From assembly GCA_025350465.1 (NCBI GenBank), contig JANXXU010000015.1:124001-188000 (forward strand): DNA of 64,000 nucleotides, in the 5' to 3' direction. The notes under the pieces are model-generated. The model did not search any database. It was not told the origin of the DNA and worked only from the letters and a program-made list of their open reading frames with translations. Numbering within the stretch: the first letter of the stretch is position 1; each line of letters begins with the position of its first letter. This document shows, piece after piece, positions 1 through 64,000 of the stretch. Both the position numbers and the translations under genes were made by a program. This stretch comes from Alphaproteobacteria bacterium (lineage in GTDB: Bacteria > Pseudomonadota > Alphaproteobacteria > Micropepsales > Micropepsaceae).

Positions 1-1
1 G

Positions 2-751
2 GCGCGGGGCGCGGTCAAGTTCGAGGACGTCACTTTCGAGTATCCGTTGCGGCCCGGTGTCTCTGCGCTAAGAAAGTTCTCGCTCGACATCAAGCCTGGC
101 GAAACCATTGCGCTTGTCGGGCCTTCGGGTGCAGGCAAGACCACGGTCTTTCAACTGCTGTTGCGGTTTTTCGATCCGCAGGCCGGCCGCGTGCTTATCG
201 ACGGGGTGGAACTCGCGAAGGCGGAGCCGCAGGATGTGCGCTCGCGGATTGCCCTCGTGCCGCAGGACACGGTGATCTTCGGCGATACCGCATTTGAAAA
301 TGTACGCTACGGCCGGCCCGATGCGTCCGAAGACGAAATCCGCACGGCGGCCGAAGCGGCGCAAGCAGCGGAATTCATCGAAAAACTGCCGCAGGGCTAC
401 CACACGTTCTTGGGCGAACGCGGTGTCGCGCTCTCGGGCGGACAACGCCAGCGTATCGCAATCGCGCGAGCCATTTTGCGTGACGCACCCATCCTGCTGC
501 TCGACGAAGCGACGAGCGCGCTTGACGCAGAGAGCGAAAGATTGGTGCAGCGGGCCATCGAAGGCATTATCGGCAAACGCACGATCATCGTCATCGCACA
601 CCGGTTGGCGACCGTGCAGCGCGCCGATCGCATCGTCGTCTTGGATCAAGGCGGGATCGTCGCGCAAGGAACGCACAAGCAGCTTGTCGAAGGCGGCGGT
701 CTTTATGCCCGGCTGGCGCGTTTGCAATTCGCCGGGCTGGCCGCCGAATAG
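2..751 (+). CDS. ABC exporter ATP-binding domain (3' part of gene)
   Basis: This is the nucleotide-binding domain of an ATP-driven exporter of the MsbA/HlyB type; the membrane domain would lie upstream of the window. The frame is open from base 2, so the TTG at 47 is not the true start. Visible motifs, in order, are Walker A (GPSGAGKTT), the Q-loop region (VPQDTVIF), the signature LSGGQRQR, Walker B ([12 protein letters not shown]) and the switch histidine in [11 protein letters not shown]. The protein ends at a normal distance after the H-loop. The substrate cannot be told from this part. Confidence 0.93.
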
Positions 752-772
752 TTCAGGGGTTGAGGTTAGGAT

Positions 773-1858
773 ATGGGGCGAGTGCTTCGAATTGCCGGCG
801 TTACAATCGTGGTGCTCGCGATCGTCGGCGGCGCTCTCGTCTACCGAACGCTCAATGCGGCGGGGTATTTCAACAGAGTCGTTTCGGCATTCGCAGGCAA
901 GTGCGTGGCCGTCACGGGCGTCGTCGGCGCCGAGGATATCGAACTCGACCGGCAAACGGGCGAGCTGTTTATCTCGTCGCAGGATCGCCGGCCGTTTCGG
1001 CCGGACGGCGACCGGTTCCGCCAAGGCGACATTTTCCTCGCGCATATCGACCAACTGGATTCGAAGCCCGAATCCTTGACCGCGATGATGAGTTGGACGC
1101 TGCACCCGCACGGCATCAGTCTCTACAAGGACGGCAACGGGAAACGAACGCTCGCGGTCGTCAATCATGTGACGCCGGGTGCTTCCGAGATCATGTTGTT
1201 CGATGTCGTCGAGGGCGCCGGCAAGCACCCGCAACTCAGCTTGCGGCGGCGGGTGAATGATCCGCTCATTCACGATGCAAACGATGTCACGCTAGTCGGG
1301 CACGACTCGTTCTACGTGACCAATGATCACGGATCGGAGAGCCAGCTCGGCAAGACGCTGGAGACCTGGCTGTTGTTGCCTCGCGCGAACGTCGTCTATT
1401 TCGATGGCAATGCTGCGAAAGTCGTTGCCACCGGCCTCAACTACGCCAACGGCATCAATCGCAGTGCCGATCTGGCGACGATTTACGTCGCAGAATCGAC
1501 GGGGCGGACGCTCGATATTTTTCATCGCGACACGACGAGCGGGGTGCTGTCGCCAGTCCGTTCCTTGTTCTTGGGCGTTGGCGCCGACAACATCGACATC
1601 GACGCAGACGGAAATCTTTGGATCGGCGCGCATCCCCGAATGCTCGATTTTCTGGCGCACGCGCGGGACGCGAAAAACCTATCGCCAAGTGTGGTTCTGA
1701 AGATCGATCCGACGACCGACGATGGCGCGGCGCGGACGATCTATGCCAACACCGGCGAGGAGGCATCAGGCGGATCGGTCGCAGTCTCCAACGGCAAGCG
1801 CATGGTCATCGGTATGGTGTTCGAGCCGAAGGTCTTGAATTGCACACTGGCGCCATAG
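773..1858 (+). CDS. Paraoxonase/SMP-30-like calcium-dependent lactonase or arylesterase
   Basis: This 361-residue protein has an N-terminal membrane anchor or signal (residues 5-25) followed by a six-bladed propeller of the paraoxonase type. Residues matching the known PON1 calcium ligands are all present in order: E54-D55, N170-D171, N226 and D272-N273. Histidines H111/H113 and H132 lie where PON1 has its catalytic dyad. C44 and a cysteine four residues from the C-terminus match the PON1 disulfide. The ATG at 773 follows a GAGG-like ribosome site. PON family members hydrolyse lactones and aryl esters; the substrate here is unknown. It starts 21 bases after the ABC transporter gene and may be co-transcribed with it. 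Confidence 0.8.
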   Translation: MGRVLRIAGVTIVVLAIVGGALVYRTLNAAGYFNRVVSAFAGKCVAVTGVVGAEDIELDRQTGELFISSQDRRPFRPDGDRFRQGDIFLAHIDQLDSKPESLTAMMSWTLHPHGISLYKDGNGKRTLAVVNHVTPGASEIMLFDVVEGAGKHPQLSLRRRVNDPLIHDANDVTLVGHDSFYVTNDHGSESQLGKTLETWLLLPRANVVYFDGNAAKVVATGLNYANGINRSADLATIYVAESTGRTLDIFHRDTTSGVLSPVRSLFLGVGADNIDIDADGNLWIGAHPRMLDFLAHARDAKNLSPSVVLKIDPTTDDGAARTIYANTGEEASGGSVAVSNGKRMVIGMVFEPKVLNCTLAP

Positions 1859-1866
1859 CCGCGCTT

Positions 1867-2631
1867 TCAGATTGCCCGAACCAAGACATCGACGCGATCT
1901 GAAGAGCCGTCCGTCGACCCGCCAAACGCCAGCACGTCCACGCGGCTGATCGGCACGCCCTTGCTCGCGAGATAGGTGCGCACCGCAAGCGCCCGTTCGA
2001 GCGATAGGCGCCGCGCTTCGCTGGATGTGTCGCCGGCCTGACCGCTAAACCCCGCGAGCCGCACACGCTCTTCGTTGGCAAGCAGGCGGACAGCGAGCGT
2101 GTCGAGCGATGCTTTTGCCTCATCGCCAAGGTCGCTGTTCCCGTTGCGAAACCGCACGCGCGTCAAGACCGAGAATCCGGCGATCGGATTCACGGGCGTT
2201 GGAGCAGCGGCCGGTGCGGCTGAGCCACGCAGTTCGGCGGCAACAGCCGCCGCCGATTGCGGCGAGGTCAGGGCGCCTTCGTGAGCAGGAGCAGCCTCGG
2301 TGCCGATCTGCGGCGGCTTGGCTATGTGCGTGGCTTCGGCGACCGCGATCCCGGGTTTGGGCCGCGGCATGGGAACGAGTGCCGTGAGGGATTCCGCCGC
2401 AGGCTTCGGCCGGGGCAGCGGCGGCGGAAGCGCCTTCATCTGTTCAGGCGTCGGCTTACGGCGCGGCATCGGCACCGGCAGTGCGCCGAGGTTGACGGTG
2501 ACGTTCGCCGGCGCGGGCAACGGGCCGTCTGCGGCAAAGGCGCATTGCGCGGCGAGGCCCGCAAGGCAGAGCGCGATGAAGGGGTCGATGCGCATCGAGC
2601 GGATTCTAATCGATCGGCATACGGAATTCAC
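1867..2631 (-). CDS. Periplasmic or outer-membrane protein with C-terminal OmpA-like domain
   Basis: This protein has a signal peptide (hydrophobic run ending in CAFA), a Pro/Lys/Arg-rich linker with repeated PxPRxKP motifs over roughly residues 50-95, and a C-terminal domain with the OmpA peptidoglycan-binding pattern (start near VRFRNGNSDL, then LAGFSGQ, then RRLSLERALAVRTYL). The linker would span the periplasm. Two starts are possible. GTG at 2631 has AAGG just upstream and lies 4 bases after the suhB stop; ATG at 2595 gives a more typical signal peptide. It is the last gene of the minus-strand tkt-to-suhB run. The exact function is unknown. Confidence 0.75.
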   Translation of the reverse strand: MNSVCRSIRIRSMRIDPFIALCLAGLAAQCAFAADGPLPAPANVTVNLGALPVPMPRRKPTPEQMKALPPPLPRPKPAAESLTALVPMPRPKPGIAVAEATHIAKPPQIGTEAAPAHEGALTSPQSAAAVAAELRGSAAPAAAPTPVNPIAGFSVLTRVRFRNGNSDLGDEAKASLDTLAVRLLANEERVRLAGFSGQAGDTSSEARRLSLERALAVRTYLASKGVPISRVDVLAFGGSTDGSSDRVDVLVRAI

Positions 2632-2635
2632 GACC

Positions 2636-3424
2636 TTAACCGTGCAGGCACTTCATCAATGGCGCATGGAGCACGGTGTTGGAGGCCAGAATGTGGCCGC
2701 TCTCCAAGAAGTTATCTCCACCGTCGAGGTCGGAAACCTGGCCGCCGGCTTCGCGCAAAATCACGGCTCCGGCGGCGACATCCCATGACGACAGGCCGCG
2801 TTCCCAGAAAGCGTCGAATCGGCCGGCGGCAACAAAGGCCAGATCGAGAGCCGCGGCGCCGAAGCGGCGCACGCCTGCAACTTCGCTCATCACCTTCGGT
2901 AATTCGCTTAGGAATTCTTCGTGACCCGCACGTCCCAAGTAGGGAATGCCCGTGGCGATGAGCGCCGAGTTGAGTTCGCGACGCGAGGAGACGCGCAGGC
3001 GGCGATCGTTGAGCCAGGCACCCTGACCTTTCTCAGCGGTGAACATTTCGTCGCGAATGGGGTTGAAGACCAGTCCGGCGACCAACTGACCCTCGCGCTC
3101 AAGACCGATCGAAATCGCGAAATGCGGCACGCCATGCAAATAGTTCGTCGTGCCGTCGAGGGGATCGATGAACCAGCGATGCGTCTTGTCGGGCCCTTCG
3201 ATGACGCCGCCTTCTTCCATAACGAAGCCGTAGTGCGGCCGTGTACGCGATAGCTCCTCGCGCAAGATGCGCTCCGACTTGAGATCAGCTTGCGTGACGA
3301 AATCGGCGGGCCCTTTGCGCGAGGTTTGCAGATGCTCCACCTCGCCGAAATCGCGCGTCAACACGCGCGCCGCCTTGCGGGCGGCCGCAGTCATGACGTT
3401 CATCAATGGGGTGGTGATCGCCAT
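2636..3424 (-). CDS. suhB: Inositol monophosphatase family protein (SuhB-like)
   Basis: This is a Mg2+-dependent phosphatase of the IMPase fold, 262 residues. It shows DFVTQAD (about residues 41-47), the metal-binding pair at E70/E71, the signature WFIDPLDGTTNY (84-95) and WDVAAG near residue 213. Family members hydrolyse inositol-1-phosphate or related sugar and nucleotide phosphates; SuhB also takes part in ribosomal RNA antitermination in enterobacteria. It directly follows efp with 3 intervening bases. A second family member in this window, at 49096-49896, is the CysQ type, so the two are not redundant copies. Confidence 0.93.
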   Translation of the reverse strand: MAITTPLMNVMTAAARKAARVLTRDFGEVEHLQTSRKGPADFVTQADLKSERILREELSRTRPHYGFVMEEGGVIEGPDKTHRWFIDPLDGTTNYLHGVPHFAISIGLEREGQLVAGLVFNPIRDEMFTAEKGQGAWLNDRRLRVSSRRELNSALIATGIPYLGRAGHEEFLSELPKVMSEVAGVRRFGAAALDLAFVAAGRFDAFWERGLSSWDVAAGAVILREAGGQVSDLDGGDNFLESGHILASNTVLHAPLMKCLHG

Positions 3425-3427
3425 CGA

Positions 3428-3991
3428 CTACTCGGCGCGGCGAACATAGGTCGGATCGTCGGTCGTAACGACGATCTTCGCTCCCGCCTCGATGAAGGCC
3501 GGGACCTGAACCTTCACGCCGTTTTCGAGCGTCGCACTCTTGTAGGAGGATGCCGCGGTTTGACCCTTCAACGATGGGTCGGCCTCGGTCACCTTCAGCG
3601 TCACGTTCTGCGGCAAACGAACCGAAATCGGGCGGCCCTCATAGCTTTCGACGACAACTTCCATACCGTCTTGCAGAAAGGCCGCACGCTCGCCGATGAA
3701 ATCGGCGGCGATCTCGATCTGCTCGAAGGATTCCTGGTCCATGAAGGTCAGCATGTCGCCGGCGGAATAGAGGAACTGATAGTCCTTCCGCTCGACGTCG
3801 ATCTCTTCGACCGTCTCGGCTGCGCGAAAGCGCTCGTTCAGCTTGGTGCCGTTGAACAGGTTCTTGAGTTCGACCTGTGCATATGCACCGCCTTTGCCAG
3901 GTTTCACGGCTTGGGTCTTCACGGCAACCCAAAGCGATCCCTGATGCTCGATGACCGAGCCCGGTTTTATTTCATTGCCTGCGAGCTTCAT
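3428..3991 (-). CDS. efp: Elongation factor P
   Basis: EF-P binds ribosomes stalled at polyproline stretches and promotes peptide-bond formation. The 187-residue protein has the three beta-barrel domains expected. The loop PGKGGAY places the modifiable lysine at residue 33. The ATG at 3991 is chosen; an in-frame TTG two codons upstream gives a spurious extension. The C-terminal signature [14 protein letters not shown] is intact. No EpmA, EpmB or rhamnosyltransferase gene is nearby. A hairpin lies in the upstream leader. Confidence 0.97.
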
Positions 3992-4027
3992 GCCCAACCG
4001 ACGCCACTTCTTGAGATGAGAAAGAGC

Positions 4028-4049
4028 AAGGGGCGGTTTCCCGCCCCTT
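4028..4049 (-). terminator. Hairpin between thiE and efp
   Basis: A perfect 9-base-pair stem (AAGGGGCGG with CCGCCCCTT) with a four-base loop sits about 60 bases after the thiE stop and 37 bases before the efp start. On the minus strand it is followed only by a short mixed T-rich stretch, so it may act as an attenuating or weak terminator rather than a strong one. Confidence 0.5.
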
Positions 4050-4107
4050 TACGCGGCGCGGACCCTATCAGGGCGATTCCACCGATTCAATGCGCGAAAG
4101 CGCGTGT

Positions 4108-4737
4108 TTACCGCGTGGGACGTCCGAATAATTGATTGAATGCACGCACCGCTGCGGCGGCGCCCGCAGGGTGATCCCATACACCGCTTGAGACGGCGAG
4201 GAAATCGGCACCTGCCTCAATCAGAGGTGTCGCGTTTTCGGTTGTGATGCCGCCGATCGCGACGCACGGCACTTCCATAATTTCTGCCCACCATTGCACG
4301 GTTTCAATCTCTGCCGTCGTCTTCGGTTGCTTGGTGGCTGTCGGAAAGAACGCGCCGAAGGCGACGTAGTCGGCGCCGGCTTCGGCTGCTTCAAGCGCCA
4401 GATGACGTGAGTTGTGACAGGTGACGCCGACGACTTTGTTCGGACCGACGATTGAACGGGCCTCGGCGTAGGGCATGTCGTTCTGACCGACATGGACGCC
4501 ATCGCAGTCGAGTTCGCGCGCCAAATCGGGCCGGTCATTCAGGATGAAGGCGACGTTCTTTGCCTGTGCGATCGGCATCAGAGCGCGTGTGGCGGCGCGA
4601 ATGACGTCGTCGGTTGCGCCCTTCAAACGAAGCTGCACACAGGCGACGTCGCCGCCGGCCAGCACACCTTCCAACGCCGCAGCGAACGCCTTCGGTTCAA
4701 GTCGCGGTGGGGTAATGAGATAGAGGCGACAGCGGAT
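4108..4737 (-). CDS. thiE: Thiamine-phosphate synthase, apparent ATC start
   Basis: ThiE joins HMP pyrophosphate and thiazole phosphate to make thiamine phosphate. The TIM barrel is clear: [46 protein letters not shown] and AIGGIT. The first conventional start in frame, TTG at 4674, would remove the first beta strand. Open frame upstream encodes that strand ([10 protein letters not shown]), but it contains no ATG, GTG or TTG before an in-frame stop at 4753-4755. An ATC at 4737 overlaps the last base of the fba TAA stop and has AAGGAAG about 8 bases upstream, giving 209 residues. I take ATC as the start; a sequence error is the alternative. Confidence 0.85.
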
Positions 4738-5759
4738 TAGGCGGCTTCCTTCTCAAGCGACGGCGACCATTTGCCGAGCGCGGCCAAGCCGTTCATGCGT
4801 GCGCGATGCGCGAAGGCGCGTTGTCCGGCGGCGACGTTGTCGGGTTTCCCGCTCCACGCTTTTTGTGGCGCGGCCTGGAGTGCGCGGCCGTACGAGAACG
4901 TCAGCGTCCACGGCAGCGGACCCATCTTGCTCATCGCGTCGAGATGGGCCGTCGCTGCTTCGTCGGACTGGCCACCTGAGAGGAACGCAATGCCGGGCAC
5001 CGCCGGCGGCACGCATTCCTTCAGGCATTTGAGCGTCAATTTGGCTACGTCTTGAACGGACGCTTGCCTTGCCGCCTTTACACCGGAGATCACCATGTTC
5101 GGCTTGAGGATCGTGCCCTCCAGGGCGACCTTGGCGTAGTAGAGCTCTTGATACGTCTCCTTGAGCATCCACTCGGTCACGGCATAACAGCGATCGATGT
5201 CGTGATCGCCGTCCATCAAAACTTCAGGCTCGACGATCGGCACGATGTTCGCGGCTTGGCAAAGCGCCGCGTAGCGGGCAAGTGCATGGGCGTTGGCGTG
5301 CAGGCAGTCGTAGCTCGGGATGCCGGGACCGATGTCGATCACGGCGCGCCATTTGGCAAAGCGCGCGCCCAGCTTGTGGTAGTCCGCGAGCCGCGACGCT
5401 AGGCCGTCAAGGCCTTCCGTCACGACTTCGCCAGGACAAGCGGGCAAGGGCTTCGTGCCGGCGTCGACCTTAATGCCGGGGATCGCGCCGCTCGCCTCGA
5501 TGATCTTCACGAGAGGTGTGCCGTCCTTGGCGGTTTGGCGGATCGTCTCGTCGTAGAGGATGACGCCAGAGATGAATTCGCGCATCGCGGGCGTGCGGAA
5601 CAAAAACTCGCGATAGTCGCGCCGGCTGTCGGCCGTCGATTGAACGCCGATCTTTTCGAAGCGTTTTTGAATCGTGCCGGAACTTTCGTCCGCAGCAAGG
5701 ATTCCTTTGCCCGGCGCGACCAAAGCGCGTGCGATCTTTTCCAGTTCCGCGATATTCAT
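4737..5759 (-). CDS. fba: Class I fructose-bisphosphate aldolase
   Basis: This enzyme cleaves fructose-1,6-bisphosphate through a Schiff base. The 340-residue sequence has class I motifs: [10 protein letters not shown] near residue 20, VEPEVL near 176, the Schiff-base lysine K219 in [22 protein letters not shown] and [12 protein letters not shown]. No class II zinc histidines are present. It lies 18 bases after pgk, in the same direction as gap and tkt, so the enzymes form one glycolytic/gluconeogenic unit. Confidence 0.97.
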
Positions 5760-5777
5760 CGTGCCGCTCCCATCGGT

Positions 5778-6974
5778 TCAGCGCAATTCCAGCGCTTTGA
5801 CGCCGGGCAGTTCCTTGCCCTCCAACCACTCGAGGAAGGCGCCTCCGGCGGTTGAAACATAGGTGAATCCGTCCTCGGCGCCAGCCTGCACGAGTGCCGC
5901 AATCGTGTCACCGCCACCTGCAACGGAGATGAGCTGGCCGACTTTGGTCAGCATCGCGACCTGGCGCGCGACGGCGCTGGTGCCCGTGTCGAAGGGCGGC
6001 ATTTCGAACGCACCGAGCGGTCCGTTCCAGACAACCGTGCGCGCCGTCTCCAGATGCGCGGCGATCGAAGCAAGCGTATCCGAGCCGATGTCGAGGATCA
6101 TGCCGTCATCGGGCGTGCGCGAGATCGGCAGCGTTTTCGAAGCCGCCATCGCTCTGAATTCGGTGGCGACGACGCCGTCGCTCGGCAGCACGATCGTGCA
6201 GTCGCGCGCTTTCGCGGCGCTCATGATGTCACGCGCTTTGTCGAGCAGAGCCGGCTCATGCAGCGATTTTCCTATCGGCAGACCCTGCGCCTTCAGAAAC
6301 GTGTTCGCCATCGCGCCGCCAATGACAAGAGCGTCGACCTTGGCAATGAGATGTTCGAGGACCTCAAGCTTGGTCGAAACTTTGGCGCCGCCGACAATTG
6401 CGACGACTGGGCGTTGCGGCTCTTCGAGGACGCGCGTCAGCGCTTCAAGTTCTGCTTGCATTCCGCGGCCGGCATAGGCGGGCAATTTGTGCGCCAGCCC
6501 TTCGGTCGTTGCGTGCGCGCGGTGAGCGGCCGAAAAGGCGTCGTTGACATAGACGTCGCCAAGCCTTGCGAGTGCCGCAACGAAGGCGGGCGCGTTCGCT
6601 TCTTCCTCGGCATGAAACCGAGTGTTCTCAAGCATGAGAACTTCGCCATCCTTGAGTCCGGCGACCGCGCTCTCAGCTGCAGGCCCGATGCAGTCCGGCG
6701 CGAATGCCACGGCGCGTACGAATGTCTTCTCAAGCTCGGGGATGAGCGGCTTTAGCGACATCGCCTCGACATGTTTGCCGTCAGGCCTGCCGAAATGCGT
6801 GAGGAGAATGACGCGCGCGCCTTTGTCGGAAAGCTCACAAACGGTGGTCGCCGCTTGATGAATGCGTGTCGCGTCGCCGACGGCGCCGTTCTTCATCGGT
6901 ACGTTCAGATCGACACGGACAAGAACGCGAAGGCCGCGCGGTTGAAGATCGTCGAGCGTGCGATAGCGCGCCAT
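5778..6974 (-). CDS. pgk: Phosphoglycerate kinase
   Basis: Pgk transfers the acyl phosphate of 1,3-bisphosphoglycerate to ADP. The protein has 398 residues, the usual length. Visible motifs are RVDLNVPM near the N-terminus, [10 protein letters not shown], the interdomain region [24 protein letters not shown] and the C-terminal [12 protein letters not shown]. It starts 3 bases after the gap stop, so translational coupling is likely. Confidence 0.98.
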
Positions 6975-6977
6975 CGC

Positions 6978-7985
6978 TCAGAGAAGCTTGCCCATCGCGC
7001 TCGTCGTGTCGGCCATGCGGTTGGCAAAGCCCCACTCGTTGTCGTACCAGGCCATGACGCGCACGAAATTGCCGTCGAGTACCTTGGTTTGGTCGAGGGC
7101 GAAACTCGACGACTGCGACGTGTGATTGAAGTCGACGGAGACCAGTGGCGCGTCGACGATCGCCAGAATACCCTTCAACTCCTGGGCGGCGGCACGCTTC
7201 ATGGCGTCGTTGATCTCGGCGACGGTGGTCGGGCGCTTCGAGACGATTTTCAGGTCGACGAGAGAGACGTTGGGCGTCGGTACGCGGATGGCGATACCGT
7301 CGAGCTTGCCCTTGAGTTCCGGCAGGACGAGGCCGATGGCTTTGGCGGCGCCCGTCGAGGTCGGAATCATCGAAAGGGCGGCGGCGCGGGCGCGATAGAG
7401 GTCCTTGTGCAGTTGGTCCTGCGAGGGCTGGTCGTTGGTGTATGAGTGCACCGTGGTCATGAAGCCTTTTTCGATGCCGACCGTGTCGTTGAGCACCTTG
7501 GCGACCGGGACCAAGCAATTCGTCGTGCACGACGCGTTCGAGACAACAACGTGGTCTTTCGCGAGTTTTGCGTGGTTGACGCCGTAGACAACGGTCAGGT
7601 CGACACCGTCGGCGGGCGCGGAGACGAGGACACGCTTGGCGCCTGCGGTTATATGGGCCGACGCCTTCTCCTTCGAAGTGAAGATGCCCGTGCATTCAAG
7701 GGCGATGTCGACGGCCAATTCCTTGTGCGGCAATTGCGCCGGATCCTTGATCGCCGTGACCTTAATCTTGTGGCCGTCGACGATCATGTGGTCGCCGTCG
7801 ACTTTCACCTCACCGTGGAAGCGTCCGTGGATCGAATCATAGCGGAGCAGATGCGCATTCGTTTCGACCGGACCCAAGTCGTTGATGCCGACGACTTGAA
7901 TATCCTTACGCCCGGTCTCGATCAGAGCGCGCAACACCAACCGCCCGATGCGGCCGAAGCCATTGATGGCAACACGGATCGCCAT
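6978..7985 (-). CDS. gap: Glyceraldehyde-3-phosphate dehydrogenase, type I
   Basis: This enzyme oxidatively phosphorylates glyceraldehyde-3-phosphate with NAD. It has 335 residues with the Rossmann motif [10 protein letters not shown], an aspartate after beta strand 2 (GINDLG) that favours NAD over NADP, and the catalytic cysteine C153 in SNASCTTNC. The C-terminal [12 protein letters not shown] is intact. It is 14 bases downstream of tkt and 3 bases upstream of pgk. Confidence 0.98.
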
Positions 7986-7999
7986 GATTGTTCTCCAGA

Positions 8000-9991
8000 C
8001 TAGAGCCGCGCCTTGGCGGCTTTGACGATGTTTTCCGGCGTGATGCCGAAATGCTTGTAAAGATCCTGCGCCGGCGCGCTGGCACCGAACGTCGTCATAC
8101 CGATAAAGGCGCCGGCCTCACCGATCCAGCGATCCCAGGACATCGGTCCCGCGGCTTCGACCGCGATGCGTATGGTCGCTGGATCGATGACCGATGTCTG
8201 ATAGGCGCGATCTTGTTGCGCAAACATATCCATGCACGGCATCGAGACCAGCGCGGTCGCAATCCCGTCGCTCTCCAGCAATTTCTTCGCTCGCGCCGCG
8301 ATTTCAACCTCGGAACCCGTGGCTATCAAGGTCACGCGTGCCTTGCCTTTTGCAGGCGATAATAAATAGGCGCCGCGCGCCGACAGATTTTGCTCCACAT
8401 GCGTGACGCGCATTTGCGTCAGATTCTGACGCGAGAGCGCAATTACACTTGGGGTCTTGGTGTTGCGCAGCGCCAGTTCCCAACACTCGGCTGTTTCGAT
8501 CGCATCAGCCGGGCGGAACACGTTCAGATTTGGAATCGCGCGCAGCGCGCTCAAATGTTCCACCGGCTGATGTGTCGGACCATCTTCGCCCAAGCCGATC
8601 GAGTCGTGCGTCATCACGTGAATAACGCGCTGGCCCATGATCGCGGCCAGGCGAATGGATGGCCGGCAATAATCGGAGAATACCAAGAAAGTTCCGGAAT
8701 ACGGAATGACGCCGCCATGAAGCGCAAGACCGTTCATGGCCGCCGCCATCGCATGCTCGCGAACGCCGTAGTGAATGAAGCGGCCGCGGAAGTCGCCGGC
8801 TTCAATCGCCTCCATGCCTTTGGTGCGGGTGTTGTTCGAGCCGGTGAGATCGGCAGATCCGCTGATCGTCTCCAAGACATGAGCGTTGATCACTTCGAGC
8901 GCCATTTCCGACGCTTTGCGGGTCGCAACATTAACCGGCTTCTCGCTCAGCGCTTTGCGATAGCTCGCAAGTGCCGGCCCGAGTTCGGCCGGCAGCTCGC
9001 CGCTGATCGCTCGCTTGAACGCGGTCTGGAATTCCGGGCTGGTCTTCGTGACGCGGCGCTGCCACGCCTCGCGCTCGCCGCGGCCGCGTTCGCCGAAGGC
9101 GCGCCAAGCGTTGCCGATGTCCGATGGGATTTCGAACGGCGGATATTTCCAACCGAGCGCACTCTTGGCGGCTGCCGCTTCTTCAGCGCCGAGTGCCGCG
9201 CCATGGGCGCTCGCGGTGCCTTGTTTCTTCGGCGCGCCGTAACCGATGATCGTGCGGCAAGCGATGAGCGACGGGCGATCGGAGGATTTTGCGGCTTCAA
9301 TTGCGGCAGCCACCGCTTCGGGATCGTGGCCGTCGACGCGCGATGCCGACCAGCCCGCAGCCTCGAAGCGCGCAACCTGGTCGCCCGATTCGGTCAGGCT
9401 CGTCGGTCCGTCGATCGAGATGCCGTTGTCGTCGAAGAGCACGATGAGCCTCGACAAGCGCAAATGACCGGCAAGGCTGATGGCCTCGTGGCTCACGCCT
9501 TCCATCAAATCGCCGTCGGAGGCGATGACATAGGTGTAGTGGTCGACCAAGTCGTCGCCGAAGCGCGCGGCGAGAATCCGCTCCGCAAGCGCCATGCCGA
9601 CGGCGGTCGCAATGCCCTGACCGAGGGGACCCGTCGTCGTCTCGACGCCGGCGCCGTGGCCGTATTCCGGATGTCCGGCGCAGGGGCTCCCAAGCTGGCG
9701 AAAGCGCTTGATGTGGTCGAGCGTGATGTCGGCGTAGCCGGTGAGATGCAGCAACGCGTAAAGCAGCATCGAGCCGTGACCGGCCGAGAGAACGAAACGG
9801 TCGCGATCGGGCCATTTCGGGTCGCTTGGATCGAACTTCAGGAAGCGGCCGAACAGGACAGTCCCTACATCGGCCATCCCCATCGGCATGCCGGGGTGGC
9901 CGCACGTCGCTGCCTCGACGGCGTCGATGGCGAGCGCGCGAATGGCGTTTGCCATGTCGCGATGGCTGACGGAGGAGACGGGTTGGCTCAT
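8000..9991 (-). CDS. tkt: Transketolase
   Basis: Transketolase moves two-carbon units between sugar phosphates using thiamine diphosphate. The ATG at 9991 gives 663 residues, the usual length; the frame remains open upstream but that part has no homology pattern. Motifs include [12 protein letters not shown] near the N-terminus, [27 protein letters not shown], the cofactor segment SDGDLMEG to [14 protein letters not shown] and [18 protein letters not shown]. It heads the minus-strand carbon cluster and is divergent from the DUF4164 gene, with 192 bases between them for both promoters. Confidence 0.97.
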
Positions 9992-10133
9992 GGCGCACGG
10001 GCTCACGACTGGCCGAGCCGCGCTAGCCTTGCGGCCAGCACCAAGACCGTGGGCCCGGGCGGGAAAAGCGGGGCGGACAATGGCGACGCGACGGAAATGC
10101 GTCAAGGGCCGGGACCTCGCGTTGGTGCGCCGG

Positions 10134-10162
10134 TTGAGGACAAAAAATGGGACTCGTATCCG
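10134..10162 (+). promoter_or_regulatory. Possible housekeeping promoter for the DUF4164-zapA pair
   Basis: TTGAGG (10134-10139) and TATCCG (10157-10162) are separated by 17 bases and lie about 22 bases before the DUF4164 start. The -10 match is imperfect; this is a pattern call only. Confidence 0.3.
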
Positions 10163-10183
10163 CTGTTTGCGTATACAGGAGCT

Positions 10184-10447
10184 ATGTCCCGACTCGATTC
10201 CGCCATGGCCCGGTTCACGGCTGCGTTGGACACGCTTGAGACCGCGCTGGCGCGGCGACCAGCCGCCGTGCGCCTTGATGAGGCGCTGGTTCGCGAGCTG
10301 TCGGGTCTGAAGGTAGATCGCGCGCGGTTGGCCGGCGAGCTTGAGCGGCTCAACGGCGAAAAGGTCGTGCTCGAGGGATTCACGGATGAGGTTGCCGGAC
10401 GGCTCGAGGGGGCTATCCGCGAAATTCGTGCGGTATTGTCGCACTAG
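10184..10447 (+). CDS. Small coiled-coil protein, DUF4164-like
   Basis: This 87-residue protein is mostly helical and charged, with heptad-like spacing ([21 protein letters not shown]). A good AGGAG ribosome site precedes the ATG at 10184. Small coiled-coil proteins of the DUF4164 group commonly sit directly upstream of zapA in alphaproteobacteria, which fits its position 21 bases before zapA. A role in division is an inference from the neighbour only. Confidence 0.75.
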
Positions 10448-10468
10448 ATTTGTCAGGAAGGGCGGGGG

Positions 10469-10819
10469 ATGGCCCAGGTCACTGTTCTAGTCAACGGACG
10501 CAATTACACGCTTGCCTGTGAAGACGGCGAGGAAGAGCACCTGACCGCGCTCGCCACCTTCATCGATTCGCGGGTGGCCGAACTCGGCCGGTCGGTCGGC
10601 CAAGTCGGCGACGCCCGGTTAATGCTAATGGCAAGCCTGGTGGTGGCTGACGAACTTGCGGTCGCCAATGAGCGCGTCGAAGAGCTCGAACAAGAAATCG
10701 AGCAGATCAAGCAAGGCAATCCGGCGAATGGCCAGGCTGTGTCGGGCACAGACGCCTTTGCCGAGATTGTCGAATCGGCGGCCCAGCGCATCGAGGATAT
10801 TGCCGCGAGGCTATTGTAA
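10469..10819 (+). CDS. zapA: Cell division protein ZapA
   Basis: ZapA bundles FtsZ filaments at the division site. The 116-residue sequence starts with the family pattern for a short beta hairpin ([22 protein letters not shown]), followed by [22 protein letters not shown] and a long C-terminal coiled coil rich in E and Q. The gene stops just before the 6S RNA, the same order as in many proteobacteria. Confidence 0.93.
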
Positions 10820-10824
10820 CCCTA

Positions 10825-10975
10825 GATTCCTCCTCGGACGGGTTACTGCCTCTCTCGTTAGAAGCACAGATGCCCAGGGGCCTTAATGAGTCCTCTAGGG
10901 AGCTGTCCCTGGCCGAGACCGTGGTCTCGGACACACGGCGCCCACCTGCGTAAGCAGGCCCGTGAGGATCTTCCT
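10825..10975 (+). ncRNA. ssrS: 6S RNA
   Basis: The region between zapA and the 5-formyl-THF cyclo-ligase gene is the conserved position of 6S RNA. The ends can pair: GATTCCTC at 10825-10832 with GAGGATC at 10964-10970, with one bulged base. The interior has the long imperfect rod expected for 6S, including GGGAGCTGTCCC and the pair GAGACC/GGTCTC. 6S RNA binds the housekeeping RNA polymerase holoenzyme as an open-promoter mimic. The exact ends are uncertain by about 10 bases. Confidence 0.8.
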
Positions 10976-11023
10976 TCGACGGTGTTGGTGGTCCCGTCCA
11001 CCTTTAGGGCGACGAACTCATTG

Positions 11024-11080
11024 TCACCCCTCGCCCTTCCGCCTTTCGGAAGGGAGAGGGGATGGGGGTGAGGGTGAGGG
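11024..11080 (+). repeat. Dispersed palindromic repeat, copy 1
   Basis: The core is two 14-base arms (CCCCTCGCCCTTCC and GGAAGGGAGAGGGG, 13 of 14 paired) with a 7-base loop, followed by a GTGAGGGTGAGGG tail. It shares its core with the repeat at 11290-11338, in inverted orientation. Confidence 0.75.
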
Positions 11081-11289
11081 ATGGGCGTGAAGCACACCGC
11101 CGCTATCGATGTCTCGCGACGCGCGGATGCAATGTCGAAGCGGAATTTTCTGATTGCCTATGCGGTTGCAGTGCCGTGGTTTTGATGCTCAGCGTGTTTG
11201 TCGAGATGTCTTATTCGGCGATCCTCTGGGTCCGCCGGCATTCGTAGTGGAGATTGACGATAGCGCGCTTTGTGCCTCGCAACGGCCAT

Positions 11290-11338
11290 CCCTCACCCCC
11301 GGCCCCTCTCCCTTCCAAGAGATGGAAGAGAGAGGGGA
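11290..11338 (-). repeat. Dispersed palindromic repeat, copy 2
   Basis: This copy has the same 14-base arms (CCCCTCTCCCTTCC and GGAAGAGAGAGGGG, 13 of 14 paired) and a 7-base loop, with a CCCTCACCCC head. Its orientation is opposite to that of copy 1. Such small palindromes are spread through many rhizobial genomes. Confidence 0.75.
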
Positions 11339-11402
11339 GTTGTGCGCATTCGCTCTTGAAGGACGCCCGCAGAACTTGTCGACAGCGGGACGTGGTGTCC
11401 GT

Positions 11403-11981
11403 TTGAGTTCGTCCGGCGAGAGCAAAATTGTCCTCCGTCACGCCGCCTTGGTTCAACGCGACCGCGCGGCGGAGACGGCTGGACCGAAAGCATCGCTGAC
11501 GATCGCACGTCGCCTGCTCGGCGACTTCGTCTTCATGAAGGGCGCGATCGTCGCCGGCTATGCGGCCGTGCGCGGCGAGGCTGATCCGTTTCCGTTGATG
11601 GCAGCGTTGGCGAACCAGGGGCACGCGCTGTGCCTGCCGCAAACACGTGGCGACGCGTTGGTGTTTCGCGCGTGGAAGCCGGGCGATCCGTTGGTCGTCG
11701 GCCGCTACAACATCCCCGAGCCCGACGACAAGGCGCGTGAGCGTCGACCCGATCTTGTGCTTGTGCCGCTGCTTGCCTTCGACGCTGCAGGGCATCGGCT
11801 CGGCTACGGCGCCGGTTACTATGATCGCTACTTGCGCGAGGAGCGGGCGAAGAGGACGATCTATGCGATTGGTATCGCTTTCGCCGGACAGGAAGTCGGC
11901 GAGCTGCCGCGCGAGGAAACCGACGAGGCGCTCGATGCGGTGGTGACGGAGACGGGCGTGCGCCGGTTCAAGGGGTCTTAG
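11403..11981 (+). CDS. 5-formyltetrahydrofolate cyclo-ligase
   Basis: This enzyme makes 5,10-methenyl-THF from 5-formyl-THF with ATP. The sequence has the family pattern RRLLGDFVFMKGAIVAGYAAVRGEADP, then LPQTRGDALVFR, then the signature LVPLLAFDAAGHRLGYGAGYYDRYL. The frame is open upstream to 11154 but runs through a palindromic repeat. The TTG at 11403 gives 192 residues, the usual family length, and places a family-like N-terminus (KIVLRHAALVQRD) near the start. The stop abuts the next gene's GTG. It is the usual gene downstream of 6S RNA (ygfA/fau position). Confidence 0.88.
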   Translation: MSSSGESKIVLRHAALVQRDRAAETAGPKASLTIARRLLGDFVFMKGAIVAGYAAVRGEADPFPLMAALANQGHALCLPQTRGDALVFRAWKPGDPLVVGRYNIPEPDDKARERRPDLVLVPLLAFDAAGHRLGYGAGYYDRYLREERAKRTIYAIGIAFAGQEVGELPREETDEALDAVVTETGVRRFKGS

Positions 11982-12794
11982 GTGCGAATTCTTTTCTTAG
12001 GCGACATCGTCGGCCGTTCCGGGCGCACGGGCTTGAGCGAAGCGCTGCGTGATCTCAAGCCGCGCCTGAAGCCCGACGCAATCATAGTCAACGGCGAGAA
12101 CGCAGCCGGCGGTTTCGGCATCACCGAGGAAATCTGCCGCGAATTCTTTTCCGCCGGCGTCGATGTGATCTCGACGGGCAATCATGCGTTCGATCAGCGC
12201 GAGTCACTGAGCGTCTACGATACCGAGCGGCGTTTGCTGCGCCCGGCAAACTATCCCGCTGCCGTGCCGGGCAAAGGCGTCGGTCTCTATGAATTGAAAA
12301 ACGGCGCGCGATTGTTGGTGATCAATGTGATGGGGCGCATCTTCATGGATCCGCTCGACGATCCCTTCGCTGCCGTCGATCGCGAGCTCGACGCATGCCC
12401 ATTGGGGCGCGGTTGCGACGCGTCGATCGTCGACATCCACGCTGAGGCGACCTCAGAGAAAATGGCGATGGGCCATTTCTGCGACGGTCGGGCAAGCCTC
12501 GTCATCGGCACGCACAGCCACGTGCCGACGGCGGACGCGCAAGTGCTGTCCGGCGGTACGGCTTATCAGACGGACGCGGGCGCATGCGCGGATTACGACT
12601 CGGTGATTGGCATGGAGAAGACCGAGCCGCTGTTGCGATTCACGCGCAAGCTCGGCCAAGGGCGGATGAATCCGGCTCAAGGTCCGGCCACAGTGTGCGG
12701 TGTGTTCGTCGAAACGAACGATGCGACGGGGCTCGCGACGCGCATCGAGCCAGTGCGCTTCGGTGGACGGTTGAAGCAGACGGTGCCTGAATGA
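11982..12794 (+). CDS. TIGR00282/YmdB-like metallophosphoesterase
   Basis: This 270-residue protein begins with GTG directly after the 5-FCL stop. Metal-binding motifs are FLGDIVGRSGR, IVNGENAAGGFGI, STGNHAFDQRE and the late pair IVDIHAE and IGTHSHVPTAD. Family members such as YmdB hydrolyse 2',3'-cyclic nucleotides in vitro. Its last roughly 70 bases are also found, in diverged form, downstream of the next gene (13643-13712), which suggests that the next gene was inserted at this 3' end. Confidence 0.92.
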   Translation: MRILFLGDIVGRSGRTGLSEALRDLKPRLKPDAIIVNGENAAGGFGITEEICREFFSAGVDVISTGNHAFDQRESLSVYDTERRLLRPANYPAAVPGKGVGLYELKNGARLLVINVMGRIFMDPLDDPFAAVDRELDACPLGRGCDASIVDIHAEATSEKMAMGHFCDGRASLVIGTHSHVPTADAQVLSGGTAYQTDAGACADYDSVIGMEKTEPLLRFTRKLGQGRMNPAQGPATVCGVFVETNDATGLATRIEPVRFGGRLKQTVPE

Positions 12795-13636
12795 CCTCAT
12801 GCCACGCGTCGACGGTCGAAAGCGGTACTCTAAAGATCGGGCGGTTACGAGGCATCGTTGCGCCGACACTGGCGCTGCATGTTGGCCTGAGAAATCGTCT
12901 CGGTGGGCGCGTTTCGTTCAGCCTAGCAATTGGCCTAATCGGCGTCTTCGCGGCTTACACTCAAGCCTGGGCTACCCATTGCGTACTGCCCGCGGATCTT
13001 CCCAAGAATACGATCTCGGGCGTGGCGGGAGGCTATGCCCAATTTGGCAAATACATCCCGCGACGAATTTTCGGTCTCAAAGAACTGCCTGCAGATGTTC
13101 GCGCCGAGCTCGACAGATACCTCGACGATTGGCTGGGGACGGCAATGCGCGGAAAGATGCAGTTCGCCGGCGGGCAATTTGCGAATACCGACGATTTTTT
13201 AGGCGCATATCCTGAGGCGGCGTCGTTCGCCAAGTCGCAGGGCTGGAAGAATTTCACCTACAATCTACTTTTTGACGTCTCGGTCCCCGAGGCCGGAATC
13301 GAGAAGTTCGTCACCACCGTGCGGTTGGATGCCCGCGGACATATCATGGTGGATCTGCAGTTTCCGCCGACCGGGCGAGATCGGAATGTGGCGACGTTCG
13401 TTCCACTGAGGGATGTTTACGCGGCGGCAGAAAACGCAGGTTTCGATCCCAAGCGCACGACCGGTAGGCTGATCTACAACGAGTTCAATCGCAGGCTTGT
13501 CATTGAAGTGTTGGAGCCCATTGAGTGTTCGAGCCCAATCGCAAAATACAAGGGCTTACAAATCGACTTTCATGATGGCCATGTGATCGGCAGTTTTGAG
13601 GAAGGCCATCCGCACGATATGGCGTCGCCGTTCTAG
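12791..13636 (+). CDS. Unrecognised exported protein inserted behind the phosphoesterase gene
   Basis: The ATG overlaps the previous stop as ATGA. The 281-residue protein has an uncleaved-looking N-terminal extension, then a hydrophobic segment at about residues 41-60 ending at WATHC, then a soluble domain of about 220 residues with no motif I recognise. It is sandwiched between the 3' end of the phosphoesterase gene and a second, diverged copy of that end, so it is probably an acquired gene. AT content appears locally higher than in the neighbours. Confidence 0.6.
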   Translation: MTSCHASTVESGTLKIGRLRGIVAPTLALHVGLRNRLGGRVSFSLAIGLIGVFAAYTQAWATHCVLPADLPKNTISGVAGGYAQFGKYIPRRIFGLKELPADVRAELDRYLDDWLGTAMRGKMQFAGGQFANTDDFLGAYPEAASFAKSQGWKNFTYNLLFDVSVPEAGIEKFVTTVRLDARGHIMVDLQFPPTGRDRNVATFVPLRDVYAAAENAGFDPKRTTGRLIYNEFNRRLVIEVLEPIECSSPIAKYKGLQIDFHDGHVIGSFEEGHPHDMASPF

Positions 13637-13642
13637 CCGGCG

Positions 13643-13712
13643 GTGCGACGGGCTTGGCGACGCGAATTGATCCCGTGCGTTTTGGCCGACGGTTGAAGCC
13701 GGTGTTGCTTGA
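13643..13712 (+). pseudogene. Remnant copy of the metallophosphoesterase 3' end
   Basis: This stretch translates to ATGLATRIDPVRFGRRLKP, closely matching the C-terminus of the phosphoesterase at 12719-12794 (ATGLATRIEPVRFGGRLKQ). It has no start of its own. It is best explained as the displaced original tail of that gene, or a partial tandem duplication, after gain of the gene at 12791-13636. Confidence 0.75.
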
Positions 13713-13786
13713 TTTGATCGATCCCCCTTGCTTCAGCCGTCGACTTTGCGGTTTATCAGCGCGCTTCAGCCGCGAGGGAGTAGGCC

Positions 13787-14527
13787 ATGGCTGGCCATAG
13801 TCAGTTCAAGAACATCATGTTCAGGAAGGGGGCCAAGGACGCCAAGCGCGCCAAGGTCTTCGCCAAGCTCGCGCGCGAAATCACCGTCGCCGCGAAATCC
13901 GGGCTGCCCGACCCGGAAAAAAACGCCAAGCTGCGCGCCGCCATCATCGGCGCGCGCAAAGAAAACATGCCGAAGGACAATATCGAGCGCGCCATCAAAA
14001 AAAGCCAAGGCGCCGACGCCGAGAACTACGAGGAAGTCCGCTACGAAGGTCGTGGGCCGGGTGCCGTCGCGATCATCGTCGAGGGTCTGACCGACAATCG
14101 CAACCGTACGGCGAGCGATGTGCGCTCGCTGTTCAGCAAGTTCGGCGGGACGCTCGGCGAAACCGTCTCTTACATGTTCGATCGGCTGGGGCAGATTCAA
14201 TATCCGGCCGAAAAGGCGAGCGTCGAACAGATGCTCGAGGCCGCGATCGAAGCCGGCGCCGACGATGTTCAGTCGAGCGATCAAGGACACGATATTTTCT
14301 GCAAAACGGACGATCTGATCGACGTGCGCGAGGCGCTCGAGAAGCAGCTCGGTCCGCCTTCGAGCGCCCGGTTCATCTGGCGCCCCCAAACGTCAGTCAA
14401 TGTCGACGGGGAAACCGCGGCGACGCTGATCAAGTTGATCGAGGCGCTCGACGATCACGACGACGTCCAGCAGGTCTATGCGAACTTCGAAATGTCCGAC
14501 GCGGCGCTTGCCAAACTCTTGGCGTGA
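13787..14527 (+). CDS. yebC: YebC/PmpR family protein
   Basis: This 246-residue protein opens with the family hallmark [15 protein letters not shown] and continues with [35 protein letters not shown] and VNVDGE. Family members act as DNA-binding regulators or, as recently proposed, as translation factors that relieve ribosome stalling. It precedes ruvC by about 700 bases, the common yebC-ruvCAB association. Confidence 0.96.
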
Positions 14528-14650
14528 ACGGCCGATTTCTGCGCTCTTTGGGGTGTTCATCCTGCATTCAGGCGCTGAGTCCCATATGCACGTCTGGTTT
14601 GGATCGGCAGCCACCGTTCTGGCGAAGCGACCGGCCCAGGGAGACCCGAG

Positions 14651-15106
14651 ATGATGAAGGTTCTGTTTTCGACGATTGCCGCGGCTGCGCTTTTGGTCGC
14701 GGGATCAGCCGGTTCGGCCTTAGCGGATGGCTATTATGGACGGGGGTACGGGGGACCGGGATACGGGCCGCCGCCTGGATATGGCTCAGGCTACGGCCCT
14801 CCGCCTGGGTACGGGCCGGGATACGATCGGAGATATGACCGCGGTTACGACGACGAGCGGAGTGGCTATGACGACCGTTATCGCGACGATCGGGGCCGGT
14901 GCGACGGCGACCGCGCGGCCGGAACCGTCGCTGGTGGCGTCCTCGGAGGGGTCATCGGCAACAACGTTGCGCGCGGCCACGGCCGTGGCCCGGCGACAAT
15001 CGTAGGCGTGATCTTCGGCAGCATTTTAGGTAATGCCATCGCCAACGACAGCTGCCGCCACCACAATCGCCACCGCTACGACGACCGCTACTACGACGGC
15101 TATTGA
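14651..15106 (+). CDS. Exported Gly/Tyr/Asp-rich protein with glycine-zipper segment
   Basis: This 151-residue protein has a clean signal peptide ending SALA-DG. It continues with a low-complexity part containing GYGPPPGYG repeats (residues 30-60), an acidic/basic DRGYDD stretch, and a glycine-zipper region with AGGVLGGVIGNNVARG and IFGSILGNAIAND, then a His/Arg/Tyr-rich tail. Glycine-zipper 2TM proteins of this kind associate with the outer membrane; the function is unknown. AGGGAG precedes the start. It sits between yebC and ruvC as an accessory gene and is followed by a strong terminator. Confidence 0.8.
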   Translation: MMKVLFSTIAAAALLVAGSAGSALADGYYGRGYGGPGYGPPPGYGSGYGPPPGYGPGYDRRYDRGYDDERSGYDDRYRDDRGRCDGDRAAGTVAGGVLGGVIGNNVARGHGRGPATIVGVIFGSILGNAIANDSCRHHNRHRYDDRYYDGY

Positions 15107-15143
15107 TTAGCGGCGCCTCGGCGCGTCAAGGCTATCCGCCAAA

Positions 15144-15178
15144 GGGCGTGCCGGTTCTCGCCGGCGCGCCCTTTTCTT
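15144..15178 (+). terminator. Rho-independent terminator after the glycine-zipper gene
   Basis: An 11-base-pair stem (GGGCGTGCCGG with CCGGCGCGCCC, one G-T pair) with a 6-base loop is followed by TTTTCTT. It ends transcription before ruvC, so ruvC must have its own promoter at 15179-15248. Confidence 0.85.
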
Positions 15179-15248
15179 GCCTGAATCTTAGAACGAGTGC
15201 GGGGATCACGCGAATCGTCTAGAAAGAACGAAACGTGGACGCGGGTTC

Positions 15249-15776
15249 TTGAACAAGTCGCTGCGCATCATTGGATTGGACCCCGGGCTTCGGCGGATGG
15301 GGTGGGGCGTCGTCGTGGCGGAAGGCTCGCGGCTTAGCCATGTCGCAAACGGCGTAATCACGTCATCGGCCGACGAAGATTTGAGCCGGCGCTTGGTCGA
15401 GCTTTACGATGGTCTGCACGCGATCTTGAAATTGCATCGGCCGGATACCGCCGCCGTGGAGCATACCTTCGTGAACAAAGACCCGGTGGCGACGCTGAAG
15501 CTTGGTCAAGCGCGCGCGATCGCCCTGCTCGTGCCGGCGCAAGTCGGGCTCCCCGTCTCTGAATACGCGCCGAACCAGGTGAAGAAATCCGTCGTCGGCG
15601 TCGGGCACGCCGAGAAGGGGCAAGTTCACGCCATGATCAAAGTGCTTTTGCCGCGCGCGGAAGTCTCTGGTGCCGATGCGGCCGATGCATTGGCGATCGC
15701 GATTTGTCATGCGCATTTCTCGCAGACCAACCGGCGCATCGACGAGATGATGACGGCAGCAGGGGGAAAGCGATGA
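15249..15776 (+). CDS. ruvC: Holliday junction endonuclease RuvC
   Basis: RuvC resolves Holliday junctions by symmetric nicking. The four catalytic acids are visible: D11 in IIGLDPG, E71 in AAVEHTF, and D143 and D146 in [12 protein letters not shown]. The protein is 175 residues with a TTG start at 15249; no ATG or GTG gives the complete first strand. The stop overlaps ruvA as ATGA. No clear alphaproteobacterial LexA box (GTTC-N7-GTTC) was seen upstream. Confidence 0.96.
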
Positions 15777-16375
15777 TCGGCAAGCTCACCGGAGTCATCG
15801 ATGAAACCGGCGCGGACTTCGCGATCGTCGATGTCAACGGCGTGGGCTATGTCGTGCAGTGCGCGGCGCGCACGCTCTCGCAGTTGCCGCCGCGCGGCGG
15901 TCGCGTTGCGCTCTTCGTCGAAACGCAGATGCGCGAGGATGCGATTCGGCTGTTCGGGTTTGCTTCGTCCGAAGAGCGTGAGTGGTTTCGTCTGCTGCAA
16001 TCGGTGCAGGGGGTCGGCGCGAAAGTCGCGCTCGCGATCTTGAGCGCGCTCAATGTTTCAGACTTGGCGCGCGCGGTGGCGTTTGAAGACAAAGCGCAAG
16101 TCGGCCGCGCGCAAGGCGTAGGTCCGAAGCTTGCACAGCGTATCGTCGCCGAGCTCAAGGACAAAGCGGCGGCGATGTCGGCGCCGCTCGCGATCGCCGT
16201 CAGTGTCGGCGCGAAGCCGGTCGGCGCCGCCGGTGAGGCGTTATCGGCGTTGATCAATCTGGGCTATGGACGCGCCGAGGCGCAGATGGCGGTGGCGGCA
16301 GCGCTTGCCAACGCGGGCGAGAAGGCACCTGTTGAGGCGCTTATCCGTACTGGATTGAAGGAGTTGGCGCGCTGA
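15773..16375 (+). CDS. ruvA: Holliday junction DNA helicase subunit RuvA
   Basis: RuvA binds four-way junctions and loads RuvB. The 200-residue protein starts [10 protein letters not shown] and has the OB-fold N-terminus, two helix-hairpin-helix motifs ([16 protein letters not shown] and [13 protein letters not shown]) and the C-terminal RuvB-binding domain ([19 protein letters not shown]). It overlaps ruvC by four bases and ruvB by one. Confidence 0.97.
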
Positions 16376-17430
16376 TGGCGAAACCCGATCGCTTGGTGGC
16401 TGCCGCAGAACGCGAGGACGACACCGCCGAAACCTCATTGCGGCCGCTGACGCTTGGCGAGTTTATCGGTCAGGATCAGGCGCGTGCGAATTTGAAAGTG
16501 TTCATCGACGCGGCGCGTGCGCGCGGTGAAGCGCTGGACCATGTGCTCTTCTCCGGGCCACCGGGCTTGGGCAAGACGACGCTGGCTCAGATCGTGGCAC
16601 GCGAACTCGGCGTCAATTTCCGCTCGACCTCGGGGCCGGTCATCGCGCGCGCCGGCGACCTTGCGGCTCTGCTTACCAATCTCCAGCCGCGCGACGTGCT
16701 GTTCATCGACGAGATCCACCGCCTCAATCCAGCGGTCGAGGAAATCCTCTATCCGGCGATGGAAGATTTTCAGCTCGACCTGATCATCGGCGAGGGGCCG
16801 GCCGCGCGATCGGTGAAGATCGATCTGGCGCCCTTCACGCTCGTCGGCGCGACGACGCGATCTGGCATGATCACCAAACCGCTACGCGATCGCTTCGGCA
16901 TCCCGGTTCGCCTCGATTTCTATCGTGTGCAAGATCTGATCGAGATCGTGTCGCGCGGCGCGCGCATTTTGCAATTGGTGCTGACGCCGGAAGCGGCGCA
17001 CGAAATCGCAGCACGATCGCGCGGCACGCCGCGCATCGCCGGCCGCTTGCTCCGACGGATCCGCGATTTCGCCGCGGTCGCGAAGATGCCGCGCGTCGAC
17101 GCCAAAGCGGCCGACGAAGCCTTGACGCGCCTCGAAGTCGACAAGCGCGGCCTCGACGCCTTCGACCGGCGCTACATGAAGATCATCGTTGAGAACTACA
17201 ACGGCGGTCCCGTCGGCGTCGAAACACTTTCGGCTGCTTTGGGCGAACCGCGCGACGCGCTCGAAGAAATCGTCGAACCCTTTCTGCTCCAGGAAGGCTT
17301 CGTTCAACGCACGCCGCGCGGACGTATGGCAGCGGCACTGGCGTACACTCATTTGGGTTTGAGCCCGCCAAAGACGATCACCCAACAGTCGCTCTTCGAT
17401 GTCGGATCCGACAGCGATGTCGATGTCTGA
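16375..17430 (+). CDS. ruvB: Holliday junction branch migration ATPase RuvB
   Basis: RuvB is the hexameric AAA+ motor of branch migration. In 351 residues it shows [13 protein letters not shown], Walker A ([11 protein letters not shown]), Walker B (FIDEIHRLN), the sensor segment GATTRSGM, and the winged-helix C-terminus with RTPRGR. The 3' end overlaps ybgC by 32 bases. Confidence 0.98.
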
Positions 17431-17887
17431 GCGATTGCGCTATTCGGGCTGGTTCGTCGGCATCACTCATGTCTTGCCGATCCGCGTCTACTACGAAGAC
17501 ACCGACATTTCGGGCATCGTCTATCACGCAAATTATCTTCGCTATTTCGAACGCGGACGCAGCGAGTTCCTGCGCCTTGCGGGCATTCATCACATGGTGA
17601 TGCTGGCGAATGCAGAGCCGATCGCGTGGACGATCCGCAAGATCGACATCGATTACGCCAAGGCCGCGCGACTCGACGACGAACTCGAGGTGCACACGCG
17701 CTACACGGCGATGAGCGGCGCGCGGCTTGCGGCGGCGCAGATCGTTAGACGCGGCGGTACCGATCTGGTGAGCGCAAACGTCGAGGCCGCGATCATCAAC
17801 ATGGACGGCAAGCCGCGGCGAATCCCAGAGGAGGTGCGCGCCAAGCTGCAACCGTATCTTGCGGTGGATGGCGGTTCGCTCGCCTAG
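17399..17887 (+). CDS. ybgC: Tol-Pal associated acyl-CoA thioesterase YbgC
   Basis: This 162-residue hotdog-fold thioesterase has the signature [20 protein letters not shown], including the catalytic aspartate. YbgC is routinely encoded ahead of tolQ and acts on short-chain acyl-CoA or acyl-ACP. The ATG at 17399 overlaps ruvB; ATGs at 17417 and 17423 are alternatives. About 200 bases without a gene follow before tolQ. Confidence 0.93.
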
Positions 17888-18096
17888 ATTTCAAACAGTT
17901 CACCTTTATGAAGACGGAAAGGGGTGACAACGGCTTTGCCTTTGTGGATAAGGCTTTAGCTGCGTGCCACGGGCGGTCCGTGAGCGTAAGGTTCGCGCCC
18001 AAATTTCGACATGTTTCGACGGCTTTAGTCGCGCCAATTTCCCAAGCCTGACAAGGCCTTGCGGGTGCGCGGAGTTACGAGAGGGGAAGAGAGTTC

Positions 18097-18975
18097 ATGG
18101 AGTTTAGCGCGCTCGCCTTCGCTCAGGACGTGGTGGCGATTCTCAAGCCGGTGGTGCATGCGATCACCTCGCTTGGCGATTTTTCGATGGCCGGGCCCCA
18201 GTCGGCGCCGATCGTCCCCGCGCCTTCCGCGGCGCCTCTGTCGCCGATCGACGTGACAACGACGACGGGGTCTGAGGGCTCGCATCCAGCCATCAATATG
18301 TCGCCGATCGCCCTCTTCATGCAGGCCGATATCGTCGTCAAAGTCGTGATGGGGATCTTGCTCCTCGCCTCGTTCTGGTCGTGGGCGATCATCATCGAAA
18401 AGACCGGGCGGCTCGGGCGCGTCAAGCGCCAGGCGGAACGCTTCGAGCAATTGTTCTGGTCGGGAAAATCGCTCGACGATTTGCACGCGGGCCTCGGTTC
18501 GCGCGGCGACAACCATCCGATGGCGCAGGTGTTCACGACCGCGATGCGCGAATGGCGTCGCTCGTTCGAAGGGGGCACCGTGAACGCGGGCCTGTTGCCC
18601 GGCGTGAAGGATCGCATCGCCAAGGTGATGAATGTTTCGATCGGCCGCGAGATCTCGCGTCTGGAGCGTCAGCTCGGCTTCCTGGCGACTGTCGGTTCAA
18701 ATGCACCGTTCATCGGGCTCTTCGGCACGGTTTGGGGCATTATGAATTCGTTTTCCTCGATCGCCGCATCGCATGACACGAGTTTGGCCGTCGTCGCGCC
18801 CGGTATTGCCGAAGCGCTGTTTGCGACTGCAATGGGCCTTTTGGCCGCGATCCCGGCCTCGGTCGCCTACAACCACTTGGCGGACGGCGTTGGAAGGTTT
18901 GCGGCGCGGCTGGAAGGATTTTCCGATGAGTTCGCCGCCATTCTGTCGCGTCAACTCGACGAACGGGCGCGCTGA
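18097..18975 (+). CDS. tolQ: TolQ inner-membrane motor protein
   Basis: TolQ forms the proton-driven motor with TolR that energises TolA. The conserved part begins at about M68 (MSPIALFMQADIVVKVVMG) with TM1, then the cytoplasmic loop, TM2 (LGFLATVGSNAPFIGLFGTVWGIMNSF) and TM3 (IAEALFATAMGLLAAIPA). Before it lies a 67-residue Pro/Ala/Thr-rich extension that is unusual for TolQ. The ATG at 18097 has a GAGGGGAAGAGAG ribosome site, which supports the long form. It overlaps tolR by one base. Confidence 0.95.
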   Translation: MEFSALAFAQDVVAILKPVVHAITSLGDFSMAGPQSAPIVPAPSAAPLSPIDVTTTTGSEGSHPAINMSPIALFMQADIVVKVVMGILLLASFWSWAIIIEKTGRLGRVKRQAERFEQLFWSGKSLDDLHAGLGSRGDNHPMAQVFTTAMREWRRSFEGGTVNAGLLPGVKDRIAKVMNVSIGREISRLERQLGFLATVGSNAPFIGLFGTVWGIMNSFSSIAASHDTSLAVVAPGIAEALFATAMGLLAAIPASVAYNHLADGVGRFAARLEGFSDEFAAILSRQLDERAR

Positions 18976-19433
18976 TGGCGGGCGGCGTCAACGGCTCGAG
19001 TTCCATTCGCGGACGCGGTGGGTGGCGCGCGCGGCTGCGGCCTAAATCCGACATCAACGTGACGCCCTTCGTCGATGTGATGCTGGTGTTGCTGGTGATC
19101 TTCATGGTGACCGCGCCGCTGTTAACGGTTGGCGTACCTGTCGATCTGCCGGAGACTCGCGCTCGGCAAATGTCGGAAGATAAGGAGCCGCTGGCGATCT
19201 CGATCAAGAAGGGCGGCGCTATCTTCTTACAGGAAACGGAAATTCAGCTCGACGAATTGGTGCCGAAGCTGACGGCGATCGCGAAGAACGGGTACGACCA
19301 GCGCATCTTCGTGCGCGGCGACAAGGATGTCGACTACGGCAAAGTGATGGAAGTCATGGGCGAGCTCAATGCCGCCGGCTTCAAGCGTATCGGTTTGGTG
19401 ACAGAACCTCGGCGTGAGCGGAAGCAGAACTGA
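18975..19433 (+). CDS. tolR: TolR/ExbD family protein
   Basis: TolR is the single-TM partner of TolQ. The 152-residue protein has a Gly/Arg-rich N-terminus, the segment SDINVTPFVDVMLVLLVIFM with the essential TM aspartate, and a periplasmic domain with LPETRARQ and VRGDKDVDYGKVMEVM. The usual order tolQ-tolR-tolA is kept. Confidence 0.96.
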   Translation: MAGGVNGSSSIRGRGGWRARLRPKSDINVTPFVDVMLVLLVIFMVTAPLLTVGVPVDLPETRARQMSEDKEPLAISIKKGGAIFLQETEIQLDELVPKLTAIAKNGYDQRIFVRGDKDVDYGKVMEVMGELNAAGFKRIGLVTEPRRERKQN

Positions 19434-20277
19434 AAAACGTGACGGCATGGGAGCCGGCGCGTTCGTGTCGGCGCTCCTGCATGGCAGCGTGATCGCTCTC
19501 GCGGTGATCGCGTGGCCCCGACTCATGCCGCCGATCGAATTGGCGGATCAAGTCGTGCCCGTCGATATACTTCCGCCCGCCGACGAAACGAACATTATGG
19601 CGCAGGAGAAATCCGACAAACCGGTGGCAGAGCCGACGCCGCAACCGCCGCCTCCCGAACCGCAGCAAGCAGTTGCGGAACCGCCACCCCCGCCCCCGCC
19701 GGAAGCCGAGGCACTGCCTACGCCTGAGCCGCTTGCGCCGCCGCCGGTGCCAGTGAAACCCGTTCCCTCGCCGCCGGTGCAGCGATTTGCGATGGCACAT
19801 CCCCGCGCGAAGCCAAAACCAGAAAAAGCCAAACCCGATTTTGATATCAATCGTATCGCGGGCCTTGTCGATAAGATGGCGAAGGAACCTAAAACCGAAA
19901 CACCGGCGGCGCCGGCGAAGCCAGCGCAAGCTTCACGCACAACGGCTGGCGTAGGCGCGCAAACGGCGATGACGATGAGCGAAATCGATGCGCTTCGTTC
20001 GCAGATGATGAAATGCTGGAACGTGCCGGTCGGCGCCCCGGACCCAACTGCTTTGGTGCTGAGGGTCAAGGTTTCATTGAACCAGGACGGGACGGTCGTG
20101 GGGATGCCGCAATTGATGGACACGCTGGGATTGAGCGATCCCTACTTCCGCGCGGCGTCCGAATCCGCTATCCGCGCGGTGAAGATGTGTGCGCCGTATA
20201 AATTGCCGGCCGAAAAATACGAAGCTTGGAGTGAAGTAACGGTCACGTTCGACCCGACAAAAATGGCGGGCTACTAG
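19414..20277 (+). CDS. tolA: TolA energy transducer
   Basis: TolA spans the periplasm and links TolQR to TolB/Pal. It has one TM segment ([19 protein letters not shown]), a long Pro/Glu/Lys-rich domain II (residues about 60-180) and a C-terminal TonB-like domain III ([13 protein letters not shown] to VTVTFDP). The start is GTG at 19414, overlapping tolR by 20 bases; ATG at 19447 is an alternative with a weak ribosome site. Length is 287 residues. Confidence 0.94.
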
Positions 20278-20336
20278 GGTTGAGGCGATTTCAATCGTCC
20301 GGAATTCCGGTGGTCCGACAATCAATGAGGAACCCG

Positions 20337-21677
20337 ATGACTAGAACCAGTCGAAGCACGATGTTGGGCCGCCTTGTCTTAGCGGCGATGATCGGCATTG
20401 CCGCGACAGCGGCGCCAGCATACGCGGAACTCAAGATTACGCTTGATCAGGGTGTTGTTGAGCCCATCCCAATTGCGGTCGTCGACTTTCTTGGCGCCGG
20501 TGCGCAACAGCAAACCGCGGCTCAGATCGCGACCGTCGTGCGCGGCGATCTCGAGCGTTCGGGTCTCTTCCGCCCGCTCGACCCTCACTCGTTCATCGAA
20601 AAGATTGCGACATTCGAAGCCCTGCCGCGCTTTGGCGATTGGCGGACGATTCAAGCCCAGGCGCTCGTCACCGGCCAAGCGAGCGTCTTGCCCGACGGCA
20701 AATTGAAAGTCGATTTTCGCTTGTGGGACATATTCGGCGAACAGCAAATGGTCGGGCTCACGTTCTCGACCACCGCAGAAAATTGGCGCCGCCTCGGCCA
20801 TCTGATCGCCGATGCGATCTATGAGCGGCTGACGGGCGAAAAAGGCTATTTCGACACGCGCATCGTGTTCATTGCTGAATCGGGACCGAAGACAAAGCGG
20901 CGCTATCGTCTGTCCATCATGGATCAGGATGGCGCGAACCCAAGCTTCCTGACCGGCGGCGACTATATCGTGCTGAGCCCGCGCTTTTCGCCAACGCAGC
21001 AGGCAATCACATACATGTCCTACGAAAAGCAGACGCCAAGCGTCTTTGTATTCGATCTGCAGACGGGGCAGCGCGAGGTGATCGGACAGTACTCAGGCAT
21101 GACGTTCGCGCCGCGATTTACGCCGGACGGCAATCGCGTGGTGTTCAGCTATTCGCGCGACAACAACATCGACGTCTATGTCGCCGATTTGCGCTCGAGA
21201 CGGCCGACGCGACTGACCACCGATCCGGGCATCGATACCTCTCCGTCGTGTTCGCCCGACGGCACAAGGATGGTGTTCAACTCCGATCGCGGCGGCTCGC
21301 CTCAAATATATGCGATGAACGCCGACGGTTCGAACCAACAACGCATCAGCTTTGGACAAGGCCGTTACACGACGCCCGTGTGGTCGCCGCGCGGCGATTT
21401 GATCGCCTTCACAAAACAATTCGGTGCGACATTTGCGATCGGTGTGATGCGCCCGGACGGTTCGGGGGAACGAATTCTGACACAGAGCTTTTCCGACGAA
21501 GGTCCGACGTGGTCGCCGAATGGGCGTGTGATTCTATTCACGCGAACGACGCCAGGCCGCGGGGGCGCGAGCGGGGTTTCGTCGATCTGGTCGATCGATC
21601 TAACCGGGCATAATGAACGCCGTGTCATCACCCCCGGTGAAGCGTCCGACCCCGCTTGGTCGCCGCTCAACCGGTGA
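20337..21677 (+). CDS. tolB: Tol-Pal system protein TolB
   Basis: TolB is a periplasmic six-bladed beta propeller that binds Pal and TolA. It has 446 residues from the ATG at 20337, which has GAGGAAC upstream and yields a signal peptide ending APAYA-E. The N-terminal domain ([18 protein letters not shown]-like segment) is followed by propeller repeats of the form SPDGxRxVF and [10 protein letters not shown]. An upstream in-frame TTG at 20280 is not needed. Confidence 0.96.
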
Positions 21678-21831
21678 GGTCCCTCACATTTTCACGAAGG
21701 AATTAGGGACCTTTTGTCTTAATTGAGCCGGCGGTGCTTGACGCCTTGCGCCGCTGCCGATATCGCAGAAGCTAGTGTCGCTCGGAAAACCCCATTCCGT
21801 CAGCGAACGGTACCCCCGTAGGAGTAGTCCC

Positions 21832-22335
21832 ATGATGCGTGTAGCGACGACCGTGAAGCTCAGTGCCGTGGTTCTGGCGATGGGCTTGCTCGCCGCCTGT
21901 TCGTCAACGAAGGAGGAACCGCCGGCGACGACAAGCACGGCGCCGACCTCGACGATCCGTCCGGGCAGTCAAGAAGATCTCAAGACGAATGTCGGCGACA
22001 CCGTCTTTTTCGATTTCGACAGCCATGCGATCCGGGCCGACGCGCAGGCAACGCTTCAGAAACAGGCCGTGTGGCTGAAAAAATATCCCGCCGTACGGCT
22101 CGTCGTCGAGGGGCATTGCGACGAGCGCGGCACGCGCGAATTCAATCTTGCGCTCGGCGATCGGCGCGCGTACGCGGTTAAGGAATTCCTGGTCAGCGTC
22201 GGGGTCGACGCGAATCGACTGCAGACCAAGAGCTATGGCAAGGAACGGCCGGTGTGCACAGAGTCCGATGAAGCGTGCTGGGCTCAGAATCGGCGCGGCT
22301 ATTCGCTGGTCGTTTCCGGCGGCGCCGGCTCCTAA
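21832..22335 (+). CDS. pal: Peptidoglycan-associated lipoprotein Pal
   Basis: Pal tethers the outer membrane to peptidoglycan. The ATG at 21832 has GGAG upstream and gives a lipoprotein signal with lipobox LLAAC. The OmpA domain is clear: VFFDFDSHAIRADA, VEGHCDERGTREFNLALGDRRA and RGYSLVV, including the peptidoglycan-binding Asp and Arg positions. Length is 167 residues. Confidence 0.97.
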   Translation: MMRVATTVKLSAVVLAMGLLAACSSTKEEPPATTSTAPTSTIRPGSQEDLKTNVGDTVFFDFDSHAIRADAQATLQKQAVWLKKYPAVRLVVEGHCDERGTREFNLALGDRRAYAVKEFLVSVGVDANRLQTKSYGKERPVCTESDEACWAQNRRGYSLVVSGGAGS

Positions 22336-22363
22336 ACACCACACAAGTCTGTGTGTTTTCGAG

Positions 22364-22391
22364 GGGCGCCCAAGAGGCGCCCTTTCATTTT
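22364..22391 (+). terminator. Terminator after pal
   Basis: A 7-base-pair GC stem (GGGCGCC with GGCGCCC) with a 5-base loop is followed by TTTCATTTT. A second small stem (CACACA with TGTGTG, then TTTT) lies just before it at about 22341-22361, making a tandem arrangement. Confidence 0.8.
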
Positions 22392-22460
22392 CGCCGCGAC
22401 TGCCTCAATTTCGTCACCCGTCGGCGCGATGACACGCGCTCGCCGCCCCGGAGCTTTCTC

Positions 22461-23447
22461 ATGTCCGCGTTCCCGTTCGCTCGCCTGAAATTCGCCGCCG
22501 TCATTGCTGCTTCGATTCTGGCTGTCGGATTCAGTATCGCGCCATTGCGCGCCGCTGAAGATGTCGACACGCTGAGCGATCGCATGGATAGGCTCGAGCG
22601 CGATCTGCGCGACCTTCAGCTTGAGGTTTACAAGGGCGCGCCGCCACCCGAAGGCAGTGGGACCCGGTCTGCACCGGGCGCCGGCGGGCAATTCACGCCG
22701 GGCGGCGGCGGGCGTGTGGCCGACTTGGAGCAATCGCTGCGCGATGTGCGGGGACAGGTCGAGCAGCTGAGCTTTCTCGTGAAGCAATTGCAGCAACAGG
22801 CTGAATTGCAGCGCAACGAAACAAACTATCGCTTGGGCGCGCTCGAAGGCGGCGCGCCGGCGGGAAGCATCGCGCAGCAGAATAGTGGGCCAGCAACTGT
22901 CGCCGCCGGACCCGGACCTGGAAAGCCGCCGCTTGCCACGAGTGCTGTGGGGCCTACACAACTTACTCCGGGAGCGGGTTCGCAAACCGCCGGTGCCAAG
23001 CCCGGCAATCTCGGCGCGCTTCCCGCCAGTGCAGCGCCGGTGGCCGCAGGGCCAGCTGCGGTCGACGCGCGAGCGCAATACGACGCTGCGATGGAGTTGC
23101 TCAGTCGGGCGCAATACAGCGACGCACAGTCTGCGTTTCGAAATTTCGTGCTGGCGAATCCGACGAATGACCTCGCCGGACCCGCGCAATATTGGGTCGG
23201 CGATATCTCCTTTACCCAGAAAGACTATGGCGGCTCAGCTAAGGCCTTCGCCGATGTGCTCAAACGCTTCCCCAAGACGAGCAAGGCGCCCGACGCTATG
23301 CTGAAGCTTGGGCTCTCGTTGATGGAGCTCGGCCAAAAGAACGAGGGCTGTACGACTCTTGGCGCGATCAAAGCCAAATACCCGACCGCGAATGCGAGCA
23401 TTCTCAGCCGTGCCGCGCAGCGCTTCAAGGAGTCAAAGTGCGTCTGA
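22461..23447 (+). CDS. cpoB: Cell division coordinator CpoB (YbgF)
   Basis: CpoB couples PBP1B activity with Tol-driven envelope constriction. The ATG at 22461 gives a signal peptide (to PLRAAE), a coiled coil (DTLSDRMDRLERDLRDLQLE), a Gly/Pro-rich linker, a second coiled coil around residues 90-125, and a C-terminal TPR domain (YDAAMELLSRAQYSDAQSAF, YWVGDISF, ALDVLK-like repeats). Length is 328 residues. The ORF extends upstream through pal and the terminator, which is not credible as coding. Confidence 0.95.
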   Translation: MSAFPFARLKFAAVIAASILAVGFSIAPLRAAEDVDTLSDRMDRLERDLRDLQLEVYKGAPPPEGSGTRSAPGAGGQFTPGGGGRVADLEQSLRDVRGQVEQLSFLVKQLQQQAELQRNETNYRLGALEGGAPAGSIAQQNSGPATVAAGPGPGKPPLATSAVGPTQLTPGAGSQTAGAKPGNLGALPASAAPVAAGPAAVDARAQYDAAMELLSRAQYSDAQSAFRNFVLANPTNDLAGPAQYWVGDISFTQKDYGGSAKAFADVLKRFPKTSKAPDAMLKLGLSLMELGQKNEGCTTLGAIKAKYPTANASILSRAAQRFKESKCV

Positions 23448-24795
23448 GGCGAAGCGAAGCGCAGCCGACGCGAAGCCGGTTTCTGCGCAGGAATTCGATG
23501 CCGCGTTAGCACCGCTCGCTGCAGAAGGGCCAATTGCCGTCGCCGTCTCGGGCGGCGCCGATTCGATGGCCGCACTCTTGCTGACGCTGGGGTGGTGCGA
23601 GGCTCGAGGACTCGCGCCGCCGGTCGCCGTCACTGTCGATCACGGTTTGCGCAAGGAAGCGGCCGCTGAAGCGACACAAGTCGGTGCATGGGCGCGCGGC
23701 ATTGGCGCCCGACACGCAATCCTCGAATGGCAGACGGCCAAGCCTGCAAGCAACATCCAAGCGGCTGCTCGTGAAGCGCGCTATATGTTGATCGGCGAAT
23801 GGGCGCGCGCGAATGGCATTAAAACCGTGATCACGGGCCACAATCTCGACGATCAGGCTGAGACGTTCGTGATGAGGCTCGCGCGGGGTAGCGGGGTCGA
23901 CGGACTGTCGGGCATGGCGGCCCTGTCACCGTTCCCATTGCGCGCGTTCGACGAACTTTCCCTGCTGCGGCCGCTGCTCGGGTTTTCGCATCGGCGGTTG
24001 ATCGCGACGCTACAGGCGGCAAAGCAGGTATGGATCGAGGATCCAAGCAACGATGCGACGCGCTTTCAGCGCACACAGCTGCGCACGGCGCGTGCCGCGC
24101 TCGAAGCGGCAGGATTGACGCCTGAGCGGCTCGCAAACACGGCCGCGCACCTGCGTCGGGCGCGCCAGGCGATCGAGCAATACGTCGATACGCTGCTCGC
24201 AACAAGCGCGCGGCCGAGCCCATGGGGCTATGTCCTTGTGGGCCTTGGCGATCTCCGCGCCGCACCGGCGGAAATCGGTTTGCGGGCCTTAGCGCGACTT
24301 ATCGCGGCCGTCGGGGGGGGAAACTATCCGCCACGTTTCGAAGCGCTTGAGGCGGTGTTGGCCTGGATAATCGTTGATGAGGAACCGACCGGTCGCACAC
24401 TTGGGGGGTGCCGTTTGGTCCGGCGGTCAGACAACACGCTCTTGATCGCACGCGAGGAATCCGCCGTTGCCAAGGATGACTTTCGCCTGGCGCCGGGCGA
24501 AAGCAAGATCTGGGACGGGCGCTTTCGTGTCGATTTGAGCGCAGGGGTAGGCGCCACATTCGACGTGCGACCGCTTGGCACCAAGGGTCTTGTCCAAGCA
24601 GGTCGCACCGTCGATTTGCCTTCCGTCGAGCCCCGTCTTATCGCCAAGACCACCCCTGCGCTCTGGACAGGGGGCCGGCTGATCGCGGCGCCGCTTCTGC
24701 GCTACGCCACAGATGAAATGGCTCCCGCCCAGTTTTCCGTCGCATTTTTGGGCTTGGCCAAAGGTAAAGGGACAGCTAAAGGCAACTCCCTGTGA
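23410..24795 (+). CDS. tilS: tRNA(Ile) lysidine synthetase
   Basis: TilS converts cytidine 34 of tRNA-Ile(CAU) to lysidine. The PP-loop AVSGGADSMAA is present, followed by VTVDHGLRKEA, GHNLDDQAETFVMRLARGSGVDGLSGM and WIEDPSNDATRFQRTQLR. The start is uncertain: GTG at 23410 overlaps cpoB by 38 bases; TTG at 23359 is also possible. About 460 residues, long enough to include a reduced C-terminal domain. The tilS-ftsH order is standard. Confidence 0.94.
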   Translation: MPRSASRSQSASEAKRSAADAKPVSAQEFDAALAPLAAEGPIAVAVSGGADSMAALLLTLGWCEARGLAPPVAVTVDHGLRKEAAAEATQVGAWARGIGARHAILEWQTAKPASNIQAAAREARYMLIGEWARANGIKTVITGHNLDDQAETFVMRLARGSGVDGLSGMAALSPFPLRAFDELSLLRPLLGFSHRRLIATLQAAKQVWIEDPSNDATRFQRTQLRTARAALEAAGLTPERLANTAAHLRRARQAIEQYVDTLLATSARPSPWGYVLVGLGDLRAAPAEIGLRALARLIAAVGGGNYPPRFEALEAVLAWIIVDEEPTGRTLGGCRLVRRSDNTLLIAREESAVAKDDFRLAPGESKIWDGRFRVDLSAGVGATFDVRPLGTKGLVQAGRTVDLPSVEPRLIAKTTPALWTGGRLIAAPLLRYATDEMAPAQFSVAFLGLAKGKGTAKGNSL

Positions 24796-24914
24796 ACGCT
24801 TGGTGTGCGCATTTACGCTGGCGAAAGGGCTTTGCGCCTCCTATGTGATCAAATGGCCGCCATTGTCCGGCTGCCACTCGTCGTCACCCACGGTTTGAAC
24901 TGGCAAGAGCTCGT

Positions 24915-26855
24915 ATGAACGCCAACCCGAACAATCTGCGCAACATCGTCCTTTGGATCATCATCGGCCTCTTGCTTCTTGCGCTGTTCAATCTGTTCAG
25001 CAACCAGACACAGAAGCCCGCACCAGGCGACATGGCGATTTCCGACCTCTACGCCGCAGCCGATCGCGGAGAAGTCGACGAAGTCATGATCCGCGGCGAC
25101 AAGATCACCGTGAAGATGAAAGCCGGCAAAGAACTCACGGTGACCGGCCCCAAAGACCCGGCCGGTGTCGTCCAGCGACTTACGGACAAGGCCAACAAGT
25201 ACAGCGTCAAGGTCACAATCGCGGAAGCGGAAGGCGATTCACCGTCGATCTTCACGATCCTCGTCAATTGGTTTCCGATGCTTCTGCTGGTCGGCGTCTG
25301 GATCTTCTTCATGCGCCAGATGCAATCGGGCGGCGGCAAAGCCATGGGCTTTGGCAAGAGCCGCGCCAAGCTTTTGACCGAGCGTCACGGGCGCATCACG
25401 TTCGACGATGTCGCGGGCATCGACGAGGCAAAGGACGAGCTGCAGGAAATCGTCGAGTTCCTGCGCGATCCGCAGAAGTTTCAAAAGCTCGGCGGCAAGA
25501 TCCCGAAGGGTGCATTGCTGATCGGGCCGCCCGGCACCGGCAAGACTCTGCTCGCCCGGGCGATCGCCGGCGAGGCGAACGTGCCGTTCTTCACGATCTC
25601 GGGTTCGGACTTTGTCGAGATGTTCGTCGGCGTCGGCGCGAGCCGCGTGCGCGACATGTTCGACCAAGCCAAGAAGAACGCGCCGTGCATCATCTTCATC
25701 GACGAAATCGACGCGGTCGGCCGCCATCGCGGCGCCGGCCTCGGCGGCGGCAATGACGAGCGCGAGCAGACGCTGAACCAACTGCTCGTCGAGATGGACG
25801 GCTTCGAAACGAACGAAGGCGTCATTCTGATCGCAGCCACGAACCGGCCCGACGTTTTGGACCCGGCGCTGTTGCGTCCAGGCCGCTTCGACCGCCAGAT
25901 CGTCGTACCCAATCCCGACATCCTGGGGCGCGAGAAGATTTTGAAGGTGCATTTGAAGAAGGTGCCGATGGCGCCGGACATCGACGCCAAGGTTATCGCG
26001 CGCGGCACGCCCGGCTTTTCAGGCGCCGATCTTGCCAATCTCGTCAACGAGGCGGCGTTGCTCGCGGCGCGGCGCAACAAGCGCATGGTGACCATGCGCG
26101 AGATGGAAGACTCAAAGGACAAGGTCATGATGGGCGCCGAACGGCGCTCGATGGTCATGTCGGACGAGGAAAAGAAGCTCACCGCATATCATGAGGCGGG
26201 CCATTCCATTGTCGGCCTGCATATGCCGGGCCATGACCCGCTGCACAAAGTGACGATCATCCCGCGCGGCCGGGCGCTCGGCGTCACCATGAATCTGCCG
26301 GAGCGAGATCGGCTCAGCTACAACAAGCAATTCTGCCTGTCGAAACTTGCCTCGGTTTTCGGCGGCCGCGAGGCTGAGCTTTTGATTTTCGGCGATCAGA
26401 ATGTCACCAACGGCGCGACGAGCGACATCCAGCAGGCCACGCGTCTTGCCCGCGCGATGGTCATGGAATGGGGTATGTCCGAGAAGCTCGGCCGCGTTCG
26501 CTACACCGCCAACGAGCAGGAAGTGTTCTTGGGCCATTCTGTGACGCAGACGACGAATATCTCCGAAGAGACGGCGCAATTGGTCGACAGCGAGGTTCGC
26601 AGCCTGATCGAAAATGGCGAACAGACGGCGCGTCGAATCTTGCGCGAGCACGTCGACGAGTTGCATGCGGTGGCGACTGCGCTGCTCGAGCATGAAACGC
26701 TCTCGGGAGACGACGTGGCTGCAGTCTTGCGCGGCGAGCGCGTGGTGCGCGAAGCGCCGCCGAGCGATACGCCGAGCGCAAAGCCCGCGCCGACATCGGT
26801 GCCGGGCGTCAGCCGGCCACCGTCGGGCTTGTCGCCGGAACCGCAGCCGGGCTAG
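24915..26855 (+). CDS. ftsH: ATP-dependent zinc metalloprotease FtsH
   Basis: FtsH degrades misfolded membrane proteins and regulators such as sigma-32. In 646 residues it has TM1 (about 10-27), a periplasmic domain, TM2 (about 113-131), Walker A (GPPGTGKT), Walker B ([11 protein letters not shown]), the second region of homology ([22 protein letters not shown]) and the zinc motif HEAGH. The C-terminus is Pro/Ser-rich. rpoH lies 9 kb away in the same window. Confidence 0.98.
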
Positions 26856-26882
26856 GTTCCAACGACCCGAGAGTCAGCATCA

Positions 26883-26911
26883 ATGGCCAGAGAGATCTGG
26901 CCATTTTTTTT
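26883..26911 (+). terminator. Rho-independent terminator after ftsH
   Basis: A perfect 9-base-pair stem (ATGGCCAGA with TCTGGCCAT), a 4-base loop and an uninterrupted run of eight T make this the clearest terminator in the window. Confidence 0.95.
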
Positions 26912-26983
26912 GTGCGCCGCGACCTTTGCAATTGCCGTTGCGTTGGACGATCCTTGCGCCTGGGGCGCTGCACGGAGGATTTC

Positions 26984-27376
26984 ATGCGTATGATTTTGCT
27001 CGTTCCCCTGGGGCTCGCGCTCGGCATGGTTTCGGCCCATGCGGGTCCGTGCCCGGCGAGCATTCCGGATGATGTGAACACATCGCATGGCTCGTTCCAG
27101 GTCGAGCACAAATTTCGCTACGTGTCGTTCTATGTCGGCGATCCCAAGGATCAAGCGGATCTCGCACCCGACGACGGCCCCAATCCAGGCAAGCTCGAGC
27201 AGCATTGGGAGCTGACGCGCGGGCCCGGCGAAAAGATCGCCATGGTCTGCCGCTATCACGGCACGGATAAGACAGTCACATCACTGCTGCCCCCAAGTGT
27301 GAAAAGCTGCACGCTTACTGGCGAGATGGACGCACATGGCGACGTCGTCGGCTCGCCGACGCTCGAGTGCAAGTGA
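26984..27376 (+). CDS. Small secreted STY0301-like protein
   Basis: This 130-residue protein has a signal peptide (MRMILLVPLGLALGMVSAHAG) and a short mature domain with three further cysteines. The pattern CPASI, then a VSFYVGDP segment, then MVCRYHGTD, then VKSCTL and a final LECK resembles the STY0301 family of periplasmic proteins of unknown function. GGAGGA precedes the ATG at 26984; the longer frame from 26912 lacks support. Its stop overlaps the folP start. Confidence 0.72.
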   Translation: MRMILLVPLGLALGMVSAHAGPCPASIPDDVNTSHGSFQVEHKFRYVSFYVGDPKDQADLAPDDGPNPGKLEQHWELTRGPGEKIAMVCRYHGTDKTVTSLLPPSVKSCTLTGEMDAHGDVVGSPTLECK

Positions 27377-28173
27377 CGCAGCACACGCCAACAGTTTTCG
27401 GCATCGTCAACATCACGGCGGATTCGTTTTCCGACGGCGGCAAATTCTTGAATGCGGCAACGGCGGCGCAGCATGCAATGAGGCTTTCGAAGGAGGGCGC
27501 CGACGTCATCGACTTGGGCGCCGTTGCATCCAATCCCGATGCCGAAGCGGTGCCGGCGAAAGAGGAAATCCGGCGTCTCGCGCCGCTCGTCACGATTTTG
27601 CGTGAGCGAGAGATCGCTGTTTCGATAGATAGCTTCTCGAGCGAAACGCAAGCGTGGGCGCTTACCCAAAACGTCGCGTGGCTCAACGACATCCAGGGAT
27701 TTGCCGATGAGACGCTCTATCCGTCGCTCGCGGAATCCGATGTGCGCTTGATCGTGATGCACAACGTCGTCGCGGGGAAAGCGCAACGCATAGCGACGGA
27801 TGCCAAGACGATCTTCGACCGGCTCTACTCGTTCTTCGACCAGCGCGTGGGCGCGTTGATGAGCGCGGGCATTTTGCCAAATCGCATCGTGCTTGATCCC
27901 GGCATGGGATACTTCCTGGGAAGCGATCCCGGCGTGTCCCTTGCCGTGCTCAAGCGCCTTTCCGACATCAAGGCGCGTTACGGGTTGCCGCTCTTCGTTT
28001 CAGTAAGCCGAAAATCATTCGTCCGGGCACTCGTCAACGTGGAGACGGCTCGCAGCGGGCCAGCGACGCTGGCGGCCGAGCTGTTTGCGGCTGTCCAAGG
28101 GGCAGACTTTATCCGCACCCACGACGTTGCAGCCTTGAAACAAGCTTTGACCGTTTGGAATGCGCTGAATTGA
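27373..28173 (+). CDS. folP: Dihydropteroate synthase with atypical loop 2
   Basis: This enzyme condenses p-aminobenzoate with dihydropterin pyrophosphate in folate synthesis and is the sulfonamide target. The barrel motifs are present: GIVNITADSFSDGG, VSIDSFS, LNDIQGF, LDPGMGYF, SVSRKSFVRAL and IRTHDV. However, the usual loop GGESTRPG is replaced by GAVASNPDA. The start is GTG at 27373 (GTGA overlap) or GTG at 27367. The protein is 266 residues. Assigned by fold motifs; the altered loop leaves some doubt about substrate handling. Confidence 0.88.
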   Translation: MTQHTPTVFGIVNITADSFSDGGKFLNAATAAQHAMRLSKEGADVIDLGAVASNPDAEAVPAKEEIRRLAPLVTILREREIAVSIDSFSSETQAWALTQNVAWLNDIQGFADETLYPSLAESDVRLIVMHNVVAGKAQRIATDAKTIFDRLYSFFDQRVGALMSAGILPNRIVLDPGMGYFLGSDPGVSLAVLKRLSDIKARYGLPLFVSVSRKSFVRALVNVETARSGPATLAAELFAAVQGADFIRTHDVAALKQALTVWNALN

Positions 28174-28266
28174 GGCTCAGAGCTTCCCTGCAATTTGCCG
28201 GGCGCTTAAGACTCTCGTGCTATAGAGTTAGCGGATATTAAGAACTTTCGGGGACCAGCTGCGCTC

Positions 28267-29619
28267 ATGACGCGAAAGTATTTCGGAACCGACGGCATTC
28301 GCGGCAAGGCCAACGCGCAGCCCATGACGGCGGAGACGGCGTTGCGCGCAGGTATGGCGGCCGGGCGCTATTTCACGCGCGGCGATCATCGCCATCGCGT
28401 GGTGATCGGCAAGGATACGCGCCTCTCGGGCTATATGATCGAACCGGCGCTGGTCGCGGGGTTCACTTCGGTCGGCATGGACGTGTTCTTGTTCGGGCCG
28501 CTACCGACGCCGGGCGTCGCCATGCTGACGCGATCGCTGCGCGCGGATCTGGGCGTCATGATCTCCGCCTCGCATAACGGCTATCAAGACAACGGCATCA
28601 AATTCTTCGGACCGGATGGCTACAAACTGTCTGATCTCGTCGAGGCGCAGATCGAAAAGATGATGGATGCCGATCTGACGGAAGGGCTTGCCGAGCCCGC
28701 GCAGCTTGGCCGCGCCAAACGTGTGGACGACAGCCAGGCTCGCTATATCGAATTCGCCAAACGCACGTTCCCGCGCCGGTTGACCCTGGAGGGCAAGCGC
28801 ATCGTGATCGATTGCGCGCACGGTGCCGCCTACAAAGTGGCACCCGACGTCCTGTGGGAATTGGGTGCCGAGGTGATCAAGATGGGTGTCGAGCCAGACG
28901 GCTTCAACATCAATCGCGATTGCGGTTCGACCGCACCGCAAGCGATGTGCGCCAAGGTGCGCGAGACGCGCGCCGACCTCGGCATTGCGCTCGACGGCGA
29001 CGCCGATCGCGTGGTGATGGCCGACGAGACGGGCCGCATCATCGACGGCGATCAGCTGTTGGCGCTGATCGCCCGCTCGTGGTCGAGGGCGGGGACTCTC
29101 AAAGGCGGCGGTGTCGTCGCGACAGTTATGTCGAACTTGGCGCTTGAGCGGACGATCAACGCGATGGGATTGAAACTCGCGCGAACGGCGGTGGGCGACC
29201 GCTATGTCGTCGAACACATGCGCGAACATGGTTTCAACGTCGGCGGCGAGCAGTCCGGACATCTGGTGCTTTCCGATTTTTCGACCACCGGCGATGGGCT
29301 GATCGCAGCACTTCAGGTGCTGGCGGTGATCGCGGAAACCAAGAGCACCGCAAGCGAAGCATGCCACCTTTTCGAACCTCTTCCGCAGATATTGAAGAAT
29401 GTGCGTTATCGCACCGGTACGCGGCCGCTCGAGGCGCAAGAAGTCACTGCCGCCATTCAAGACGGCGAAGCGCGGCTGGCGAAATGCGGACGCTTGTTGA
29501 TCCGCAAGTCGGGAACCGAGCCCGTGATCCGGGTTATGGCTGAGGGCGACGACGAGAAGCTCGTCAAGACCGTGGTCGGCGATATCGTCAAAGTGCTGGA
29601 AAAGGCGAGCGCGGCCTAG
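28267..29619 (+). CDS. glmM: Phosphoglucosamine mutase
   Basis: GlmM interconverts glucosamine-6-phosphate and glucosamine-1-phosphate for cell-wall synthesis. The 450-residue protein starts [14 protein letters not shown], has the phosphoserine loop [18 protein letters not shown], the Mg2+ loop [11 protein letters not shown], the sugar loop GEQSGH and the phosphate loop [12 protein letters not shown]. Confidence 0.98.
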
Positions 29620-29660
29620 CTGCGGTTCCCTCGCCTGCGCCAAGTCGCTAGTTTCGGCTC

Positions 29661-30476
29661 ATGAGCGGAGCAGCCCAAAAATTAGCGCGCGTGCTGGCGA
29701 TCGCCGGATCGGATTCGGGCGGCGGTGCCGGCATCCAGGCCGACATCAAGACAATAACCGCGCTCGGCGGCTACGCCGCAACGGCGGTAACCGCCGTTAC
29801 GGTGCAAAATACGCTCGGTGTCAGCGCCGTTCACGTCGTGCCGCCGGACGTCGTCGCAGCTCAGATCCGCGCCGTGCTCAGCGACATCGGAGCGGACGCG
29901 ATCAAGACCGGAATGCTCGTCGATGCGGACACGATCAAGGCCGTCATGCAGACGGTGATCCTGTTCGGGACGCGCCTTCCCTTGATCGTCGACCCGGTCA
30001 TGGTGGCCAAGGGCGGGGCAAAATTGCTCGACGACCAATCGATCGACGGATTGAAGGCTTTCATTCGTGGACGCGCGACATTGCTGACGCCGAACCTGGC
30101 GGAAGCCGAAGTGTTGACGGGCAAGCGCATCGCAAACATCGACGACATGCGCCGTGCGCTCGACGATTTGCTTGCGCTGGGCGCCGGCGCGGTGCTGCTC
30201 AAAGGCGGACATCTGCCGGGACCCGATGTCGTCGACATCTTTGCCGACGCCAACGGGCGGCGTGAGTGGCGCGAGGCCAAGCTCGACACACGTCACACGC
30301 ACGGCACGGGCTGTACACTTGCGAGCGCGATCGCGACCGGCGTTGCGCAGGGACTATCGATGATCGCGGCGATCGAACGCGCACGAGCCTACGTGCGCCG
30401 CGCCATTGAAACCGCGCCTGGGCTCGGTCAGGGCAATGGCCCACTCAACCATGCGGCCCGCAGCCAAGACGTCTGA
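29661..30476 (+). CDS. thiD: Hydroxymethylpyrimidine/phosphomethylpyrimidine kinase
   Basis: ThiD phosphorylates HMP twice to supply the pyrimidine for ThiE. The ribokinase fold is clear: IAGSDSGGGAGIQADIKT, VQNTLGVSAVH, GMLVDADTI, LTPNLAEAEVLTG, LLKGGHLPG and the anion-hole/catalytic motif THGTGCTLASAIA. Length is 271 residues. It lies 25 kb from thiE, so the two are not an operon here. Confidence 0.96.
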   Translation: MSGAAQKLARVLAIAGSDSGGGAGIQADIKTITALGGYAATAVTAVTVQNTLGVSAVHVVPPDVVAAQIRAVLSDIGADAIKTGMLVDADTIKAVMQTVILFGTRLPLIVDPVMVAKGGAKLLDDQSIDGLKAFIRGRATLLTPNLAEAEVLTGKRIANIDDMRRALDDLLALGAGAVLLKGGHLPGPDVVDIFADANGRREWREAKLDTRHTHGTGCTLASAIATGVAQGLSMIAAIERARAYVRRAIETAPGLGQGNGPLNHAARSQDV

Positions 30477-30545
30477 GCGCTCCTGCGCCCACTCCCCTGT
30501 GTCCTGCTCTAATCAGTGTGTTCAAGCGCGCTGGCAATCTAATGA

Positions 30546-31124
30546 TCACAAATAGCGCAGTGCTACAAAGCCGCCGATAAGGATGGCAACGAACGCGCTG
30601 GTGACCAGCGTCAGGCGCTTTTCGATGAAGGTTCGGATGGGTTCGCCGAAACTGCGCAACAACGCGGCGACGGCGAAGAAGCGCACACCGCGCGTCGCCA
30701 AGGAGGCGAGCGCAAAGATCAAGAGATCGAAATGTGCTGCGCCGCTGGCGATCGTGACGATCTTATAAGGGATCGGCGTCAGACCTTTGATCAAGATGAC
30801 CCAGAGGCCGTAGTCGTTGAATTGCTGCTGAAATCTGGCGAAGCCCGACTCGAGGCCGTAGAATTTGATGATCGAGGCGCCCCAAGTCGCGAAGAAGAAA
30901 TAACCGATCGCGTAGCCGAAAAAACCACCGATGACCGAGGCGGCAGTGCACACGGCGGCGATGATCCAGGCGCGCGCGGGCTTTGCCAGCACCATGGGGA
31001 TCAACATGGCGTCGGGCGGAATCGGGAAGAACGAGCTTTCGACAAAGGAGACGAGCGCCAGCCACCACAAGGCTTGTGGGTGCTCGGCGAGGGCGATGAC
31101 GCGATCGTAGAAACGGCGCAGCAT
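30546..31124 (-). CDS. YqaA/DedA-like small membrane protein
   Basis: This 192-residue protein has four to five hydrophobic segments and the family pattern LVSFVESSFFPIPPDAMLIP followed by GFFGYAIGYF and IKGLTPIPYKIVTIASG, typical of YqaA and SNARE-associated/DedA proteins. These are thought to be lipid or proton-coupled transporters or scramblases; function is not settled. The ATG at 31124 is preferred over an upstream start at 31199. It is convergent with thiD. Confidence 0.85.
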   Translation of the reverse strand: MLRRFYDRVIALAEHPQALWWLALVSFVESSFFPIPPDAMLIPMVLAKPARAWIIAAVCTAASVIGGFFGYAIGYFFFATWGASIIKFYGLESGFARFQQQFNDYGLWVILIKGLTPIPYKIVTIASGAAHFDLLIFALASLATRGVRFFAVAALLRSFGEPIRTFIEKRLTLVTSAFVAILIGGFVALRYL

Positions 31125-31290
31125 GTTGTTCCGCTTTTGAGCGTCATGCCTAACCGATGCGAAAACTGCGCGCAAACCGGCGTTCCGGGGTTGGTGCAAG
31201 GACGGCGATAGTCAAAGGCCGCGGGTCTCGATCCTTCGCAAACCAAATTGTCGTCAATGAGTTCCACCCTGGAGCTTTCCCACAGTTGCC

Positions 31291-32007
31291 ATGAAGACTT
31301 GCGGCACCTGGCCGGCAACAGTCTGGACTCTTGCCGGCTCTGCTGCGTTTCTAAATCTTGATTCCAACACCACTGCGGCCTCTGAGATGAGTGGCCAACA
31401 ATATCAAGACGAGACGAGGCTCAGGGCGGCGGCGGAGACGGCTGTCGACGGCGTCATCTTGATCGACGCCCTGGGTCGCGTGCTGATGTTCGATCGGGTC
31501 TGCGAGCGTATGTTCGGCTATCACGCAACCGAGGTCATCGGCGAGAACGTCAAGATGCTGATGCCCGATCCGTTTCGCGGCGAGCACGACCGTTACATCG
31601 AGAACTTCCGGCGCACGGACGTTGCAAAGATTATCGGCATCGGGCGCGAGGTCGTGGGCCGGCGCAAGGACGGTACTACCTTCCCGATGGACCTCTCGGT
31701 CGGCGAGGCCAAACAGGAAGGCGAGTCGGTCTTCGTCGGAATGATCCGCGATGTGACTGAGCGCAAGCGAACCGAAGCCCAGCTGGCGCGGGCGCGGGAG
31801 ATGGAGACTGTCGCGCAGCTGTCCGCACGACTTGCGCACGACCTCAACAAATTGCTGACCGTGATGATCGGCAATGCCGAAACGCTGGGAGATAGGCTCA
31901 AGGAGCGCCCAGAGCTGAAAACGCTCGCCGACCAAATCATCGCAGCGGGCGAGCGCGGCGCCGAGTTGACGGCGCGCTTCTTGGCGTTAGGCCGCGCCAG
32001 ACTCTGA
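31291..32007 (+). CDS. FixL-like heme-PAS protein with truncated kinase
   Basis: This 238-residue protein has one PAS domain (about residues 43-160) that closely follows the FixL oxygen-sensor pattern: GENVKMLMPDPFRGEHDRYI, then IIGIGREVVGRRKDGTTFPMDLSVGE. H99 and R119 are 20 residues apart, as are the heme-ligating His200 and oxygen-binding Arg220 of Bradyrhizobium FixL. A dimerisation helix follows with a phosphoacceptor-like H183 (ARLAHDLNKLL), but the protein ends before any ATP-binding domain. ATG 31387 is an alternative start. It may be a decoy, a phosphotransfer protein or a decayed kinase. Confidence 0.75.
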   Translation: MKTCGTWPATVWTLAGSAAFLNLDSNTTAASEMSGQQYQDETRLRAAAETAVDGVILIDALGRVLMFDRVCERMFGYHATEVIGENVKMLMPDPFRGEHDRYIENFRRTDVAKIIGIGREVVGRRKDGTTFPMDLSVGEAKQEGESVFVGMIRDVTERKRTEAQLARAREMETVAQLSARLAHDLNKLLTVMIGNAETLGDRLKERPELKTLADQIIAAGERGAELTARFLALGRARL

Positions 32008-32192
32008 TGTGACGGCCGATCGACTGATCCGGCGGAGTGTTTGCGGGAGGTACTGGACGGCCGGCACCGGGCCGCAACGGTGCCGCCGAGGCTCGCGCGC
32101 CAGTGCAGCGGCAACGCTCACGCGGTGGCGTGAGTGTTGCCAGCCGCGGCACGGCGACATAAGACGGTGCACTGAGCTAGAAGGCCTTCGCC

Positions 32193-32519
32193 ATGAACCA
32201 AGACGAGCTGACCAAATGGGCGCTTTCCAACGGCTGGCAGGACGTGGGCGGGCACATTGTGCTCGTGCGCCCCACCAAGCCGTCGGAGGCGATCGTGCGC
32301 TTGGCGTTCAAGGGCACGGTCGTGCAGCTCGAGATCAAGAAGCCGTCGGGCAAATGGGATAAGGTGAAGAGCGAAGCCTACGCCAAAATCGCTTATGACG
32401 AAGATTCCGAATTGCCACGCGGCATCGGTCTCACGACCATCTCGGGTCTCACGGCGCTGATGCGCGACAACAAGGATCGCCTCGCGTTTTCGAAGCTGGG
32501 CGGGACCGGCAAGCCTTGA
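32193..32519 (+). CDS. Unrecognised small soluble protein
   Basis: This 108-residue protein lacks a signal peptide or TM segment. It has a basic, mixed alpha/beta look with VRLAFKGTVVQLEIKK and a region rich in Lys and Asp. AAGG precedes the ATG by about 8 bases. I do not recognise a family. It sits alone between the PAS protein and the rhomboid gene, and the same-strand spacing would allow co-transcription with the latter. Confidence 0.6.
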   Translation: MNQDELTKWALSNGWQDVGGHIVLVRPTKPSEAIVRLAFKGTVVQLEIKKPSGKWDKVKSEAYAKIAYDEDSELPRGIGLTTISGLTALMRDNKDRLAFSKLGGTGKP

Positions 32520-32583
32520 TACGCGCGCGGCGGGCCGCCTGAGGCGGGCATGCGGACGCATCGGTCGCAATAGGGGTCGAGAT

Positions 32584-33291
32584 TTGAGCTCATCAGCATT
32601 TCCGCCGCAGGCGCGCGAGCCCATCGTGCGGGCGCCGCGCGTCGTTTTCGTCTCGCTCTTTGTCTTGGCCGCGATACATATCGCGAGGCTCTTTCTGGCG
32701 CCCGCGTCCGATGACGCATTGATCCTCAGCTTCGGCTTCGTTCCGGCGCACGTTCAGGCGATGGACTGGAGCCATGCCGGATTGAACGCGACGACATTAT
32801 GGGCTTTGGCGCCGTTTCTCACCTACGCGCTCCTACACGGCAATTTCCTGCATTTGGCGGTGAACGGATTAGCGTTTCTGATTTTCGCGACAGTCGTGGC
32901 ACGGCGCATCGGAACGGCACGGTTCTTCGCGTTGACTCTGGTTGCGACGATTGCCGCCGTGCTCGCGCATCTCGTCAGCAATTGGGGCGACACGACACCG
33001 GTCATCGGCGCGTCGGGCGCCATCGCTGGTTATATGGGCGCGGCCTCGCGCTTCATGTTCATCGATCCGCGAAACCCGGCGGCTGGCGAGCGCCAGCTGT
33101 TGCCCTTGTTCAGCCGTCCGGTGGTCATGTTCGCGCTTGTTTGGACCGGCATCAATGTCGTCTTCGGCCTCACCGGATTTACACCCGGCGACTCTGAGCA
33201 GCTGACGGCGTGGCAAGCGCATCTGGGCGGCTTCTACGCTGGGCTGCTGCTGTTTCCGCTGTTCGATCGCCGCCGCAATTGGCTCGGCTGA
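32584..33291 (+). CDS. Rhomboid family intramembrane serine protease
   Basis: This 235-residue protein has about six hydrophobic segments. The catalytic serine is S144 in the GASGAIAGYMG motif, and the catalytic histidine is H213 in WQAHLGGFYAGLL. An HGNFLHLAVNGLAFLIF segment matches the conserved HxNxxHLxxNxxxL region of TM2. It begins with TTG at 32584. Rhomboids cleave TM helices of client proteins; no client is evident here. Confidence 0.92.
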   Translation: MSSSAFPPQAREPIVRAPRVVFVSLFVLAAIHIARLFLAPASDDALILSFGFVPAHVQAMDWSHAGLNATTLWALAPFLTYALLHGNFLHLAVNGLAFLIFATVVARRIGTARFFALTLVATIAAVLAHLVSNWGDTTPVIGASGAIAGYMGAASRFMFIDPRNPAAGERQLLPLFSRPVVMFALVWTGINVVFGLTGFTPGDSEQLTAWQAHLGGFYAGLLLFPLFDRRRNWLG

Positions 33292-33294
33292 ACC

Positions 33295-33344
33295 GGCGCC
33301 CCCAACCGGAATCGAACCCGTGTTTTCGCCGTGAGAGGGCGACG
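33295..33344 (-). pseudogene. 3'-half copy of tRNA-Glu (attachment-site-like)
   Basis: These 50 bases match the 3' half of the intact tRNA-Glu (34251-34300) at 47 of 50 positions, in the same orientation. The copy covers the anticodon stem-loop, T-arm and acceptor strand, then stops; the 5' half is absent. The three differences lie in the T-arm. A truncated 3' copy downstream of an intact tRNA is the arrangement left by site-specific integration at a tRNA gene. Confidence 0.85.
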
Positions 33345-33379
33345 GTGCGGGCAATTTTTTGCAGTGACATTTTTTGAAG

Positions 33380-33592
33380 TCACAGGGTAATAAACGCCTG
33401 AACCGCTCCGGCCAAAACGAAACCGTAAAGGGCGATGACCAGCCAGAATCCAGTCGGGTTTTTGCTACGATCTGCGTAATAGTACCGGGAGAACCAAGTC
33501 GCGTAGAGAGCTTTGCCGGTCCTGAGTGCTACGACGATAAAGGCGCCCAGCACGACGATAGACAATAGAAGAAAGACTTGTGGGACGGTCAT
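33380..33592 (-). CDS. Small two-TM membrane protein
   Basis: This 70-residue protein has two hydrophobic helices (about residues 6-24 and 47-67) separated by a Tyr/Arg-rich loop. Its ATG overlaps, as ATGA, the stop of the decayed transposase fragment upstream. The family is not recognised. It lies inside the tRNA-flanked segment. Confidence 0.5.
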   Translation of the reverse strand: MTVPQVFLLLSIVVLGAFIVVALRTGKALYATWFSRYYYADRSKNPTGFWLVIALYGFVLAGAVQAFITL

Positions 33593-33753
33593 GCGGCTGC
33601 TCTCTTCTTATATGGTCCACGCCTCGCCGGGAGTTCCTTCGCCACGACCAAGGCGGCGATCTCTTCCATGCTTCAAACGTGATCCGAGACGCCAGCCGCC
33701 ATCGCTGGGGTGACGCGTAAGGTCTTGTGAATGCGCCCGAAATTGTAATGCAT
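33589..33753 (-). pseudogene. IS1-like transposase C-terminal fragment
   Basis: The frame reads MHYNFGRIHKTLRVTPAMAAG, then VSDHV, a stop codon, SMEEIAALV and a basic tail RGPYKKR. This is the C-terminal pattern I know from IS1-type transposases common in alphaproteobacteria, where the stop position is normally tryptophan. No 5' part, DDE motif or inverted repeat was found, so only a decayed remnant remains. Confidence 0.75.
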
Positions 33754-34249
33754 GTCTGCTCGTGTGCCCGCACAGACTCTGACCCCAATTCTTTTTTGAA
33801 ACCCATGCCCAAAAGTAATGCGCGTTATTCAAGTCCAAAAAACGATTTGCGGGAGCTGACGCTCGCTTCACGGTCGGTGAATCGACTTGCATTTCCCAAA
33901 CAATTGTTCTATGTTTGTTCTCGTGCACTAAGTGCGCCTTCGCGCGCTTCGCTCATTGATGTTGTCGATACATGCCAAAGCAGTCGCGGCCGAAAAGGCG
34001 CGATGTTTGCGTTGGATTCCGCATGCGTGCGCAGCGTAGAGCGCGCCGCTGCCGATTTTCGAGTGCTTACAGCAAAATACAGCGAATACCGTGGCCCCGG
34101 GCCTCGGCGTTGATCGGTGCGCGCGGCGCGCAAGCGCCGCTGTAAATTTCGAACATTTACAGCGAAATACAGCGAGTGGCTGTGGCCCGAGCTAGGCATG
34201 GCTTGCGGCCTGACAATGCGAAGCCTGCGAGACACTGGGAGTTTGGCGC
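33754..34249 (+). other. Non-coding remainder of the tRNA-flanked segment
   Basis: No credible gene was found here. The stretch holds a GTTC-N7-GTTC sequence at 33906-33920 and the repeat/palindrome cluster at 34067-34189. Base composition looks less GC-rich than the flanking genes up to about 33950. Confidence 0.6.
34067..34189 (+). repeat. Direct-repeat and palindrome cluster
   Basis: Two copies of a roughly 32-base unit beginning TTACAGC(A/G)AAATACAGCGA start at 34067 and 34157. Each unit itself contains a 10-base tandem of TACAGC(A/G)AA. A perfect palindrome with 10-base arms (CGCTGTAAAT and ATTTACAGCG, 7-base centre) spans 34138-34164 and uses the same half-site. This looks like a protein-binding array. 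Confidence 0.7.
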
Positions 34250-34325
34250 TGGCGCCCCCAACCGGGTTCGAACCGGTGTTTTCGCCGTGAGAGGGCGACG
34301 TCCTGGGCCGCTAGACGATGGGGGC
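34250..34325 (-). tRNA. tRNA-Glu (anticodon CTC)
   Basis: On the minus strand the sequence folds into a normal cloverleaf: a 7-base-pair acceptor stem (GCCCCCA with TGGGGGC), a D-arm with TCTAGCGG, the anticodon loop CCTCTCA giving CTC, and the T-arm ACCGG-TTCGAAC-CCGGT. Discriminator G and CCA are encoded. A 3'-half copy lies about 900 bases downstream. Confidence 0.95.
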
Positions 34326-34367
34326 TGGCGGCGAGGCCGCTCTCATAGCGTGCGGATGGCCGGGGGA

Positions 34368-34703
34368 TCAAGGTCGCTCGCGAACGTCCTCATCTTCGGA
34401 TATTCGCCGTTTGCGCAAGAACGATCGTACGAAGATCACGCCGAGCAGGCTGAGTAGGGCAAAGTCCCAGGGGTCGAACGGGTTCAGCTGATAGTCCCGA
34501 GATCGACCCATTCCTGAGGAGAAGTCGTACACGCTGGTGCAATCGAAACAGGAAACCAGAGTCGGGTGGCTGAAGAACAGCGAAATGGTCACCGATATGA
34601 GGGTCAGCGCCAATAGAACGAGCCACTTGCGCGTAGGAGTTATTTTGAAGTCGCGCCCTCTGAATTCGCGTGCAAGTCTAGACGCGGACTCAATCAAGCA
34701 CAA
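34368..34703 (-). CDS. Unrecognised two-TM membrane protein
   Basis: This 111-residue frame has hydrophobic segments at about residues 27-45 and 80-95 with a short loop holding two cysteines (SCFDCTS) and a charged C-terminal tail. It would start at TTG 34703; no better start exists. The coding status is moderate because no ribosome site is obvious and it abuts the tRNA-flanked accessory segment. Confidence 0.45.
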   Translation of the reverse strand: MCLIESASRLAREFRGRDFKITPTRKWLVLLALTLISVTISLFFSHPTLVSCFDCTSVYDFSSGMGRSRDYQLNPFDPWDFALLSLLGVIFVRSFLRKRRISEDEDVRERP

Positions 34704-34724
34704 ACGAGGCGGATTTGGTCGCGG

Positions 34725-35099
34725 CTAAGGCGGTGCGCCCGCCCGCGCCTTATTCAATTTCACGCGCGCGATGACCTTTGCGGCGTGCGGGTCGATGACG
34801 AAGATTTCGTCGCCGGCCGGCGAGCTGATCCGCACAAGCAGCGTCGTGCCTTCCATGTGGGTTTCGCTGACTGTCGCGCCGGCCGGCAGATCGAGCGCTA
34901 ATTGAGGTACGTCGCCGGGAACGGAGGTCACCGCGAGCGCCGACGTTTCAGTTTTCTTTGAAAAGGCATTCTTGACCGCCATCGCGATCATCGCGACGAC
35001 CACCACCAAGATTGCGATGCCAAGGCCGATAACCAAGAACCACAGCCCGCGGTTGCCAGGCTTGTTGTCGGTAGAGGGCGGGGGTAGGACTTCGGCCAT
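34725..35099 (-). CDS. Small anchored protein, DUF6476-like
   Basis: This 124-residue protein has one TM helix (about 21-43) and a small C-terminal domain with a beta-rich pattern (TTLLVRISSPAGDEIFVIDPHAAKVIARVKL). Such genes of the DUF6476 type commonly lie head-to-head with an RluA-family gene in alphaproteobacteria. Its ATG shares two bases with the rluD ATG on the other strand. The function is unknown. Confidence 0.8.
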   Translation of the reverse strand: MAEVLPPPSTDNKPGNRGLWFLVIGLGIAILVVVVAMIAMAVKNAFSKKTETSALAVTSVPGDVPQLALDLPAGATVSETHMEGTTLLVRISSPAGDEIFVIDPHAAKVIARVKLNKARAGAPP

Positions 35100-36087
35100 G
35101 AGCGAGACCTCTCAAGAAGGCGAACGTCGTACACTGACGATCGGCGAAACCCAAGCGGGCGAGCGGCTCGACCGGGTGCTGGCGGCCGCGTTCGGCGACT
35201 TGTCGCGCACGCGGCTCAAGCAGCTGATCGAGCAAGGCAACGTGTCGGCGGGCGAGCGCGTGCTTTCGGACCCCGCGCATCGCGTCAAGACAGGGACGGC
35301 TCTCGCGCTCGACATTCCGCCGCCCGAGAGCATCGAACTTCGCGGACAACCTATTCCGCTGACCATCGTCTACGAGGACGAGCATCTTGTCGTCATCGAT
35401 AAGCCGCGCGGGCTTGTCGTCCATCCGGCGGCGGGCAATCGCGACGGCACGCTGGTCAACGCGCTGATCGCACATTGCGGCGAGAGTCTGCGCGGCATCG
35501 GCGGCGAACTGCGCCCCGGCATCGTCCATCGCATAGACAAGGACACGACGGGTCTGATCGTTGCGGCCAAAACGGAGCAAGCCCACCGGAGCCTCAGCAA
35601 GCAATTTGCCGCGCACGCGATCGAGCGGGCATATCTTGCGGTCGTCTGGGGCGTGCCGCGTGCGCGCGCGGGGCTGATCGACGGCAGTCTCGGCCGCTCG
35701 CCGCTCAACCGCCAAAAGATGACGGTCGTGAATTCGGGCGGGAAGGCTGCGCGCACGCACTACAAGGTCGTCAAGACGTTCGGCGCTTCAGCGGTTCCGA
35801 CCGCGGCGCTGGTCGAATGCCGCTTGGAAACGGGCCGGACACACCAAGTTCGCGTGCACATGGCGCATATCGGTCATCCCCTGATCGGCGATCCGGTTTA
35901 CGGAAGACCCCGTTCGGTGCCGGGGCTTTCAGTCACCATCGGCGGACAGGCCCTTCATGCCGCAATTTTGGGCTTTCAACATCCGGCGACGCATAAACCA
36001 TTGAAATTCAACAGCGCGCCGCCGGCGGACTTCACACAACTGTGCCTTGATCTCGACACACTAGGAGGAAATTTTCGCGGGGCTTAA
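35098..36087 (+). CDS. rluD: RluA family pseudouridine synthase (RluD-like)
   Basis: The enzyme isomerises uridines in 23S rRNA; RluD modifies helix 69. From the ATG at 35098 it has 329 residues: an S4 domain (GERLDRVLAAAFGDLSRTRLKQLIEQGNV), the family strand IVYEDEHLVVIDKPRGLVVHP, the catalytic aspartate in HRIDKDTTGLIV, and RLETGRTHQVRVHM with GDPVYG. AGGA lies about 9 bases before the start. The longer frame from 34972 runs antisense through the DUF6476 gene and is rejected. Confidence 0.95.
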   Translation: MSETSQEGERRTLTIGETQAGERLDRVLAAAFGDLSRTRLKQLIEQGNVSAGERVLSDPAHRVKTGTALALDIPPPESIELRGQPIPLTIVYEDEHLVVIDKPRGLVVHPAAGNRDGTLVNALIAHCGESLRGIGGELRPGIVHRIDKDTTGLIVAAKTEQAHRSLSKQFAAHAIERAYLAVVWGVPRARAGLIDGSLGRSPLNRQKMTVVNSGGKAARTHYKVVKTFGASAVPTAALVECRLETGRTHQVRVHMAHIGHPLIGDPVYGRPRSVPGLSVTIGGQALHAAILGFQHPATHKPLKFNSAPPADFTQLCLDLDTLGGNFRGA

Positions 36088-36205
36088 ACTTCGGGTACGC
36101 GATACATAGGTAATGTCGCTTGCCCGGGCCTGGTGGGGGACGGGTGCTTTGGTCCGCTGACCGTTGGGGCGAAATCGCACGACGGCCGACGCAAGGGAGA
36201 AGGGT

Positions 36206-37120
36206 ATGGCCGCAGGCTATTTGGCGATCTCGGCGGAGGGTGGGTTATCCCGCTATCTGACGGACATTCGCAATTTTCCGATGCTCGAACCGGAAGAGGA
36301 ATACATGCTGGCCAAGCGCTGGCGTGAGCATTCCGACTCCGGCGCCGCGCACCGGCTGGTGACAAGCCATCTGCGACTCGTGGCGAAGATCGCCATGGGC
36401 TATCGCGGCTATGGCTTGCCGATCAACGAGATCGTGTCGGAAGGCAATGTCGGCCTCATGCAAGCGGTCAAACGCTTCGAGCCCGATAAAGGATTCCGCT
36501 TGGCCACCTATGCCATGTGGTGGATCCGGGCGTCGATTCAAGAATACATCCTGCGCTCGTGGTCGCTGGTGAAGATCGGTACGACGGCGGCGCAGAAGAA
36601 GCTGTTCTTCAACCTGCGCAAGGCCAAGGGCCAGATCAAAGCGATCGAAGACGGCGACATGCGGCCCGAACAGGTCGCGCTGATTGCGACGAAGCTCGGC
36701 GTCACGGAAGAAGAAGTGATCTCTATGAACCGGCGGCTCGCAGCGCCGGATCACTCGTTGAACGCGCCGTTGCGCGCCGACAGCGAGGGTGAATGGCAGG
36801 ATTGGCTCGTCGACGACAAGCCCACGCAGGAAACGATCCTGGCGGACCAGGAAGAAAAGGACGACCGCCACGACCTGTTGCTGGAAGCGATGAAATCGCT
36901 GAACGACCGCGAGCGACATATTCTGCAAGAGCGACGCCTGAAGGACGAGCCTGCAACGCTCGAGGACTTGTCGAAGGAATACGACATCAGTCGCGAGCGC
37001 GTGCGCCAGATCGAGGTACGGGCCTTCGAAAAACTGCAACGCGCGATCAAGGAAGCCGCGCGCGTCAGGCGTATCGGCGGGGCGCAACCGGCGAAGGCGC
37101 CGGCGCTGACGGCGCGGTAG
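36206..37120 (+). CDS. rpoH: RNA polymerase sigma-32 factor
   Basis: RpoH directs heat-shock transcription. The ATG at 36206 has GGGAGAAGGG upstream and gives 304 residues. Region 2 (LVTSHLRLVAKIAMGYRGYGLP, EGNVGLMQAVKRFEP, LATYAMWWIRASIQEYIL), the RpoH box (QKKLFFNLRKAK) and region 4 (LEDLSKEYDISRERVRQIEVRA) are intact. It is convergent with rsgA, with only 10 bases between the stops. Confidence 0.97.
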   Translation: MAAGYLAISAEGGLSRYLTDIRNFPMLEPEEEYMLAKRWREHSDSGAAHRLVTSHLRLVAKIAMGYRGYGLPINEIVSEGNVGLMQAVKRFEPDKGFRLATYAMWWIRASIQEYILRSWSLVKIGTTAAQKKLFFNLRKAKGQIKAIEDGDMRPEQVALIATKLGVTEEEVISMNRRLAAPDHSLNAPLRADSEGEWQDWLVDDKPTQETILADQEEKDDRHDLLLEAMKSLNDRERHILQERRLKDEPATLEDLSKEYDISRERVRQIEVRAFEKLQRAIKEAARVRRIGGAQPAKAPALTAR

Positions 37121-37130
37121 CATAAATTCG

Positions 37131-38216
37131 CTACCGTCCCTCCCGCTCTTTCAGCTTTTGTTCGAGCGTGGCTTTCGCCGTTTTGCCGGAGCGCCGTGCG
37201 CGGGAGATGCCAAGCGATTTGGAGTTGCCCTGATCTTCGCGCAACAGTTTCTGGTATCGCTTGAACCTCGCATCGTCGAGTGTGCCCGCCGCTAGAGCGC
37301 CTTGCACGGCGCAGCCCGGCTCCGCCCCGTGCTTGCAGTCGGCAAAGCGGCAAAGTGCAGCGAGGGCGGCAACGTCGTCGAACACTTCGTCGACCCCGTG
37401 CGTGGCGTCCACCAGTTGAAGTTCGCGCATACCGGGCGTGTCCATGAGCCAAGCTCCGTTTGCCAACCGATGCAACGAGCGCCCGGATGTCGTGTGGCGG
37501 CCTTTGCGGTCGCCGACGCGGACACCTTGCGTTTCTTGCAGATCGCGACCGGCAAGGGTGTTGATCAGGGTCGATTTGCCGACGCCGGACGAGCCGAGCA
37601 GCGCCACCGTCCGGCCGCGGCCGAACCAGGGTTTGAGCCGCTCCGCCACGCCTGGATCGCGCGCATCGAAGATCTCGACGACGAGGTCCGGAAACAGGTC
37701 TCGCGCTCGCACGGCATAGGATGCGGCGTCCTGCGCCAGATCCGCTTTGGTGATGATGACAACGGGCGTGACCGCGGCTTCCAAAGCGAGCGCGAGAAAG
37801 CGTTCGAGGCGGGCCGGATTGAAATCTTCGTTCGCCGAGGTAACCAGGAACAAGGTGTCGACGTTGGCGGCGATCAACTGAACGCGGTGCGCGGTGCCGG
37901 CGCTCTTGCGCTTGAACAGGCTGCGCCGTTCGAGCCGCTTGAGCGGGCGATGCGTTTGCCCATCGATCAGCAGCCAATCGCCGGTCGTCGCAGCCGCTTC
38001 GCGATCGTGATCGAATTCGAGCAAAGGCAGACGGCCCTCGTAGTCCGGGCCGGCGACCTCGAGCGCGTCGCGATGGACGGTGAGAACGCGCACGGGAAGG
38101 GCGCCTTCGAATTCGTCGACGGGAAGCTGCGCCTGAAAATGCGCGCTCCAGCCGTAATCATCCAACGTGAGCTTTTGCGTTGGCGACGTACCTGGGCTTG
38201 TCAAAGCAAATACCAC
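37131..38216 (-). CDS. rsgA: Ribosome small-subunit GTPase RsgA
   Basis: RsgA is a circularly permuted GTPase that checks 30S maturation. The G motifs appear in permuted order: ITKADL (G4), then LLGSSGVGKSTLINTL (G1), then a G2 region with KGRHTT and DTPGM (G3). A zinc motif follows (CRFADCKHGAEPGC). The N-terminal OB domain is present. The start is GTG at 38216; length is 361 residues. Confidence 0.95.
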   Translation of the reverse strand: MVFALTSPGTSPTQKLTLDDYGWSAHFQAQLPVDEFEGALPVRVLTVHRDALEVAGPDYEGRLPLLEFDHDREAAATTGDWLLIDGQTHRPLKRLERRSLFKRKSAGTAHRVQLIAANVDTLFLVTSANEDFNPARLERFLALALEAAVTPVVIITKADLAQDAASYAVRARDLFPDLVVEIFDARDPGVAERLKPWFGRGRTVALLGSSGVGKSTLINTLAGRDLQETQGVRVGDRKGRHTTSGRSLHRLANGAWLMDTPGMRELQLVDATHGVDEVFDDVAALAALCRFADCKHGAEPGCAVQGALAAGTLDDARFKRYQKLLREDQGNSKSLGISRARRSGKTAKATLEQKLKEREGR

Positions 38217-38330
38217 TCTGTTGTGCGCGGGTGCCGGCGCGCCGGTCGCCGGAGTTCAGGGCGAAGGGCTGCAGTATACGCTTTGTGAGAACTGCGTCCC
38301 GCAAGGCCTTTGTCAATGAACGATGGAACT

Positions 38331-38747
38331 TCAGGTGCGGATCAAAGCGGGCAGGTAGAAGAGTGGCCAGATCAAGAGCGCCAGGTTGATCGCCCACCAG
38401 GTCGGGTCGAAATCGCCGCGAATGGCCCAAAATCCGATGGCCATCAGCCCGGCGCAAAAAGTCAGCGACAGCGAAACAATAGCGAGGCCTTTCCAGGTCG
38501 GATTGTTTCGACGCAACAATGCGAATGCCAGCAAGCCGCACAGCGACAAGCCGATGTCGAGCGGCATGAATGACCAATTCCAGGCGACAACCAGTGGGTT
38601 GTGGTAGTCGCTGTAGAGATACTCAGTCGGAATTTTGAGCACGCCCAACGCGACCAATGCGGTCATCGCCCAGTAGGCGAGGAAGGCAATATCGGTGATC
38701 AGCAACGACGCCTTGAGACCGCGCGGCGCCACCAATGATGTCGTCAT
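38331..38747 (-). CDS. Four-TM membrane protein, DUF5360/YvaD-like
   Basis: This 138-residue protein has four hydrophobic helices and the pattern [20 protein letters not shown] followed by [25 protein letters not shown] and FWAIRGDFD, matching the DUF5360 family. The function is unknown. The ATG at 38747 overlaps the purA stop as ATGA, so it is the last gene of the serC-serA-purA direction. Confidence 0.8.
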
Positions 38748-40036
38748 GCTGCGAACGGATCGCGGACTAAGATGGTGTCGTCGCGCTCGGGACTGGTGGA
38801 GAGGATGGCGACGGGCGCTTCGATCAATTCTTCGATGCGGCGGACGTATTTGATGGCGGCGGCGGGCAGGTCGGCCCAGCGCCTGGCGCCGTGGGTCGAC
38901 TGGCTCCAACCTTCCATCGTTTCGTAGATCGGCTTACAGCGCGCTTGGGCGTGGGCGCCCGCCGGCAGGTGGTCGATCTTCGTGCCGTCGAGATCGTAAG
39001 CGACCGCAACCTTGATCTCTTTCAGGCCATCAAGGATGTCGAGTTTGGTGAAGGCGATGCCGTCGACGCCGCCCGTAATCACGGTCTGGCGGACGAGCAC
39101 AGCGTCGAACCAACCGCAGCGGCGCTTGCGCCCGGTGTTGGTGCCGAATTCCTTGCCGCGCTCACCGAGGCGCGCGCCGATTTCGTCCGTCAACTCGGCC
39201 GGGAACGGGCCTTCGCCGACGCGCGTCGTGTAGGCTTTGGCAATGCCAAGCACGAAAGAGATCGCGCGCGGCGCAATGCCGGCGCCGGCGGCGGCGGCAC
39301 CGGCGACCGTGTTCGAGGATGTGACATAGGGGTAGGTGCCGTGATCGACGTCGAGCAGCGCGCCTTGCGCACCCTCAAACAGAATGCGCTCGCCTTGACT
39401 GCGTATCTTCTGCAAGCGACGCCAGACGGGGGCAACAAAAGGCAAGACCTTCGGGGCGATGTCGATCAACGAACGGAAGAGGGGCTCGGCCTTTGCTTCT
39501 GTCTGGCCCAGGCCGCGGCGCAAAGCGTTGTGATGCAGAAGCAAGTCTTCGATCTTGGCCTTCAGCGAGCTTGAATCGGCGAGGTCAACGATACGCAGGG
39601 CGCGTCGGCCGACCTTGTCCTCGTAGGCGGGCCCGATGCCACGCTTCGTCGTGCCGATGCGGGTGCCTGAATTGGACGTTTCGCGGAAGGTGTCGAGCTC
39701 GCGATGGATCGGTAGGATAAGCGCGGCGTTATCGGCGACGATCAAATTATCGGGCGTGATTTTCACGCCCTGCGCGCGAATGCGCTCGATCTCTTCGACG
39801 AAGGCCCACGGATCGACGACGACGCCGTTGCCGATAATCGAAAGCTTGCCAGGACGTACAATGCCGGACGGCAGCAGCGCCAGCTTGAACGTCTCGCCGC
39901 CGATGACGAGCGTGTGGCCCGCGTTGTGACCGCCCTGAAAGCGCACGACGACGTCGGCGCGTTCGCACAACCAGTCGACGATCTTGCCCTTGCCTTCGTC
40001 GCCCCACTGGGCGCCGATCACTGCAACGTTGGCCAT
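38744..40036 (-). CDS. purA: Adenylosuccinate synthetase
   Basis: PurA joins IMP and aspartate using GTP, the first step to AMP. The 430-residue protein begins [23 protein letters not shown] (P-loop), and has [28 protein letters not shown]-like active-site segments, [21 protein letters not shown] and the GTP-binding TKLDILDG. Confidence 0.97.
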
Positions 40037-40047
40037 TTTTCTTATCC

Positions 40048-41625
40048 TTAGAAGGCGAGAGCTTTCGCTTGCTTGACAACAGGAAGCTTGCGCAAGGCGT
40101 CGAGAACCGATTCCGGCACCGGGCCGTCGACTTCGACGAGGGCGATGGCGTCGCCGCCGGGGCCGGTGCGGCCGAGATTGAACGAGGCGATGTTGACCTT
40201 GGCGTCGCCGAGCAGCGTGCCGAGTTTGCCGATGAAACCGGGTTTGTCCTCGTTCGTGACGTAGAGCATGTGGGGCGTGAAATGCGCCTCCATGTCGATA
40301 CCTTTGATCTGGATGAGACGCGGCACGCCGTTGGAGAACACCGTGCCGGCGACCTCGCGTGTCTGCCTGTCGGTCGTGACCTTCAACATCAGATAGCCTT
40401 CGTAGGCGCCGTGCTGCGTGCGGCGGACCTCGCTGACCTGAATTCCGCGTTCCTTCGCGACGACTGGCGCGTTGACCATGTTGACGTCGGAGAGTGCCGG
40501 TTTGAGAAGGCCGGCGAGCGCTACTTGCGTCAGCGCCTTGGTGTTCAATTCGGCCGCCGTTCCTTCATAGATGATTTCAACGGCCTGCATGCTGGTGTCC
40601 GTCAGTTGACCGGCAAACGCGCCGAGGCGCTCGGCGAGTTGAATCCAAGGACGCATCTCTGCCGCCTGGTCGGCTGTGATCGACGGCATGTTGATCGCGT
40701 TGGTGATCGCGCCTGTCAGGAGATAGTCGGACATTTGCTCGGCAACTTGGAGGGCGACGTTTTCCTGCGCTTCGGAGGTCGAGGCGCCGAGATGCGGTGT
40801 CACCACAACCTTATCGGAGCCGAACAACGCGTTGTCCTTTGCAGGCTCGATCTCGAAGACGTCGAGTGCCGCGCCGGCCACGTGACCGCTGTCGATCGCC
40901 GCCTTCAACGCCGTTTCGTCGATCAGGCCGCCGCGCGCGCAATTTATGATGCGCACGCCCTTCTTGGTCTTGGCGAGCGCCTCGGCGCTTAAGATGTTGC
41001 GCGTCTTGTCGGTAAGCGGCGTGTGCAGCGTGATGATGTCAGCGCGACGCAGGAGATCTTCGAGATCGACTTTCTCTACACCCAGGCTCGCGGCCCGTTC
41101 GGGCGAAAGATAGGGATCGAAGGCCGCGACTTTCATGCGCAGACCCTTGGCACGCTCGGCGACGATCGAACCGATATTGCCGCAGCCGATGATGCCCAGC
41201 GTCTTGCCGGTGAGTTCGACGCCCATGAAGCGGTTCTTTTCCCACTTGCCCAGTTGCGTCGACGTGTTCGCGGCGGGAATGTCGCGGGCAAGGGCGAACA
41301 TCAAGGCGATCGCATGTTCGGCCGTTGTTATCGAATTGCCGTGCGGCGTGTTCATGACGATTATTCCGCGCGCGGTCGCGGCATTGATGTCGATGTTGTC
41401 GACGCCGATGCCGGCGCGACCGATGACTTTCAAGTGGGTCGCCGCCGCTATTACATCGGCGGTTGCTTTCGTTGCCGAGCGAACGGCCAGGCCGTCATAA
41501 CGGCCGATGATCGTCTTCAACTCATCCTTCGACAGGCCGGTTTTCACGTCGACATCGACGCCGCGATCCTTGAAGATCTGCACCGCGGCAGGCGACAGTG
41601 CATCGGAAATCAGGACTTTCGGCAT
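40048..41625 (-). CDS. serA: D-3-phosphoglycerate dehydrogenase, ACT-containing form
   Basis: SerA commits 3-phosphoglycerate to serine. In 525 residues it has the Rossmann motif [20 protein letters not shown], the D-isomer-specific signatures, the catalytic region [11 protein letters not shown] and [14 protein letters not shown], an allosteric-substrate-binding domain and a C-terminal ACT domain (ending [13 protein letters not shown]). This is the long, SerA-type form. Confidence 0.97.
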
Positions 41626-41742
41626 GACAAGCTCCGTTCGTGTTCAGTCTGTTGTCTTCGCGACGGCGAATGGTCCACGACGTGGCGATAAACAAGAGCG
41701 TCGTAGATGGTCGGCCGTCGCCGACATGACGGCGTTGCGTTA

Positions 41743-42894
41743 TTAGGTTGCTTTCACCTGCGCCCAGGCCCAGTCGAGCCAGGGCATCAGCGCTTTCATG
41801 TCGTCGCTCTCGACCGTCGCGCCGGCCCAGATGCGCAAGCCCGGCGGCGCGTCGCGATAGGAAGCGATGTCGAAAGCGACGCCTTCTTTCTCCAGGATGT
41901 CGGCGATCTTTTTCGCGGCCGCCGCGCGTCCCTCCGCATCCTTTGCGGCGAACCACGGATCGATAATCTTCAGACAGACGCTTGTGTTCGAGCGGGTCTT
42001 TGGATCGCGAGCGAGGAAATCGCACCAGCCGCCGGTTTTGGTCCAACGCTCGATGACGTGCAAATTCTCATCGGCGCGTGCCATCAATGCTTTCAGGCCG
42101 CCGACTTGCTCGGCCCATTTCAGCGCGTCGAGATAATCTTCCACGCAGAGCATGGACGGAGTGTTGATCGTTTCACCCTTGAAGATGCCTTCGATCAACT
42201 TGCCGTCTTTGGTCAGCCGGAAAATCTTCGGGATCGGCCAGGCGGGCTTGTGACTTTCGAGTCGTGCGACCGCGCGGGGCGACAAGATCAGCATGCCGTG
42301 GGCCGCTTCGCCGCCCAACACTTTCTGCCAAGAGAAGGTCACAACGTCGAGTTTCGGCCACGGCAGATCTTGAGCGAAAGCGGCCGAGGTCGCGTCGCAT
42401 ATGGTCAGGCCTTCGCGGGCATCGGAGATCCAAGCGCCATTGGGCACGCGCACGCCCGACGTCGTGCCGTTCCAAGTGAAGACGACATCGTGTGCCGGAT
42501 TCACCTGTGCGAGATCAGGCAGCTCACCATAATCGGTCTTCAGTGTACGGACGTTTGACAACTTCAGTTGTTTGTTGATGTCGGTCGCCCATTCCTGGCC
42601 GAAACTCTCCCAGACCAGGACGTCGACGCCTCTCGGCCCCAACATCGACCACAGTGCCATTTCGACGGCGCCGGTGTCGGAGGCCGGCACGATGCCGATC
42701 TTGTAATCGCCAGGCACGCCCAACAATTTGCGTGTGCAGTCGATCGCTTGCTCTAGCTTCGCTTTCCCCAATTTGGAGCGGTGCGAGCGCGCAAGTTGTG
42801 CGGCGGAGAGGACTTCGGGTTTCCAGCCGGGTCGCTTGGCGCAGGGGCCGGAGGAAAAATGCGGCCGCAACGGCCGCAATGCGGGCTTCGTCAT
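41743..42894 (-). CDS. serC: Phosphoserine aminotransferase
   Basis: SerC converts 3-phosphohydroxypyruvate to phosphoserine with PLP. The 383-residue protein has [12 protein letters not shown] at the start, [13 protein letters not shown], the Schiff-base lysine in [16 protein letters not shown], and the segment [12 protein letters not shown]. It is the long alphaproteobacterial type. A serC leader RNA lies just upstream. Confidence 0.96.
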
Positions 42895-42904
42895 GCTGAT
42901 CCAT

Positions 42905-42962
42905 TCCTTTCAGAATGGGCGCGTCCCGTTGGGGGGACGTGTCCCACTTCCCTTGTGGCGCG
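42905..42962 (-). ncRNA. serC leader RNA motif
   Basis: The minus-strand leader just before serC contains CGCCACAAGGGAAGTGGGAC, a stem CGTCCC/GGGACG with an alternative pairing GGGAC/GTCCC, and ends at an AAAGGA ribosome site about 8 bases before ATG. This matches the layout I recall for the conserved alphaproteobacterial serC motif (Rfam serC). The mutually exclusive stems suggest control of initiation or readthrough; the ligand is unknown. Confidence 0.75.
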
Positions 42963-43128
42963 ATTCCTGTTCGCCCGTCAATCGAATTTCGCAGCGCAAC
43001 ATGAACAAGGGACAACAAAGGCGTGTGTGATGGATACGTCTTCGGGTCGTTACCTGCCGGGTCTACATTCCGCGCCATCCGTGAGGGGTTTGGGACTCAC
43101 AAACGGACACCAGAGAAGGAGAATGATA

Positions 43129-44175
43129 ATGCGCTTTACAGCGCTTTTGGCTGCGGCTGCAGCCTTATACGCCGGACCAGCCATGGCGGCTGGCTACGAC
43201 GATTTTACGGGTAATTGGCGGAACGACGCTTCGGACGGCGGTTTGACGCGCGTCCAAGTCAACGTGGGTGGCGGTGGTCTGCACGTTCGCGGTTTTGGTC
43301 AGTGCCATCCAAGCGATTGCGATTGGGGTCAGGTGAACGCGGTCGCCTATACGGAAGGTGTCGGATCGGATCCGGCGTCGCAGGCGGTGGAAGTCATCGC
43401 GACGTTCAGCGCTGGATTCTCTCAGACGCTCTTGGTTCTGCGTCGGGCCGGCGGAGATCATCTCTCATACGCGACGTACACGCGCTTCACGGACGGCTCC
43501 GGCCGTTCGCCTTATGTGAAGCACGGGACGCTGCGTCAAGACGGTGGTGGCGGCGGCTGGCCACCGGGCGGACCCGGCGGCGGTTGGCCTCCGGGCGGAC
43601 CTGGTGGCGGGTGGCCTCCCGGCGGACCTGGCGGCGGTTGGCCTCCGGGCGGACCCGGTGGACCTGGCGGACCCGGTGGTGGCGGTCCCGGTGGTGGCGG
43701 ACCCGGTGGTGCTCTGAGCTTCAGCGAAGACTGCATCGGCTTCAACTGGCACGACGTCCAGGCGCAGCATGTCGGCGGCGAATGGAAGGTCACCCAGGGA
43801 AGCATGTGGATGCTCTCCTTCGGCGGCAATGAATCGGGCGCGGAACGTGCGGCGGAGATCATCCAGCACTACCGGTTCGACCAACAGTGCTTCATCGGAC
43901 GGGGAACACCGTTCATGACGTATTGGAAACGCGGCGACCATGTGCCGTCGGGTGGCTACCCCGGCGACGACTGCACCGGCAACAATCCGGATACGACGCA
44001 CGCGCAATTTGTGGGCGGCGCCTGGAAGGTGGTTGATGGCAGTCATTGGATGTTGAGCGGCAGCGACGCCACGCTGGCGCATCACGCCGAAGAAGTCATT
44101 CACCACTACAATCTGAACCGACAATGCTATGTCGCGCGGCCGAATCCGCCGATGAGCTATTGGCTCTCGGAGTGA
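43129..44175 (+). CDS. Secreted protein with two copies of a roughly 60-residue Cys module
   Basis: This 348-residue protein has a signal peptide (to AGPAMA), an N-terminal domain with DFTGNWRND and four Cys/Asp/Trp-rich residues, a linker of WPPGGPGGG repeats (about residues 143-194), and two copies of a C-terminal module (C-x-FNW or C-x-NN, then VGGxWKVxxGSxWML, then the HY pair, then QCFIGR or QCYVAR, then MTYW or MSYW). The ATG at 43129 has AAGGAG upstream. I do not know a named family for the whole protein. Its 3' end overlaps the convergent gene by 19 bases. Confidence 0.75.
   Translation: MRFTALLAAAAALYAGPAMAAGYDDFTGNWRNDASDGGLTRVQVNVGGGGLHVRGFGQCHPSDCDWGQVNAVAYTEGVGSDPASQAVEVIATFSAGFSQTLLVLRRAGGDHLSYATYTRFTDGSGRSPYVKHGTLRQDGGGGGWPPGGPGGGWPPGGPGGGWPPGGPGGGWPPGGPGGPGGPGGGGPGGGGPGGALSFSEDCIGFNWHDVQAQHVGGEWKVTQGSMWMLSFGGNESGAERAAEIIQHYRFDQQCFIGRGTPFMTYWKRGDHVPSGGYPGDDCTGNNPDTTHAQFVGGAWKVVDGSHWMLSGSDATLAHHAEEVIHHYNLNRQCYVARPNPPMSYWLSE
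43555..43710 (+). repeat. Tandem 27-base coding repeat
   Basis: Four in-frame copies of a 27-base unit encode GWPPGGPGG (43555-43662), then GGP/GGGGP variants follow to 43710. The unit forms the flexible linker of the secreted protein. Confidence 0.85.
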
Positions 44176-45032
44176 GCCAGTAACTGAATAGCGGTACGGG
44201 TCAGCCGCGCTTGGCGCGGCTGACCCGACAAGTCCAACAGGATGTGCTCGCGCTGCTTTTCGTCAAACGTGTTGTGCACGATCAGCAAAGGCTCGAACGG
44301 CAAAGCCGGTTCGGTTAGCAGCTTGGTTTTCGCATTCCAAAGCGGCAGCGCCAAATGGCAAAGCCAATTCGTCTTTGCCGGCAGGCGGTTTACCGCCAGG
44401 CGATCGAGCACGATTGCAGCATTGAGAATTGCTTGGTCGGACAGAAAATCGCCCTGCCAGCGATCAAGGGCCGATTGAAAGCGCTCGGCGTAGACTTTCC
44501 ACAGACCAGAGCCAGCGCGGATCGCCAAAACGCCGGCGTTGAAATAGGGCTGCTGAACAAGCTCGTTCGCGAGGCCGATTCCAAATGCCATGGCATATCG
44601 CTCGCGTAGCCAGGATATGTCTTGCGCGCGCAAGGAATAGGCACGATGCAATGTCGGTACCGCCGCGATGTCGACGCCGCGAGCCGCGTCGATCAGCCAC
44701 TCCAAACCTTGGCGCTGTTGAATCCAAGTGTCGGCATCAAGCCAAATGTAGGTCGAATGACCAGGCAGGAGATCGGCGAGAAAGGGTCGCGCGGCACGCG
44801 ACAAGTATTTGGCATCAGCGCCGAATTTTGCGTGCGGTTTGAACATCCATGAGGGCGAAATGACTCGGTCGACTCGCGCCTCGATCTCGCCGCGAGTCGA
44901 TGGGGTCAAACCCAAATCCAACACCGCGATGCGAAAATCGAGCGCCGCTTTGTGAACAGCGAGAGAATTCAACAGGTCGCGCAGAAGCTCCGCGTAGCCT
45001 TCGTCTGCCGCCGTAACGATCACGGCGCTCAT
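44157..45032 (-). CDS. Glycosyltransferase-like protein, copy 2 of a tandem pair
   Basis: This 291-residue protein looks like a GT-A-fold sugar transferase: a Rossmann-like start (MSAVIVTAADEGYAELL), a DxD-type motif in YIWLDADTW, RERYAMAFGI, SDQAILN and NWLCHLALP. It overlaps the gene at 45029 by four bases (ATGA). The donor and acceptor are unknown. Its 3' end contains a 14-base perfect hairpin and overlaps the secreted protein gene. Confidence 0.72.
   Translation of the reverse strand: MSAVIVTAADEGYAELLRDLLNSLAVHKAALDFRIAVLDLGLTPSTRGEIEARVDRVISPSWMFKPHAKFGADAKYLSRAARPFLADLLPGHSTYIWLDADTWIQQRQGLEWLIDAARGVDIAAVPTLHRAYSLRAQDISWLRERYAMAFGIGLANELVQQPYFNAGVLAIRAGSGLWKVYAERFQSALDRWQGDFLSDQAILNAAIVLDRLAVNRLPAKTNWLCHLALPLWNAKTKLLTEPALPFEPLLIVHNTFDEKQREHILLDLSGQPRQARLTRTAIQLLAHSESQ
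44197..44227 (+). terminator. Perfect 14-base-pair hairpin in the convergent overlap
   Basis: CGGGTCAGCCGCGC and GCGCGGCTGACCCG pair perfectly around a 3-base loop, about 22 bases after the secreted protein stop. No T-run follows. It lies within the coding end of the opposite gene, so it may end plus-strand transcription or be a coincidence of codon choice. Confidence 0.5.
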
Positions 45033-45919
45033 GAGCCGGCCCTTGCGGCGATCAGCGCAGCGCGCACCGAACGCAAGGTTAGCGTGCACTCGATCGCGCC
45101 TTTGCCGTCGGTGCGCAACAATCGGCGCGGGACGTTTTTTTCCGTGAACGAGTTGGCCACGATGTAGATCGGCGCGCGCGGGTAACTCGGCTCGACCAAG
45201 GCGCCGGCGGCGACATCGGCCATCGGAAGAGCCAGGTGGCTAAGCCAGTTGCAGAATGACGGCAAACGATGGTGCGCAACATTATCTAGATACACCACGT
45301 GATTCAAAATCGATTGATCGCACAAACGATCGCCGTCCCAATGCTCGAGCGCGCTTTGAAACCGATCGCGCCATAGGTGCCACAGCGGCGATGCAACCGA
45401 GGCGCAAACAACGCCCGAGGCGATGTAAGGCATTGTCGCAAGACGTTGCGCGGTCTCGACGCCAAACGCCATGCGGTAGCGTTCGCGCACCCAGTCTCGA
45501 CTTGCCGGCGTGTGACGATAGCTGCGATCGATCGTCGGCACGACGCCGGCTAGCTGCGGCTGTGCGGCGGCCATCAGCAAGATCAGACCGCGTGGATGCT
45601 GAACGAACGAGTCGGCGTCGATCCAGGCATACGCGTCGTAACCGGTAAAATAGTCCGGCAGAAATGGCCGCGTCGCGAAGGCGCGGGCTTGAATCTGCTT
45701 GTCGAAGCGACTGTCGGGACGAAACGGCCACGGTGGTGCGACAACCATCGTGACACGGCGTTGCAGGGCGGCGCGTGTCGCCGGGGTCAGACCATAGTCA
45801 AGCAAGCCGATGTCGAAACGGAGCTGTTTCTGAAATCGCTCCAGCGACGCTATGAGGTCGCCAGCGAATTGGGCATATGCCTCATCGGCTCCGGTAACGA
45901 TGATAAACGGCTTAGGCAA
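45029..45919 (-). CDS. Glycosyltransferase-like protein, copy 1 of a tandem pair
   Basis: This 296-residue protein is a paralogue of the next gene: it shares the DxD-type motif (YAWIDADSF), RERYRMAFGV, DRFQSALEHWDGD, CDQSILN and NWLSHLALP. The start is TTG at 45919 with GGAG about 7 bases upstream. It is a cytoplasmic sugar transferase by fold pattern. It is divergent from the hybrid sensor kinase, and the two share about 80 bases of intergenic DNA. Confidence 0.72.
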   Translation of the reverse strand: MPKPFIIVTGADEAYAQFAGDLIASLERFQKQLRFDIGLLDYGLTPATRAALQRRVTMVVAPPWPFRPDSRFDKQIQARAFATRPFLPDYFTGYDAYAWIDADSFVQHPRGLILLMAAAQPQLAGVVPTIDRSYRHTPASRDWVRERYRMAFGVETAQRLATMPYIASGVVCASVASPLWHLWRDRFQSALEHWDGDRLCDQSILNHVVYLDNVAHHRLPSFCNWLSHLALPMADVAAGALVEPSYPRAPIYIVANSFTEKNVPRRLLRTDGKGAIECTLTLRSVRAALIAARAGS

Positions 45920-46001
45920 ATCGGACTCCGTTAGGACGATCTTGACCTTAAACCCGCTCGCGCATTGCCGGCCAGAAACAGTCTCTCAATGCTGCAATCA
46001 T

Positions 46002-48299
46002 ATGCTCGTTGGTCGAATTCTCTCAAACCGCACCGCGACCGGGATTTTGGCATTGCGCGCAGCCTTACCCAATCAGGACGGCGAGCGCCATCAAGCGATG
46101 GTCGTTGTCCTGAACGCCGACGGGATCGTCGTCGAGGTCGACGCGCCGTGGGGCGGTATCGCTCCGGGCGGCGCGTATCTTGTTTGCGTCGAACGTGCGA
46201 TCGGCAAGATCGTCGACCGAGGCGAGCGCCAAGAGCTGACGACAGCAATCGCGGATGTCCTTTCCGGCAAGCTGGTGCACAGGTCGATCGACCTACGCTG
46301 CGGACTCGGGCGCGAGGTCGCATGGCTTCGCATCACCGTGACGCCCAGGTCGCTTGGCGCGCGCGACGGCGTCGTGGTCGTGCACACTCCGGTCACGGAC
46401 GAGAAACAGCGCAAGGCCGAGCTCAACGATGTCGAGCGGCGGCTGCATGAGATTTACGGCATCGCCGACATCGGCGATTTCGAGTATGTCGCGGCGGTAG
46501 ACCGCACGCGGCTTTCGCCGCCGGTTTTGCGCATGTTCGGCTTGCCTGGCGATGCCTCGGGCAACAGCGACGAGTTTTTCTCGGCCGTGCATCCGGAGGA
46601 TCGTCAACGGGTCCTGACGATGCATCAAGACCCTTCGTGGCGACAGATGAAGTGCGAGTTTCGCGTCGTGCGGCCGGACGGCGAGGTTCGCTACATCTCA
46701 GCGACGATGCGCCGTGAAGTCGATGAAACGGGCGAGGTCGTGCGCGTCTTTGGCATCGACCACGATGTGACAGCGCGGCGACAGGCGGAAGAGCGCCTCG
46801 ACCGGTTGTTTGAGGCTTCGATCGATATTCTCAGCATCATCTCGTTTCGCGGCTTCTTCAAGCGCGTCAATCCTGCTTTCGCGACTCTGCTCGGTTATAG
46901 CGAGGATGAGCTTTGCATTAGGCCGGCGATCGAGTTCGTTCACCCCGACGACCGCGAGAGGACGTTTGCCGAGGTTCAAGCGCAGCTGCTTCAGACAAGC
47001 AAACAGCGCATCGAAAATCGTTACGTTCGCAAGGACGGTTCGCTCGTACGGTTGGCCTGGACGATGAGCCCGTCAGGGCGCGACATCCTGGGCGTGGCGC
47101 GCGACATCACGGCCGAGCATGCGGCGGCGGAGGAGTTGCGGCGCGCCAAGGAGGCGGCCGAAGCGGCGAGCACCGCCAAAAGCGAATTCCTTGCAACTAT
47201 GAGCCATGAAATCCGCACGCCGCTCAACGGCGTGATCGGCATGGCCGAATTGTTGCGAACGACGGCGTTGACGCCGGAGCAGAGGGGCCGTGTGGAAACC
47301 ATTCACGAGTCGGGTCAACTGCTGCTCACACTGCTGAACGACATTCTCGATCTATCGCGCATTGAAGCCGGTAAACTCGAGCTCGAAACGCGCAGCTTCG
47401 ATTTGCACCATTTGCTCCACTCGGCGATCGAATTGTGGGCGCCAACAGCGCGCGCGAAGGGATTGACGCTCGAGTGCGTTCTGGCGAACGATTTGCCGCG
47501 AACCGTCGAGGGCGACGAAACCAGGGTGCGCCAGATCGTCAGCAACTTGATGTCGAATGCGGTCAAATTCACCTCGCGCGGATCGGTTACGCTCAGCGGC
47601 TCGCGCGAAGGCGAGACAGTCGCGATCGGCGTGCGCGATACCGGCTGCGGCATCGATGGCGACGTGCTGCCTAAGCTCTTTCAAAAATTCAGCCAGGGCG
47701 ACGCATCAGTTACGCGCCAGCATGGCGGAACGGGGCTAGGTCTCGCAATCTGCAAGCACTTGGCTGAAATGATGGGCGGAACGATTTCGGTCGCCAGCGG
47801 AAAGGATAAGGGCTCAACGTTTACTGTCCACCTTGCGCTGCGCCAAATGTCTACGACGAGTGGGGCGACGCACGCCGCGCACGCAATGCCTACGAGTCCC
47901 CAAGGGCTGCACCTGCTCGTCGCCGAAGACAATGCGATCAACCGGAAGCTCATCGAGCACATGCTCGAAGCGCTGGGTCACACTTGCGATTTCGCCGAGG
48001 ATGGCGAGCAAGCGATTGTGTTGGCGAGAGGGCGCACCTACGACGCGATCCTGATGGACGTGCAAATGCCGGTACTCGATGGCATTTCCGCCGCGCGTCA
48101 GATTAGGATGCTCGATGGCGCCGCGTCACTCACGCACATCATTGCGGTGACTGCGAACGCGATGACCGGCGATCGCGAGAAGTATTTGGCGGCTGGAATG
48201 GACGGCTATGTGTCGAAGCCGATCAGCATGAACGATCTGGCGCGTACGCTCGATCAGGTGCGGACGGCCTCAGCCGTTCCGAAGACTGCGAGCGCTTAG
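46002..48299 (+). CDS. Hybrid sensor histidine kinase with PAS domains and receiver
   Basis: The 765-residue protein has no TM segment, so it is probably cytosolic. It has two or three PAS/PAC domains (about residues 15-370), a HisKA domain with phosphoacceptor H402 (ATMSHEIRTPLNG), a HATPase domain with the N-box and G boxes (DTGCGIDG and GGTGLGLAI), and a C-terminal receiver with D686 (ILMDVQMP). The signal and output are unknown. The start at ATG 46002 is a choice; earlier starts would overlap the divergent gene. Confidence 0.88.
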   Translation: MLVGRILSNRTATGILALRAALPNQDGERHQAMVVVLNADGIVVEVDAPWGGIAPGGAYLVCVERAIGKIVDRGERQELTTAIADVLSGKLVHRSIDLRCGLGREVAWLRITVTPRSLGARDGVVVVHTPVTDEKQRKAELNDVERRLHEIYGIADIGDFEYVAAVDRTRLSPPVLRMFGLPGDASGNSDEFFSAVHPEDRQRVLTMHQDPSWRQMKCEFRVVRPDGEVRYISATMRREVDETGEVVRVFGIDHDVTARRQAEERLDRLFEASIDILSIISFRGFFKRVNPAFATLLGYSEDELCIRPAIEFVHPDDRERTFAEVQAQLLQTSKQRIENRYVRKDGSLVRLAWTMSPSGRDILGVARDITAEHAAAEELRRAKEAAEAASTAKSEFLATMSHEIRTPLNGVIGMAELLRTTALTPEQRGRVETIHESGQLLLTLLNDILDLSRIEAGKLELETRSFDLHHLLHSAIELWAPTARAKGLTLECVLANDLPRTVEGDETRVRQIVSNLMSNAVKFTSRGSVTLSGSREGETVAIGVRDTGCGIDGDVLPKLFQKFSQGDASVTRQHGGTGLGLAICKHLAEMMGGTISVASGKDKGSTFTVHLALRQMSTTSGATHAAHAMPTSPQGLHLLVAEDNAINRKLIEHMLEALGHTCDFAEDGEQAIVLARGRTYDAILMDVQMPVLDGISAARQIRMLDGAASLTHIIAVTANAMTGDREKYLAAGMDGYVSKPISMNDLARTLDQVRTASAVPKTASA

Positions 48300-48465
48300 G
48301 GCATCGAGCGTCTTCAATCTCTCGTGACAGTTGTGGCGGCCGTTACAGTCCCCCGCGAATCAGCTTAAACCGGTAAGAAGACGGGCTCTGCCGGGTTGCC
48401 GGGCTCTGGGCGAAAGCCTGTCGACCGCGGTAAGATCGGGAGCAATTCACCTTTCGGAGGTCAGA

Positions 48466-49053
48466 ATGACGGACAGCAAACTTTCCCGGCGTGAGGCGCT
48501 GCTCAGGGCCGGCGCAGTGCCTTTGGCAACGGCGATTGCCGTCGTCAATGCGGCGCCGGCTTTGGCAGACGACACCTATTCCCGCGGTGAAATCATCGAT
48601 GCGGCGTCGGATTTCTTCGGTATGACGACGGCGGCCGTGGCGCACGTGGTCGAGAGAGTATTCTCCGATCTCGGGCGGCCGAACGCCTATATCACGGGCG
48701 AAGAGGGCGGCGCCGCGATCGCGGTCGGCCTGCGCTACGGAAGCGGTTACATGTACCGCAAGACGTTTCGCAACATGAAAGTCTATTGGCAGGGGCCGTC
48801 GCTCGGTTTCGATCTGGGCGCCAACGTGTCGAAGTGCTTTACGCTAGTCTATCGCGTCCGCCGTCAGGAAGAGATCTTTCAGCGCTTCCCCGGCATCGAC
48901 GGCAGCTATTATTTCATCGCCGGTATCGGGGTGAACTATCAACGGTCCGGCCGCATCTCCCTTGCGCCGATGCGCACCGGCCTCGGCCTGCGCGCGGGCG
49001 TTAACGTGGGCTATCTGAGCTACACGCGCGAGCGGAATATCCTGCCGTTCTGA
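48466..49053 (+). CDS. eipA: EipA-like DUF1134 protein with Tat-type signal
   Basis: This 195-residue protein matches the DUF1134 family, whose Brucella member EipA is a periplasmic factor needed for envelope integrity. Motifs are IIDAASDFFG, VVERVFSDLGRPNAYITGEE, LRYGSGYMYRK, VYWQGPSLGFDLG, GIDGSYYFIAGIG and LGLRAGVNVGYL. The N-terminus has SRREALLRAG followed by a hydrophobic run, which fits a Tat signal. CGGAGG precedes the ATG at 48466. Confidence 0.85.
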   Translation: MTDSKLSRREALLRAGAVPLATAIAVVNAAPALADDTYSRGEIIDAASDFFGMTTAAVAHVVERVFSDLGRPNAYITGEEGGAAIAVGLRYGSGYMYRKTFRNMKVYWQGPSLGFDLGANVSKCFTLVYRVRRQEEIFQRFPGIDGSYYFIAGIGVNYQRSGRISLAPMRTGLGLRAGVNVGYLSYTRERNILPF

Positions 49054-49072
49054 TTTCGTAAGTTACCCAGTC

Positions 49073-49094
49073 GGCGGCGCTGCGAGGCGCCGCC
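49073..49094. terminator. Shared hairpin between eipA and cysQ
   Basis: GGCGGCGC and GCGCCGCC form a perfect 8-base-pair stem with a 6-base loop between the two convergent genes. Nearby T-rich sequence exists on the plus side (GCGTTTT). It could serve both directions. Confidence 0.6.
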
Positions 49095-49095
49095 G

Positions 49096-49896
49096 CTATG
49101 CGTTTTCGGCCGTGCCCCACGCAATAAAGTGCGGATTGACGAACTTGTCGCGCGCCCGGCCATAGGTGAGGGGCGTGTGCCCGTCGAGAAGGGTGACGCG
49201 CCCGCCGGCGGCCGCAAGAACCGCATGCCCCGCCGCCGTGTCCCATTCGCAAGTTGGCCCGTGCCGGGGATAGATGTCGGCTTCGCCTGCGGCGATGAGG
49301 CAGAATTTCACCGACGAACCCGACGTTATGAACTCGGCGATTTTATAGTGCGCCAAGAGTTCCTCCGTTTTCGAATCGCGGTGGCTGCGGCTGGCGACGG
49401 CCGTCATGCCGTGTTCCGGCGGTACGCGCGTTTTGATGCGATGGGCTGCGCCGATCAGTTGCGCCTGCGGATCGGCGTGCTGTTCGAAAGCCTCGCCATC
49501 CGAGCCCCAAAACATGCGGCCAATGGCCGGTGCGAAGACGACGCCGGCCGTCGGCGCGCCGTGCTCGATGAGCGCGATATTGACGGTGAACTCGCCGTTG
49601 CGGTTCAAGAATTCCTTGGTGCCGTCAAGCGGATCGACTAGGAAAAATGGCGCGCTGCCGATATCGGGAATCGCTCCAGCGGCCGCCGATTCCTCCGCGA
49701 CGACCGGCACGCCCGGTGCGGCGCGCGATAGGCGATCGAGAATCAGTGCCTCTGCCTCATGATCGGCATCGGTTACGGGCGACTTGTCCGCCTTTTGCCG
49801 ACGCTCCACCGTGCCTGCATAGTGGCGTAGAATTACGCCGCCGGCTTCGCACGCGATCTCGACGATTGCGCGCGTGAGCGCCTTGTTGTTTTTCAC
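49096..49896 (-). CDS. cysQ: 3'(2'),5'-bisphosphate nucleotidase CysQ
   Basis: CysQ removes the 3' phosphate of PAP or PAPS arising from sulfate assimilation. The 266-residue IMPase-fold protein has KADKSPVTDADHEAE, VAEES, the metal signature FFLVDPLDGTKEFLN and the late CEWDTAAGHAVL motif. It overlaps the DUF3553 gene by four bases. Confidence 0.93.
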   Translation of the reverse strand: MKNNKALTRAIVEIACEAGGVILRHYAGTVERRQKADKSPVTDADHEAEALILDRLSRAAPGVPVVAEESAAAGAIPDIGSAPFFLVDPLDGTKEFLNRNGEFTVNIALIEHGAPTAGVVFAPAIGRMFWGSDGEAFEQHADPQAQLIGAAHRIKTRVPPEHGMTAVASRSHRDSKTEELLAHYKIAEFITSGSSVKFCLIAAGEADIYPRHGPTCEWDTAAGHAVLAAAGGRVTLLDGHTPLTYGRARDKFVNPHFIAWGTAENA

Positions 49897-50138
49897 GGTG
49901 CGGAATGCTCCCGTTGCTTTGATTCCTCAAGTGTCACACGTCGTAAATCCGCCTTGGCGATGTTGATCAGCCGTTTGCCGGCATTTTCGAAGTTTACCGT
50001 GACGCGGGTGCCGACGACGCATTGCACCTGGCCCAATCCCCAGTCGAGGGCGCCGGGAAGCATCACGTAAGTTCCGGGCTCAAAATGGTTCGACATCAGG
50101 GGCGGCGGTTCGGCGCGGTTGTTCGAGCCACTATCCAC
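49893..50138 (-). CDS. Small DUF3553 protein
   Basis: This protein is a short SH3-like fold: FEPGTYVMLPGALDWGLGQVQ followed by VTVNFENAGKRLIN. DUF3553 members are short (60-80 residues). The start is either GTG at 50138 (AAGG upstream) or ATG at 50096. The role is unknown; it is paired with cysQ in this window. Confidence 0.8.
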   Translation of the reverse strand: MDSGSNNRAEPPPLMSNHFEPGTYVMLPGALDWGLGQVQCVVGTRVTVNFENAGKRLINIAKADLRRVTLEESKQREHSAP

Positions 50139-50241
50139 AATTAAGCCTTGCGCAACCAGATCGACGTTGGGCTAGTCTCGCCCGCTCTCGCATATATTTC
50201 GCACCTGTGGCGCAGAATCGCGCAACTAAACCGGACAGTCC

Positions 50242-50880
50242 ATGCACGAACTCGATCTTGCCGCCTTGATGGTTTCCCGCGTTTGTCACGATCTGATCTC
50301 GCCGGTCGCGGCGGTTTCGAACGGTCTTGAGATACTGGCCGACGAAGAAGATCCGGCGATGAAAGAGCAGGCGATGTCGCTGATCGCGCACTCGGTGGGT
50401 CAGGCGAAGGCGCGGCTCTTATTTGCGCGCCTTGCCTTCGGCGCGATGGGCTCGGCGGGCGCCGAAATCGAGCTCGGCGAGGCAGGCCAGGTGGCTGCGG
50501 AGTTCTTTAAGACGGGCAAGGCGAAACTCGACTGGCAGGCGCCGCAAGGCGCAGTCGACAAAGAGATTATCCGTGTACTGCTTAATCTGGCGAATATGGG
50601 CGCCGACAGCATTCCGCGCGGCGGTCAACTCACCGTGAAGATCGAGCCGACACGCCAACGCGTCGCCGTCACGGTCACCGCCAAGGGCACGCGCGCCAAC
50701 CTCGCGCAAGACATTCGCGATGGGCTCGCGCTCAAGACGCCGTTCGAGGAGCTGACCGGGCGGACCGTGCAACCTTACATTACAGCGCTTCTTGCGAAGA
50801 AACTCGGCAGCGTGATCGAGGTCAGCTTCGGTCCGGAGACCGTGCGCTTCGATGTGACGATCGACAAAAGGACGGCGTGA
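50242..50880 (+). CDS. chpT: Histidine phosphotransferase ChpT
   Basis: ChpT relays phosphate from CckA to CtrA and CpdR in the alphaproteobacterial cell cycle. In 212 residues it has the DHp helix with phosphoacceptor H16 (RVCHDLISPVAAVSNGLEI) and a degenerate HATPase-like domain without nucleotide motifs. A CtrA box (TTAA-N7-TTAA) was looked for in the upstream 200 bases and not seen. It is the family pattern, not position, that gives the call. Confidence 0.88.
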   Translation: MHELDLAALMVSRVCHDLISPVAAVSNGLEILADEEDPAMKEQAMSLIAHSVGQAKARLLFARLAFGAMGSAGAEIELGEAGQVAAEFFKTGKAKLDWQAPQGAVDKEIIRVLLNLANMGADSIPRGGQLTVKIEPTRQRVAVTVTAKGTRANLAQDIRDGLALKTPFEELTGRTVQPYITALLAKKLGSVIEVSFGPETVRFDVTIDKRTA

Positions 50881-51050
50881 TCCGCTGGACGCATCGGCGC
50901 TAGCTTGCTCTAAGCGAATATCGTTGTGGTCGTAATTTGTCGCTCTATCGCGTCGCTTCGAACACCCTGGTCAGTTCTTTTTAGCAGGCCATCGGCCGAC
51001 GAGCGGCTCGCATCGGATACGGGGCCAAACGAACGGCGTGGAGGCCGGCG

Positions 51051-51404
51051 TCATTTTACGGTTGTCGGGGCGAGCGCTACCGAAAGAGTATATCGGACAG
51101 TATTCGTGCATGCGTTCGCCCCCGCCGTTGTCCCGCATGTTATTGTCGTTTCATTCCCCGGGCCATAGCGATCGAGCGAGCAAACTTGAGCGCAAGCATA
51201 GCCGTTGGATCGAACAACGGCCCCGATCGCCTCTAGGTTGCTTGGCGGAGGTTGCGAATGTTCTTGGTCTCGATATCGCATGTGGAAAGCGTAAGCGAGG
51301 GCCAAACAGGTCAGCGAAGATCCCAAGCCCAACCATACGACCAAGGCGGTACGCCGCTTGACGTCCGATTTCCGATACGGGAAATGGCGATCAAGTTGGA
51401 GCAT
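51051..51404 (-). CDS. Small anchored four-cysteine protein, paralogue 1
   Basis: This 117-residue protein has one TM segment (about 21-40) and a C-terminal domain with the pattern AIGAVVRSNGYACAQVCSLD, then ITCG, then NACTNTVRYTLSV. The same pattern occurs in the neighbour at 51457 and in the gene at 62691. Four cysteines are conserved (C-x3-C, then two single). No known domain is recognised. It is the last gene of a three-gene minus-strand run. Confidence 0.65.
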   Translation of the reverse strand: MLQLDRHFPYRKSDVKRRTALVVWLGLGSSLTCLALAYAFHMRYRDQEHSQPPPSNLEAIGAVVRSNGYACAQVCSLDRYGPGNETTITCGTTAGANACTNTVRYTLSVALAPTTVK

Positions 51405-51456
51405 CAGGGGAAGCTCTTCGCTAAAACTATCAAATCATCGCCGGAATCTACATGCT

Positions 51457-51957
51457 CTAGCGTGTCGGGATTGCAGAATTGGACACTCGAATCTCGTACC
51501 GCGCCGGAGTGGTACACGATCCAGCCTCTTGGGACCGACTACATGCGACAATGAGCGCGGCGCCAGGTGCGTCCGAGTATTTTCGATCGACCGAGCATAT
51601 GCGTGCGCAATCGTTGCCGGTAGCGCGCACAAGAGCGCTCACCACACTGCCATATCCCGAGGGCAGCTGGCGCTCGAACTCTCCGGACTTTTGTTCGCTT
51701 CCCGGCACCAACAAAATGAGTGCAAGGAACAGACTGCCGACGACGAGCGCGGCAAGCGTCCAAGCGCGCACGGCGCTGCGGAGGTCAGGCACATCGTCGT
51801 CGTCGTCGTTACTTGGACCGGAGTTTGCCGTACTTTGATGGCTATACTCTCCAAACAGCGGAAAGCCGTTGTAAGGCATCCATTGCCCTCCGCGTTTCCG
51901 GGGTTCGGGTGAAGTCAGACGCCGCGCGTTCGACGACGGTCTACCGGGCGCGCTCAT
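51457..51957 (-). CDS. Small anchored four-cysteine protein, paralogue 2
   Basis: This 166-residue protein has an N-terminal extension with an acidic patch (DDDDD), one TM segment (AWTLAALVVGSLFLALILLV) and a C-terminal domain matching paralogues 1 and 3: VSALVRATGNDCARICSVD, VACS, SCTTPARYEIRVS. The cytosolic acidic tail is unique to this copy. Its ATG overlaps the upstream stop as ATGA. Confidence 0.68.
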   Translation of the reverse strand: MSAPGRPSSNARRLTSPEPRKRGGQWMPYNGFPLFGEYSHQSTANSGPSNDDDDDVPDLRSAVRAWTLAALVVGSLFLALILLVPGSEQKSGEFERQLPSGYGSVVSALVRATGNDCARICSVDRKYSDAPGAALIVACSRSQEAGSCTTPARYEIRVSNSAIPTR

Positions 51958-52151
51958 TTTGCGTGCCAGGGCGCGGCCTCAACTGCAGGCGGGCTATTTG
52001 CAACGCGCATCTGCGCGGCGGACCAGATTAGCGTGTAGCTGAGAAACAGCAGGATTGTGATAATCAGCATCCACACGCTCAAGCGCGAAAGTGAATTCTC
52101 GTCGTGATGCGAGAGCGGCGCGTCGAAGCCGTTGGTGCGAAAGTTGCTCAT
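51954..52151 (-). CDS. Small single-TM protein heading the cysteine-protein run
   Basis: This 65-residue protein has one TM helix (WMLIITILLFLSYTLIW, about residues 26-42) with a polar N-terminus and a short C-terminal tail. It has no cysteine domain. The ATG at 52151 is chosen; the longer frame to 52313 has no support. The 4-base overlap with the next gene indicates one transcript. Function unknown. Confidence 0.55.
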   Translation of the reverse strand: MSNFRTNGFDAPLSHHDENSLSRLSVWMLIITILLFLSYTLIWSAAQMRVANSPPAVEAAPWHAK

Positions 52152-52481
52152 TTTTGAATACCCAAACCCGAGCCTTCGGGTGTCAGCCATCACATAGTCG
52201 CACGAGCCGTAAGGTTTCCATGCGGTTCGTGCGGAGCAGACGTAAGAGGGTCGTAAGGACGCCGCACATTCAGCGCTGCAAACGAACGGTCCAATGGTTG
52301 ACGCACAGGACATTGGTTCCCATCAGAAACTTGGAACTATTTTATTTGCAGTTCTCTTATTTCGACACCAAGAACACCGCATGGAAGATTTATCGTGGGA
52401 CCGTGTATTCGTGCGGCGAACCTCTGCGTCGCGCGTCGAACCAGCGACGATCGCAACGATTTCAACGAAAGGGCTGATTCG
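52152..52481 (+). other. Intergenic region between the minus-strand run and the porin
   Basis: No gene is supported in this 330-base divergent region. It holds a 48-base element (52345-52392) that recurs at 53954-54001, and a small hairpin CCCGA/TCGGG near 52168. Confidence 0.6.
52345..52392 (+). repeat. Shared leader element, copy A
   Basis: Two blocks, TTTGC(A/T)GTTC(T/C)CTTATT and TGGAAGATTTA, lie exactly 37 bases apart (start to start), as in copy B. The copy sits about 90 bases ahead of the porin start. It could be a shared promoter or operator. Confidence 0.55.
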
Positions 52482-53662
52482 ATGGAAGCGCCGAGCAATC
52501 GTTTTTCTATGGCCGCCGGCTTGCCGTTTTTCATCGCCGCCGTCGGCGTGACTGCAACGGCTACGATGGGATCGGCGAAGGCCGATGCGCTGGCTACGCC
52601 GGCAATGGAGGGCCCGCTTAAGGCCAACGCCAACCCGATAAAGCTCGATGCGGGGCCTCTGGGGGATATTTACATCACGGGCGCGCTCAGTGGCATCGCG
52701 ATGGCACAAGACAACGCGGTGCCCGGCGATCACGATTCGCTTGTCGATGTTTCCAACGCCCGGGTCTTTATTCAAAAGACCGACGGCTTGATTCAATTCT
52801 TCGTGCAAGGCGGCGCCTATTCGCTGCCGGCGCTGGGGACGGCCTATGTGCGCGCGGGAGATGCGACAACGACTTTTATGGCGTCTTGCCGCAAGGGTTT
52901 CTGAAGATCGCGCCGACGGACAATTTTTCGATCATGGCCGGCAAGCTGCCGACGCTGATCGGCGCCGAATACACCTTCACCTTCGAGAACATGAATATCG
53001 AGCGTGGGCTTTTGTGGAATCAAGAGAACGCAGTCAATCGCGGCGCACAAGCCAACTATGCGGCCGGCCCGCTCGCCTTCGCGCTTTCCTGGAACGACGG
53101 CTTCTACTCGGACCGCTACAATTGGCTGACCGGCTCGGTCGCTTGGACGATCGACAGCTCGAACTCGTTGAGCTTCGTCGCCGGCGGAAACCTCGGACGC
53201 ACGGTTCTATCGACGCTTGCGACGCCGCTCGCTCAGAACAACAGCGAGATCCACAATCTGATTTACACGCACACGGAAGGACCGTGGACGATCAATCCTT
53301 ATCTTCAATACACGCACGTTGCCGCCGACGCGAAGCTTGGCTTTGCGCATTCGGCCGACACGTTTGGTGCCGCGCTCCTCGTGAATTATGCGTTCGATGA
53401 TAATTGGAGCTTGGCAGGGCGTGCTGAATACATCGAGTCGACGGGCAGCGTTGCCAACGGCGCGCTGAACCTGCTCTACGGGCCCGGCAGCCACGCGTGG
53501 TCGTTCACCGTGACACCGTCATATCAGAAGGGCCCATTCTTCGCGCGCGCCGATGTGTCTTACGTGACCGCCGGCGATACGACGCCGGGCTTTGCCTTCG
53601 GCGACAACTTCAACGACAAATCGCAAGCGCGCGCGATGATCGAGGTCGGCGTGCTGTTTTAG
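52482..53662 (+). pseudogene. OmpL-like beta-barrel porin (BBP2 type) with a frameshift
   Basis: The N-terminal part (52482-52904) encodes a signal peptide and the first strands (FFVQGGAYSLPALGTAYVRAGDATTTF); the C-terminal part (from about 52878) continues in the next frame with GVLPQGFLKIAPTDNF, then PTLIGAEYTFTFENMNIERG and repeated strands to a terminal GVLF. The two parts join if one T is added in the T-run at 52874-52877. This is a putative beta-barrel porin-2 family outer-membrane protein. The break is a real mutation or a homopolymer error. Confidence 0.8.
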
Positions 53663-53838
53663 TCGGTACGCTTTGGCTGAACGACCATAGCTGCCGCCAT
53701 TAAGATTGCGTCAACCGAACGCCTTTGCGTTTTCATTATTTTTGCAGCTCGAAATTCGCATAGAAGCGGCGAAGCTCTGGCATCTAGAGTTGCACACCCT
53801 GTCCGCGCTTGGCAGCACGACAGGCAATGGGTTGCGTC

Positions 53839-53934
53839 ATGCTCGAATACGTCCTTGGTGCCTGTGTCTCGGCGCTCACTATTGTTTTCTTGATTTCGGC
53901 CGTCGCGGTTTATGTGCGGCGGCAGCGCTATTAA
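53839..53934 (+). CDS. 31-residue single-TM micro-protein
   Basis: A short frame encodes one TM helix (residues 4-25) and a basic tail (RRQRY). It starts MLEYVLGA, which resembles the true KdpF start MLDYYLGA at 54721. No obvious ribosome site is present. It may be a KdpF-like small protein; function unknown. Confidence 0.45.
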   Translation: MLEYVLGACVSALTIVFLISAVAVYVRRQRY

Positions 53935-53953
53935 AGCCGGAAATCAGCACTAC

Positions 53954-54001
53954 TTTGCTGTTCCCTTATTCTACGAGGCACAAATTCGTCTGGAAGATTT
54001 A
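53954..54001 (+). repeat. Shared leader element, copy B
   Basis: This matches copy A at 52345-52392 in both blocks and in spacing. It lies about 90 bases ahead of the small gene at 54047. A weaker third match (GTTCCTTAT) is seen near 54397. Confidence 0.55.
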
Positions 54002-54046
54002 CGGGCCGCGGACCCATATGAAGCTCGGTTACAGTGGAGTGCCGAA

Positions 54047-54316
54047 ATGAGCGTCATAAGGCTCGAAGTTGGCGACATCAGCAATGATGTCCGCGAGCGA
54101 ATCCTGAAGGCCGTCGAAGACATCCGCAATGCCGCTACGAAATACAAGAACGACAGCGGCGAGGCCAGGCAGACGGCAACCGTGCATCCTTTTCCGCTGA
54201 AGGAAAGCGTCTTGAAAGTCGCGGAGCGCGCCGCCCGCGCCAGCGCAGAAAGCGAATCGGATGAGTCCCGCAAGCTTCATCTCATGCTGCCTCAGCCGCA
54301 CAGTTCGATTTGGTAA
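54047..54316 (+). CDS. Unrecognised small soluble protein upstream of kdp
   Basis: This 89-residue protein is mostly helical and charged, without signal or TM segment (MSVIRLEVGDISNDVRERIL start). GGAG lies 8 bases before the ATG at 54047. I do not recognise a family. It precedes a strong hairpin and the kdp genes, so a link with potassium stress is possible but unproven. Confidence 0.55.
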   Translation: MSVIRLEVGDISNDVRERILKAVEDIRNAATKYKNDSGEARQTATVHPFPLKESVLKVAERAARASAESESDESRKLHLMLPQPHSSIW

Positions 54317-54615
54317 ATGAGGAGGGACCTTGCCGCCGGTTCGGATCCAAGCCCGAACCGGCGGCGCAGCGCGCCGGCAGGGCGAACTCAACTTTACAAG
54401 TTCCTTATAACCAGGCTCCCGCTTCCATATCGCAATACAATGCCCATCCCGCTAAATCTCCGCACCGCAGAATGGATTGAGCGAGTCATAGGAAGTGTCT
54501 GCCTTCGGCGGTTGACCCTCACACGTCGTGCACTTGATTCACATCAACTGACCATCCAGCCAATCAGCTTAAGTAGAACCTCATCCGGCAATCGGACAGC
54601 ACGGGAATAGTCGCA
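54317..54615 (+). other. Intergenic region ahead of the kdp operon
   Basis: No gene is supported. The region contains the hairpin at 54332-54365 and presumably the kdp promoter, which I cannot place. Confidence 0.5.
54332..54365 (+). terminator. Perfect 13-base-pair stem-loop
   Basis: GCCGCCGGTTCGG and CCGAACCGGCGGC pair perfectly around an 8-base loop, starting 15 bases after the stop of the small gene at 54047. No T-run follows, so it may be a processing or factor-dependent site. Confidence 0.55.
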
Positions 54616-54705
54616 ATGCCAAGCAATGATCTCTTCATGTTGGTCGTCGGCGTCGGAGCGTTCGTCGTGTTGTGGGCCTACGTCGCGCTATGCGCTCGCG
54701 CCTAA
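54616..54705 (+). CDS. 29-residue single-TM micro-protein ahead of kdpF
   Basis: The frame encodes MPSNDLFMLVVGVGAF and continues as one TM helix ending CARA. It lies 15 bases before kdpF. Similar tiny proteins are often found just upstream of KdpF in rhizobial genomes. Function unknown. Confidence 0.55.
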   Translation: MPSNDLFMLVVGVGAFVVLWAYVALCARA

Positions 54706-54720
54706 CAAGGACACGCCATC

Positions 54721-54807
54721 ATGCTTGACTATTATCTTGGCGCAGCGGTCGTCGTGATCATCGTGGTCTACCTCGTCTACGCGCTCATGCGTCCCGAACA
54801 ATTCTAA
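54721..54807 (+). CDS. kdpF: KdpF, small stabilising subunit
   Basis: KdpF is a single-TM peptide that stabilises the KdpABC complex. This 28-residue frame reads [20 protein letters not shown] and ends ALMRPEQF, the usual KdpF form (a final RPExF). It is 34 bases ahead of kdpA. Confidence 0.88.
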
Positions 54808-54841
54808 CAACGCGCGCCTCATTCTCAGCGGACCAAGCCCC

Positions 54842-56554
54842 ATGACTTTCGTCGGTTGGATTCAGATCGTCACCTTCTTTGCGCTCGTGGCCGTGACGGC
54901 GCCGCCGGTCGGCATTTTCATGGGACGCGTGTTCATGGGTGAGCGGACATTCCTCCACCCGGTGTTGGAGCCGATCGAGCGCGGCTTTTACTGGCTGGCC
55001 GGCGTTGATTCCAATAAGGGCCAGGATTGGCGCGCCTACGTCGTCGCGATGCTGATGTTCAGCGTCGTCGGCTTTCTGAGCCTCTACGCATTGCTGAGAT
55101 TTCAAGCGGGGCTTCCGCTCAACCCATCTGGTTTCGGTCAGGTCTCGCCGGACATGGCGTTCAACACGGCCATCAGCTTCCTGACCAATACCAATTGGCA
55201 AAGCTATAGCGGCGAATCGACGATGAGCCACCTCAGCCAGATGGCGGGGCTCACGGTTCACAACTTCCTCTCAGCCGCGACCGGCATTGCGCTTGCGATT
55301 GCGCTTACGCGCGCATTCGCGAGATCGCAGATGCGCGAGCTCGGCAATTTCTGGGTCGATCTCACGCGTTGCACGCTTTACATTCTTCTGCCGCTCTCGA
55401 TCGTCATCGCCCTGGCATTGATCCTCCTCGGCCTGCCTCAGACGTTGCTGCCGTGGGTGAAGGTGACGACGCTCGAAGGCATCCAACAGACACTTTCGAT
55501 GGGTCCGGTCGCTTCGCAAATCGCGATCAAGCAGCTGGGAACGAACGGCGGCGGGTTCTTCAACGCCAACAGCGCACACCCCTTCGAGAGCCCGAACGCC
55601 TGGACGAACCTCATCGAAATGTGGGCGCTCCTCGTCATCGGATTCGGTCTGACGTTCACCTTCGGGCGGATGGTCGGCGACAAGCGCCAGGGTTATGTCC
55701 TGGCCGCCGTCATGGCGGTTCTTTTGGTTTCGGGATCGATCGCGGCGTATGTCGCCGAGAGTTCGGGCAATCCGATCGTGACGGCGGCGGGTGTCGATCC
55801 TTCGCTTGGAAACATGGAAGGCAAAGAGGTTCGATTCGGAACGGCGCTCAGTTCCACGTTTGCGGCGATCACGACCGGTACGTCCTGTGGCGCCGTCAAC
55901 TCGATGCACGACAGCTTCACGCCGCTCGGCGGCATGGTGCCGCTGTTCCTGATCGAGCTCGGCGAAGTCCTGCCCGGCGGTGTCGGTTCGGGCCTCTATG
56001 GCATTCTCGTCTTCGCGATCATCGCTGTTTTCGTCGCTGGGCTGATGGTCGGGCGAACACCCGAATATCTCGGCAAGAAGATCGGCGCGCGGGAAATGAA
56101 GCTCGCGGTGCTCGCCATCCTCATCTTACCCGTGTCGATTTTGGGTTTGACGGCGATCGCGGCGGTGCTCGACGCGGGCAAGGCCGGACCACTGAACACC
56201 GGCCCGCACGGCTTCAGCGAGATTCTCTATGCCTTCTCCTCGGCAACGGGCAACAACGGCTCGGCCTTTGCTGGCCTCACTGCCAGCACGCCGTTCTACA
56301 ACGTGATGCTCGCCATCGCCATGCTGCTCGGCCGCTTTGCCTACATCGTGCCGATGATGGCGATCGCGGGCTCCATTGCGACGAAAATCAAGACGCCAAT
56401 CGCCGCCGGCACGTTCCCGACCGACAATTCGCTCTTCGTCGGCCTCGTCATCGGCGTGATCTTGATCACGGGCGGCTTGCAGTTTTTTCCGGCGCTCGCA
56501 CTTGGTCCCATTGCGGAGCATTTCATGATGATGGCCGGCCATCTTTCGCCATAG
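54842..56554 (+). CDS. kdpA: Potassium-transporting ATPase subunit A
   Basis: KdpA is the potassium-selective channel-like subunit, with ten TM segments and four selectivity-filter loops. In 570 residues it shows [48 protein letters not shown] and [13 protein letters not shown], which are the four filter regions. Homology suggests high-affinity potassium uptake. Confidence 0.97.
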
Positions 56555-56581
56555 CAACAACCTCGCACTGAGAACACAAAC

Positions 56582-58615
56582 ATGATCGCCAAGGCCGCCC
56601 GCAAGGCTTCCGCTTTCGACTCGAGTCTGCTGGTTCGTGCCGTGGGCGACGCGTTTCTGAAGCTCGATCCGCGCAAGCTCGCGCGCAACCCGGTCATCTT
56701 CGTCACCGAGATCGTTACCGTTTTGGTCACGATCTTGGCGGTGCGCGATCTTTTCAGCGGCGGGCCGCTTTGGTTCAGCGGACAAATTGCGCTGTGGCTG
56801 TGGTTCACGGTGTTGTTCGCGACCTTTGCCGAAGCGGTCGCCGAGGGCCGTGGCAAAGCCCAAGCCGACGCGCTGCGGCGTACCCGTACACAGGGGCAAG
56901 CCAAACGTCTTAGCGATCCAAAGAATCGCGGGCGCTTCGAGAAAATCGGTTCGAACGCTCTGAAGGTCGGCGATGTCATTATCGTCGAGGCGAACGACGT
57001 GATTCCCTCCGATGGCGACATCATCGAAGGCGTCGCCTCGGTCAATGAAAGCGCGATCACGGGCGAATCCGCGCCCGTCATTCGTGAGGCGGGCGGCGAC
57101 CGCTCGGCCGTGACCGGAGGTACGCAAGTACTTTCCGACTGGATCGTCGTTCGCATCACGGCGGCGCCGGGCGAGACGTTTATCGACCGTATGATCGCGC
57201 TCGTCGAGGGCGCGAAACGCCAGAAGACACCGAACGAGATTGCGCTGGACGTGCTGCTCGCGGGACTCACGCTGATCTTTGTGCTGGTGGTCGTAACGAT
57301 CGTCGGCCTTGCGTCCTATGCGGGCGCGCATGTGTCTGTGACGACGTTGGTCGCTTTGTTCATTACGTTGATCCCGACGACGATCGGTGGGCTGCTCTCG
57401 GCAATCGGCATCGCCGGAATGGACCGACTGGTGCGTTTCAACGTGATCGCGACCTCGGGACGCGCCGTCGAAGCTGCGGGCGATGTCGATACGCTTCTGC
57501 TCGATAAGACCGGAACGATCACCTTCGGCAACCGCATGGCAGACGAGCTCGTGGCTGTTGCCGGGGTGCCGCCGCGCGACCTCGCAGAAGCGGCCCTCCT
57601 ATCGTCGCTTGCCGACCTGACACCGGAAGGCCGCTCGATCGTCGAGTTTGTGAACTCCAAAGCCGGGATCAAAAATCCGGATCTCGGCGGGAAAAAGGTC
57701 GACTTCGTTGCCTTTACAGCCCAGACCAGGATTTCCGGCGCCGACATCGATGGCGTTCCGTATCGCAAGGGCGCTGTCGACAGTGTTCTAGCGGCCATCG
57801 GCGCCACGGCGCCGCCGGACTTCGCGGCGGCAGTTGAGCGCATCGCGCGCACCGGCGGGACGCCTCTCGCGGTCGCCAAGGGCAAGCAGCTGCTCGGCGT
57901 CATCCATCTCAAGGACATCGTTAAGCCCGACATCAAGGAGCGCTTTGCGGCGTTGCGCGCCATGGGCATCAAGACCGTCATGGTGACCGGCGATAACAAG
58001 ATCACCGCGGCGGCGATCGCGAGCGAGGCGGGCGTCGACGAGTTCATTGCGCAAGCGACGCCCGAGGACAAGCTCAGCTACATCCGCAAGGCGCAAGAAG
58101 GCGGGCGCCTGGTGGGGATGTGCGGCGACGGCACGAACGACGCGCCGGCGCTGGCCCAAGCCGATGTCGGCATCGCCCTCCAATCCGGCACGCAAGCTGC
58201 GCGCGAGGCTGCCAACATGGTCGACCTCGACTCTACCCCGACGAAGCTGATCGAGGTCGTCGAAATCGGCAAACAGATGTTGATGACTCGCGGCGCTTTG
58301 ACGACGTTCTCGATCGCCAACGACGTAGCCAAATATTTTGCCATCATCCCGGTGCTGTTCGTGTCGACCTATCCGGAGCTGAAGGCTTTGAATGTGATGG
58401 GGTTGAACCAAGACACGGCGATTATCTCGGCGGTGATCTTCAACGCCTTGATCATCATTGCATTGATTCCGCTGGCCCTGCGCGGCGTCAAGTACCGCCC
58501 GCTCGGCGCCGCAGCCGTGCTGCGCAACAATCTCCTGATCTACGGCCTCGGCGGTATCATTGCCCCGTTCATCGGCATCAAGCTTGTCGACCTTTTCGTA
58601 AACCTGTTTGTCTGA
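56582..58615 (+). CDS. kdpB: Potassium-transporting ATPase subunit B
   Basis: KdpB is the P-type ATPase subunit. The phosphorylated aspartate is D308 in [21 protein letters not shown], the metal-binding TM region with LIPTTIGGL, and [18 protein letters not shown] are all present. Length is 677 residues. It precedes kdpC. Confidence 0.98.
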
Positions 58616-58628
58616 GCGGAGCACAGCC

Positions 58629-59204
58629 ATGAACCCCGTCGAACACATTCGCCCGGCGATCGTCATGATCGTTCTCTTCACGATCTTGACTGGCCTTATC
58701 TATCCGCTCGCAATGACCGGGATCGCGCAAGTCATTGCTCCGGACTCGGCGAACGGAAGTATCGTGACCGTGGACGGCAAGGCCGTAGGCTCACAACTGA
58801 TCGGCCAGCTGTTCACGAAGGACAATTACTTTTGGCCGCGGCCGTCGGCGGCGGGCGATAAGGGCTATGACGCCGCGTCGTCGAGCGGCTCAAATTTCGG
58901 GCCGACGTCGGCCAAGTTGATGGCGCGAATCAAATCTGAAGCGGCGCGCTATCCCGGCGACGGCCCGGTGCCTGGCGATGCCGTCACAGCCTCGGGGTCG
59001 GGTCTTGATCCACATATTTCGCCCGAGAACGCTCATCGCCAGGCAGCACGTGTGGCAAAGGCTCGCGGCATGACGGTCGACCAAGTCAATGCCTTGATCG
59101 ATGCACGTACCGAAGGCCGCGTGCTCGGATTTGTCGGCGAACCGCGCGTCAACGTGTTGGCGCTCAACATTGCTTTGGACGCTGCAACTTCTCCCGCCAA
59201 ATAG
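58629..59204 (+). CDS. kdpC: Potassium-transporting ATPase subunit C
   Basis: KdpC is a single-TM subunit needed for assembly. From the ATG at 58629 (CGGAG upstream) the 191-residue protein shows the TM segment [20 protein letters not shown], then [18 protein letters not shown] and [22 protein letters not shown]. The upstream alternative at 58608 lies within kdpB. Confidence 0.96.
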
Positions 59205-59216
59205 TATTGTGCCCGG

Positions 59217-61904
59217 ATGACAGATACCGGCGAACCGCGGCGGCCCGAACCCGAAGCGCTTCTCGAAGCGGCCGCACGCGAAGGGCGGGGCCGTCTTAAG
59301 GTCTATCTCGGCATGGCGCCGGGCGTCGGCAAGACCTATGCCATGCTCGAAGGGGCACGGCGGGCGAAGCTGCAAGGGGTTGACGTGCTTATCGGCGTCG
59401 TCGAGACGCATGGGCGTGCAGAAACCGAGGCGCTGCTCGAAGACTTCGAGATTCTGCCGCGTAAGTCCGTCATCTATCACGGTCACAAGCTTACCGAATT
59501 CGACATCGACGCTGCTTTGGCGCGTCGGCCAAAACTCCTCATCGTTGATGAGTACGCGCACACGAACGCGCCCGAGAGCCGCCATCCGAAGCGCTGGCAA
59601 GACATTGAAGAGTTGATCAAAGCCGGCATTGACGTCGATACGGCGCTCAACATTCAGCATCTCGAAGGGCTGAACGACGTCGTCGCACGGATCACCGGTG
59701 TTCGCGTGCGCGAAACTATTCCCGATCATGTGCTGGAGAAAGCTGACGAGCTTGAGCTGATCGATCTGACGCCGGAGGAGCTGACGGCGCGGCTGAAGGA
59801 AGGCAAGGTCTATGGGGGCGAACTTGCTGGCCGAGCGCTTGAAAGCTTCTTCAAACCTGGAAATCTGAGCGCATTGCGCGAGTTGGCGCTGCGACGGACG
59901 GCCGAACGCGTCGACGATCAGATGGTCGGGTACATGCGCTCTCATGCAATCGAAGGTCCGTGGGCGGCCAGCGAGCGGCTGATGGCGCTGGTCGGACCGG
60001 ACGGCAATGGCACGTTCGTTGTGCGGGCGACACATCGCCTTGCCGAGCAATTGAAAGCGCCGTGGATCGTCGTGACAGTCGAGACGCCGGAGCAGTCGGT
60101 GCGCGGCGGCGGCGGCGTGAACGAGGCCATGTCACTCGCGCTGTCGTTGGGCGGGCGAACCGAACGATTGGTCGATGGTGACCTGCCGGCCGCGATTCTT
60201 CGCTGTGCACGCAAAAGGAACGTGACACAGATCGTTGTCGGGCGCTCGCGCGCAAGTTGGTTGCGCGAGCTGGTGCACCGCTCTCTTCCGCAGGAGCTGG
60301 TGCGGCGCAGTCAAGGTGTCGCCGTTCACGTGATCACCGCAAAGGAGGAACGAACGCGGCCACCGTTCCTAAATTGGCCGAAATGGTCGTCGGATTGGCA
60401 GACGGTTTTGATCGCGTTCGTCGCTGTCGCTCTTGTCGTCGGCGCTGGCGTTGCGATTCCGGACCTCGGCGAACGATCGATCATCTCAATGTTGCTATTG
60501 GCGGCGGTACTGCTCAGTGCGGTACAGGGAGGATTCGGAGCTTCGATCTTTGCGGCGCTGCTTGCATTCCTTGCCTACAACTTCTTTTTTACGGCACCTC
60601 ACTACACATTTGCCGTGAAGGACTGGAGCGATGTTCTTGCGCTGTTCGTGTTTCTCGTCGTTGCTGTGACGGCCGGGACTCTGGCGGGCCGAACGCGAGA
60701 TCAAGCGTTAGCGGCGCGTAACCGCATGTCGGCGATGCAGACATTGTTCGATTTCTCGCGTCGCCTCGGCGGAACAGTCGACGTGATCGATCTGACGCAT
60801 GCGATCGTGCTTCAGGCGCATCGTCTCACCGAGAAGTCGACGATGCTGCTCCAGCCGGAGGGCGGCGATCTGGCGATCCGCTATTCATGGCCGCCGGAAG
60901 ACGTGCTCGACACTGCAAGCTGGGCCGCGGCACGGTGGGCGCATATTCATGGCGAGCCGGCCGGCAAAGGGACAGGCACGTTACCCTCGGCTTCTTGGTA
61001 TTTTCTGCCGCTTAAGACGGCGCGCAGCAAGGTTGGCGTCTTCGGAATTGCGCTCGGACCGTCTGGTCTCAATCCTGAAGTCGCGCAGACGCTCGATGCG
61101 ATGCTTGATCTTGCTGCCGTGGCTCTTGAGCGGGTGATGCTGGTGGCCGATGCGACGCGGGCCGAAGCTTTGGCGGAGACAGAGCGTCTGCGCTCGGCTT
61201 TGCTGTCGTCGATCTCGCACGATTTGCGCACGCCGCTGACGGCGATCTTAGGCTCTGTCACCGCGTTGCGCGCGACGCCGGAAGCGTTCGACGTTGCGGC
61301 GCGCGAAGATCTCCTGGCGACCATTCAGGAAGAAGCGGAGCGACTTGATCGCTTCGTGCGCAATTTGCTCGATATGACGCGGCTGGAATCCGGCGCACTT
61401 GACTTCAAGCGCGAATGGTTCAGTGCGAACGATGTGACCGATGCGGTGACACGCCGCTTCGCCAAGCACGTGGGTGAAAAGCGCATCGTTACGATTGTTC
61501 ACCCAAACTTGCCGTTTTTGCGCGCGGATTTCGTACTCTTGGAGACGACGTTGTTCAATCTGCTCGACAATGCGGTGAAACACGCCGAGGGCGCCCGCAA
61601 CATCACGCTGACGGCGCTTCAACGCGACAAGCGAATCTGCTTTGAGGTGCGCGACGACGGACCGGGCATTACGCCGGAGGATATGCCGCGGCTCTTCGAT
61701 AAATTCTTTCGTGTGCAGCGCGGAGATACCGCGGTTGCGGGAACGGGGCTGGGCCTGGCGATCTGCAAGGGCTTGGTCGAAGCGATGGGCGGGGACATTT
61801 CGGTCGTCAGCCCGCTGGCCCAGGGGCGTGGCGCAGCCTTTACCGTTTGCTTTCCGATCGAGAAACAACCGGAGCCAAATAGCGAACTCGAGGCGCAGGC
61901 ATGA
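59217..61904 (+). CDS. kdpD: Osmosensitive potassium channel sensor kinase KdpD
   Basis: KdpD is the sensor kinase of the Kdp system. In 895 residues it has an N-terminal KdpD domain with GMAPGVGKTYAML and LIVDEYAHTNAPESRHPKRW, a universal-stress-like domain (IVVGRSRASW), four TM helices (about 400-500), a GAF-like segment, HisKA with H668 (SSISHDLRTPLTAILGS) and HATPase motifs (LLDNAVKHA, DDGPGI, GTGLGLAICKG). It overlaps kdpE by four bases. Confidence 0.97.
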   Translation: MTDTGEPRRPEPEALLEAAAREGRGRLKVYLGMAPGVGKTYAMLEGARRAKLQGVDVLIGVVETHGRAETEALLEDFEILPRKSVIYHGHKLTEFDIDAALARRPKLLIVDEYAHTNAPESRHPKRWQDIEELIKAGIDVDTALNIQHLEGLNDVVARITGVRVRETIPDHVLEKADELELIDLTPEELTARLKEGKVYGGELAGRALESFFKPGNLSALRELALRRTAERVDDQMVGYMRSHAIEGPWAASERLMALVGPDGNGTFVVRATHRLAEQLKAPWIVVTVETPEQSVRGGGGVNEAMSLALSLGGRTERLVDGDLPAAILRCARKRNVTQIVVGRSRASWLRELVHRSLPQELVRRSQGVAVHVITAKEERTRPPFLNWPKWSSDWQTVLIAFVAVALVVGAGVAIPDLGERSIISMLLLAAVLLSAVQGGFGASIFAALLAFLAYNFFFTAPHYTFAVKDWSDVLALFVFLVVAVTAGTLAGRTRDQALAARNRMSAMQTLFDFSRRLGGTVDVIDLTHAIVLQAHRLTEKSTMLLQPEGGDLAIRYSWPPEDVLDTASWAAARWAHIHGEPAGKGTGTLPSASWYFLPLKTARSKVGVFGIALGPSGLNPEVAQTLDAMLDLAAVALERVMLVADATRAEALAETERLRSALLSSISHDLRTPLTAILGSVTALRATPEAFDVAAREDLLATIQEEAERLDRFVRNLLDMTRLESGALDFKREWFSANDVTDAVTRRFAKHVGEKRIVTIVHPNLPFLRADFVLLETTLFNLLDNAVKHAEGARNITLTALQRDKRICFEVRDDGPGITPEDMPRLFDKFFRVQRGDTAVAGTGLGLAICKGLVEAMGGDISVVSPLAQGRGAAFTVCFPIEKQPEPNSELEAQA

Positions 61905-62590
61905 CGGCGCAAAAGATCCGCGTCCTAATCGTCGACGACGAGCCGCAGATTCTGCGCTTTCTGCGCACGACACTGAGCGCTAACGGTTTCGATGTGGTGG
62001 AAGCGGCAACGGGCGCTGAAGCGTTGCGCCATGCCGCCGCCGATGCGCCCGATGTGATCGTTCTCGATCTCGGCCTGCCGGATATGGACGGCAAGGACGT
62101 CATCAAGAAGCTGCGCGAATGGAGCCAGACACCGGTCGTCGTTCTGTCTGCGCGGGCGCGCGAGCTGGAAAAAATCGAGGCGCTCGACGCCGGCGCCGAC
62201 GACTACGTCAACAAGCCGTTCGGGATCGGTGAGTTGATGGCGCGGTTGCGCGCAGCACTGCGCCACCGCCTCATGCGTGAAGGTTCGCCGCCCATCTTCA
62301 AGATCGGCGCCCTCACGGTCGATCTGGTGAAACGTTCGGTGAAACGCGGGTCGGGTCAGGTCCATCTCACGCCCAAGGAATACGATCTGTTGCGCGTGTT
62401 CGTGCAAAACGCCGGCAAGGTCGTGACGCAGCGCCAGTTGCTCGAAGCTGTGTGGGGTCCAGCGCATGTCGCAGATGCAAGCTATCTGCGCGTCTACATC
62501 GGCCAGCTGAGGCGCAAGATCGAAGCTGAGGGCGAGCCCGAGATCATTGAGAACGAGCCTGGTGTCGGGTACCGCTTGAGGGACGAATAG
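61901..62590 (+). CDS. kdpE: Response regulator KdpE
   Basis: KdpE is the OmpR-type regulator of kdp genes. The 229-residue protein has receiver acids D12-D13, phosphoacceptor D56 (VLDLGLPDMDG), the switch VVLSARA and K-containing DYVNKPFG, and a winged helix with LTPKEYDLLRVFV and GVGYRLRDE. It ends the operon. Confidence 0.97.
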   Translation: MTAQKIRVLIVDDEPQILRFLRTTLSANGFDVVEAATGAEALRHAAADAPDVIVLDLGLPDMDGKDVIKKLREWSQTPVVVLSARARELEKIEALDAGADDYVNKPFGIGELMARLRAALRHRLMREGSPPIFKIGALTVDLVKRSVKRGSGQVHLTPKEYDLLRVFVQNAGKVVTQRQLLEAVWGPAHVADASYLRVYIGQLRRKIEAEGEPEIIENEPGVGYRLRDE

Positions 62591-62690
62591 AGTTGAGCTT
62601 CCGCCTTTACGCCCTCCTTATCCGTAGCGCAGGAAATCCATACAGAAGACTTACGCTAGCCGCGGCTAGGCTCGATCGAGGCGAATTTCC

Positions 62691-63071
62691 ATGCGTCCGA
62701 TTCTACAGCGATGGCTCGACGAAGGCCGACTTGACGTCGGCGCCCCACTTGCGTGGGCGATCGGCGCGGCGTCAGTCGCAAGCGTGTTTGCCGTCGTTGT
62801 TATCATCGTCAACTACGCGCCGCTCAACCGCGAGAGCGAGAAACGGATAGAAGCCGAGCTTCCGGCCGTGAATTATGAAACGGTCGGCGCATTGATCAGA
62901 GCGACAGGCCAAGCTTGCGAGCGCGTGTGTTCGATCGGACCCGGAAGGTCGCTAACGTCGGCAACAACTCTCGAGGTCGGCTGCGCGTCGCGAGCGGACG
63001 CGAACGCCTGCCTGACGCCGATCCACTACCGTGTCAGCGTCGAAGAGACGCCGGCGAGTCCGCAGCGCTAG
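62691..63071 (+). CDS. Small anchored four-cysteine protein, paralogue 3
   Basis: This 126-residue protein has one TM segment (AWAIGAASVASVFAVVVIIV) and a C-terminal domain matching the paralogues at 51051 and 51457: VGALIRATGQACERVCSIG, VGCAS, NACLTPIHYRVSV. The four cysteines are conserved. It starts 100 bases after kdpE and may be transcribed with the kdp operon. Confidence 0.7.
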   Translation: MRPILQRWLDEGRLDVGAPLAWAIGAASVASVFAVVVIIVNYAPLNRESEKRIEAELPAVNYETVGALIRATGQACERVCSIGPGRSLTSATTLEVGCASRADANACLTPIHYRVSVEETPASPQR

Positions 63072-63087
63072 CAAGGGCAGCGTGCTC

Positions 63088-64000
63088 TCATTTTCCGAAC
63101 ATGCCGCTGTAGCCGCCGGAGACGAGAGCGGAGGCGTCGGTCAGCGCGATGATCGCGTCGATGCCGCCGGGCGAGGCCATATATTTTGGCCGCCAGACAG
63201 GGTTGAATTTCTCTTTGTAGCGACGCAGGCCGGCGAAATTGTAAAATTGCTCGCCGTGGCCGAAGACCAGCGCGCCGACTTTGGCCCAAGCCGGCGCCAA
63301 TTTGCGCGCTTCGAGACCCGAGAGCGGCGCGAGCCCCAGATTGAACCAACGATAGCCTTGCGCCTTCGCCCAGAGGCACAGTTCGACGAACAGGAAATCC
63401 ATTGCCCCTTGCGGTGCGTCATTTGCCTGGCGCATCAGATCGACCGATGCTTCCTCATTCCTGGCCGACAGCAAGATGTTGGTAAAGGCTTTGATCTCGC
63501 CGTTCACCTTGAGGACGCCACAGGGCGAGCGCTGCAAATAGGCTTCATCGAAAAAACCGAGTGTAAAGCGCTTTTCGCGCGCGCCTTTGGTCTTCAGCCA
63601 TTCGTCTGAGATCCGTTTCAGCCTTGGTAGAATTGCCGAGACGCATTCTTTCGGCACGACTTCGAACACCGCGCCCTCTTTTTGCGCGCGGGCGCGGCTA
63701 TTTCGCAAATTTGCCCATTTTTTTCCGACGAGATCGAATTCGGCCAAGGGTACGCGCGCTTCTTCGCCGAGTTTCAGGAACGAGAAACCCAAATCAACAT
63801 AACGCTGCAAGTGCGCGGAATCTATTTGGTAGTAGACGGCGCGCACGTTGCGCGTGTCGCACATCTCGCGAAAACGCCAAATCAACTCGCCGGTGCGCTC
63901 CGGCGGGCCGACGGGGTCGCTGAACGTGATCCAACTTCGGCCTTGAACACCGAACATCAAAAAGGCGTCGCCGGTTTCCGAGAAGAGTAAGGATTTGTCG
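63088..64000 (-). CDS. MprF-like phosphatidylglycerol aminoacyltransferase domain (partial)
   Basis: The frame is open to the window end, so the 5' part is missing. The visible 304 residues match the C-terminal acyltransferase-like domain of MprF/DUF2156 proteins: VPLAEFDLVGKKWANLRNSRARAQKEG, ISDEWLKTKGAREKRFTLGFF, GAMDFLFVELCLWAKAQGYRWFNLGLAPLSGLE and KEKFNPVWRPKYM. Full-length members transfer lysine or alanine from tRNA to lipids and flip them. The membrane part would be off the window. Confidence 0.88.
   Translation of the reverse strand, partial: DKSLLFSETGDAFLMFGVQGRSWITFSDPVGPPERTGELIWRFREMCDTRNVRAVYYQIDSAHLQRYVDLGFSFLKLGEEARVPLAEFDLVGKKWANLRNSRARAQKEGAVFEVVPKECVSAILPRLKRISDEWLKTKGAREKRFTLGFFDEAYLQRSPCGVLKVNGEIKAFTNILLSARNEEASVDLMRQANDAPQGAMDFLFVELCLWAKAQGYRWFNLGLAPLSGLEARKLAPAWAKVGALVFGHGEQFYNFAGLRRYKEKFNPVWRPKYMASPGGIDAIIALTDASALVSGGYSGMFGK

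Follow-up and report, generated by a model that had tools for sequence, protein, structure and literature searches.

An apparently truncated FixL-like hybrid histidine kinase gene with a retained haem-type PAS domain in a Micropepsaceae genome

The locus and its open reading frame

The window (the whole 64,000-nucleotide stretch analysed here) contains an open frame at 31291-32007 of the forward strand, comprising 238 codons plus a stop, in which Pfam detects a PAS domain (residues 43-155, E 1.3e-11) and a HisKA domain (residues 175-236, E 2.1e-08), both over the curated cut-offs. No HATPase_c match was found in this frame or in the genome close by, so that the ATPase domain that follows HisKA in a sensor histidine kinase is lacking, as had been claimed in a sequence-only reading of this DNA. 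Indeed, the genome has 39 HisKA matches, and when these were compared by eye with its HATPase_c matches, all but the one in this frame had a HATPase_c match within about 500 bp. One PAS and one HisKA domain thus make up its content, against the two PAS, HisKA, HATPase_c and REC domains of a full hybrid kinase. The frame is open, and its GC3 of 0.80 is like that of its neighbours.

While the frame exists as originally delimited, translation more likely begins at the ATG at 31387, yielding a protein of 206 aa (31387-32007, forward strand) instead of 238 aa, because of homology with the full-length kinase of a congener: the N-terminus from this ATG, MSGQQYQDETRLRA, parallels MRTGQYSDEPRLRA, the first residues of the congener's protein, and the start contexts are similar. 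Numbered from this ATG, the two haem-pocket residues discussed below are H67 and R87, and the phospho-acceptor position is H151.

The gene is flanked by a DedA-like membrane protein gene (30546-31199, reverse strand; name assigned from sequence) and by a gene of 108 aa (32193-32519, forward strand), the latter separated from the stop by 185 bases, exactly the gap reported earlier. No fixJ (REC-LuxR) is present among the neighbouring ORFs and there is no REC match nearby, and therefore the gene is not part of a FixLJ pair. The search for a partner FixJ or full kinase, which had been proposed, did recover a complete FixL-FixJ pair, albeit elsewhere, on contig C25 (L173:2707-8903), where a P-type ATPase frame lies upstream of the pair, with a stand-alone receiver and two Crp/Fnr-type regulators downstream. 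Oxygen sensing of the FixL kind in this genome consequently need not depend on the gene in the window. The window also holds, at 45852-48299, an 815-aa PAS-HisKA-HATPase-REC hybrid kinase that is possibly CckA-like.

The PAS domain and the HisKA helices

The best PDB sequence matches of the PAS domain (31417-31776, forward strand) are FixL haem domains, with E about 1e-36 and without gaps across the haem-contact region. The putative proximal haem ligand (H99 in the 31291 frame, H67 from the ATG; 31585-31587) and the distal arginine (R119, or R87; 31645-31647), both invariant in our alignment, align ungapped to His200 and Arg220 of BjFixL. The 20-residue spacing to which the sequence-only reading had drawn attention therefore reflects homology and not chance. 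The distal hydrophobic residues are likewise kept (I114, I115, L135 and V137, equivalent to I209, I210, L230 and V232 of SmFixL; PMC10765370, where the roles of haem-pocket residues of the BjFixL His200/Arg220 type are described). The same paper puts the Soret band of SmFixL at about 434 nm in the deoxy form and 418 nm in the oxy form. The propionate-contact residues Arg206 and His214 of BjFixL are replaced by Asn105 and Lys113, but the same replacements occur in nearly all full-length relatives, and so are not losses specific to this gene. When a structure model built on a 21-sequence alignment (mean pLDDT 83) was compared with known structures, those of BjFixLH came closest, with Z about 18 and an rmsd of 1.6-1.7 over 104-132 residues. 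The proximal His, distal Arg, hydrophobic distal pocket and PAS fold of a FixL-type haem PAS are thus all in place, and the protein probably binds haem and O2; the oxygen-sensing capacity proposed earlier is, as a prediction of binding, well supported by signature, fold and model.

This single domain looks like a fusion of two tandem repeats, PAS1 and PAS2. The lead-in N-terminal to it is PAS1-like, with 8 of the 10 codons ahead of the domain closer to the PAS1 side; its first half is about equally similar to both or PAS1-like, giving no clear discrimination; and towards its end it is closer to PAS2 in 12 of 13 homologs, a pattern to be expected from recombination between tandem repeats. Elsewhere in the subfamily, the PAS domains of one full-length relative (L030:3551-5539) gave no match to the haem-type His-to-Arg motif searched, which suggests that haem binding has been lost in some of these hybrid kinases.

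The HisKA (DHp) helix pair (31777-32004, forward strand) is degenerate. The H-box, GQLSGGIAHDFNN in 20 of 20 full-length homologs, reads AQLSARLAHDLNK here, such that the H-D-x-x-N motif in its GGIAHDFNN context has become ARLAHDLNK. The gene retains the His at the phospho-acceptor position (His151) and the acidic residue next to it (Asp152), while the changes include GG, I and F, and Lys155 occupies the Thr/Asn position. Since this Thr/Asn is required for the phosphatase activity of HisKA kinases (PMC3510030), a residue needed for that activity is gone. The gene departs from the consensus at 13 of the 47 near-invariant positions of HisKA, where leave-one-out controls depart at 0-5, whereas the corresponding figure for the PAS domain (8 of 66) falls within its control range of 0-9. 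That the protein could not phosphorylate itself on its own, as previously argued, is well supported by both sequence and model.

Full-length relatives and the fate of the remaining parts

Comparison with relatives in search of a longer form, as suggested previously, revealed that those at 55-69% identity are proteins of about 650 aa with the architecture PAS-PAS-HisKA-HATPase-REC, which extend for about 308 further C-terminal residues. At the same locus, the congener G001 carries an intact kinase of 647 aa, in which Pfam identifies two PAS, HisKA, HATPase_c and Response_reg domains and which has 65% identity to the window gene across the region present in both. The gene order glmM-thiD-DedA-kinase-108-aa gene-rhomboid is common to both genomes, with the DedA-like protein 83% identical and adjacent in G001, and the 108-aa protein 77% identical and encoded directly after the full-length kinase. 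In other congeners folP-glmM-thiD-DedA is kept, the 108-aa gene lies elsewhere, and no kinase was found at this locus within the stretches examined. The gene in the window is best read as a truncated copy of one held by the common ancestor of its genome and G001, and because it is syntenic with an intact kinase there, we consider it a truncated derivative and not a working hybrid kinase. The earlier description of a truncated kinase therefore stands, but the parent was not FixL proper.

Relative to G001, the sequence missing (HATPase and REC) amounts to about 0.85 kb. Eleven codons past the stop, in the same frame, lies LREVLDG (32041-32061, forward strand), which resembles the REC tail LREVLDE of G001 and is a possible, if statistically weak, remnant of the last receiver-domain helix. 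It is the third-best match in the window for the C-terminal profile, with an E of 1.2 when all six frames of the window are searched, and local alignment against shuffles yielded no significant DNA remnants of HATPase or REC downstream, the LREVLDG region included.

The short form was not found in a second genome among 96 of the same family, and in 80 related loci nearly every match runs on well beyond HisKA, except at a few where a frameshift or stop divides the frame (L022, L058/L091, L107). Within these samples there is accordingly no sign of a conserved short family. Two further relatives that look short, L116/L174 (PAS-PAS, 278 aa) and L153/L175 (close to the end of a contig), reflect either unrelated truncation or a contig end. 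The gene at L174:2928-3764 (genome G014, near a contig end) is an independently truncated FixL-like gene with two haem-type PAS domains and a tail of unrelated sequence, overlapped by an opposite-strand frame that resembles the start of a Rieske-type oxygenase. The frames at L058:906-2497 and L091 (G032), and at L022:2341-4260, are tandem-PAS hybrid kinases split between their PAS and kinase parts by a frameshift or in-frame stop; these splits are possibly assembly errors, the genomes being metagenome assemblies.

Lineage-specific changes were identified by pairwise and majority-based comparisons. Amino-acid changes unique to the window gene outnumber those unique to G001 both in HisKA (23 vs 5 of 76) and in PAS (18 vs 7 of 120), and the proportion changed in the window gene is lower for PAS (18/120) than for HisKA (23/76; Fisher p 0.012). 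A neutral simulation set by the decay of HisKA predicts about 29 PAS changes, compared with an observed excess of about 11 (P about 0.003), and about two stop codons, compared with none observed (P 0.13). This simulation is crude, in that it uses one starting sequence and the majority comparison, sets the fused PAS against PAS2 only, and takes the HisKA excess as neutral. The results leave room for a PAS domain that selection maintained during at least some of the period since catalysis was lost, or for a truncation of intermediate age. With PAS changes below the neutral expectation, "dead" may be too strong a term for the sensor half. The observation named beforehand as telling against a functional truncated sensor, namely a relative revealing a simple, recent truncation of a normal FixL, has largely been made in the full-length gene of G001, although the truncation appears not to be very recent.

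Interpretation and comparison with known systems

In our judgement the gene is very probably the truncated ortholog of a hybrid histidine kinase of FixL-like type (haem PAS-haem PAS-HisKA-HATPase-REC), best read as a relic dead for signalling. Recombination between the tandem PAS repeats would have fused two PAS domains into one, and a deletion would have removed the HATPase and nearly all of the REC domain. The encoded protein could take the form of a haem-PAS dimer on a helical stalk; it probably retains haem and O2 binding but has no capacity to autophosphorylate. A residual role for the PAS domain, such as pairing with another PAS protein, is possible because that domain is more conserved than HisKA and the frame has stayed open; another possibility is a gene that is still expressed and decaying slowly.

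An alternative that shares much of this origin, and differs on present function, is that the haem PAS was retained in its own right after the loss of catalysis, and that, as an O2-responsive dimer, it engages another PAS kinase, such as the FixL of this genome, by pairing or titration. The intact pocket, modelled like BjFixLH, the lesser change of PAS relative to HisKA, the open frame with normal GC3 and the availability of a full FixL as partner are all in keeping with such a role, yet the lack of the short form in any second genome among the 96 family members, and a FixL paralog that is only 43% identical and unlinked, lead us to think it unlikely. Somewhat less likely again is the strong form of this proposal, in which a hybrid O2-sensing kinase has been cut down to a stand-alone haem-PAS dimer whose sensor is under selection while its stalk degenerates, acting without phosphotransfer (e.g. 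through PAS pairing).

Far more doubtful is the suggestion that the protein serves as a phosphotransfer or phosphatase module with a separate kinase, its His helix being used in an HPt-like manner. Although His151 and Asp152 are kept, residues that never vary among the 20 full-length relatives are gone from the DHp core, the Asn of H-D-x-x-N among them (PMC3510030), and GG, I and F of the H-box are among the 13 changed near-invariant positions, making either activity unlikely. Moreover, no small orphan HATPase_c partner is evident, given that HATPase_c matches without a nearby HisKA sit in large frames (488 to 870 aa). Finally, we give slightly less credence still to an assembly or sequencing artefact concealing a full-length gene. 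The short form is known from one genome, in a single assembly of 52 contigs, and tandem PAS repeats are prone to mis-assembly; however, assembly error does not explain a HisKA that has diverged far beyond that of any full-length homolog, and no unplaced piece of the gene was recovered, since at E 1e-20 the genome gave just one further match, the FixL paralog.

If the gene is a truncated relic, as we favour, the find is largely ordinary, a shortened copy of a common FixL-like kinase, and it serves as a caution that a short kinase may carry an intact sensor signature and yet be a relic, a matter settled by a congener at the same locus. Were the PAS domain truly still selected, it would be a case from nature in which a haem sensor has outlived its kinase.

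With respect to known systems, the rhizobial hybrid FixL (hFixL) of the hFixL-FxkR-FixK pathway (PMC7888657) is a FixL variant that is also termed hybrid, and is set beside the gene here on account of that name. BjFixL and SmFixL share the proximal His, the distal Arg, the distal Ile/Ile/Leu/Val and the fold of the haem PAS; in contrast to them, the protein described here has Asn/Lys at the Arg206/His214 positions (as does the hybrid subfamily), no ATPase domain and no linkage to fixJ. Its closest counterparts are the full-length tandem-haem-PAS hybrid kinases of about 650 aa (from G001, Bradyrhizobium sp., Desertibaculum and others), to which its PAS and HisKA domains align over their whole length, and from which it differs in being without one PAS, HATPase_c and REC and in its degenerate H-box, while occupying the same locus as the intact kinase of G001.
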